Part shown: in pieces, positions 1 through 42,009 of the stretch
Layout of the letters: each line of letters starts with the position of its first letter
Numbering within the stretch: position 1 is the stretch's first letter
DNA from: an uncultured Oscillospiraceae bacterium
GTDB lineage: Bacteria > Bacillota > Clostridia > Oscillospirales > Oscillospiraceae
Reading direction: 5' to 3'
Assembly (NCBI GenBank): GCA_946546815.1
Contig: CAMNOL010000009.1
Span: 1 to 42,009 of the forward strand
DNA: 42,009 nt
Position numbers and translations under genes: made by a program
The notes under the pieces: generated by a model
The model's database searches: none
What the model saw: only the letters and a program-made list of their open reading frames with translations
Told to the model about the DNA's origin: nothing

Positions 1-54
1 AGAATCCCAGCCTTCCAAGCTGGTCGCGTGGGTTCGATTCCCATCACCCGCTCC
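1..54 (+). tRNA. tRNA-Gly(TCC), 3' part only (5' end outside window)
   Basis: Anticodon arm CCAGCCTTCCAAGCTGG with TCC anticodon, T-arm GGGTTCGATTCCC, acceptor end plus CCA-like 3' end. Confidence 0.85.
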
Positions 55-70
55 ACCCAGCTTTTTATAT

Positions 71-144
<74 letters not shown>

Positions 145-185
145 TTTTTCCAAAAGCAGAATGCCGTTCCAACTTGATAACATAT

Positions 186-260
<75 letters not shown>

Positions 261-331
261 CTTTTCTTTCAGTTTGTCAGTCAGAACGGTTGGAGCAGTC
301 TGCCGATCTGACTTTCAGCTTTTGTTCATGA

Positions 332-403
332 TGGGATGTCGCCAAGCGGTAAGGCAAAGGACTTTGACTCCTTTATCCGTGGGTTCGAATCCCGCCATCC
401 CAG
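332..403 (+). tRNA. tRNA-Gln(TTG)
   Basis: Acceptor TGGGATG/CATCCCA, anticodon loop CTTTGAC region with TTG, T-loop GGTTCGAATCC. Confidence 0.92.
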
Positions 404-427
404 TTTTATTTTAACAGCAACAGATAT

Positions 428-500
428 GACTCAGTAGCTCAGCTGGCAGAGCAGCACCCTTTTAAGGTGACGGTCCGGGGTTCGAATCCCCGCTGGGTCA
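428..500 (+). tRNA. tRNA-Lys(TTT)
   Basis: Acceptor GACTCAG/CTGGGTC, anticodon loop CTTTTAA (TTT), T-loop GGTTCGAATCC. Confidence 0.93.
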
Positions 501-503
501 TAC

Positions 504-538
504 ACCGCCGTGGACTTGTTCCACGGCGGTTTTCTTTT
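504..538 (+). terminator. Rho-independent terminator of the tRNA cluster
   Basis: 11-bp perfect stem ACCGCCGTGGA/TCCACGGCGGT followed by TTTCTTTT. Confidence 0.9.
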
Positions 539-718
539 GCCCATACGGAAAGACAGACGATTTTTATCGCAATCCTGTCAATCCTGCCGCAGTTCATCCC
601 GCAGAACCCCCGGAGCTTCGTTGTTCCGCCCTCCGCCTGTGTTTCGAACGCTCCTGTCCCTGGGACAATGGGAGGATAAGGGAAAGGCGAAAAAGGAAAG
701 GGAGATTCGAAAAAAGGA

Positions 719-747
719 TTGCAAATCCCCGGCAGAAGAGGTATGAT
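719..747 (+). promoter_or_regulatory. Sigma-A-type promoter for the candidate small RNA
   Basis: TTGCAA (719-724), 17-bp spacer, TATGAT (742-747). Confidence 0.65.
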
Positions 748-753
748 TTCCTC

Positions 754-945
754 AGGGAGAGGAACTGCAAAGGGGCGACTCAGCCCGGAAGCCCAAAGGC
801 GGCGTGGGGGTCCCTGAAGTACATCCTGCCCACCTTGGAACACGGGGGGACATTCTCTGTGACACCGCCGGAGAGCGCCCCCTCGCCAAGAATTCCGCAG
901 CAAACGGCGAACCGCCCGTTCTGCTGATCGATTCGTTCCTTTTTT
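754..945 (+). ncRNA. Candidate independent structured small RNA (~190 nt), possibly 6S-like
   Basis: Own promoter upstream, no convincing ORF, closing stem AGGAAC/GTTCCT, nested stems GGGGCG/CGCCCC and GGCGGCGT/ACACCGCC, a 3'-side hairpin (CAGC-AACGG / CCGTT-GCTG), and a T-tract at 940-945. Family assignment is tentative. Confidence 0.45.
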
Positions 946-983
946 AGCTGACAACAGTCTGACGGTTTAAGGAGGCGAACACT

Positions 984-1943
984 ATGAAAAACGGAGCAAA
1001 AAAACTGCTGATTATGGCGTTTTGCGTCATTCTGGCCCTGTTTTCCATCTTTGGCGCATCCAAATGGGCGTCCGCGCCGGAGAATCACAGGGAGACCATT
1101 CAATATCTGGATGACAGGAGAACGGCGGTGCTGGAGCTGGCCGGAGCGTCCACGGCGGCTTCCATTGCAATTACCGTGTCGCCGGGAGACATCGGAACCC
1201 CCATTGCCAACAAACTGGCCGACCTCAGTTCCTACTTTCTGCTGATTGTTTCTGCGCTGGTGTTGGAGAAGTACCTGGTGACCATCACCGGCTATGTGGC
1301 ATTCACCTACCTGATCCCCATCGCCTGCCTGCTGCTGATCCTGGCGGTTCAGTTCTGGGACAGAACCTTCACCAGGGCGGCTGCAAAGGTGGCGGCCTTT
1401 GGCGTGGCCATCGTGCTTCTGGTGCCGCTGAGCGTTCGCCTTTCCAGAATGATTGAAGCCACCTATCAGGATGTTCATCAGGCGATCGCCTTTGCGGAGG
1501 AGGTGGAGGAAGGGGAGCTGCTGACGGAGATCACGGAGCCGGAGCAGTCCGCCCAGGGAGCTGCCGAACAGTCCGCCGCGGGAACCGCCGGAGAAGAAGA
1601 GGCGGACCGCGCCTGGTGGCAGAAGTTCTCAGACGGGATCACCGGCCGTATGAACAACGCCGCCGGCGTGGCTCAGGACACGCTGAACCAGATCCGGGAG
1701 GACCTGAACGGCATCGTGAATCAGGTCACCGTCGCGCCTGAAAAACTGAAGGAGCTGCTGAACCACTTTATTGAGGCAGTGGCGGTGCTCATCGTCACCT
1801 CCTGCGTCATTCCTGTTCTTGTGCTGCTGTCCCTGTTCTGGCTGATCAAGCTGTTTTTCGGAGTGGACATTCCTCTTCCGCCCCGACACTTCGGCAAGCG
1901 GATGTTCAGGAACCGGGAAAATGATGGAGAAAAACAGGAATGA
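984..1943 (+). CDS. Hypothetical multi-pass membrane protein
   Basis: 319-aa ORF preceded by RBS AAGGAGG; N-terminal signal/TM segment, further TM segments, and an acidic Ala/Glu-rich central loop. No family recognised. Confidence 0.75.
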   Translation: MKNGAKKLLIMAFCVILALFSIFGASKWASAPENHRETIQYLDDRRTAVLELAGASTAASIAITVSPGDIGTPIANKLADLSSYFLLIVSALVLEKYLVTITGYVAFTYLIPIACLLLILAVQFWDRTFTRAAAKVAAFGVAIVLLVPLSVRLSRMIEATYQDVHQAIAFAEEVEEGELLTEITEPEQSAQGAAEQSAAGTAGEEEADRAWWQKFSDGITGRMNNAAGVAQDTLNQIREDLNGIVNQVTVAPEKLKELLNHFIEAVAVLIVTSCVIPVLVLLSLFWLIKLFFGVDIPLPPRHFGKRMFRNRENDGEKQE

Positions 1944-1974
1944 TCCGTTCCTCTCTCCGATAACAGATATAAAT

Positions 1975-2011
1975 GTAAAAAACAGCGTTCACTGTCTGAC
2001 GGTGGACGCTG
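1975..2011 (-). terminator. Terminator of the NUDIX gene (may act bidirectionally)
   Basis: 10-bp stem CAGCGTTCAC/GTGGACGCTG; on the minus strand it is followed by TTTTTTAC. Confidence 0.75.
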
Positions 2012-2052
2012 CTTTCATTCCTGTGGTGCAGAAAGGCGCTGCCTGCCCCTGG

Positions 2053-2616
2053 TCAGCAATTGGCCCAGAGGTAGCAGTAAGCCTGGGTGCGGGCGGCAAA
2101 GGGGGCGCGCTCCCGGATGAGCTGACGCACCTGCTCCCGGGTGTACCATCCGGCCTCGATCTCCTCCTCCGCGGAGGTGCTGGGGGCAAAGGTGCCGTCG
2201 GCGGTGCCCACCACGCAGAGGGTCTTTTCGTTGGAAAAGCCCACCGCCCCGTAGGAGTTGTACAGGTGGGTTTTCACACCGGTGAGCTGCAGACCGGTCT
2301 CCTCCCGCAGCTCCCGCTCCGCAGCCTGGTCAGGGGTCTCGCCGGGGTCGATGAGACCGGCGGGAAAGTTGTACACCGCGCATCCGATGGCCATGCGGAA
2401 TTCCCGGTTCAGCAGGATCTTTTCCCCGCTCTCGTCGTGGAGGATCAGCACCACCGCCTCCGCCGGGTGGTCGTGGAGGGACGCGAAATCCCCCAGCTCC
2501 GGGGTGCGGGCCACCATTTCGTAGTCCTTGGCCCTGCCCGCTTCGGTCTGGTAGTGCAGATCAAACCGGGTGATATACTTTCCCTGGTGTATTTTCGTGT
2601 AGCCTTTGTATTTCAT
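2053..2616 (-). CDS. NUDIX hydrolase (ADP-ribose pyrophosphatase-like)
   Basis: Nudix box GLIDPGETPDQAAERELREETGL; start chosen at MKYKGYTK. Confidence 0.88.
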   Translation of the reverse strand: MKYKGYTKIHQGKYITRFDLHYQTEAGRAKDYEMVARTPELGDFASLHDHPAEAVVLILHDESGEKILLNREFRMAIGCAVYNFPAGLIDPGETPDQAAERELREETGLQLTGVKTHLYNSYGAVGFSNEKTLCVVGTADGTFAPSTSAEEEIEAGWYTREQVRQLIRERAPFAARTQAYCYLWANC

Positions 2617-2849
2617 AGAAGAGGTCCTCTTATTCTCGGTTCTCGCGCCTGTGGGAAAAGGGGGCTGCCCCAAGCGTCTGCATTATTATACGCTGGAGGA
2701 AAACGGAATACAAGGAAAACCCGAAGGGGAAAGACACTTTTCGGAAAAATGTGCGCCGACGGATGACGCGGCAGGCTTTTCCGGTGAGTTTTTATATTTT
2801 TCTACAGAATTTCTCTGGTCTTACGGGCTATGTTTTCCGTTTTATTGCA

Positions 2850-2878
2850 TTTACCTTTCAAGAATCACGGGTTATAAT
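2850..2878 (+). promoter_or_regulatory. Putative promoter of the PurF-like gene
   Basis: TATAAT (2873-2878) with a weak -35 TTTACC 17 bp upstream. Confidence 0.45.
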
Positions 2879-2950
2879 AACTTGAGCTGCTTTGCAGGAG
2901 GTTGATTCGTCCTGCAATAGGACCGATTTCTCAGACAGGAGCAAGGATAT

Positions 2951-4357
2951 ATGAGCGGTTTTTTTGGCGTAGCAACGAAGGAAAGCTGTACGTTTGACCT
3001 GTTTTTCGGAACAGATTACCATTCTCATTTGGGTACCCGTCGTGCCGGCATGGCAGTGTTCGGGCCCAATGGGTTCCGCAAATCCATTCACAATATCGAG
3101 AACTCTCCCTTCCGCACCAAGTTTGACAGCAGCCTGGATAAGCTGGACGGTCATTTGGGCATCGGCTGTATCTCTGACTTTGAGGCACAGCCCATTCTGG
3201 TGCGCTCCCACCACGGCACGTTTGCTGTGGCGACGGTGAGCAAGATCAACAATGCGGACGAGATCGTGGAGAAGATCCTGAAAAACGGCACCCACTTTTT
3301 CGAGATGAGCAACGGAGAGATCAACCCCACCGAGCTGGTGGTGTCCCTCATCAACCAGAAGGACAACCTGATCGAGGGCATCAAGTACGCACTGGACACC
3401 GTGGACGGCTCTCTATCCATGCTGGTGCTGACCGAGCGGGGCATTTACGCCGCCCGGGACAATCACGGACGCACCCCGGTGGTGCTGGGCAAAAAGCCTG
3501 ACGCCCGCTGCGCCGCCTTTGAGAGCTTTTCCTACCTGAATTTGGGCTACGAGGATGACCGGGAACTTGGCCCCGGCGAGATCGTGGTGTTTGACGCCGA
3601 AGGAGTCCATACCCTGGTCAAGCCCGGGAACAAGATGAAGATCTGCACCTTCCTGTGGGTTTACTATGGCTACCCTTCCGCCACCTACGAGGGCATTAGT
3701 GTGGAACAGATGCGCTACAACTGCGGAGAGCTGCTGGCCCGCCGGGACACCGGGGTGGAAGCCGACGTGGTGGCCGGCGTGCCCGATTCCGGAACCGCTC
3801 ACGCCGTGGGCTACGCCAACGAGTCCGGTATCCCATTCTCCCGTCCCTTTATCAAATACACCCCCACCTGGCCCCGCTCCTTTATGCCCACCATTCAGGA
3901 GAAGCGGGACATGATCGCCCACATGAAGCTGATTCCCGTCCGGGAGCTCATTGAGGGCAAAAAGCTGCTGCTCATTGACGACTCCATCGTTCGCGGCACC
4001 CAGCTCCGGGAGACCACCGAATTCCTGTACGAGAACGGTGCAAAGGAGGTCCATATCCGGCCCGCCTGCCCGCCGCTGCTGTTTGGGTGCAAATATCTGA
4101 ACTTTTCCCGCTCCACCTCGGAGATGGAGCTGATTGCCCGCCGGGTCATTGAGGAGCTGGAGGGCGGCCCTGTTTCCCGGGAAGTGGTGCAGGAGTACGC
4201 CGACCCGGATTCCGAGAAGTATCAAAAGATGATCGACCGCATCTGTGAGAAGCTGAATTTCACTTCTCTGCGCTATCACCGGCTGGATGATATGCTGGAG
4301 TCTGTGGGCATCGACAAGGACTGCCTGTGCACCTACTGCTGGGACGGCAGAGAGTAA
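2951..4357 (+). CDS. PurF-like amidophosphoribosyltransferase family protein
   Basis: PRPP-binding motif KLLLIDDSIVRGTQ; class II glutaminase-like N-terminal fold (HSHLGTRRAGMAVFG); N-terminus MSGFFGVA lacks the usual Cys1; cysteines at KICTF, ACPPLLFGC and CLCTYC resemble PurF Fe-S ligand regions. Confidence 0.88.
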   Translation: MSGFFGVATKESCTFDLFFGTDYHSHLGTRRAGMAVFGPNGFRKSIHNIENSPFRTKFDSSLDKLDGHLGIGCISDFEAQPILVRSHHGTFAVATVSKINNADEIVEKILKNGTHFFEMSNGEINPTELVVSLINQKDNLIEGIKYALDTVDGSLSMLVLTERGIYAARDNHGRTPVVLGKKPDARCAAFESFSYLNLGYEDDRELGPGEIVVFDAEGVHTLVKPGNKMKICTFLWVYYGYPSATYEGISVEQMRYNCGELLARRDTGVEADVVAGVPDSGTAHAVGYANESGIPFSRPFIKYTPTWPRSFMPTIQEKRDMIAHMKLIPVRELIEGKKLLLIDDSIVRGTQLRETTEFLYENGAKEVHIRPACPPLLFGCKYLNFSRSTSEMELIARRVIEELEGGPVSREVVQEYADPDSEKYQKMIDRICEKLNFTSLRYHRLDDMLESVGIDKDCLCTYCWDGRE

Positions 4358-4452
4358 ATTCCATGATCCGCCAAGTCATCGGGGGCTGTTCTGCGTTTGG
4401 GACAGCTCCCTTTGTGCCCCTCTGGGGAGGAAGGGGTCTCCAGAAGTTTTCA

Positions 4453-4481
4453 TTTACAACCTGCCGGAGGGCTGATATAAT
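4453..4481 (+). promoter_or_regulatory. Sigma-A-type promoter upstream of the C39-like peptidase/rodA pair
   Basis: TTTACA, 17-bp spacer, TATAAT. Confidence 0.75.
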
Positions 4482-4598
4482 AAGGGAAATTTCAGGATTT
4501 TCCGTTCCCTGCAAGGCCCTTGCCGTGCCGGCGCTGGAACTGCTCCGCTGAGGCCCAAGGGAGAGCAGGGGATGTTTTGACAAAAGGAGGGAGCTTCC

Positions 4599-5819
4599 TT
4601 GCAGAAAGAGAAGCGTTCCAGACGCCGGGAGCGGCGCCGGCAGGGAGAGCACCTGCGTCCCTGGCTGCAGGTGGAATACGTGATTCTTCTGATCACGCTG
4701 GCAGCCGCTCTGATCATCACCGGAGGCGGGGTGGCCAATTTTGTGCGCGCCGGCATAGAAACCAGCAAAGACCGCAGGGAAAGTGCGGCAAATGAGCAGG
4801 AATATGTCACCTTTTTCCGCCATGTCATCAACGGCGCCGGCGTCCGGAAGGAGGAGACGGAGGAGGAATCGGCGCTGCCCCAGCTGGATGTGGATCTGAC
4901 TCAATTTGCCGACGACAAGGGCTATGGGGGCAAGGTCTACGCCCTGCTGGAGAAGTACCCCAATGAGGTGGAGACCATTCTTACCTGGTACGAAAAGACC
5001 AGTATTTATCAGAATGACGCCTGGACCACGGTGGGAGAGGCGTATCCGGAGCTTGCCATTCCTGAACGGCTGCTGCAGCTGGTCATCAACAATGAGGAGA
5101 CCATCTCCGTGGTGGCGGGCTATCCTTCCCGGGAGGAGGAGCCGACCGAGGCAGACCTGAGCGGCGAGCTGAACCGGGAAAAGGTGCCGCTGTTCCTTCA
5201 GTGGGATCCCCGCTGGGGCTTTGAAGAGTACGGCGACGGCATGATCTGCTACACCGGCTGCGGCCCCACCTGCCTGGCTATGGTGGCCTTCCAGCTGCTG
5301 CAGGACACGTCTGTTACCCCCAAAACCGTGGCGGATTTTGCAGACCGGGCCGGGTATTACACCGACGGTGTGGGCTCCGCCTGGACGCTGATGGGCAAGG
5401 GCTGTGAGCACTTCGGACTGACTGCGGAGGAAATCAGCGTATCCGAGCGCAAAATGGAGGATCGGCTGGCCCAGGGCAAGCCCCTGATCTGCGCGGTGGG
5501 CAAAGGTGATTTCACCCAATCCGGCCACTTTATCGTGCTCACCGGCTACGAAAACGGCTCATTCACCGTCAACGACCCCAACAGCAAGGTCCGCAGCGCT
5601 CAGACCTGGACCTTCCAACAGCTCAGCGGCCAGCTCCGCAACATCTGGGCCATGTCCGTCGACAATAGCGCAGCAGCAGCGGGGGGTGCGGAGGCAGAGG
5701 ACGCTGACACCGGAGCAGAAGCTGCCCAGAACGCAGAAGGCACTGATACCGAAACAGGTGCAGCCCAGACCGGGGAAGGTGCTGAAACGGGAGCGGAGAC
5801 GGAAGCTGCGGCGCCCTGA
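4599..5819 (+). CDS. C39-like cysteine peptidase domain protein, membrane-anchored
   Basis: TTG start with RBS AAAGGAGG; N-terminal TM segment; VPLFLQWDPRWG...GCGPTCLAMV...GHFIVLTGY...VNDPN pattern of the peptidase C39-like_2 family; low-complexity acidic C-terminus. Confidence 0.85.
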   Translation: MQKEKRSRRRERRRQGEHLRPWLQVEYVILLITLAAALIITGGGVANFVRAGIETSKDRRESAANEQEYVTFFRHVINGAGVRKEETEEESALPQLDVDLTQFADDKGYGGKVYALLEKYPNEVETILTWYEKTSIYQNDAWTTVGEAYPELAIPERLLQLVINNEETISVVAGYPSREEEPTEADLSGELNREKVPLFLQWDPRWGFEEYGDGMICYTGCGPTCLAMVAFQLLQDTSVTPKTVADFADRAGYYTDGVGSAWTLMGKGCEHFGLTAEEISVSERKMEDRLAQGKPLICAVGKGDFTQSGHFIVLTGYENGSFTVNDPNSKVRSAQTWTFQQLSGQLRNIWAMSVDNSAAAAGGAEAEDADTGAEAAQNAEGTDTETGAAQTGEGAETGAETEAAAP

Positions 5820-5849
5820 CCCGTCCTATTATGAAACCGAGGTGGTTAA

Positions 5850-7124
5850 ATGTCCGCTTTGCGGGACTTGATTCTTGACGCACTGAAACAGGCAGACCAT
5901 CTGCTGCTGGCCCTGTGCTGCGCCGCCAACCTGTACGGGATCGTGCTGATTTACTCCGCCACCCGATACAAGACAGCGCTGCACTCCATGGCCTTCAAGC
6001 AGGGCATCTCCATGGTCATCGGCATTGTGCTGTACTTCGCGGTGAGCCAGTTCAATATTGATGTGTTCCGAACCCACTGGAAGCAGGTCATCGCCGGCTG
6101 CACGGTGCTGGTTTTGCTGCTGAGGACGCCGCTGGGCAAGAGTGTTTCCGGCAACCGGGCCTGGTTGCAGATTCCCCACCTGTCTGCCTTCACCATTCAG
6201 CCTGCCGAGATCAACAAGATTTTCTTCGCCATTCTGCTGGCCCATCTAATCGTCTATCTGAAACGCCAGCGCAAGCTGAACAAACTCAAATCCGTTGTCA
6301 CCATGGGGGCGCTGCTGGGCTACTTTGTAGGACTTTACTATGTGATCTCCGGCGACATGGGCTCCTGCCTGATCTTCTTTGCCATTTTCATTGTCATGCT
6401 GTGGACCGGCGGCGTCAGTCCTCTGTGGTTTGCAGCAGGAATCGGCGCCGTGGTGCCGGCCGTGATGTTTATCTGGCCCAGAATACCCGCTGACAACTAC
6501 CAAAAAAAGCGAATTCTGGTGCTTTTCGATCACACTTTAGACCCTCAGGGCACCGGCTTCCAGCAGGAGCACGGTATTCTGGCGGTGCGCTCCGGCGGCC
6601 TGCTGGGACAGGGCTTTATGAAAGGCGTGCTGACCCAGTCCGCCCAGAACAACCGGCTCTCCCAGCGCTTCAGCGACTTCATCTTTGCCTCCTGCTGCGA
6701 GGAGTGGGGACTGCTGGGGGCAGCGGTGGTGATCCTGCTGCTGACCGCCATCATCCTCCGCATCATGTATGTGGGCCTGCGCTGCAACGACCCCTTTGCC
6801 ATGCTGGTGTGCATGGGCTTTGCAGGGATGTTCATGGCTCAGGTGGGCATCAACATCGGTATGTGCCTGTACGTCATGCCCGTCATCGGCCTGACGCTGC
6901 CCTTTTTCAGCGCAGGCGGCACCTCCGTCATGGTGAACTTCCTCATTATGGGCATTGTCTCCGGCATCCGGAACCGAAGCGAACCGGAGTGGCTGAAAAA
7001 TACGGAGACTCCGGAACCGCCGCCGCCTCAGGAAAACCAGCAGCCCCGGCGCAAGAGCGTGCTGTTTACCCCCGGTGACCGGACCCGGAGCCATCGGACC
7101 GGTTCCATCCGCCGCCGCCGATGA
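5850..7124 (+). CDS. rodA: FtsW/RodA/SpoVE-family peptidoglycan polymerase (RodA-like)
   Basis: Multi-TM SEDS protein: LIYSATRY, GNRAWLQI, QPAEINKI, SGGLLGQGFMKG, FIFASCCEEWGLLGA, LPFFSAGGTS. Confidence 0.88.
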   Translation: MSALRDLILDALKQADHLLLALCCAANLYGIVLIYSATRYKTALHSMAFKQGISMVIGIVLYFAVSQFNIDVFRTHWKQVIAGCTVLVLLLRTPLGKSVSGNRAWLQIPHLSAFTIQPAEINKIFFAILLAHLIVYLKRQRKLNKLKSVVTMGALLGYFVGLYYVISGDMGSCLIFFAIFIVMLWTGGVSPLWFAAGIGAVVPAVMFIWPRIPADNYQKKRILVLFDHTLDPQGTGFQQEHGILAVRSGGLLGQGFMKGVLTQSAQNNRLSQRFSDFIFASCCEEWGLLGAAVVILLLTAIILRIMYVGLRCNDPFAMLVCMGFAGMFMAQVGINIGMCLYVMPVIGLTLPFFSAGGTSVMVNFLIMGIVSGIRNRSEPEWLKNTETPEPPPPQENQQPRRKSVLFTPGDRTRSHRTGSIRRRR

Positions 7125-7171
7125 CCAAAAGAAAACCCCCGGTTTGGGGGGGCACAGAATGCAATAAAGTG

Positions 7172-7217
7172 AAACAGAGGAGTGAGCTTGTTTGGTTCAC
7201 TCCTCTGTTTGATACGA
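7172..7217. terminator. Terminator between convergent rodA and P1 peptidase genes
   Basis: 14-bp perfect inverted repeat AAACAGAGGAGTGA/TCACTCCTCTGTTT. Confidence 0.8.
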
Positions 7218-7266
7218 TTTTGCCTGTCCGATCAACGATCGCTTCCACTGATCCCGGCAAGTGGAT

Positions 7267-8235
7267 TCACCGATGCAGATCGGATGCAGAAGGGAATCCG
7301 TAAGCGCTCTCAGCGCTTTGTACGGCTCTTGTAATGGCTTCACTGATGACCTCCGCAGCCAGGGTTCCTACAAGATCCTGATCGGCCTGAACATCGCCCA
7401 CGGAAACGGCGTAGATGCTGTCGCCATCTGCGGAGGTGTGAACGGGATGGATGGACCTTGCATATCCGTCGTGGGCCATTCCGGCAATCTTGCACAATTG
7501 GGGTTTGGAGAAGGCGGCGTTGGTGATGACCACGCCCAGGGTGGTGTTCCCGGCAAATTTATTCTCCACCACTTGAATGGAGGACTTCATAAACTCTGCC
7601 GTGCTGCGAAGTGCGGACTTGTCCTCCGTCAGCAGCCCTGCGATCTGTTTTCCGGTCCTCCAATCGAACACGTCTCCCAGTGCGTTGAGGGCAACGACGG
7701 CACCCACCTGCAGCTCACCGATCTGGACGGCATAGCTGCCTATACCGGTCTTCATACAGGTCTCCATCCCTGCGATTTTTCCTACGGTGGCTCCGCATCC
7801 CGCTCCATAGTTTCCGTCCCGATAATTGGGGGCGTCTAAAGCCCGCTTTGCCGCTTCGTATCCCATGGCAGCATCCGGCCTGATAAAGGTATCACCCACC
7901 GTCAGATCAAAGAGATCCGACTGAGCCACCAGCGGAACCTTGGTCACCCCGACATCATATCCGATGTTGCGCTCTTCAAGGCACTCCATTACGCCGTTGG
8001 CTGCGCTCAGTCCAAAGGCGCTCCCGCCGGCGAGGACAATGGCGTGAATGGTCTGGGCTGCCATCAGCGGGTTCAACAGCTGACTTTCCCTGGAGGCGGG
8101 ACCGCCGCCTCTCACGTCCAGACCGGCACTCATTCCATGCTCACACAGCAGCACGGTGCAGCCCGTGCCTGCGGCTGCGTTTTCTGCCTGACCGATCTTG
8201 ATATTTGAAATTGCGTTGACCGATAGTTCTTTCAT
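7267..8235 (-). CDS. P1 family peptidase (DmpA/NylC-like, self-processing)
   Basis: GGSAFGLSAANGVMECLEERNIGY, GYEAAKRALDAPNYRDGNYGAGCGATVGK, and the N-T-T processing motif in GNTTLGVVITNA. Confidence 0.88.
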   Translation of the reverse strand: MKELSVNAISNIKIGQAENAAAGTGCTVLLCEHGMSAGLDVRGGGPASRESQLLNPLMAAQTIHAIVLAGGSAFGLSAANGVMECLEERNIGYDVGVTKVPLVAQSDLFDLTVGDTFIRPDAAMGYEAAKRALDAPNYRDGNYGAGCGATVGKIAGMETCMKTGIGSYAVQIGELQVGAVVALNALGDVFDWRTGKQIAGLLTEDKSALRSTAEFMKSSIQVVENKFAGNTTLGVVITNAAFSKPQLCKIAGMAHDGYARSIHPVHTSADGDSIYAVSVGDVQADQDLVGTLAAEVISEAITRAVQSAESAYGFPSASDLHR

Positions 8236-8278
8236 GGCTTTTTCCCTTTCTAAGTAAAAAACGGTTTATCCAGTACCG

Positions 8279-8306
8279 ACGTGCAGCCGCCCTGTCTGCT
8301 GCACGT
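8279..8306 (-). other. Hairpin in the P1 peptidase 5' leader
   Basis: 9-bp perfect inverted repeat ACGTGCAGC/GCTGCACGT. Confidence 0.5.
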
Positions 8307-8346
8307 ATTTCTTGCTTCCCTCAGTCAATTTCAGCTCATCAAACAG

Positions 8347-8375
8347 ATTGTACCATTGATTCTCAGTCTGGTCAA
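8347..8375 (-). promoter_or_regulatory. Sigma-A-type promoter of the P1 peptidase gene
   Basis: Minus strand: TTGACC, 17-bp spacer, TACAAT. Confidence 0.75.
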
Positions 8376-8381
8376 ATACAC

Positions 8382-8429
8382 ATAACCCACTATGACACGT
8401 TCCCTGGGGAGGATGCCATAGTGGGTTAT
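8382..8429 (-). terminator. Hairpin downstream of lgt, probable terminator
   Basis: 13-bp perfect inverted repeat ATAACCCACTATG/CATAGTGGGTTAT; U-tract weak, so termination is uncertain. Confidence 0.5.
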
Positions 8430-8468
8430 TCTTCGCTTCAAGGCAGTTTTTTGTGTACGGATGGGGGT

Positions 8469-9296
8469 TCAGCTGCCTTTTGCCCGGTTTGGCCGGATGA
8501 CAAGCTGATAGAACAGGATGCCCAAGGTGATGACCACGCACAGCAGCGCCACCAGCTGGGACACCCGGATTCCGGTGTGGAACAGGTACAGGCTGTCCGT
8601 CCGCAGTCCCTCGATCCAGAACCGCCCCAGGCCGTACCACAGCAGGTAGCAGCAGAACAGCATACCGTTGAACTTCCGGCGGTTTCTGAGGACGAAAAAC
8701 AGCAGCGCCAGCCCCACCAGGTTCCACAGAGACTCGTACAGGAAGGTGGGGTGGACCTCCACCTGGGTTCCATTGCTGAGGGTCAGCCCCATGCGCCAGG
8801 GCAGGGTGGTGACGCCGCCGTAGGCCTCCTGGTTGACGAAATTGCCCCATCTGCCCAGGGCCTGGCCGATGAGCAGACCGAAGGAATAGGCGTCCACCAG
8901 GGTGAGAAAGTCCAGCTTTCTGATCTTGCAGTAGACAAACGCCGTGGTAATGGAGCCAATGATGCCGCCGTAAATGGCGATTCCGCCGTCCCAGATGGCG
9001 ATGGCCTCCCTCCAGTTGAAGCTGCCGTCCGGATTGGTGTACAGGTCTAAGTAGAACAGAACGTAGTAGATCCGGGCGCAGACGATGCCCATGGGAGCGG
9101 CGTAGAGCAGCACGTCCAGGGCGTCGTCCTCTCGTCCGCCGAAGCGGACGTACTGTTTGCAGGCGCAGGAGGTGCCGAGCAGAAACCCCAGCGCGATGAT
9201 GATTCCGTACCAGTAGATGTCCTTTCCCGCGATGGAAAATGCCACGCGGTCTATGTGAAAGGTCAGCCCCAGTCCGGGAAAGGTGATTGGGTTCAT
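8469..9296 (-). CDS. lgt: Prolipoprotein diacylglyceryl transferase
   Basis: Lgt motifs GGIAIYGGIIG, RWGNFVNQEAYGG, HPTFLYESLWNL. Confidence 0.95.
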   Translation of the reverse strand: MNPITFPGLGLTFHIDRVAFSIAGKDIYWYGIIIALGFLLGTSCACKQYVRFGGREDDALDVLLYAAPMGIVCARIYYVLFYLDLYTNPDGSFNWREAIAIWDGGIAIYGGIIGSITTAFVYCKIRKLDFLTLVDAYSFGLLIGQALGRWGNFVNQEAYGGVTTLPWRMGLTLSNGTQVEVHPTFLYESLWNLVGLALLFFVLRNRRKFNGMLFCCYLLWYGLGRFWIEGLRTDSLYLFHTGIRVSQLVALLCVVITLGILFYQLVIRPNRAKGS

Positions 9297-9329
9297 GATA
9301 ACGAATGGTCCTTTCGACTAATGTTCCAG

Positions 9330-9490
9330 GGAAGCGCTGATTAAATCTCTCGGATGGCTGGACGAGGATATTTTTCGTTCAGATAGTGGCCAAATTCCGC
9401 AGGAATCCTGACGGATTTCAAGGAATTAGGACGCTATATGGCGGAAAATAGACCGTCCAGACGCCGTAGCTTGATTGAATCAGTGGTTCC
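9330..9490. mobile_element. MITE-like element copy 1 (161 bp)
   Basis: Imperfect TIRs GGAAGCGCTGATTAAATC...GATTGAATCAGTGGTTCC; flanked by 4-bp direct repeat CCAG (9326-9329 and 9491-9494); its right end is identical (inverted) to 41955-42009. Confidence 0.8.
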
Positions 9491-10751
9491 CCAGGGGCAG
9501 GATTTTCGATACCGCCATGCGCTCCCGGGTGACGACCCGGTCCAGAAATGCCTCTGCATCCGTCTTTGTGATGCCCTCGTACAGCTCCGGGAACCGGTAG
9601 TAATGATAGCCGTGGAAGTGAGCGCGGGCCAGCTGGACGCAGCAGTGCTCAAAGGAGTTCAGCGCCCGGATCCGGCTGCCGTAGCAGGCCTTCAGGCACC
9701 GCCGGAACCGGTCCTCCGGCAGACCCTCTCTGCGAATCCGCTGGCCCTCTTCCAAAATTTCCGCTGTGACCGCATCAGGGTCCGGGCTGTCTCCGCCAAA
9801 GAGCAGAAAGGCGGTGCCGGACTGATCCTCATAGGACACGCCAAAGCTCTGGTTGATGAGTCCTTTTTCATACAGCCTCTGATACAGCGGGCTGGACGTT
9901 CCGCACAGCAGGTCGCCGGCCACGTCGCCAATGAGCCGCTGCATCTGGTCCCCGGGAGCGCTAGGCTCCGCCTTAAAGGCGGACAAAAAGGTGGGCGCGG
10001 ACACCGGCATAGTCTCGATCTGCTCTGCCCGGGCTGCCTCCATTGCCTCTGGCGCCCCGTGGTCCTTTTCCACTGCGGGGCCCTTGACGGGGGAGACCAC
10101 CATGCGGGCCACCGCCATCACCCGCTCCGGGTCCACGTCGCCGGTGACGCACAGCACCATGTTTTCCGGGCGGTAGAAGGCCCGGTGGCAGTCGTACAGG
10201 GTCTCAGCGGTGATGTGGGAGATGGACTCCGCACTCCCCGCCACTGGCACGCGGACGGGGTGGTGGTCGTAGAGGGCCTGGAGCAGGTTGCTGTACACCC
10301 GCCACTGGGGCCGGTCCGACACCATCTGAATCTCCTGTCCGATGATGCCCTGCTCCTTGGCCACGGATTCCGGGGTGAAATACGGCGTGGTGACAAAGGA
10401 CAGCAGCGTCCGCAGGTTGGAGTAAAAGTGCTCCGTGCACTCAAAATGGTAGGCCGTCATGGAGGAGCTGGTGAAGGCGTTGGGGAAGGCTCCGCCGGCG
10501 GAGAGAATCTGCAGCGCGTTGCCCTGGGGCAGGTCGAACATCTTATGCTCTAAGTAGTGGGCGACGCCTGGGGGGGTCTCCCGGAGCTGACCGTCCAAAC
10601 GGTAGCGGAAGTCCATTCCGCCGTAATTCACCGCCAGAAAGGCGTAAGCCTTCTGATAACCGGGGCGGAGGGTGACGTAAACGCTCAGTCCGTTTTCCAG
10701 CCTTTCATAACAGCAGGTTTCGTTCAGACGGGGAAACTGTGTGATTTTCAT
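9480..10751 (-). CDS. yfmH: M16 family metallopeptidase, YfmH-like (EF-P 5-aminopentanol modification-associated)
   Basis: Inverted zinc motif HYLEH; insulinase-like fold; overlaps and follows the YfmF-like gene. Confidence 0.88.
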   Translation of the reverse strand: MKITQFPRLNETCCYERLENGLSVYVTLRPGYQKAYAFLAVNYGGMDFRYRLDGQLRETPPGVAHYLEHKMFDLPQGNALQILSAGGAFPNAFTSSSMTAYHFECTEHFYSNLRTLLSFVTTPYFTPESVAKEQGIIGQEIQMVSDRPQWRVYSNLLQALYDHHPVRVPVAGSAESISHITAETLYDCHRAFYRPENMVLCVTGDVDPERVMAVARMVVSPVKGPAVEKDHGAPEAMEAARAEQIETMPVSAPTFLSAFKAEPSAPGDQMQRLIGDVAGDLLCGTSSPLYQRLYEKGLINQSFGVSYEDQSGTAFLLFGGDSPDPDAVTAEILEEGQRIRREGLPEDRFRRCLKACYGSRIRALNSFEHCCVQLARAHFHGYHYYRFPELYEGITKTDAEAFLDRVVTRERMAVSKILPLGNH

Positions 10752-12040
10752 TGGGTTTCCTCCTCCTTTTCCGGACTTTGCAGGGTGTAAATGCTGTCCA
10801 GCGTCACCCGGCTCAGCGCCCGGAGCACCTGCTCCCGGGTGACGGAGTCCAGCGCCTGGGCCAGCTCCTCTGGGGAGATGCGCAGCTCCGCCATGGCCTG
10901 ATGGAGCCAGTAATCGACCTGCAGGGGCTGGCTGTCGGGGATGCGGCGGTATTGGTTCGCTGTGTACTGCCGGGCGGCCTGGAGCTCCTCGTCAGAGAAG
11001 GCGCCTTCCCGGAGCTGCTCCAGCTGGCTGAGGATCTCCTCCCGGGCCAGCGGAAAGTCCTTTGGCTCCAGTCCGGCCTGGACCAGCATCAGGCCCTTGT
11101 GCCGGTCCAGCACAGAGCTGACGGAATAGCAAAGGGACCGCTTTTCCCGGACGTTGAGAAACAGCCGGGAGGTGGGGGCGCCGCCCAACAGGGCGTTGGC
11201 CACCACCAGCGCGGGGTAGCGGGGACTGTTCAGCCCGCAGCCGGTGCGCAGTCCCATCACCAGCCGCCCCTGGTGCACCTCCATGCGCTCGGAGAACTCC
11301 CGGACCTTTTTGGGCTGTACCAGCCAGTCTGTGTGGGGCTCCAGAATGTCCCGCTGGCGGGGCAGGTCCATCAGCGCCTCCCGCCAGGCCTGCTCCACCC
11401 GCAGGGGGGAGGCGGAGCCGGCATAGTACACCTCCACCCGGGCGGTGGAGAGGAGTTTATGATAATGCTGGTTCAGCCGGGCCACGCTGAGCTTTTTTGC
11501 CTCCCGGAGGGTGCCGTAGCGCCCCACCCGGTAGGCCTCTCCCACGCACATTTTTCCGATGGCCTGCTGCAGGGCATAATAGGCCTTGTCGTTGACGGTG
11601 CGCTGAATGTCCCGGATGAGGTTCTGCTTTTCGCTTTCCACATAGTCGCTGCGCAGCCGCCCATTCCGGGTGGCGGGGCGCAGCAGCAGGTCTCCCAGCA
11701 GGTGGGCAGCCCGGTCCAGCACTTCTGTGCCCTCCGGCACCAGCTCGTCATCCAGAAAGGCGGCGGAGAAGCCCACGCACTGAACCTCGCCCCGCTTGGA
11801 GACAGTGGCCTCAATGACGCCGCCGTAGAGCTCGTCCAGCGCGGCGGCCAGGGACTGCTGGTCCGGGTTGTCGGCGGTGCCCCGACGGAGCACTCTGGGC
11901 AGCAGCGCATTCAGGGCGGCGTTTTTTTCCTCCAGCGGAAGGGCAAGACCCAGGTACCACTGGCTGCTTTTGAACTTATTCGTCTGAATACAGGTGAGGG
12001 AAACCCCCGGCATCAGGCTGGTGCGGAACATCTCCTGCAT
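10748..12040 (-). CDS. yfmF: M16-like protein, YfmF-like (EF-P 5-aminopentanol modification-associated; no HxxEH)
   Basis: NALLGGAPTSRLFLNVREKRSLCYSVSS typical of M16 proteins; no HxxEH; stop/start overlap with the YfmH-like gene. Confidence 0.87.
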   Translation of the reverse strand: MQEMFRTSLMPGVSLTCIQTNKFKSSQWYLGLALPLEEKNAALNALLPRVLRRGTADNPDQQSLAAALDELYGGVIEATVSKRGEVQCVGFSAAFLDDELVPEGTEVLDRAAHLLGDLLLRPATRNGRLRSDYVESEKQNLIRDIQRTVNDKAYYALQQAIGKMCVGEAYRVGRYGTLREAKKLSVARLNQHYHKLLSTARVEVYYAGSASPLRVEQAWREALMDLPRQRDILEPHTDWLVQPKKVREFSERMEVHQGRLVMGLRTGCGLNSPRYPALVVANALLGGAPTSRLFLNVREKRSLCYSVSSVLDRHKGLMLVQAGLEPKDFPLAREEILSQLEQLREGAFSDEELQAARQYTANQYRRIPDSQPLQVDYWLHQAMAELRISPEELAQALDSVTREQVLRALSRVTLDSIYTLQSPEKEEETQ

Positions 12041-12123
12041 AGAACCACCCCTGCTTCCTTTTTAGAATCTGATGGTTTGTATTATATCCGATTCACAGGG
12101 ATTTTTCAAGGGAGAGGCACAGG

Positions 12124-13491
12124 TCACAGGGCGAGGGTGCCGGACTCGTCCTCCAGCAGAATGAGAATCTCCTCCTCAGCGCCGGTTTCGGCGTTGACAT
12201 ACACCAGATAGTGCTTGTCGCCGCCGTTTTTGCACCGGAACTCCCAGCACAGCTTCTCGTGGCCGCCGTCGGTGGGGATCAGCGTCAGGTGACGGGAGAG
12301 GACGGTCAGCTCGCCGGATACCCGCTGTTCCGCCTTGTCACGGGAGACCTTAGGCGTGAGGTCTTTCCGCTGGGTGTGGTTCATCAGATAGCCTGCGGAC
12401 TCCAGCCCCACGATTTCCCCGTTGTCCAGCGCTACCTCCACCTTCAGAAGGTCGGGGTAGCAGATGACATCCTGCTGGGTAGAGGCAAAGTTGATGGTCA
12501 GCGCGTTGTCCCGGCAGATGGAATAGCTTTCGGTCATATCAGTGATATCGTGCTCTTCCAGATACGTCCGGGCCAGGGCAATGGCCTTTTTGTGGGTCAT
12601 GGTGGCGGCGCCGACGGTCCGGCCGTTGGTGAGGGACAGCACATAGCCGCCCTTGCGGGTCATCTCAACGGAACAGTCCTGGCTGGTTGCGGTGGCGTAG
12701 TGGAAGCGGTAGCAGGGAATCTGGCCGTTCACCCGCATCCCCTCGGAAAGCTGCTCCTCGCTGATGTGCAGGAACTGTGCCGCCTTGCGGCGGGCCTGAT
12801 CCATGGACACCTCCTGCTCCTGCTCCAGCATGGCACAGGTGCGGGACTGCATGTGTTCCGAGAAGGGGCCGTCGTAAATCAGGGTGGGCAGCTCGGGAAA
12901 GTCCGCCTCTAACTCGGCAAAGCTGCCGCTGTCCAGAATGTCGCTGTTCTGGGTGGCTCTGGACAGCCGCTCCTGTACGGCGTCCACATCCTCCAGCGTC
13001 AGGGTGCCGTCGTTGAGCTGGGCCTCCAGCTCATCCAGCTGGCCGGACAGGGCAGAGGCCGCCTTGGACAGAGCCTTGACGGTTTTCAGCTCCGTGCCGC
13101 TGTAGCCGTTGTGTTCTGCGGCGGATTTGGCCAGGGCCTGGGCGTAGTCGCCCACCTTTGCGGCAAAGCTGGTGGTCTGCTCCAGCTCCACGTTGGCGTA
13201 GGGAAGGGCGCCGGCAGCCTGCCGTGCGGCGCAGGCGTCGCTGTAGATCTCCGAGCAAAGCCCGGCGATCATCTCCGGGGAGGTGACGTAGACGGTTTTT
13301 TCCAGTGCGGTGTCCAGATTGCCCATGCTTTCCGTCAGCTGGGAGAACGCCCGGGCGTAGCCCAGGGAGACCGCCCGGCGGTAAGCGGTGTTCTGTGCGG
13401 TCAGGCTGACAATGGTGCCCAGCAGCACCACAAAAGCCGCGGTGAGAAACGTGCGGATGCGGATCCGCCCGCGGCGGGAAGTGTTGTTCAT
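12124..13491 (-). CDS. ypeB: Spore germination protein YpeB (PepSY-containing)
   Basis: Starts MNNTSRRGRIRIRTFLTAAF; N-terminal TM, YpeB coiled region and C-terminal PepSY repeats (KAIALARTYLEEHDI..., LVYVNAETGAEEEILIL). Confidence 0.85.
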   Translation of the reverse strand: MNNTSRRGRIRIRTFLTAAFVVLLGTIVSLTAQNTAYRRAVSLGYARAFSQLTESMGNLDTALEKTVYVTSPEMIAGLCSEIYSDACAARQAAGALPYANVELEQTTSFAAKVGDYAQALAKSAAEHNGYSGTELKTVKALSKAASALSGQLDELEAQLNDGTLTLEDVDAVQERLSRATQNSDILDSGSFAELEADFPELPTLIYDGPFSEHMQSRTCAMLEQEQEVSMDQARRKAAQFLHISEEQLSEGMRVNGQIPCYRFHYATATSQDCSVEMTRKGGYVLSLTNGRTVGAATMTHKKAIALARTYLEEHDITDMTESYSICRDNALTINFASTQQDVICYPDLLKVEVALDNGEIVGLESAGYLMNHTQRKDLTPKVSRDKAEQRVSGELTVLSRHLTLIPTDGGHEKLCWEFRCKNGGDKHYLVYVNAETGAEEEILILLEDESGTLAL

Positions 13492-13657
13492 AAGGCAGCG
13501 CTCCTTTTTCAGAATTCTACCTGTGTAGTTTGGGACAAAACCCGCGGAATATGCTGGGAATGACCGGACAAACCGGAAAAGAATGGAGCGGCGCTTCTGT
13601 GGGACATTTGACAGACCGCCCGTTTCATTCCGACCGTTGTGCAGATTCACACAAAGG

Positions 13658-13685
13658 TTGATTTTTTTTAATGCTGTAGTATAAT
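13658..13685 (+). promoter_or_regulatory. Putative promoter of the ketopantoate reductase-like gene
   Basis: TTGATT, 16-bp spacer, TATAAT. Confidence 0.6.
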
Positions 13686-13894
13686 AAAGAACAGCACAGA
13701 CTGAAATCAGAAGCAGGAGCACCCTGACGGACACCGTCCCATCCGCGCCCCCAAGCGGGAAATCCTCCAGATACCCCAGCGGATGGCTTCCTTCGGCGGC
13801 GGAGTGAAACAGAAAGCGCTTTACAAAGCGTTCGCCGCCGGAGCAATCATCAGCGGCTCCCTGCTGTCGTTTACCGGAAAGGAAGAGACCCAAT

Positions 13895-14845
13895 ATGAAC
13901 ATCCTGATTGTCGGCGCCGGCGCCATTGGCGTGGCGATGGGCGCGACCCTACACGCCGCCGGAAACCGCATTTCCGTCTACGCCCGGGGCAACACGAAAC
14001 AGGCCATCGAAGCAGGGGGCCTGCACCGCATCGGACTGTTCGGCCCGCTGGACGTCAGAGCGGAGGATGTTTCGGTCCGGGACGACTTCGGCGGTTTTGC
14101 ACCGGAGAGCTTTGACTTTGTGCTGATTTCGGTGAAAACCATGGCCAATCAGCAGATCAGCGACGCGCTGGCCGCTCACAGGGAGATTCTGAAGCCGGGG
14201 GCAAAGCTGGTCATCATGCAGAACGGCTGGGGCAACGACGGGGCCTATCTGAAAAACTTCCCCAAAGAGCAGATCTGCAGCGCCCGGGTCATCACCGGCT
14301 TCCAGAGAACCCAGCCCAACGTCAGCAACATCACCGTCCACACCGCTCCGGTGCTGCTGGGCAATCTGTACGGCCTGGACGTGTCGCCGCTGGAGGAGCT
14401 GGCAAAGGGCATTAATGACGGCGGCATCCCCTGCCAGACCACGGACAACGTGGGCGCTGCACTGTGGGCCAAAATGCTCTACAACTGCACATTGAACCCC
14501 CTGGGCGCAGTGCTGGGCGTCCACTATGGCGCGCTGGGGGAGGCTCCCGAGGGACGGGCCATCATGAACGATCTGATCCGGGAGATCTTCAGCGTCATGA
14601 CCGCCGCGGGCTATACCACTTATTGGGATTCTCCTGAGGCCTATCAGGAGGAGTTTTACCGCAAGCTTCTGCCGGACACCTACAACCACAACTCCTCCAC
14701 CCTCCAGGATATCCGCAAGAAGCACCCCACGGAGATCGACACCCTCACCGGCAAGATTATGGAGCTGGCGGCGGAGCACGGCATCGCCGTGCCGGTGAAC
14801 ACCATGCTGTACCGCCAGATCAAGACCATCGAAGCGAATTACTGA
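13895..14845 (+). CDS. 2-dehydropantoate 2-reductase family protein
   Basis: N-terminal Rossmann motif MNILIVGAGAIGVAMGATL; ALWAKMLYNCTLNPLGAVLG; NHNSSTLQDIRKKHPTEIDTLTGKI. Confidence 0.9.
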   Translation: MNILIVGAGAIGVAMGATLHAAGNRISVYARGNTKQAIEAGGLHRIGLFGPLDVRAEDVSVRDDFGGFAPESFDFVLISVKTMANQQISDALAAHREILKPGAKLVIMQNGWGNDGAYLKNFPKEQICSARVITGFQRTQPNVSNITVHTAPVLLGNLYGLDVSPLEELAKGINDGGIPCQTTDNVGAALWAKMLYNCTLNPLGAVLGVHYGALGEAPEGRAIMNDLIREIFSVMTAAGYTTYWDSPEAYQEEFYRKLLPDTYNHNSSTLQDIRKKHPTEIDTLTGKIMELAAEHGIAVPVNTMLYRQIKTIEANY

Positions 14846-14878
14846 AGAATTGTATCACTCCATAAAAAGCAAAAAAAG

Positions 14879-14915
14879 CAGCCTGAGCAGCGACCGCTCA
14901 GGCTGTTTCCTGTTT
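14879..14915. terminator. Terminator between convergent genes
   Basis: 10-bp stem CAGCCTGAGC/GCTCAGGCTG with T-rich sequence on the plus strand and A-tract (minus-strand U-tract) on the left. Confidence 0.85.
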
Positions 14916-16215
14916 AATTGTATTTTTTCGTCGGGTCCCGCAGTTTGGAGTAGCGGATGGTGCCATCCGGCTGGGGTTCCACCTGGTGAAGGTTCAGGTA
15001 GTCCTCTTCCTCTGTGGAGAGGTGCTTCTTTTTCAGCCGGTCAGCCAGGAAGCTGTCCAACAGGGAGACAAGGACAGCAAACACCGGCACGCCGATGATC
15101 ATGCCCACCACGCCGAACAGGCCGCCGAACAGCAGGATGGAGAACAGCACCCAGAAGGAGGAAAGGCCGGTGGTGTTGCCCAGGATCTTCGGACCCAGGA
15201 TGTTGCCGTCAAACTGCTGCAGCGCTATGACAAAAATGATGAAGGTCACGCACTTGATGGGGCTGTTCAGCAGCACCAGGCAGGCGCAGGGAATGGCGCC
15301 CAGGAAGGGGCCAAAGAAGGGGATGATGTTGGTGACGCCGATGATGACGCTGATCAGCATCACATAGGGCATTTTCAGCAGGGACGAACCGATGAAGCAC
15401 AGCACGCCGATGACCAGGGAATCCAGCAGCTTGCCCCGGATGAATCCGCCGAACACCTGGTGCACATACCGGAAGTGCATGATGACCCGGTTGGCGGTGG
15501 GAATCTTGAACAGGGCAAACAGCATTCGCTTGGCGTGGGCGATCATGGTGGTCTTGCCCACCAGCAGATAGGCGGCGACGATGAAGCCCACCAGAACGTT
15601 CTTCGCCACATTGAACACCACAATAATGCCGGAGAACAGGGTGCTGAACACACTGCTGACGCCGCTGCCCACGCCCCGGCTCAGGTTCTGCAGGTTGGGC
15701 AGGATGCTGACCCGGACCCAGTTCATCAGCTGGTCAGAGCCGGTGTCCAGCCACTTCTGCACCGTGCTGGCAGTCTCCGGGCTGTCGGCAAAGAGGCTGT
15801 TAACCCATTTGTTGATCTGGGCGCTGTACAGCTGCATGGAGTTGACGATGCCCGTCAGGCTGGACACAAAGCCGGGCACCACCAGCGCCACCAGACCGCT
15901 GACCAGCAGCAGCGCGGTGCTGATGGAGAAAGCGACGGACAGCACCACGGCGATGCTGTGGGCGCGTTTACTCAGCAGACGGCTGTCGCTCAGACCGCTC
16001 TCGATGTTCCGCAGCAGCAGATTGTAGAAGGGGGAGAGCAGATAGGCGATGACGCAGCCGATGATAAAGGGCATCAGAATTTTCGTCAGCAGCTCAATGG
16101 CAGACCGGATGGTCTGGAAATGGAACAGCAGAAAGGCGGTCAGCAGGCTGGCGGCGATGACGCAGAACGCCGTCAGCCCGACCATCACATATTGCTGCAC
16201 TTTTTCGCTTTTCAA
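14914..16215 (-). CDS. AI-2E family transporter
   Basis: Multi-TM; GVTNIIPFFGPFLGAIP, QQFDGNILGPKILG, GGLFGVVGMIIGVPVFAVL. Confidence 0.92.
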   Translation of the reverse strand: MKSEKVQQYVMVGLTAFCVIAASLLTAFLLFHFQTIRSAIELLTKILMPFIIGCVIAYLLSPFYNLLLRNIESGLSDSRLLSKRAHSIAVVLSVAFSISTALLLVSGLVALVVPGFVSSLTGIVNSMQLYSAQINKWVNSLFADSPETASTVQKWLDTGSDQLMNWVRVSILPNLQNLSRGVGSGVSSVFSTLFSGIIVVFNVAKNVLVGFIVAAYLLVGKTTMIAHAKRMLFALFKIPTANRVIMHFRYVHQVFGGFIRGKLLDSLVIGVLCFIGSSLLKMPYVMLISVIIGVTNIIPFFGPFLGAIPCACLVLLNSPIKCVTFIIFVIALQQFDGNILGPKILGNTTGLSSFWVLFSILLFGGLFGVVGMIIGVPVFAVLVSLLDSFLADRLKKKHLSTEEEDYLNLHQVEPQPDGTIRYSKLRDPTKKYN

Positions 16216-16307
16216 GCGGAGATCACCTCACCTTTGAAAAATCCGGAAAGAGGGGAGAAACAGCCTGTGTATTGGAAGGTCTGTATCGTCCTGTTCCGGG
16301 AACGGCT

Positions 16308-17747
16308 TTACACGTTCAGCTCCACAGTGCTGCCGTCCAGTGCGTCGGCGTAGCGCTCCAGCACCGGTCTGACCTCGCTGGCCAGGAACTCGGTGACCTG
16401 CTCCGGGCAGCGGCCAATGTAGCGGCTGGGCTCCAGATGGGCGGTGAGCTCCTCCCGGGTCATGCCGAACATGGGGTCCTCGGCGATCAGGTCGATGAGG
16501 TTGTTGCTCAGGCCCAGGTCCTTGACGTTGCGGCCGGCCTCCAGGGAGTGCAGGCGGATCTGTTCGTGGAGCTCCTGACGGTTGCCGCCCCGCTTCACCG
16601 CGTCCATCATGATGTTTTCGGAGGCCATGAAGGGCAGCTCCTCCAGAATGTGCTTTTCAATGACCTTTTCGTGGACCACCAGGCCGTCGGTGATGTTCTG
16701 ATAAATGCGCAGAATGGCGTCGCAGGCCAGGAACGCCTCGGGGACGGACAGACGCTTGTTGGCGGAGTCGTCCAGGGTGCGCTCAAACCACTGGGTGGCG
16801 GAGGTGATGGCGGGGTTCATCACGTCGGAGAGGATGTAGCGGCCCAGGGCGCAGATGCGCTCGGAGCGCATGGGGTTGCGCTTGTAGGGCATGGCGGAGG
16901 AGCCGATCTGCTTTTTGGCGAAGGGCTCTTCGATCTCCTTCATGTGGGCCAGCAGGCGCAGGTCGGTGGCAAATTTGCTGGCGGAGGCGGCGATGCCGGC
17001 CAGGGTGTTGACTACAAAGGTGTCCACCTTCCGGCTGTAGGTCTGTCCGGAGACGGGAACGCAGGCGTCAAAGCCCATTTCCTCGGCGATCATCGCCTCG
17101 GCCTGCTTGACCTTTTCGTGGTCGCCCTCAAACAGCTCCAGGAAGGAGGCCTGGGTGCCGGTGGTGCCCTTGCTGCCCAGCAGCTTCAGGTCGGCGATGC
17201 GGTACTCCACCTCGTGCAGGTCCATCAGCAGCTCGTTCAGCCACAGGGTGGCGCGCTTGCCCACGGTGGTCAGCTGCGCCGCCTGATAGTGGGTGAAGCC
17301 CAGGGTGGGCAGGGCCTTGTACTCCTCAGCAAACTTGGCCAGATTGTGGATGACCCGGACCAGCTCGGTGCGGATGAGGATCAGGGCCTCCTTCATCAGG
17401 ATGACATCGGTGTTGTCGCCCACATAGCAGCTGGTGGCGCCCAGGTGGATGATGGGCATGGCCTTGGGGCACTGGTCCCCGTAGGCGTGGATGTGGGCCA
17501 TCACGTCGTGGCGCAGCTGCTTCTCGTAGTTGGCGGCCAGCTCGTAGTCGATGAATTCGGGGGCGGCGTGAGCCTCCAGCTCATCTACCTGCTCCTGGGT
17601 CACAGGCAGGCCCAGCTTCATCTCAGCCCGGGCCAGGGCCACCCACAGGCGGCGCCAGGTGGAAAACTTCTTGTCAGGGGAAAAGATGTACTGCATCTCC
17701 TTGCTGGCGTAGCGGGAGGACAGGGGGGACTCGTAGTTGTTTTTCAT
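16308..17747 (-). CDS. purB: Adenylosuccinate lyase
   Basis: Fumarase/lyase signature GSSAMPYKRNPMRSE; HLGATSCYVGDNTD; TLGFTHYQAAQLTTVGKR. Confidence 0.95.
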   Translation of the reverse strand: MKNNYESPLSSRYASKEMQYIFSPDKKFSTWRRLWVALARAEMKLGLPVTQEQVDELEAHAAPEFIDYELAANYEKQLRHDVMAHIHAYGDQCPKAMPIIHLGATSCYVGDNTDVILMKEALILIRTELVRVIHNLAKFAEEYKALPTLGFTHYQAAQLTTVGKRATLWLNELLMDLHEVEYRIADLKLLGSKGTTGTQASFLELFEGDHEKVKQAEAMIAEEMGFDACVPVSGQTYSRKVDTFVVNTLAGIAASASKFATDLRLLAHMKEIEEPFAKKQIGSSAMPYKRNPMRSERICALGRYILSDVMNPAITSATQWFERTLDDSANKRLSVPEAFLACDAILRIYQNITDGLVVHEKVIEKHILEELPFMASENIMMDAVKRGGNRQELHEQIRLHSLEAGRNVKDLGLSNNLIDLIAEDPMFGMTREELTAHLEPSRYIGRCPEQVTEFLASEVRPVLERYADALDGSTVELNV

Positions 17748-17783
17748 CAGGGTATCATCCTTTGCTTTTTTTGATACACGACC

Positions 17784-17811
17784 AGTATATCATGTTCTGG
17801 CGGATTTGCAA
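17784..17811 (-). promoter_or_regulatory. Putative purB promoter
   Basis: Minus strand: TTGCAA, 16-bp spacer, TATACT. Confidence 0.65.
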
Positions 17812-17854
17812 ACCGGCATCCTGTGACAGGATTGTAAACAATGAGGGAAGGGAA

Positions 17855-18877
17855 TTAATGAATGAACATGGCGTCGCCAAAGCTAAAGAAACGGTAGCGC
17901 TCCTGCACCGCCTGGGCGTAGGCGTTCATAATGTGCTCCTTGCCCGCCAGGGCGGAGACCAGCATCACCAGCGTGGACTCGGGCAGGTGGAAATTGGTCA
18001 CCAGCGCGTCCAGACATTTGAACCGGTAGCCGGGGTAGATGAAGATCTTGGTCCAGCCGGCGTGGGGGTCCATGGTGCCGTCCTCATTGGCGAAGGACTC
18101 CACCGTCCGACAGGAGGTGGTGCCCACGCAGACCACCCGTCCGCCGTTTTTCTTTGTTTCGGTGATGATATCAGCCGCCTGTTGAGAGATCATGCAGTAT
18201 TCCGAGTGCATATCGTGGTGCTCCACGTCCTCCACCTTCACCGGGCGGAAGGTGCCCAGACCCACGTGCAGCGTCACATAGGCCAGCTTCACGCCCATGG
18301 CCTGGATCCGTTCCAGCAGCTCCGGGGTGAAGTGCAGGCCCGCCGTGGGGGCGGCGGCGCTGCCGGGGACCTTGGAATAGACGGTCTGGTACCGCTCCTG
18401 GTCCTGAAGCTCCGCCTTGATATAGGGGGGAAGGGGCATCCGTCCCAGCTCCTCCAGCACCTCCAGAAAGATGCCCTCATAGTCAAAACGGACCAGCCGG
18501 TTGCCGTCGGGGAGAACCTCCAGAATTTCCGCCGTCAGCTGTCCGTTGCCGAAGGTGACCTTTGCCCCGGGGCGCAGCTTTTTGCCCGGCCGCACCAGGC
18601 ATTCCCACACGTTGTCCCCCTTGTCGGTGAGCAGCAGCACCTCGGACACGCCGCCGGTCTCCCTGTGGCCGATGAGCCGGGCAGGCAGCACCCGGGAGTC
18701 GTTGAGCACCAGGCAGTCCCCCGGGCGCAGGTAGGAGGGCAGGTCGTAAAAGTGCTTATGCTCCACCGCGCCGGTGGAGCGGTCCAGCACCATCAGGCGG
18801 GAACTGTCCCGCTGCTGCAGCGGCGTCTGCGCGATAAGCTCCGGGGGCAGATCATAATAAAAATCACTTGTTTTCAT
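17855..18877 (-). CDS. queA: S-adenosylmethionine:tRNA ribosyltransferase-isomerase
   Basis: [64 protein letters not shown]. Confidence 0.95.
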
Positions 18878-19030
18878 GGTGTAGTTTGTCCTTTGATAAA
18901 AATGTTGTCGATTCACACCGCTTATTTTACCACATTCCCCGCGTCAGCGTCCACCTTGGGCCGGAGTAAAATTGCATAAAAGTTTCCATAAACGGGATTT
19001 CCATTTTATACTTCTTTCTGGCGGTGACTC

Positions 19031-19059
19031 TTGACGAAAAAAGGGAAGTATGATAACAT
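19031..19059 (+). promoter_or_regulatory. Putative promoter of the lysine riboswitch/asd operon
   Basis: TTGACG, 17-bp spacer, TAACAT. Confidence 0.6.
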
Positions 19060-19073
19060 AATCTCAAACCTAT

Positions 19074-19249
19074 GCAGAATAGAGGTGCGGTTTTCATCAG
19101 TACCTGCGGACTGGGCTCCGGCAGCCCGTCAAATTCCGCAGAAAAAGGGAACGCCGCCGAAGATTTGCACACCGTCGGAGTGCAGGTCTGGGCGTCAGGT
19201 CAACAGCCTGCCGACTGTCATCTGACGTTCAGATGGAGCGCTGTCTGCT
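19074..19249 (+). ncRNA. Lysine riboswitch (L-box)
   Basis: Conserved segments AGAGGTGCGG, GGGAACGCCGCCGAAG, GTCAGGTCAACAGCCTGCCGACTGTCATC; P1 pairing GCAGA...TCTGC; directly upstream of lysine biosynthesis genes. Confidence 0.92.
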
Positions 19250-19292
19250 TTTGTTCCTGAACTGCTTTGCGCCGCAGAGCACGCTTTTGTAC

Positions 19293-19332
19293 AGAATCAG
19301 CCGGTTTCCAGAAACTGCTGATTCTTTTTTTA
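19293..19332 (+). terminator. Regulated terminator of the lysine riboswitch expression platform
   Basis: Stem AGAATCAGC/GCTGATTCT followed by TTTTTTTAT, before asd. Confidence 0.9.
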
Positions 19333-19410
19333 TACCGTGTGACTGACGGGGTACGCAGCGGACCGATTTGCATAGAATATTATATCATTCCCTTTTGGAG
19401 GTCGTTTACC

Positions 19411-20505
19411 ATGGAAAAATACAAGGTTGGCGTAGTGGGCTGCACCGGCATGGTGGGTCAGCGCTTTATCACCCTGCTGGAGAACCACCCTTGGTTCCAG
19501 CTCACTGCAGTGGCTGCATCCGGCCGCAGCGCCGGCAAATCCTACGCCAAGGCCGTTGAGGGCCGCTGGAAGATGACCACCCCCATCCCCGAGGAGGCAA
19601 AGGAGCTGGTGGTGCTGGACATCGAGAAGGATCTGGATGCCTTTGTCTCCCAGATCGACTTCACCTTCTGTGCGGTGAATATGAAAAAGGATGAGATCAA
19701 GGTGCTGGAGGAGAAGATCGCTCAGAAGGAGTGCCCGGTGGTGTCCAACAACTCCGCCCACCGCTTCACCCCCGACGTGCCCATGGTGGTGCCGGAGATC
19801 AACCCCGAGCACATCAAGGTCATCGACGCCCAGCGCAAGCGTCTGGGCACCAAAGTGGGCTTCATCGCCGTCAAATCCAACTGCTCCCTCCAGTCCTATG
19901 TGCCTGCCCTGCACCCCCTGCGGGAAAAGTACGGCCTGAGCAAGGCGCTGGTCACTACTTATCAGGCCATCTCCGGCGCGGGCAAGACCTTTGAGACCTG
20001 GCCTGAGATGGTGGACAACGTCATCCCCTACATCGGCGGCGAGGAGGAGAAGTCCGAGAAGGAGCCCCTGAAGATGTGGGGCACCATTGAGAACGGCGAG
20101 ATCGTCCCCACCGACAAGCCCAACATCACCTCCCAGTGCCTGCGGGTGCCGGTGTCCGACGGCCATATGGCTGCGGTGTTCATGAGCTTCGACGAGGGCA
20201 AAAAGCCCTCCATTGAGGAGATCAAGGAGACCTGGGCAAACTTCAAGGGCCGTGCCCAGGAGCTGGAGCTGCCCTCCGCACCCAAGCAGTACCTGCACTA
20301 CTTTGAGGATCCCAATTACCCCCAGACCAGGCTGCAGCGCAACCTGGAGGGCGGCATGGCCATCTCCCTGGGCCGCCTGCGGGAAGACTCCCAGTACGAT
20401 TACAAGTTTGTGGGCCTGAGCCACAACACCCTGCGGGGCGCTGCCGGCGGCGGCGTGCTGCTGGCGGAGCTGCTGGCCGCAGAGGGATACCTGGTCCGCA
20501 AGTAA
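19411..20505 (+). CDS. asd: Aspartate-semialdehyde dehydrogenase (archaeal/fungal-type)
   Basis: MEKYKVGVVGCTGMVGQRFITLLE; catalytic region SNCSLQSYVPALHPL; RBS GGAGG. Confidence 0.94.
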   Translation: MEKYKVGVVGCTGMVGQRFITLLENHPWFQLTAVAASGRSAGKSYAKAVEGRWKMTTPIPEEAKELVVLDIEKDLDAFVSQIDFTFCAVNMKKDEIKVLEEKIAQKECPVVSNNSAHRFTPDVPMVVPEINPEHIKVIDAQRKRLGTKVGFIAVKSNCSLQSYVPALHPLREKYGLSKALVTTYQAISGAGKTFETWPEMVDNVIPYIGGEEEKSEKEPLKMWGTIENGEIVPTDKPNITSQCLRVPVSDGHMAAVFMSFDEGKKPSIEEIKETWANFKGRAQELELPSAPKQYLHYFEDPNYPQTRLQRNLEGGMAISLGRLREDSQYDYKFVGLSHNTLRGAAGGGVLLAELLAAEGYLVRK

Positions 20506-20551
20506 TAAATATTATTTTGTTGAGACAGTCATTGTCAGAAAGGAAATCACT

Positions 20552-21439
20552 ATGAAAACTCCTGTTTTTACCGGTGCTTGTGTTGCTATCGTCACGCCTT
20601 TCCGGAATGGCAAGGTTGATTTTGAAAAGCTGGGCGAGCTGATCGAAATGCAGATCGCCGGCGGCACGGACTGCATCTGCATCTGCGGCACCACCGGCGA
20701 GGCCTCCACCCAGACCGTTGAGGAACACAAGGAAACCATCCGCTACGCTGTGAAGAAAGTTGCGGGCCGGGTGAAGGTGATCGCCGGAACCGGCAGCAAC
20801 TGCACCGCTACCGCCCTGGACACCTCCACCGCTGCGGAGGAGGCAGGGGTGGACGGCCTGCTGATGGTCACCCCCTACTACAACAAGACCACCCAGCACG
20901 GCCTGATCAAGCACTACACCTATCTGGCAGACCGGCTGCACACCCCCATCATCCTGTACAACGTGCCCGGCCGCACCGGCATGAGCTTCACCGCCGAGAC
21001 CTACGCGGAGCTGTCCAAGCACCCGCTGATCAACGGCGTCAAGGAGGCATCCGGCAACTTCAACCTGATCGCCCACACCCGGATGCTCTGCGGCGACGAG
21101 CTGAATATCTGGTCCGGTGAGGACGGCATGGTGGTTCCGCTGATGGCCATGGGCGGCAAGGGCGTCATCTCCGTGGTCTCCAACGTGAACCCCAGACTGA
21201 TGGCCGACATGACCCACCTGGCGCTGGAGGGCAGATTCGAGGAGGCCGCCGACCTGCAGATCAACCAGGTGACCCCCCTGGCCGATGCGCTGTTCATGGA
21301 AACCAACCCCGTTCCCGTCAAGGAAGCCCTGAACCTGATGGGCATGGACGTGGGCGAGCCCCGGATGCCCCTGTGCTGCATGACCGACGCACACCGCGAG
21401 ATGCTGAAGGCCGCCTTGGCCAAGGCCGGGCTGCTGTAA
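20552..21439 (+). CDS. dapA: 4-hydroxy-tetrahydrodipicolinate synthase
   Basis: TGACVAIVTPFRNGKVDFEKL; CGTTGEASTQTVEEH; LYNVPGRTGMSF; GVKEASGN. Confidence 0.96.
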   Translation: MKTPVFTGACVAIVTPFRNGKVDFEKLGELIEMQIAGGTDCICICGTTGEASTQTVEEHKETIRYAVKKVAGRVKVIAGTGSNCTATALDTSTAAEEAGVDGLLMVTPYYNKTTQHGLIKHYTYLADRLHTPIILYNVPGRTGMSFTAETYAELSKHPLINGVKEASGNFNLIAHTRMLCGDELNIWSGEDGMVVPLMAMGGKGVISVVSNVNPRLMADMTHLALEGRFEEAADLQINQVTPLADALFMETNPVPVKEALNLMGMDVGEPRMPLCCMTDAHREMLKAALAKAGLL

Positions 21440-21456
21440 GCGGGGAGGTACAAAGG

Positions 21457-22209
21457 ATGGTAAAAGTAATCATTTCCGGCTGCAACGGTTTTATGGGCAA
21501 GGTTGTAGAGGACATCTGCAGCAGCGACGGGGACATCTCCGTCGTCGCCGGCTTTGATGTGAACCTGGCTGCCCGCCCCTATCCTGTCTACGCCGCTCCC
21601 GCCAACTTCACCGGGGAAGCGGATGTGGTCATCGACTTTTCCTCTCCCAAGGCGCTGGACGGCCTGCTGGCCTTCTGCACCGGGCGGAAGATCCCCATGG
21701 TGCTGGCTACCACTGGCTACTCTGACCAGCAGATCGCGCAGATCGTGGAAGCCTCCAAGACCGTCCCGGTGTTCCGCAGCGGCAATATGTCCCTGGGCAT
21801 CAACGTGCTGATCGACCTGGTCAAACGGGCCGCCGCCGTGCTGGGGGACACCTCTGACATTGAAATCATTGAGCAGCACCACAAGCGCAAGGTGGATGCC
21901 CCCTCCGGCACCGCGCTGATGATTGCCGACGCTGCTTCCTCCGTGCTGAACTACGATGCGGAGTACAATTACGGCCGTCACGACCGCCGGGTTCCCCGGC
22001 CCAAGAACGAGATCGGCATCAGCTCCGTACGGGGCGGCACCATTGTGGGGGTCCACGAGGTGATTTTTGCCGGCCGGGATGAGGTGATTGAGATCAAGCA
22101 CACCGCCATGAGCCGGGAAATCTTTGCCAACGGCGCAGTCCGTGCGGCCAAGTTCCTGATCGGCAAGGCCCCCGGTATGTACAACATGGAGCAGCTGGTG
22201 GCGGAATAA
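21457..22209 (+). CDS. dapB: 4-hydroxy-tetrahydrodipicolinate reductase
   Basis: MVKVIISGCNGFMGKVV; EIIEQHHKRKVDAPSGTALMIAD; ATTGYSDQQ. Confidence 0.95.
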   Translation: MVKVIISGCNGFMGKVVEDICSSDGDISVVAGFDVNLAARPYPVYAAPANFTGEADVVIDFSSPKALDGLLAFCTGRKIPMVLATTGYSDQQIAQIVEASKTVPVFRSGNMSLGINVLIDLVKRAAAVLGDTSDIEIIEQHHKRKVDAPSGTALMIADAASSVLNYDAEYNYGRHDRRVPRPKNEIGISSVRGGTIVGVHEVIFAGRDEVIEIKHTAMSREIFANGAVRAAKFLIGKAPGMYNMEQLVAE

Positions 22210-22228
22210 TCAGTAAGGAGTAACACAA

Positions 22229-22711
22229 ATGAGCAAGAACAAGATGACATATGGCAAGAACCTGACCCTGATTTCTCTGTCCTCCCTGCCCTGTGACACC
22301 CAGGTCTTTTCCACCGTGCTGAACGCCTGCTCCGGCAAGGGCATCAACCTGGATATGATCTCCCAGACGGCCCGGAAGGGCGGCACGCTGAACATGAGCT
22401 TCACCCTGTCCGATGAGGATCTGGCCGCCGTGCTGGGCGTGCTGGGCGAGCTGCGCTCCGACAACATCCGCATCAAGCCTGAGGTGCTGCCCGGCAGCTG
22501 CAAGATCAACTACTATGACCCCGATATGGTCAAGACCCCCGGCGTCGCCGCCAAGATGTTTGCTGCACTGGCCGCCGCTGATGTGGAGGTCATGCTGGTC
22601 ACCACCTCTGACTTTGACATCTCCATTCTGGTGCCCGCCCACTGGCTGGAGGACGCACTGGAGGTGCTGGAGAAGGAATTCGGCGTGGAAGGGGAAGAAG
22701 TGGAGTTCTGA
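22229..22711 (+). CDS. Stand-alone ACT domain protein (aspartokinase regulatory-domain-like)
   Basis: 160 aa; VEVMLVTTSDFDISILVPAHWLEDALEVLEKEF resembles aspartokinase C-terminal ACT domains; no kinase domain. Confidence 0.8.
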   Translation: MSKNKMTYGKNLTLISLSSLPCDTQVFSTVLNACSGKGINLDMISQTARKGGTLNMSFTLSDEDLAAVLGVLGELRSDNIRIKPEVLPGSCKINYYDPDMVKTPGVAAKMFAALAAADVEVMLVTTSDFDISILVPAHWLEDALEVLEKEFGVEGEEVEF

Positions 22712-22745
22712 TCCTGCTGCGTTCTGCTGTAAACCAAAAAACGAG

Positions 22746-22772
22746 CCCCCTGCCGGAAGGCAGGGGGTTTCT
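22746..22772 (+). terminator. Terminator of the asd-dapA-dapB-ACT operon
   Basis: Stem CCCCCTGCC/GGCAGGGGG followed by TTTCTGT. Confidence 0.88.
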
Positions 22773-22813
22773 GTGTACAGGTTGGGGTCGAAACAGAGAA
22801 AGGGGCAACGGCG

Positions 22814-23788
22814 TCAGTCGTGGTCCATCAGCTCTGTGTAGAACTGGGCGTAATCGGTGCGTCCCTCCTTCATGGCCCGAATGGCGGAGGAGGGGTGCTG
22901 GTTCAGCTTGCCGGTCATCAGGTAGGGGATGTCATACCCCCACTGTACGCCGGAGTCCCGCAGCGGGTTCATCTCGTTCTGGAGGAATCGGAACACCGGG
23001 AATACGTTGTACTGGGGGTTTTTCAAAAAGCTCAGCAGCAGCTCCATGGAGCAGTTGCCGCAGCCCCGGCCCATGCCCGCCATCGTGGCGTCCAGATAGC
23101 TGGCGCCCCTGGCCAGGGCCTCAATGGTGTTGGCAAAGGCCAGCTGCTGGTTGTTGTGGGCGTGGATGCCGATGACCTTGCCGCAGCGTTCCCCCATCTC
23201 CATGAACAAGTCGGTAAAGGCCCGGATCTGTTCCGGGTACAGGTTGCCGTAGCTGTCCACCAGGTAGACCACATCCACGCAGCTGGACCCCAGCATCTCC
23301 AGCGCCTGCTTCAGGTCCGACTCCCGGACCTTGGACAGGGCCATAATGTTGCAGCTGACCTCGTATCCCTTTTGTTTGGCGTCCTCGATCATGCGGATCG
23401 CCGCAGGCATCTGGTGGATGTAGGTGGCCACCCGCACCAGGTCAATAACGCTTTCGTCCCGGGGGATGATGTCGGTGCGGTAGTCGCAGCGGTCCACGTC
23501 CGCCATGACGGAGATTTTCATATCAGAGTTGTTCTCGCCCACAATGGCCCGGATGCTCTGCTCGTCGCAGAATTTCCACTTGCCGAACCGGCTGACATCA
23601 AAGAGCTCCTTAGAGGCCTTGTAGCCAAACTCCATATAATCCACGCCGGCCTGTACATTGGCCCGGTACAGCGCGTTGACAAAGTCGTCGGTGAAGTAAA
23701 AATCATTCACCAGACCACCGTCCCGGAGGGTTGCGTCTACCACACGAACGTCCTGCCGGACGGTCATCAGATTGCCTCTTTGTGCCAT
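22814..23788 (-). CDS. Aldolase catalytic domain protein (HMGL-like / 4-hydroxy-2-oxovalerate aldolase-like)
   Basis: DRE-TIM motif VVDATLRDGGLVNDF; VVYLVDSYGNLYPEQI; GIHAHNNQQLAFANTIEAL. Confidence 0.85.
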   Translation of the reverse strand: MAQRGNLMTVRQDVRVVDATLRDGGLVNDFYFTDDFVNALYRANVQAGVDYMEFGYKASKELFDVSRFGKWKFCDEQSIRAIVGENNSDMKISVMADVDRCDYRTDIIPRDESVIDLVRVATYIHQMPAAIRMIEDAKQKGYEVSCNIMALSKVRESDLKQALEMLGSSCVDVVYLVDSYGNLYPEQIRAFTDLFMEMGERCGKVIGIHAHNNQQLAFANTIEALARGASYLDATMAGMGRGCGNCSMELLLSFLKNPQYNVFPVFRFLQNEMNPLRDSGVQWGYDIPYLMTGKLNQHPSSAIRAMKEGRTDYAQFYTELMDHD

Positions 23789-23910
23789 TTCAATCAAGTC
23801 CTTCTATGAATCAATCAGTTTCTTCTATTTGTCTTTAATGGTTTAAAGCAAAATAGAACCTGACACCAGTGTAGCACAAAAATGCACATTGTCAAGGCTT
23901 CCCGGGGACA

Positions 23911-23953
23911 AATTGCCGGATGGGGACTGATAAATTGCCGGATGGGGGCAGAT
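23911..23953. repeat. Two tandem copies of a ~22-bp unit
   Basis: AATTGCCGGATGGGGACTGAT-A-AATTGCCGGATGGGGGCAGAT. Confidence 0.8.
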
Positions 23954-23958
23954 AGTCC

Positions 23959-23987
23959 TTGCCAAACCCTGCGCGATCGGGTAAAAT
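23959..23987 (+). promoter_or_regulatory. Putative promoter of the radical SAM operon
   Basis: TTGCCA, 17-bp spacer, TAAAAT. Confidence 0.6.
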
Positions 23988-24012
23988 GATGGGTACTGTA
24001 CGAGAAAACTAA

Positions 24013-24093
24013 GGCATCACCGCATAATGGGACAAGAGCGGATTGCGGAAAATAGGCCGCAAGGCGCCGAAGTTCTCATTGTACGGTGTTGCC
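24013..24093. mobile_element. MITE-like element copy A (81 bp, internal-deletion derivative)
   Basis: TIRs GGCATCACCGCATAATG...CATTGTACGGTGTTGCC; flanked by 4-bp direct repeat CTAA (24009-24012 and 24094-24097); shares the CTATTTTCCGC core with the other copies. Confidence 0.85.
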
Positions 24094-24117
24094 CTAACAC
24101 ATTGTGAGGAATCAGCT

Positions 24118-25962
24118 GTGAATCCAAAACTGGAACGCATTCTGCCCCGGGTCCAGAAGCCGGCCCGGTACACCGGCGGAGAATACAACGAGATCATCAA
24201 GGACAAGGCTCAGGTGGACACCCGCTTTGCCCTGTGCTTTCCGGACACCTATGAGATCGGTATGTCCAATCTGGGCCTGCGGATCCTGTACGGCGTCATC
24301 AACGAGATGGACGGCGTGTGGTGTGAGCGCTGCTTCGCCCCCTGGGGGGACATGGAGGAGGAACTGCGCAGCAACCACATCCCCCTCTATGGGCTGGAGA
24401 GCGGCGACGCACTCAATCAATTTGACATTGTGGGCTTTTCCCTGGGCTACGAGATGGCCTTCACCAACGTGCTGAATATGCTGGACCTGGCGGGGATTCC
24501 CATCCACTGCACAGAGCGGGGCAATGATGACCCCATCATTGTGGCGGGGGGCACCTGCGCGGTGAACAGCGAGCCCCTGGCGGATTTTATTGACGTGTTC
24601 TTCCTGGGCGAAGGGGAAGAGGTGGACTGCGAGCTCATTGAGCTGTACCGCCAGTGCCGGAAGGAGGGCTTTGACCGGAAGGAATTCCTCATCCGGGCCG
24701 CTCAGATTCCGGGCTGCTATGTGCCCGCCCTGTACCAGGTGGACTACCTGCCCGACGGCACAGTGGCGCGCATCACCCCCACCCACGGCGCCCCGGCCCA
24801 GGTGACCAAGCGCATCATCCGGGATCTGGACAAGTCCTATTTTCCCACCCACACCATCATTCCCTCCACGGAAATCGTCCATGACCGGGTGATGCTGGAG
24901 CTGTTCCGGGGTTGCATCCGGGGCTGCCGGTTCTGTCAGGCGGGCTACTGCTACCGCCCGGTGCGTCCCAAGAGCGTGGATGTGCTGGTGCAGCAGGGCA
25001 TTGAGGCCTGTAAGGATTCCGGCTATCAGGAGATGACCCTGTCCAGCCTGTCCTCCTCGGACTACCGGGGGCTCACCGCTGTCTGTGACGGCCTGCTGGA
25101 ATACTGCGAGCCCAGGAATATCAACCTGAATCTGCCCTCTCTCCGGGCGGACGGGTTCTCCATGTCCATCATGGAGCGACTGCAGAAGGCCAGAAAGTCC
25201 TCTGTCACCTTTGCCCCGGAGGCGGGCACCCAGCGCCTGCGGGACGCCATCAACAAAAACGTCACCGAAGAGGACCTGCTGACCTCCTGCCGCACGGTGT
25301 TTGAGGGCGGCTGCAGCGCGGTGAAGCTGTACTTTATGCTGGGCCTGCCCACGGAGACCGACGAGGACGTGAAGGGCATTGCGGACCTGGCCCAGAAGGT
25401 CTACTGGACCTGGCGGGACTATTCCAGCAACCGGCAGAGGGGCATCCGCATCACCGTCTCCACCTCCTTTTTTGTGCCCAAGCCCTTTACCCCCTTCCAG
25501 TGGGAATCCCAGATCTCCATGGAGGAGTACCAGCGGCGGGTGGACCTGCTGCGCAGCTGCATCCACAACAAATCCATTCAGTACAACTGGCACGAGGCGG
25601 ACACCAGCTATGTGGAGGCGGTGCTGGCCCGGGGCGACCGCAGGCTGGGCAAGGCCATTGAGCAGGTCTGGCGCACCGGCGGAAAAATGGACTCCTGGAG
25701 CGACTATTTCTCCTTCCAGCGCTGGCTGGACGCCTTTGAAGCAGTGGGCATCAACCCGGACTTCTACGCCCGGCGGGAGCGGCGCAAATGCGAGGTGCTG
25801 CCCTGGAGCATGATCGACGTGGGCGTGCGCCAGGATTACCTGTGGCAGGAGCGGGAGCAGGCCTACAAGAGCGTCATCACCCCGGACTGCCGGGTGCGGT
25901 GCATGGGCTGCGGCGCCAACAAGCTGCTGCCCGGCGGTGTGTGCGACGAGGACAGGAGGTAA
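24118..25962 (+). CDS. Radical SAM protein (TIGR03960-like, B12-binding-like N-terminus)
   Basis: GTG start with RBS TGAGGA; VNPKLERILPRVQKPARYTGGEYN; radical SAM CxxxCxxC motif CIRGCRFCQAGYCYRPVRPKS. Confidence 0.9.
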   Translation: MNPKLERILPRVQKPARYTGGEYNEIIKDKAQVDTRFALCFPDTYEIGMSNLGLRILYGVINEMDGVWCERCFAPWGDMEEELRSNHIPLYGLESGDALNQFDIVGFSLGYEMAFTNVLNMLDLAGIPIHCTERGNDDPIIVAGGTCAVNSEPLADFIDVFFLGEGEEVDCELIELYRQCRKEGFDRKEFLIRAAQIPGCYVPALYQVDYLPDGTVARITPTHGAPAQVTKRIIRDLDKSYFPTHTIIPSTEIVHDRVMLELFRGCIRGCRFCQAGYCYRPVRPKSVDVLVQQGIEACKDSGYQEMTLSSLSSSDYRGLTAVCDGLLEYCEPRNINLNLPSLRADGFSMSIMERLQKARKSSVTFAPEAGTQRLRDAINKNVTEEDLLTSCRTVFEGGCSAVKLYFMLGLPTETDEDVKGIADLAQKVYWTWRDYSSNRQRGIRITVSTSFFVPKPFTPFQWESQISMEEYQRRVDLLRSCIHNKSIQYNWHEADTSYVEAVLARGDRRLGKAIEQVWRTGGKMDSWSDYFSFQRWLDAFEAVGINPDFYARRERRKCEVLPWSMIDVGVRQDYLWQEREQAYKSVITPDCRVRCMGCGANKLLPGGVCDEDRR

Positions 25963-25966
25963 GGTT

Positions 25967-26641
25967 ATGGCAATGCACAAAAACAGACTTCTGTTTAAAA
26001 AAGAGGGCCGGGCGGTGTACATCTCCCACCTGGACCTGATGGCCACCTTCCAGCGGGCCTTTCTCCGCTCCGGGATCAACGTGTGGCAGACGGAGGGCTT
26101 CAACCGCCATGTGTATGTGTCCATCGCGCTGCCCCTGAGCGTGGGCTATTCCAGCGACTGTGAGATTCTGGAGTTCAACCTGGAGGACGACATCCCGCTG
26201 AGCCAGGTGCCGGAGCGGCTGAACCGGGCGCTGCCGGAGGGCATCACGGTGCTGAGCTGCTACGAGGCGAAAATCCCGCTGAAAAAAATCGTGGACCTGG
26301 GCTGGACCGTCACCATGGAGTATGACAACGGTGTGCCCGAGGGAGCCGCAGAGGGATTCCGGGCGCTGCTGAGCCGGGAGAGCTGCGTCATCCGCAAGAA
26401 ATCCAAAAAGGCCAAGCGGGGCTACACCGAGCTGGACATCATCCCCATGGTGAAGGAGTGGACGCTGGAGGAGGGGGAACACACCCTGGTGTTCCGCGCC
26501 CGCATCGCAGCCCTTAACCCCGGCCTGAATCCCAGCCTGATTCTGGACACCTTCGCCAAGGATCATCCGGAGTGGACGCCGGATTTTGTGCGCTGTCACC
26601 GCAACGAGGTCTACGGGGAGATGGCAGAGGTTTTTCGCTGA
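25967..26641 (+). CDS. TIGR03936/DUF2344 radical SAM-associated protein
   Basis: RLLFKKEGRAVYISHLDLMATFQRAFLRSGI; immediately downstream of the TIGR03960-like gene. Confidence 0.88.
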   Translation: MAMHKNRLLFKKEGRAVYISHLDLMATFQRAFLRSGINVWQTEGFNRHVYVSIALPLSVGYSSDCEILEFNLEDDIPLSQVPERLNRALPEGITVLSCYEAKIPLKKIVDLGWTVTMEYDNGVPEGAAEGFRALLSRESCVIRKKSKKAKRGYTELDIIPMVKEWTLEEGEHTLVFRARIAALNPGLNPSLILDTFAKDHPEWTPDFVRCHRNEVYGEMAEVFR

Positions 26642-26659
26642 AAATTGGGGAAATTACCC

Positions 26660-26688
26660 TTGCATTTTCCAAAATTGTGTGGTATATT
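26660..26688 (+). promoter_or_regulatory. rplS promoter
   Basis: TTGCAT, 17-bp spacer, TATATT. Confidence 0.75.
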
Positions 26689-26789
26689 ATATCGGTCTGA
26701 ACAAAGGGCGTTCCTCTGCCGGGCCGGCTGAACATCGGGCCGCCAACTGGAAACGGTAAGAACACCTATACAACAGGAGGATAAGAACC

Positions 26790-27131
26790 ATGAATCTGAT
26801 TGATACTCTGAACGCTCAGAACGTCAAGAACGAGGCTCCGGTCATCGAGATCGGCTCCACCGTCCGTGTCCACATCAAGGTCAAGGAAGGCTCCAAGGAG
26901 CGTATCCAGGTCTTTGAGGGCACTGTCATCGCCAAGAAGAATGGCGGCGTTTCTGAGACCTTTACCGTCCGCCGCATCTCCTATGGCGTCGGCGTGGAGA
27001 AGGTATTCCCCGTTCACTCCCCCAACGTGGTGAAGGTCGAGACTGTCCGCAGAGGTAAGGTCCGCCGCGCCAAGCTGTACTACCTGCGTGACCGCGTGGG
27101 CAAGGCTGCCAAGGTTCGGGAGAAGCTGTAA
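26790..27131 (+). CDS. rplS: 50S ribosomal protein L19
   Basis: [32 protein letters not shown]...[23 protein letters not shown]. Confidence 0.97.
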
Positions 27132-27143
27132 TTTTCAGAAGAG

Positions 27144-27172
27144 AAAGGAGCGGGGTTCCCGCTCCTTTTTTC
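27144..27172 (+). terminator. rplS terminator
   Basis: Stem AAAGGAGCGGG/CCCGCTCCTTT plus T-run. Confidence 0.9.
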
Positions 27173-27247
27173 GTAATCAGAAGAACCTGCAGGGATGCTG
27201 AGAAGAAATCGTACTCCATTACCACCCTCTGACGAAAAGGATACGCT

Positions 27248-28207
27248 ATGGCAAAAAGCAAAAAACGCGGCGGCAGCAACAACCGCTGGGTGAAAAAACC
27301 AAAGCCTCAGAAGCAGGCTGCTGAACAGAAGAAACAGGATGAGGGCATGACCATCCAGTGGTACCCCGGCCACATGACCAAGACCCGGCGCATGATCCAG
27401 GAGAACCTGAAGCTGGTGGATCTGGTGGTGGAGATCATCGACGCCCGGATTCCTGTTTCCAGCCGGAACCCGGACATCGACAGCCTGGTGGAGAACAAGC
27501 CCCGGATGATCATCCTCAACCGGGCGGACCAGGCGGACCCCGCCATGAACCAGAAGTGGGCGGAGTACTTCCGCAGCAAGGGTTGGTCTGTGCTGCAAAC
27601 GGACTGCAAAACCGGCACCGGTGTGAAGCAGTTTTCTCCGGTGGTCAAGACCATTCTGAAGGACCAGATCGCCAAATGGGAAGAGAAGGGGATGCTGGGC
27701 CGCCCGGTGCGGGTCATGGTGGTGGGAGTGCCCAACGTGGGCAAGTCCACCTTCATCAACAAGGTGGCCAACCGCAAGTCCGCCATCGCCCAGAACCGCC
27801 CCGGCGTCACCCGGGGCAAGCAGTGGGTGGCGGTGGACGACGGACTGGACCTGCTGGACACCCCGGGCATCCTCTGGCCCAAATTCGAGGACAAACAGGT
27901 GGGGATGCACCTGGCCTTCACCGGCGCGGTGAAGGATGACATCCTGGACGTGGAGACCCTGGGCAATTTCCTGATGAAGCTGCTGGCCGCCCGCTACCCC
28001 AAGGCGCTGGAGGTACGCTACCGTCTGGAGGTTCCGGAGGAGCCGGACAGCTGGGAGCTGGTGGAGCAGGCCGGGCGCAACCGGGGATTCCTGATTTCCG
28101 GCGGAGAAGTGGACACCGAGCGGATGTGCCGCATCCTTCTGGAGGAATTTCGGTCTGGCAAGTTAGGACGCTTTACACTTGAGGTTCCCCCGGTGCAGCA
28201 TCAATAA
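27248..28207 (+). CDS. rbgA: Ribosome biogenesis GTPase YlqF/RbgA
   Basis: WYPGHMTKTRRMI; circularly permuted G motifs: NRAD and then GVPNVGKSTFINKV; DTPGILWPKF. Confidence 0.95.
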   Translation: MAKSKKRGGSNNRWVKKPKPQKQAAEQKKQDEGMTIQWYPGHMTKTRRMIQENLKLVDLVVEIIDARIPVSSRNPDIDSLVENKPRMIILNRADQADPAMNQKWAEYFRSKGWSVLQTDCKTGTGVKQFSPVVKTILKDQIAKWEEKGMLGRPVRVMVVGVPNVGKSTFINKVANRKSAIAQNRPGVTRGKQWVAVDDGLDLLDTPGILWPKFEDKQVGMHLAFTGAVKDDILDVETLGNFLMKLLAARYPKALEVRYRLEVPEEPDSWELVEQAGRNRGFLISGGEVDTERMCRILLEEFRSGKLGRFTLEVPPVQHQ

Positions 28208-28834
28208 ATGGGAGAAAAACCGATGAAACAGGGAGAAAAAGTCGATCTTTGGGCCATTGAACGAGAGTGTAAAGGAGAAGGCCATGTCAGAGTGTGCGGA
28301 GTGGACGAGGCCGGCGCCGGCCCGCTGGCTGGTGCGGTGTACGCCGCGGCGGTGATTCTGCCCGAGCACTATGACCTGCCCTTTCTGAACGATTCCAAGA
28401 AACTGACGGAGAAGCGGCGGGAAATGCTGTTCCCCCTCATCAAGGAACAGGCCATCGCCTGGGCGGTGGCCACCGCCAGCGAGCAGGAGATCGACGAGAT
28501 CAACATCCTCAACGCCCGGATGCTGGCTATGGAGCGGGCAATTCAGAAACTTGACCCGGCGGCGGATTTTGCCCTCATCGACGGCAACCGCAGCACCGGC
28601 ATCACCATTCCCAACCGCACCGTCGTCAAGGGCGACAGCCTCTCCGCCTCCATCGCCGCGGCCTCCATTCTGGCCAAGGTCAGCAGGGACCACTATATGA
28701 TGGAGCTGGCAGCACAGTACCCCCAGTACCGGTTCGAAAAACACAAGGGCTATCCCACCAAGCTCCATTACCAGCTGCTGCGGGAATACGGCCCCTGTCC
28801 TGTCCACCGGAAAACCTTCCTGAAAAAGCTGTGA
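28208..28834 (+). CDS. rnhB: Ribonuclease HII
   Basis: VCGVDEAGAGPLAGAVYAAAVIL; DSKKLTEKRRE; AASILAKVSRDHYM. Confidence 0.95.
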   Translation: MGEKPMKQGEKVDLWAIERECKGEGHVRVCGVDEAGAGPLAGAVYAAAVILPEHYDLPFLNDSKKLTEKRREMLFPLIKEQAIAWAVATASEQEIDEINILNARMLAMERAIQKLDPAADFALIDGNRSTGITIPNRTVVKGDSLSASIAAASILAKVSRDHYMMELAAQYPQYRFEKHKGYPTKLHYQLLREYGPCPVHRKTFLKKL

Positions 28835-29214
28835 AGCGGGGAGAAGAAGCCGCCCGCCTGGGGCGGGAGGGGGAAGGGCAGGTTCGCCGCGCGCTGGAGC
28901 GCCGGGGTGTGGAGATTCTCGCCGCCAACTGGCGCTGCCAGTACGGGGAGATCGACCTCATCGCCGCCACCCCTGCCCAGATTCGCTTCATCGAGGTCAA
29001 GACCAGGCGTTCCCGCCGGTATATGGAGGCCCGGGAGGCGGTGGATTGGGGCAAGCGGCAGCGGATCATTCTGTCCGCGGAGTGCTACCTGATGGAGCAC
29101 CCGGAGGAGGGACGCCAGCCCTGCTTTGATGTGGCGGAGGTGTATCCCGCCGGCGAAGGCTGGACCATTCGCTATTATGCCAACGCCTTTGACACAGAAG
29201 CATACGAAAGCTGA
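28831..29214 (+). CDS. YraN family protein (UPF0102, endonuclease-like fold)
   Basis: GTG start overlapping the rnhB stop; GREGEGQVRRALERRGVEILAANWRCQYGEIDLIA...FIEVKTRRS. Confidence 0.92.
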   Translation: MKRGEEAARLGREGEGQVRRALERRGVEILAANWRCQYGEIDLIAATPAQIRFIEVKTRRSRRYMEAREAVDWGKRQRIILSAECYLMEHPEEGRQPCFDVAEVYPAGEGWTIRYYANAFDTEAYES

Positions 29215-29225
29215 GCAAAAAGGAA

Positions 29226-29254
29226 TTGAATCTTTTGCACATCTATGGTAAAAT
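29226..29254 (+). promoter_or_regulatory. thrC promoter
   Basis: TTGAAT, 17-bp spacer, TAAAAT. Confidence 0.7.
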
Positions 29255-29442
29255 GCACACTGACCTTGCCGGCACTTTGACACAGTAGGGTGTCAACGAG
29301 ACTGGACCTGCCGCAGCGGTGCCCCCGACGAAACGGAGGAGAACGGCTGCGGGGGGCAGGACTTTGCCGGGAGCGGTATAAAAATGAATTGCAATGCGTA
29401 AATGCTCCATTTTGGCGTGTTTTCGAGAAAGAAGGTCACAAG

Positions 29443-30930
29443 ATGTACTATGTATCAACCCGAAACAAGGCGCTGAGATACACTCCGGCGCAGGCCATCG
29501 CGCAGGGCCTTTCCCGGGAGGGCGGCCTGTTTGTGCCCCAGGTGATTCCCCGCCTGCCGGGCAGCGCACTGAATATGCTGAAGGATCTGAGCTATCAGCA
29601 GCGCGCGGTGTATGTGATGGGCATGTATCTGGAGCATTTCACCAGCTTTGAGCTGTCCCGGGCCACTGCTGCGGCCTACGGACCGGCCAAATTTGACACC
29701 AAGGCGGTGGCTCCGGTGCGGAAGGTGGACAACGGGACCTACTGCCTGGAGCTGTGGCACGGCCCCACCTGCGCCTTCAAGGACATGGCGCTGCAGATGC
29801 TGCCTCACCTGCTGTCCCTGTCCCTGAAAAAGAACGCCGAAAAGAAGACCGCCTGCATCCTGGTGGCCACCTCCGGCGACACGGGGAAGGCCGCGCTGGA
29901 GGGCTTTAAGGACGTGGATCAGACCAAGATCCTGGTGTTCTACCCCAAGGACGGCGTCAGCGAGATCCAGCAGCTCCAGATGGCCACCCAGGAGGGGGAG
30001 AACGTCAGCGTCAGCGCTGTCATCGGCAACTTTGACGACGCCCAGACCGGCGTGAAGAAGCTGTTCTCTGACGCAGACCTCCGGGGCGAGCTGGGGGAGC
30101 GGGGCTATTTCCTGTCCTCTGCCAACTCCATCAACTGGGGCCGGGTGCTGCCTCAGATCGTGTACTACATCTCTGCCTACTGCGACCTGCTGCGCTCCGA
30201 GGCCATTCAGCCCGGGGAAGAGGTGAACATCTGCGTGCCCACCGGAAACTTCGGCAACATCCTGGCGGCGTTCTACGCCAAGCAGATGGGGCTGCCGGTG
30301 CACAAGCTGATCTGCGCTTCCAACAGCAACAACGTGCTCACCGACTTCATTCAAACCGGCGTGTACGACCGCAACCGCCCCTTCCACACCACGGTGTCCC
30401 CCTCCATGGACATCCTGATCTCCAGCAACCTGGAGCGCCTGCTGTATATGCTCTCCGAGGAGGACGACCAGCTGGTTTCCTCCTACATGGATCAGCTGAA
30501 CCGGGAGGGCCGCTACGAGGTCAGCCCCGCCATTCTGAAGAAGATTCAGAAGTTCTTCGCCGCCGGCTATGCAGACGAGGGCGCCACCAAGGCCGCCATC
30601 GCCGCCATGAAGCGGGAGCACGATTACCTGATCGACACCCACACCGCCGTGGCCTTCAAGGTTCTGGAGGATTACCGGGAGGAGACCGGCGATGAGACCA
30701 AGACCATCGTGGCCTCCACCGCCAGCCCCTTCAAGTTCAGCGACTCCGTTCTGGACGCGCTGGGGGTGAAGAACCTGCGCTCCGGCACCGACCTGCTGGA
30801 CCAGCTGGCCGAGGTCTCCGGCGTGGAGGCACCCGCCCCGCTGGCCACGTTGAAGGACAAAACCGTCCGCTTCACCGGCTACGGCGAGAAGGAGCAGATG
30901 AAGGAAGTTGTCAGAGAATTCCTCAAATAA
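29443..30930 (+). CDS. thrC: Threonine synthase
   Basis: MYYVSTRNKALRYTPAQAIAQGLSREGGLFVP; LWHGPTCAFKDMALQMLPHLL; VATSGDTGKAALEGF. Confidence 0.95.
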   Translation: MYYVSTRNKALRYTPAQAIAQGLSREGGLFVPQVIPRLPGSALNMLKDLSYQQRAVYVMGMYLEHFTSFELSRATAAAYGPAKFDTKAVAPVRKVDNGTYCLELWHGPTCAFKDMALQMLPHLLSLSLKKNAEKKTACILVATSGDTGKAALEGFKDVDQTKILVFYPKDGVSEIQQLQMATQEGENVSVSAVIGNFDDAQTGVKKLFSDADLRGELGERGYFLSSANSINWGRVLPQIVYYISAYCDLLRSEAIQPGEEVNICVPTGNFGNILAAFYAKQMGLPVHKLICASNSNNVLTDFIQTGVYDRNRPFHTTVSPSMDILISSNLERLLYMLSEEDDQLVSSYMDQLNREGRYEVSPAILKKIQKFFAAGYADEGATKAAIAAMKREHDYLIDTHTAVAFKVLEDYREETGDETKTIVASTASPFKFSDSVLDALGVKNLRSGTDLLDQLAEVSGVEAPAPLATLKDKTVRFTGYGEKEQMKEVVREFLK

Positions 30931-31027
30931 TCCATTGTCCGGCGGCTGTTAAAGTGTAAAGTACAAACACGGTACACATATTTAATTGTTATGGATTCTC
31001 TGGAAAAGGAGAGAAAGAGGTGGGTCA

Positions 31028-31711
31028 ATGGCCCTGTATGCGATAGGAGACACCCATCTGTCCCTGAACACGCCCAAGCCCATGGATGTGTTCGGCGGAA
31101 ACTGGGTGGGCTACGTGGACAAGCTGCGCGCCGGGTTTGAAATCGTCCGGCCGGAGGACACCGTGGTGCTCTGCGGCGACCTGAGCTGGGGGATGAGCCT
31201 GGAGGAGTCAAAGAAGGACTTTCAGTTCCTCAACGACCTGCCCGGGCGAAAGGTGATCCTCAAGGGGAACCATGACTACTGGTGGATGACTGCCAGCAAG
31301 ATGAACCGGTTCTTTCAGGACAATGGCTTTCAGTTTGAGCTGCTCCACAACTGTTGCCGGCTCTATGGAGATGTGGCGCTGTGCGGCACCCGGGGGTGGT
31401 TCCTGGACGAGGAAAAGGGCGGCCACAACGAAAAGATGCGCAACCGGGAGGTCATGCGGCTGGAAGCCTCGCTGAAGGCGGCGGGGGACCGGGAGAAGCT
31501 GGTCTTTCTCCACTATCCGCCGCTGTACCAGGGCTACCGCTGCCCGGAGATCCTGGAGGTGCTGAAACGGTACCAGGTGAAACGCTGCTTTTTCGGCCAT
31601 CTCCACGGTCACAGCATCCGCCTGGCCATTGAGGGGGTGCAGGAGGGCACCTGCTTTTCCCTGGTCTCCGCAGACAGCCTGAATTTCATTCCAAAAAAAA
31701 TTTTGGATTAA
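31028..31711 (+). CDS. Metallophosphoesterase
   Basis: IGDTHLS, GDLSWGM, LKGNHDYWW, GHLHGH. Confidence 0.9.
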   Translation: MALYAIGDTHLSLNTPKPMDVFGGNWVGYVDKLRAGFEIVRPEDTVVLCGDLSWGMSLEESKKDFQFLNDLPGRKVILKGNHDYWWMTASKMNRFFQDNGFQFELLHNCCRLYGDVALCGTRGWFLDEEKGGHNEKMRNREVMRLEASLKAAGDREKLVFLHYPPLYQGYRCPEILEVLKRYQVKRCFFGHLHGHSIRLAIEGVQEGTCFSLVSADSLNFIPKKILD

Positions 31712-31851
31712 GCAAAAAAACAGTGGAAATCTCTGGGAGAATCTGTTACAATAATAAACTGCAGATTTTGTATACCATGTGCCCGCCCTGATTGGCAGTG
31801 CTGTGGCGCAAAAACGTCCGGCTCGGGCATTTTTTAGGAGGAACAACACAA

Positions 31852-33132
31852 ATGAATCTGAAGAACGTAGAGAAAAAGGAAAAAAGCACCGCCGTGCTGA
31901 CCATCGAGATCCCTGCTGACGAGTTCAACGCAGCCATTGACAAGGTCTATCGCCGCGCCAAGAACAGCATGTCCGTTCCCGGCTTCCGCAAGGGCAAGGC
32001 TCCCCGCAAGCTGCTGGAGAAGATGTACGGCGAGAATATTTTCTATGAAGACGCACTGAACGATCTGTATCCCACCGCGCTGGACGCTGCCATCAAAGAG
32101 GCTGAGCTGGAGGTCGTGGGCTATCCCCAGGTGAACGTGGACCACATCGGCGCTGACGGCGTGCAGATGACCGCCACCCTGGGCCTGAAGCCTGAGGTCA
32201 AGCTGGGCCAGTACAAGGGCATCGAGTGCCCCAAGGAGACCGTTGTGGTCACCGATGAGGACGTGGAGAACGAGATGAAGCCTCTGATCGCCCGCGCCAC
32301 CACCCAGGAGACCGTGGACCGCCCCGTGGAGAACGGCGACACCGCTGTCATCGACTTCGAGGGCTTTAAGGACGGCGTGCCCTTTGAGGGCGGCAAGGCT
32401 GACAACTACAGCCTGAAGATCGGCTCCGGTTCCTTTATCCCCGGCTTCGAAGAGCAGATCGTGGGCATGACCACCGGCGAGGAGAAGGACTTGAACGTGA
32501 CCTTCCCCGAGGACTACGGTGCAAAGGAGCTGGCCGGCGCCCCTGTGGTGTTCAAGGTCAAGGTCAACGAGATCAAGGCGGACAACGTGCCTGAGATCGA
32601 CGACGAGTTCGCCAAGGACGTGTCCGAGTTCGAGACGCTGGAGGAGCTGAAGGCTGACCTGCGCGCTAAGGTGGAAAAGCGCAAGGAGGACAGCGCTCAG
32701 ACTTCCTTCGAGACCTCTGTCATGAACAAGGCCATTGAGAACGCTGAGATGGAAGTGCCTGACACCATGGTTCAGTATGAGCTGGACCGCCAGATGCAGA
32801 ACTTCGAGCAGCGCATCGCCGCCGCCGGCATGACCCTGGACAACTATCTGGGCATGATGGGCACCAACCGCCAGGAGTTCATGGAGAATCAGCGTCCCGG
32901 CACCCTGCGCTCCATTCAGCAGGATCTGCTGCTGGAGGCCGTCGTCGCCGCTGAGGGCATTGAGGCCACTCAGGAGGAGATGGACGCCGAGGTCAAGCGC
33001 CTGGCTGAGGAGAACGGCGTGGACGAGGAGAAGGTCCGCTCCTACTTCCCCGAGGATCAGCTGGCCTTCGGCGTGAAGGTCCAGAAGGCCTCCAACGTCA
33101 TCGTTGAGTCCGCTGTGGTCGTGGAGCCCTGA
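31852..33132 (+). CDS. tig: Trigger factor
   Basis: VPGFRKGKAPRKLLEKMYGE; PPIase-like domain AVIDFEGFKDGVPFEGGKADNYSLKIGSGSFIPGFEEQIVGM. Confidence 0.96.
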   Translation: MNLKNVEKKEKSTAVLTIEIPADEFNAAIDKVYRRAKNSMSVPGFRKGKAPRKLLEKMYGENIFYEDALNDLYPTALDAAIKEAELEVVGYPQVNVDHIGADGVQMTATLGLKPEVKLGQYKGIECPKETVVVTDEDVENEMKPLIARATTQETVDRPVENGDTAVIDFEGFKDGVPFEGGKADNYSLKIGSGSFIPGFEEQIVGMTTGEEKDLNVTFPEDYGAKELAGAPVVFKVKVNEIKADNVPEIDDEFAKDVSEFETLEELKADLRAKVEKRKEDSAQTSFETSVMNKAIENAEMEVPDTMVQYELDRQMQNFEQRIAAAGMTLDNYLGMMGTNRQEFMENQRPGTLRSIQQDLLLEAVVAAEGIEATQEEMDAEVKRLAEENGVDEEKVRSYFPEDQLAFGVKVQKASNVIVESAVVVEP

Positions 33133-33163
33133 ACCAACTGAATCCCATATTTCGTGATTTCCG

Positions 33164-33193
33164 CCATCCCGGTCAGTCTGCTGGCCGGGATGG
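33164..33193 (+). other. Hairpin downstream of tig (terminator uncertain)
   Basis: CCATCCCGG/CCGGGATGG inverted repeat with inner CAG/CTG; no T-tract follows. Confidence 0.5.
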
Positions 33194-33211
33194 TATAACC
33201 TTACCTCCTTT

Positions 33212-33232
33212 GGGATAAACTGGAATTATCCC
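33212..33232. promoter_or_regulatory. Palindrome upstream of clpP, possible operator
   Basis: GGGATAA-N7-TTATCCC, 7-bp perfect arms. Confidence 0.4.
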
Positions 33233-33339
33233 GTATGAACAGTTCCACAGCGAACCGCTGACAGCCTCAGGGGTTCCAACGGTCAATACAGGAACTGCCG
33301 GCGGCTTTACCGGCACTTTCTGAAAAAAGGAGAAACCAA

Positions 33340-33924
33340 ATGAGCGCATTAATCCCTTATGTAGTGGAGCAGACCAGCCGCGGCGAACGCTCCTATGACA
33401 TCTTTTCCCGTCTGCTGAACGACCGCATCGTGTTTCTGGCCGGCGAGGTGGACGATGCACAGGCCCAGGTCATCCAGGCGGAACTGCTGTTCCTGGAGGC
33501 CCAGGACCCGGACAAGGACATCCAGCTGTACATCAACAGCCCCGGCGGCAGCGTGACAGCTGGCATGGCTATCTACGACACCATGCAGTATATCAAGTGC
33601 GACGTGCAGACCATCTGCACCGGCATGGCCGCCAGCATGGGAGCCTTCCTGCTCTCCAGCGGCGCCAAGGGAAAGCGCATCGCGCTGCCCAACGCTGAGA
33701 TCATGATCCACCAGCCCGCCGCCGGCACCCAGGGCAAGGTCACCGATATGGAGATCGACGTGGAGCACTTCCTGCGCATCAAGAAGCGCATGAACGAGCT
33801 GCTGGCCGCCAACTGCGGCAAGGACCCGGAGCAGGTGCGTCGGGACACGGAGCGGGACAACTGGCTCACCGCCGAGGAAGCCAAGGACTACGGCCTGATT
33901 GACCAGATCATTACCCGCCGCTGA
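33340..33924 (+). CDS. clpP: ATP-dependent Clp protease proteolytic subunit
   Basis: [44 protein letters not shown]; catalytic Ser region [14 protein letters not shown]. Confidence 0.97.
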
Positions 33925-33953
33925 ACCAATGGTGAAATAGAAAGGAACCCATA

Positions 33954-35201
33954 ATGGCGAAAAACGAGGAAACCCATAACGTACGCTGCTCCTTCTGCGG
34001 CAAGCGGCAGGAGCAGGTGCGCCGCCTGATTGCCGGACCCGGCGTGTATATCTGCAACGAGTGCGTGGGTCTGTGCAACGATATTCTGGGCGACCCCTTT
34101 GAAGAGGCGCCCCAGGGCCCTTCTGCCCAGGAAGACCTGGGACTGGATGAGCTTCCCACCCCCAAGGAGATCCGTGCGGCGCTGGATCAGTATGTCATCG
34201 GGCAGGAAGAGGCGAAAATGACCCTCTCTGTCTCTGTTTACAATCACTACAAGCGCATTATGTACGGGGACGACGGCGGCGTGGAGCTGCAGAAGTCCAA
34301 CGTTCTGCTGCTGGGCCCCACTGGCTGCGGCAAGACCCTGCTGGCCCAGACCCTGGCCCGGATGATGAAGGTGCCCTTTGCCATTGCCGATGCCACCACC
34401 CTCACCGAGGCCGGATATGTGGGCGACGACGTGGAAAACATCCTGCTGCGGCTGGTTCAGGCCGCGGATTACGATGTGGAGCGGGCCGAGCGGGGCATCA
34501 TCTATGTGGATGAGATCGACAAGATCGCCCGGAAGAGCGAAAACGCCTCCATCACCCGTGACGTGTCCGGCGAGGGCGTGCAGCAGGCGCTGCTGAAGAT
34601 CCTGGAGGGCACCGTCGCCAACGTGCCGCCCCAGGGCGGGCGCAAGCACCCCCACCAGGAGTTCATCGAGGTGGACACCACCAACATCCTGTTCATCTGC
34701 GGCGGCGCCTTTGACGGCATCGAGAAGATCATCGAGCGGCGCACCGACCGGAAGAACATCGGCTTCGGCGGTCAGGTGTACAGCAAGAAGGACCAGAAGA
34801 GCAGCAGCCTGCTGAAGGAGCTGCAGCCCCACGACCTGCTGAAGTTCGGCATCATCCCGGAGCTCATCGGACGTATGCCTGTCATCACCACGCTGAACCC
34901 CCTGGACAGCGAGCAGCTGGTGAAGATTCTCACCGAGCCGAAAAACGCCCTCATCAAGCAGTTCCAGAAGCTGATGGAGTACGACAACGTGGAGCTGGAG
35001 TTCCAGCCCGAAGCGCTGAAGGCCATCGCTGACCAGGCGCTGGAGCGGGGCATCGGCGCCCGGGGACTGCGGGCCGTGGTAGAAGCCACCATGAATCCGC
35101 TGATGTACGAGGTGCCCTCTGACCCCTCCATCACCAAAATCATCGTCACTCCGGAAGCGGTGAACCACACAGGGGAGCCGATCATCCTCCGGAGCAAGTA
35201 A
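33954..35201 (+). CDS. clpX: ATP-dependent Clp protease ATP-binding subunit ClpX
   Basis: N-terminal zinc finger [27 protein letters not shown]; Walker [18 protein letters not shown]. Confidence 0.98.
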
Positions 35202-35207
35202 AGCAAG

Positions 35208-35365
35208 GGCTTCACTGCATCATGGGACGAGAGCGGTGGGCGAGAAATTTTTCGTCAAATTGAGGTGCGAAAATGCGGTACTCCTTGCCGGATTTCAGGT
35301 TTTCGCAACGAAAAGTTGGCGGGAAATAGCCGACCAGCGCCGAAGCCTCATTGTGCGGTGATGCC
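35208..35365. mobile_element. MITE-like element copy B (158 bp)
   Basis: TIRs GGCTTCACTGCATCATG...CATTGTGCGGTGATGCC; flanked by 4-bp direct repeat CAAG (35204-35207 and 35366-35369); shares interior segments with copies 1 and A. Confidence 0.85.
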
Positions 35366-35537
35366 CAAGATAGAAAATGTCTGCCGCAGACTGCGGCGGT
35401 ACGGGAGATGCCCGGCGGGCGTTTCCTGTATCATACACAACCACCGCAGGGCCGCAACAGAGAATCTCTTGCTGTGACCCTGCTGTTTTTCACAATGGAG
35501 CGGCGCGTTCCGGTGCCGCCTCCAGGAGGAAGTGCGT

Positions 35538-37997
35538 ATGAACGAAGAAAAAATTGATATCATTGAGAGCGAAGAGCCGCTGAACACCGTGGATATGCCC
35601 ACCATGGCGCTGCGGGGGCTGACGGTGTTCCCCAAAATGGTCATCCACTTTGACGTGGGGCGGGATGCCTCCATCAAGGCGCTGGACGCCGCCATGGAGG
35701 AGGGAGACACCATCTTCCTGGTGACCCAGAAGGAGCTGGGGGTGGAGGAGCCTCAGGAGGAGGACCTGTACACCGTGGGCACCGTTGTGGCGGTGCGCCA
35801 GCTGCTGCGCCTGTCCGGAGACGGCATTCGGGTGATGGTGGAAGGCTTGTCCCGTGGACGGCTCCGCCAGCTGAAGCGCACCAAGCCCTACCTGATCGCG
35901 GCGGTGGAGAAGATTCCCAACGTCGCTGTCTCCAAGGGGCTGCGGACGGAAGCGGTGCTGCGCCAGACGGTGGATCTGTTTGAGCAGTACACGGAGCTGG
36001 TGCCCAAAATGCCCTCGGAGATCCTGCTGACCGTGCTGTCCAACCACGACCCGGCCTATTTGTCCGACTTCATCGCCCAGCACACCGGGCTGGACTACCC
36101 GGAGAAGCAGCGGATTCTGGAGGAAGTGCGCCCGCTGCGGCGGCTGGAAAAGCTGAACGCCATGCTGAAGCACGAGTGCGAAGTGCTGTCCTTGGAGCGG
36201 GACCTGGACGAGCAGATGCAGGAGCATATGACCGCGGTGCAGCGGGATTACTTCCTGCGGGAGAAGCTCAAGGTGCTGCAGGGGGAGCTGGGCGAAGGCC
36301 CGGAGACCGACAGCGACCTGGGAGAGTACGCGGAGAAGATCCAGAAGGCGGACCTGCCCCAGGAGGTTCGGGAGAAGCTGGAGAAGGAGCTGAAGCGCCT
36401 GTCCAAGCAGCCCTTCGGCTCTGCGGAGGCTTCGGTCATCCGAAACTATCTGGACGTGTGCCTGGACCTGCCCTGGACCAAACGCACCAAGGAGCGGCTG
36501 AATGTGGAGGCCGCCCGAAAGGTGCTGGACGCGGACCACTACGGCATGGAAAAGGTCAAGGAGCGGATTTTGGAGTTCATCGCGGTGCGGAAGCTGGCGC
36601 CGGACCTGAAGGGACAGATCATCTGCCTGGCAGGCCCTCCCGGTGTGGGCAAGACCTCCATCGCCGCATCTCTGGCCAAAGCCATGAACCGGAAAATGGC
36701 CCGGATCTCCCTGGGCGGCATCCACGACGAGGCGGAAATCCGCGGCCATCGCAAGACCTATATCGGGGCCATGCCCGGACAGATCATCAAGGCGGTGGAA
36801 AAGGCCGGCACCTGCAATCCCCTGATCCTGCTGGACGAGGTGGATAAGCTGGGCAGCGACTACAAGGGGGACCCGTCCTCTGCGCTGCTGGAGGTGCTGG
36901 ACGCGGAGCAGAACGCCACCTTCCGGGACAACTTCCTGGAGCTGCCCTTTGACCTGTCCGATGTGCTGTTCATCACCACCGCCAACGACGTGGGCATGAT
37001 CCCCCGGCCGCTGCTGGACCGCATGGAGCTCATAGAGTTGTCCTCCTACACCGACGAGGAGAAGCTGCAGATCGCCCGGCGGCACCTGCTGCCCAAGGAA
37101 ATGAAGCGTCACGGCATCAACGGCCGCTGCTTCCGCATCACCGACGACGCGCTGCGGGAGGTCATCGCCGGCTACACCCTGGAATCCGGCGTGCGTCAGC
37201 TGGAGCGCCAGCTGGCCAGGCTGTGCCGCAAGGCGGCGATGAAGCTGGTCAGCGACGAGAGCATCAAGCGGGTCACGGTCAACGGCGACGGCCTGGAGGA
37301 GTATCTGGGCGTCCGCCGCTTCCACCGGGAGCGTTACGCCAAAGCCCCCCAAGTGGGGGTGGTCAACGGCCTGGCCTGGACCAGCGTCGGCGGCGAAATG
37401 CTGGAGGTGGAGGTCAACGTGCTGCCCGGCACCGGGAAGGTGGAGCCCACCGGCAACCTGGGCAGCGTGATGCAGGAGTCCTGCCACTCTGCCATGTCCT
37501 ATATCCGCTCCGCTGCGGAGCGGCTGGGCATCCCGGCGGATTTCTACCAGAACAAGGACATCCACATCCATTTCCCCGAAGGGGCCACCCCCAAGGACGG
37601 CCCCTCCGCCGGCGTGACCATCACCACCGCCATTGTCTCCGCCCTCACCGGGATTCCGGTGCGCAACGAGGTGGCCATGACCGGCGAAGTGACGCTGCGG
37701 GGCAGGGTGCTGGCCATCGGCGGCCTGCGGGAAAAGACCATGGCCGCCTTCCGGGCGGGGATGAAGACCGTCATCATTCCGGCGGACAACGAGAAGGACC
37801 TGGCTGACATCGACCCCACCGTCCGTTCTGCCCTGCGCTTTGTGACGGCAGAGCAGGTGGACACGGTGCTGGAGGAGGCGCTGGTCACCATGCCAAGGCC
37901 CATCCCACCGGCGGAAAAGAAGCCGGAGCAGAAGGCCGAGGTCCAGGTGATCCCGCCGGAGCAGATCAAGGCGCCGGAGATGGACATCCGAAACTGA
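35538..37997 (+). CDS. lon: Endopeptidase La (Lon protease)
   Basis: N-terminal LON domain; Walker A GPPGVGKTS; catalytic Ser region TPKDGPSAGVTI. Confidence 0.97.
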   Translation: MNEEKIDIIESEEPLNTVDMPTMALRGLTVFPKMVIHFDVGRDASIKALDAAMEEGDTIFLVTQKELGVEEPQEEDLYTVGTVVAVRQLLRLSGDGIRVMVEGLSRGRLRQLKRTKPYLIAAVEKIPNVAVSKGLRTEAVLRQTVDLFEQYTELVPKMPSEILLTVLSNHDPAYLSDFIAQHTGLDYPEKQRILEEVRPLRRLEKLNAMLKHECEVLSLERDLDEQMQEHMTAVQRDYFLREKLKVLQGELGEGPETDSDLGEYAEKIQKADLPQEVREKLEKELKRLSKQPFGSAEASVIRNYLDVCLDLPWTKRTKERLNVEAARKVLDADHYGMEKVKERILEFIAVRKLAPDLKGQIICLAGPPGVGKTSIAASLAKAMNRKMARISLGGIHDEAEIRGHRKTYIGAMPGQIIKAVEKAGTCNPLILLDEVDKLGSDYKGDPSSALLEVLDAEQNATFRDNFLELPFDLSDVLFITTANDVGMIPRPLLDRMELIELSSYTDEEKLQIARRHLLPKEMKRHGINGRCFRITDDALREVIAGYTLESGVRQLERQLARLCRKAAMKLVSDESIKRVTVNGDGLEEYLGVRRFHRERYAKAPQVGVVNGLAWTSVGGEMLEVEVNVLPGTGKVEPTGNLGSVMQESCHSAMSYIRSAAERLGIPADFYQNKDIHIHFPEGATPKDGPSAGVTITTAIVSALTGIPVRNEVAMTGEVTLRGRVLAIGGLREKTMAAFRAGMKTVIIPADNEKDLADIDPTVRSALRFVTAEQVDTVLEEALVTMPRPIPPAEKKPEQKAEVQVIPPEQIKAPEMDIRN

Positions 37998-38063
37998 GAC
38001 AGCGGAAAAACCCGCCGTTTTCCCACGAAACAAACCGGCTTTACAGAAAAACAGAGGTATTAT

Positions 38064-38645
38064 ATGAATCTGAACAACGCGGAATACGTCCGCTCCGCCG
38101 CCAAAGCATCTGACTTTCTCCACGACGGACGGGTGCAGATCGCTATGGCCGGGCGCTCCAACGTGGGCAAAAGCTCCGTCATCAACCGGCTGCTGAACCG
38201 GAAAAACCTGGCCCGGGTGGGCAATTCCCCGGGAAAAACCCGCCAGGTGAACTACTTCCTCATCGACAAGACCTTCTACCTGGTGGACCTGCCCGGCTAC
38301 GGTTACGCCAAGGTCTCCTGGGCGGAGAAGGAGCGGTGGGGCAAGCTGATGGAGGCCTACTTCCAGGACAACACCCTGTCCATGGGGCTGCTGATCGTGG
38401 ACGCCCGGCACAAGCCCACTGGGGACGACCGGACCATGGCACAGTGGTTCAAGGACAGCGGCTGCCCCTTCGTAGTGGTGGCCAACAAGCTGGACAAGCT
38501 GAAAAAATCCGAAATTGAGCCGAATCTGGCCCGGATCCGGGAGACGCTGGAGCTGGATGACCAAACCGCCCTGATTCCCTTTTCCGCCGAGAAGGGGGAC
38601 GGGAAGCAGGAGCTGCTGGACATCGTGCTCTCGTGCGTCAGATAA
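38064..38645 (+). CDS. engB: Ribosome biogenesis GTP-binding protein YihA/YsxC (EngB)
   Basis: GRSNVGKSSVINRL; SPGKTRQVNYFLI; DLPGYGYAKV; NKLDK. Confidence 0.96.
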   Translation: MNLNNAEYVRSAAKASDFLHDGRVQIAMAGRSNVGKSSVINRLLNRKNLARVGNSPGKTRQVNYFLIDKTFYLVDLPGYGYAKVSWAEKERWGKLMEAYFQDNTLSMGLLIVDARHKPTGDDRTMAQWFKDSGCPFVVVANKLDKLKKSEIEPNLARIRETLELDDQTALIPFSAEKGDGKQELLDIVLSCVR

Positions 38646-38661
38646 AGAGAGCGCTGACTTT

Positions 38662-38692
38662 GCAGGGATGGGAAACCGTCCCTGCTTTTTTT
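38662..38692 (+). terminator. Terminator of the lon-engB transcript
   Basis: 10-bp stem GCAGGGATGG/CCGTCCCTGC followed by TTTTTTTT. Confidence 0.9.
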
Positions 38693-38792
38693 CCGAGGGG
38701 AGCAGGGGCGGAGGGCTGAAACACAGTCTTGTTTTTTGCGGGAGAACCCGGTATAATAAAACCAGCATTCAAATTCTTTGGAGGAGCACCAA

Positions 38793-39479
38793 ATGGGAAG
38801 TGTTTCCACATTTCTGGCAAATTTTGACCTTTCCAATTTGATTTATTACCTGATGCGGGGGGCGGCGGCGCTGCTCTGCATCGTGATCCATGAGATGAGC
38901 CACGGCTACGCCGCCTATGGGCTGGGAGACCGCACCGCAAAGCAGGCGGGGCGGCTCTCCTTCAACCCCATCCGCCACATCGACCCCCTGGGCCTGCTGC
39001 TGATGATCACCGCCGGCTTCGGCTGGGCCAAGCCTGTGCCGGTGGATATGCGCCGGTTCCGCAATCCCAAGCAGGGCATGGCGCTGACCGCCCTGGCCGG
39101 CCCTGCCTCCAACTTTGTGCTGGCGCTGTTGTCCCTGGGATGTGCCAGCCTGATGTATCACTTCGTCACCCTCACCGGCGGCGCCGCCGACGAGGTCATC
39201 AGCTGGATCTTCACCTTCCTGCTGTACACCACGCTGCTCAGCGTGGGCCTGGGGGTGTTCAACCTGTTTCCCATCCCCCCGCTGGACGGTTCCAAGGTGG
39301 TCTTTTCCCTGCTGCCCAACCGGGCCTATGTGTGGCTGATGCGCAACGAGCGGTATATCACCCTGGTGCTGTTTGCTCTGGTGTTTCTGGGCGCGCTGGA
39401 CGGGCCACTGTACACCATTCGGCAGACCATCCTGGCCGGGATGTGCCGGCTGATGGGGATGCCCCTGGGGATCTTCTGA
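38793..39479 (+). CDS. Site-2 protease family (M50-like) membrane metalloprotease
   Basis: IVIHEMSHGYAAYGLGD (HExxH); NLFPIPPLDGSKV. Confidence 0.92.
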   Translation: MGSVSTFLANFDLSNLIYYLMRGAAALLCIVIHEMSHGYAAYGLGDRTAKQAGRLSFNPIRHIDPLGLLLMITAGFGWAKPVPVDMRRFRNPKQGMALTALAGPASNFVLALLSLGCASLMYHFVTLTGGAADEVISWIFTFLLYTTLLSVGLGVFNLFPIPPLDGSKVVFSLLPNRAYVWLMRNERYITLVLFALVFLGALDGPLYTIRQTILAGMCRLMGMPLGIF

Positions 39480-40273
39480 TGGAGTCGCCGGTCTATCACC
39501 TGGAAAATGTGGTGCACAGCCGCTCGGAGCTGGAAAACTTCGATGGGCCGCTGGACCTGATCCTGACGCTGCTGAGCCGCAACCGCATGGAGATTCAGGA
39601 CATCCGGATCTCCCTGCTGCTGGACCAGTACCTGGAGTGGATGGAGCGGCAGAAGGAGCTGAACCTGGATGTGGCCAGCGAATTTGCGGCCATGGCCTCC
39701 TATCTGCTGTATATCAAGACCCGGATGCTGCTGTCCATCGACGAGGAGGAGACGGTCAGCGAAATGGAGGAGCTGGTGGCGGCGCTGGAGGAGCGCAAAC
39801 GCACCGAAACCTACGCAAAGCTGAAGCTGCTGCAGCCGGAACTGCGCAGGCGCTATGAGAGCGGCGTGGACTGCCTGACCCGGGGGCCGCTGCCGGTGAC
39901 GCCGGACCGGACCTACCGGTATCAGCACGCGCCGGAGGATCTGCAGCGGGCCATGAGGGAGCTGTACCGCCGCAACGGGGAAGAGGTGGTTCCGCCGGAG
40001 CGCGCCTTTCAGGGCATTGTGGGCCGGGAACCCTACCCCGTAGCCAAAAAAGCGGAGGAGCTGCTCCACCGGCTGGCAAGGGGCATGACCCGACTGAGCC
40101 ATCTGTTCCGTTCGGCAAAGAGCCGGTCAGAGCTGGTGGCCACCTTTCTCGCGGTGCTGGAGCTGTGCAAGCTGAGCCGGATCCGCCTGGAGGGGGACGG
40201 CATGGACTGCCAGGTCTGCGGGGAAGAGGAACCGCAAGGGAACTCCGAGCCGCCGGCAGCCGACGGAGAATAA
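39479..40273 (+). CDS. scpA: Segregation and condensation protein A
   Basis: FDGPLDLILTLLSRNRMEIQDIRISLLLDQYLEWM; DLNLDVASEF-like AASYLLYIKTRMLL; overlaps the preceding stop codon. Confidence 0.94.
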   Translation: MESPVYHLENVVHSRSELENFDGPLDLILTLLSRNRMEIQDIRISLLLDQYLEWMERQKELNLDVASEFAAMASYLLYIKTRMLLSIDEEETVSEMEELVAALEERKRTETYAKLKLLQPELRRRYESGVDCLTRGPLPVTPDRTYRYQHAPEDLQRAMRELYRRNGEEVVPPERAFQGIVGREPYPVAKKAEELLHRLARGMTRLSHLFRSAKSRSELVATFLAVLELCKLSRIRLEGDGMDCQVCGEEEPQGNSEPPAADGE

Positions 40274-40313
40274 ACGAAAACAACAGGAGAAAGGGCGGTG
40301 AGCACCTGCTGAT

Positions 40314-40874
40314 ATGGAACAAAGTGTCATAGAATCCATGCTGGAGAGTATCCTGTTCACATCGGGAGAGCCCATGGAAGGGGAGCGGCTGTGCCAGGCC
40401 ATGGACATCACCCCCGCAGAGCTGGAGGGGGCTGCTGAGCGTTTGCAGGACCGTTACCGCTATGAACAGCGGGGCATCCGGCTGATCCGGCTGGAAAACG
40501 CCTGGCAGCTGGTGTCCGCCCCGGAGTTTGCACAGGTGATTCGCCGGGCTATGGAGACCCGCAAGCCGCCCCAGCTGTCTCCGGCGCTGCTGGAGGTGCT
40601 CAGCATCATCGCCTACTTTCAGCCCACCACAAGGGGCTATATCGAGCAGGTGCGGGGGGTGTCCTCCAACCACTCCGTCAACACGCTGGTGGAGCGGGGA
40701 CTCATCGAAGAATGCGGAAAAATGGCGGTGCCGGGCCGTCCCGCCCTGTTTCGCACCACAAAGCTGTTTTTAAAGACCTTCGGCCTGTCCTCTCTGGAGG
40801 AACTGCCTCCGCTGCCGGAGAACGGGACAAAGGAACCGGAGCCTCCGGGGAAGGCAGAGGAGGGAACGCCATGA
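40314..40874 (+). CDS. scpB: SMC-Scp complex subunit ScpB
   Basis: ESMLESILFTSGEPM; LSPALLEVLSIIAYFQPTTRGYIEQVRGVSS; GRPALFRTT. Confidence 0.95.
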   Translation: MEQSVIESMLESILFTSGEPMEGERLCQAMDITPAELEGAAERLQDRYRYEQRGIRLIRLENAWQLVSAPEFAQVIRRAMETRKPPQLSPALLEVLSIIAYFQPTTRGYIEQVRGVSSNHSVNTLVERGLIEECGKMAVPGRPALFRTTKLFLKTFGLSSLEELPPLPENGTKEPEPPGKAEEGTP

Positions 40875-41503
40875 ACACGGTTGGAATTGTGCTTCTGGTG
40901 CTGCTGGCGTTTCTGGTGCTGCTTTGGTTTACCCGGCTGGGAGGCAGGGTAGAATACTCCGAGGCGGGACTCACCGCTGCCCTCCGGGTGGGGCCGCTGT
41001 ACGTGAAGGTGTACCCCCGGAAAAAGAAAAAGCCGGCAAAAAAGAAGCCGGAAGCCGAAGAAAATAAGAAGAAACAATCCGGAAAAAAATTCGGTAAAAA
41101 AAAGAAGCACCCCACGGAGAAGCAGGCCGCGGAGTCTCAGAAGTCCGGCGGAAGGCTGGACACAGTGATGAACCTGCTGCCGGATGTGTTTCAACTGGCA
41201 GGGGAGGCGGTGCGAAAGCTCCGCGTGGAGGATCTGGTGCTGGAATACACCATCGCCGGGCGGCATGACGCGGCGGGAGCGGCGGTGCAGTACGGCACGG
41301 TGTACGCCACCGGCGGCGCGCTGTACGGCCTGCTGGAGCAGCACCTGGACCTGAAAAACTGCCGCATCGGTGCGGAGGTGGACTTCAACGAGGAAACGCC
41401 GAAGGTGTACGCCTGCCTGAACCTGTCCTACCGGACGGGGCAGCTGGTGGTCATCGGCATCCACGCGCTGAAGGTTTATCTGAAGCTGAATCATTCCAAA
41501 TGA
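40871..41503 (+). CDS. DUF2953 domain-containing protein
   Basis: Short TM N-terminus, Lys-rich linker, C-terminal YGTVYATGGALYGLLEQHLDLKNCRI typical of DUF2953. Confidence 0.8.
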   Translation: MNTVGIVLLVLLAFLVLLWFTRLGGRVEYSEAGLTAALRVGPLYVKVYPRKKKKPAKKKPEAEENKKKQSGKKFGKKKKHPTEKQAAESQKSGGRLDTVMNLLPDVFQLAGEAVRKLRVEDLVLEYTIAGRHDAAGAAVQYGTVYATGGALYGLLEQHLDLKNCRIGAEVDFNEETPKVYACLNLSYRTGQLVVIGIHALKVYLKLNHSK

Positions 41504-41538
41504 TCTGATATACTGAAAGAAAACAGGAGGAACCAACT

Positions 41539-41949
41539 ATGGGAACCAATCATCCGATCAATGAAGTCATCGGCACCACGATGAACAAGGTGCGGGAGAT
41601 GGTGGACGCCAACACCGTCGTCGGCGAACCCATCCACACCCCTGAGGGCGTGACCATCATCCCGGTGTCCAGGATCAGCTTCGGCTTCGGCTCCGGCGGC
41701 AGCGACTTCAACGCCAAAAAGGAGTCCGCGCCAAAGAACTTCGGCGGCGGCGCGGCGGCGGGCGTCAACGTGGACCCCATCGCCTTTCTGATCGTCCGGA
41801 AGGACACGGTGCGCCTGCTGCCCTGCACCCCCGGTCCCTACGGCCCGGTGGATAAGCTCATCGACTTTATGCCCGACATTGTGGACCGGGTGAGCAATTT
41901 TGTGGACAGCCGCAAGTCCGGCAAGGACGAGGGCCCAGAGGAAGCGTAA
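41539..41949 (+). CDS. ytfJ: GerW family sporulation protein (YtfJ)
   Basis: VVGEPIHTPEGVTIIPVSRISFGFGSGGSDF; GGGAAAGVNVDPIAFLIV. Confidence 0.94.
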   Translation: MGTNHPINEVIGTTMNKVREMVDANTVVGEPIHTPEGVTIIPVSRISFGFGSGGSDFNAKKESAPKNFGGGAAAGVNVDPIAFLIVRKDTVRLLPCTPGPYGPVDKLIDFMPDIVDRVSNFVDSRKSGKDEGPEEA

Positions 41950-41955
41950 CCCATG

Positions 41956-42009
41956 GGAACCACTGATTCAATCAAGCTACGGCGTCTGGACGGTCTATTT
42001 TCCGCCATA
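41956..42009. mobile_element. MITE-like element copy 2 (truncated by window end)
   Basis: 41955-42009 is a 55/55 match to the reverse complement of 9437-9491. Confidence 0.85.

Follow-up and report, generated by a model that had tools for sequence, protein, structure and literature searches.

Where does yfmH, a peptidase gene in the window, obtain its last codons and its stop? By the window we mean the whole stretch of DNA analysed here, 42,009 nucleotides in length, in which a repeat lies directly at the 3' end of this gene. The original prediction was that the repeat had supplied the final Asn-His and the stop codon, that the insertion had rewritten the C-terminus, and that the end of the element could act as a portable stop in one frame.

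The gene and the element at its 3' end

The yfmH product scores 388 bits on the YfmH_fam profile (NF047421), whose cut-off is 250 bits; residues 5-419 are aligned with positions 2-423 of the 425 in the profile, and the Pfam domains PF00675 and PF05193 are also found. The same kind of profile search places yfmF (NF047422) at 10748-12040, adjoining yfmH on its upstream side and running in the same direction. The full-length match above the curated cut-off and the adjacent yfmF together identify the product as YfmH, the M16 protein associated with EF-P modification, and the insertion described below leaves that view unchanged.

On the gene strand, yfmH ends AAA ATC CTG CCC CTG GGG AAC CAC TGA, as the original prediction had read it, with the TGA where it had been placed. 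The features involved are listed in Table 1. The ends of the repeat were set by comparing the termini of many copies. Copy 1 has the properties of a MITE: it is short, its TIRs are identical at 15 of 18 positions, its 4-bp duplication is perfect, it has dispersed copies, and with 161 bp it is too short to contain a transposase gene. The TIR at the yfmH end is not a chance resemblance, because six more full-length copies, 90-95% identical, occur in the same genome, and because perfect 4-bp duplications flank 58 of the 105 copies in the genus that are complete and non-redundant.

Table 1. Features at the yfmH-lgt junction and at the contig edge (window coordinates)
Feature	Position	Strand	Basis or remark
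yfmH, M16-type peptidase gene, 423 aa, ends ILPLGNH-stop	9480..10751	-	NF047421, PF00675, PF05193
yfmH TGA stop codon, inside TIR	9480..9482	-	sequence
Gly-Asn-His, last three sense codons of yfmH	9483..9491	-	9483-9490 from element, 9491 from host duplication
MITE copy 1, 161 bp, non-autonomous IS5-type element	9330..9490	-	TIRs and duplications of many copies; own-genome and genus copies
Target-site duplication, yfmH side (CCAG on +, CTGG on gene strand)	9491..9494	.	identical to 9326-9329
Target-site duplication, lgt side (CCAG on +, CTGG on gene strand)	9326..9329	.	identical to 9491-9494
TIR, yfmH side, GGAACCACTGATTCAATC	9473..9490	-	15/18 positions same as other TIR
TIR, lgt side, GGAAGCGCTGATTAAATC	9330..9347	+	sequence
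Former yfmH stop TAG, left 3' of element as a relic	9318..9320	-	rejoined flanks read ILPLEH-stop
Presumed Shine-Dalgarno sequence of lgt (GAAAGGA), retained downstream of element	9309..9315	-	sequence; function inferred
lgt, prolipoprotein diacylglyceryl transferase, next gene, same direction	8469..9296	-	TIGR00544, 196.6 bits (cut-off 118.9 bits)
MITE copy 2, first 54 bp, ended by contig edge	41956..42009	+	own-genome copies; duplication would be CATG at 41952-41955

The extent of the element and the two CTGG duplications fix the boundary, which the frame crosses as CTG G/GG AAC CAC TGA (the slash marks the junction). The Leu codon belongs to the host, and the Gly codon GGG (9489-9491) consists of one host base and two element bases. 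Asn, His and the stop do come from the TIR, with one refinement to the original prediction: the element gives Gly (two bases)-Asn-His-stop, not Asn-His-stop alone.

The state before insertion

Removing the MITE and one duplication in silico rejoins the flanks around a single CTGG and yields ATC CTG CCC CTG GAA CAT TAG, or ...ILPLEH-stop, followed by TCGAAAGGACCATTCGTTATC and then by the ATG of lgt. This TAG is the relic stop, now five bases past the lgt-side duplication. The CTGG target spans CTG, the third sense codon from the end, plus the opening G of GAA, the codon after it. With the empty site reconstructed in this way from the duplication, the tail of yfmH would have changed from ...ILPLEH-stop to ...ILPLGNH-stop, Glu-His being replaced by Gly-Asn-His with a gain of one residue.

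A comparison with orthologues was suggested along with the original prediction, and the same ending in an orthologue without the element would have counted against it; none of the 108 YfmH orthologues compared ends in GNH. Their tails past the conserved block are 0-12 residues long and show little conservation. One could suppose that GNH-TGA is native to yfmH, that the element was inserted downstream of the stop and that the likeness to a TIR is coincidental; a tail of four residues past the conserved block is indeed of normal length (12 of 109 sequences). However, copies at unrelated sites have GGAACCACTGATT as their TIR, the duplication sets the boundary upstream of the stop, and the ending is missing from every orthologue, which leaves this supposition scarcely credible.

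The reading that we prefer is that a 161-bp MITE derived from the IS5 family was inserted at CTGG near the end of yfmH, in the yfmH-lgt pair, and duplicated that site. A ribosome would then meet the TGA of the family TIR in the resulting frame, so that Gly-Asn-His-stop would replace Glu-His-stop. On the sequence data, it is almost certain that such an insertion duplicated CTGG and that yfmH takes its stop from the TIR; the change is presumably tolerated.

As to a rewritten C-terminus, residues and stop have been replaced, as claimed, but the change is not a substantive one: two residues have become three in an unconserved tail of 0-12 residues, and because orthologue tails are so short and variable the phrase overstates the effect. 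The YfmH profile alignment reaches residue 419 of 423, within two positions of the profile end. Since the last residues of YfmH are not conserved and lgt keeps an intact ribosome-binding site, the insertion appears to be of an ordinary, tolerated kind, presumably with no phenotype.

Integrity of the junction

In many relatives, an lgt-like start lies directly 3' of yfmH. Because both duplications match and the yfmH-lgt order is conserved in relatives, a misjoin of the contig at copy 1 is very unlikely. The location of copy 2 at the contig end suggests that the assembler breaks at MITE repeats.

Two further observations concern these sites. Copy 2 begins a few bases past the stop of a ytfJ/gerW-like gene (window 41938-42009), and many contigs of the same genome terminate inside element copies. 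Just 3' of yfmH in another species (locus L038, genome G014) there is a seemingly different small repeat (GGGCGGCACCGCACAATTAAGGC...), apparently an independent insertion at the same junction.

The element family and its autonomous relative

The genome of origin (1.86 Mb) contains about 30 copies of the MITE, whole or partial. Within the genus, 21 of 31 other genomes have matches as well, which together with the genome of the window makes 22 of 32. The duplications are mostly CTAA/TTAG, TTAA and CTAG, that is, YTAR; CTGG is a minority type, seen three times among the 105 copies. It is one base off YTAR, yet perfect CTGG duplications are also present in genomes G003 and G028.

An autonomous relative is found in genome G012 (locus L273, 386-1595). 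This element is 1210 bp long, has a TTAG duplication and the ends GGAACCGCTGATT and GGAACCACTGATT, and codes for an IS5-family transposase (NF033581, 308 bits, cut-off 140 bits; PF01609 and PF05598). The genome of the window has only a decayed transposase fragment of the IS5 kind, located between similar ends. The shared ends suggest that an IS5-type transposase mobilises the MITE in trans.

The family has several variants. A second repeat family, with ends of about GGTAAC(A/T)CCGCA(T/C)AATGG, has the inner core of the window element (query ~30-138) at 72-82% identity, as though two sets of termini had been attached to a single core; members include L017 (G000:C6:12672-12779), L020 (G000:C13:21212-21316), L031 (G000:C11:27577-27682) and others. 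A longer MITE subtype carries an insert of ~70 bp (GGTTCAAGGTGTGCATCTGATCGA...CTGATTCCGG) in its interior, located at much the same place in several copies (G000:C7:36436-36661, G000:C126:1253-1484, G000:C134:1638-1883 and G000:C108:47-105).

Retention of the element as a regulator of lgt or yfmH, for example with an RNA hairpin serving as an RNase III site or an attenuator, is another possibility to consider. The RNA of copy 1 is predicted to form a stable fold (-50.8 kcal/mol, z -4.4), and other bacterial MITEs are known to influence the mRNA of adjacent genes (review PMC2229807). The palindromic layout already accounts for such a fold, however, and promoter, terminator and Rfam scans of the element returned no match, so we consider a regulatory role unlikely.

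The TIR as a stop for other genes

A genome-wide count of genes ending in the TIR had also been proposed. In the genome of the window, yfmH (...LGNH-stop) and two gene-like ORFs stop at this TGA: a 147-aa ORF (...LGNH-stop) and a lipoprotein-like gene (...QGKD-stop). For the 147-aa ORF the rejoined flanks read ...LAQ-stop, the two duplicated sites differ at one base, and no family match was obtained. The same TGA ends rsfS (...LGNH-stop) in G002 and a glycosyltransferase gene (...LLRKH-stop) in G018. The idea of a portable stop in one frame is thereby borne out, with at least two further ORFs in the same genome and rsfS in a relative ending at this TGA. Genes resembling mnmG, a kinase gene and ytfJ, names read from the sequence rather than from profile hits, end 9-22 bases before an element in the same genome.

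Among the 105 copies, 43 element ends are faced by a candidate gene. At nine of these ends the target site closes with the native stop, TAA or TAG, and at 21 the gene stops further upstream; six candidates stop at the TIR TGA, four of which are trusted, and antisense frames account for several of the others. Family-wide, a native stop inside the YTAR target is thus commoner at gene ends than the TIR TGA.

Loci at which a gene seemed to end in the TIR but which look like artefacts of antisense frames, long in a genome so rich in GC, were excluded from the count of TIR stops: L143, L160, L177, L263, L161, L207 (left), L213 (right), L208 and L251. L153 (genome G004) was also rejected as a gene end. 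That copy interrupts a cellobiose phosphorylase-like gene, whose protein ends ...GRADWNDCLKLRNL-stop; it looks like a truncating, disruptive insertion.

Target sites and gene ends

For 327 genes from the genus, YTAR sites were located on the stop codon itself (51), in the ~40 bases downstream (79) or in the last codons (18). The last coding positions hardly ever contain YTAR, but the stop codon lies inside it in 16% of the genes, so the YTAR preference alone steers insertions onto native stop codons. Native stops make up 39% of the YTAR sites at and just after gene ends. Insertions do not hit stop codons more often than expected: 9 of 30 fall exactly there, against the 39% expected from YTAR positions in the 327 genes, while inside the last codons about 12% are expected and about 12% seen (4 of 34), a comparison that rests on small numbers.

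These counts bear on whether selection has favoured the TIR TGA as a safe exit by which host genes suffer less damage. CTGA is found in nearly all TIRs of the family copies, and the five genes described above (yfmH, the 147-aa ORF, the lipoprotein-like gene, rsfS and the glycosyltransferase gene), entered near their 3' ends, do use the TGA. Nevertheless, the TIRs of the autonomous IS carry CTGA too, where transposase binding is sufficient reason for it, and so its presence needs no translational explanation. In addition, the numbers of stops in the duplication and in the TIR agree with where YTAR sites lie around gene ends, and YTAR already bars one frame inside genes, because TAR would be a stop. 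Selection for a safe exit is therefore very improbable.

A broader proposal would treat the family ends as frame-specific exits, with TGA-frame insertions retained and the others landed by YTAR on a native TAA or TAG, such that the family is adapted to gene ends and does almost no damage; this too we doubt, if slightly less strongly. Target preference plus tolerance would account for both the native stops and the TIR stops, and the 105 copies show no sign of more. Since native stops form a large share of the YTAR sites at gene ends in this one IS5-type family, such elements often abut genes without breaking them. The titles and abstracts retrieved in a literature search held nothing specific on YTAR targets and stop codons.

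Comparison with known systems

The window element resembles the IS5 family (NF033581 group) in having the same ends, a 4-bp duplication of the YTAR type and a complete relative with transposase in the genus; it differs from an IS of that family in being only 161 bp long and lacking a transposase gene. In Coxiella burnetii, QMITE1 and QMITE2 overlap annotated gene 3' ends by 1-50 bp (recN by 7 bp, ruvB by 6 bp and ogt by 8 bp), and in one case a QMITE supplies the last 33 residues of EnhC (PMC5896051). The window MITE is like these elements in overlapping a gene 3' end, although the element family and the host are different. The stop of EnhC is located just past the QMITE, whereas that of yfmH is inside the TIR, with only about three residues contributed. 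In enterobacteria, RU-1/ERIC repeats can remove the normal stop and supply a new C-terminus and stop, as in the Erwinia amidase ECA3499 (Delihas 2007, PMC2759123). There, too, a MITE-like repeat provides the new C-terminus and stop, but RU-1 adds about 35 residues to ECA3499, whereas in yfmH two residues are exchanged for three. Gene 3' ends overlapped by MITEs have thus already been described in Coxiella, and yfmH is a further instance with another element family and a very small effect. Its value is as a clean, fully resolved example in which the end of a MITE takes over translation termination with minimal change to the protein.
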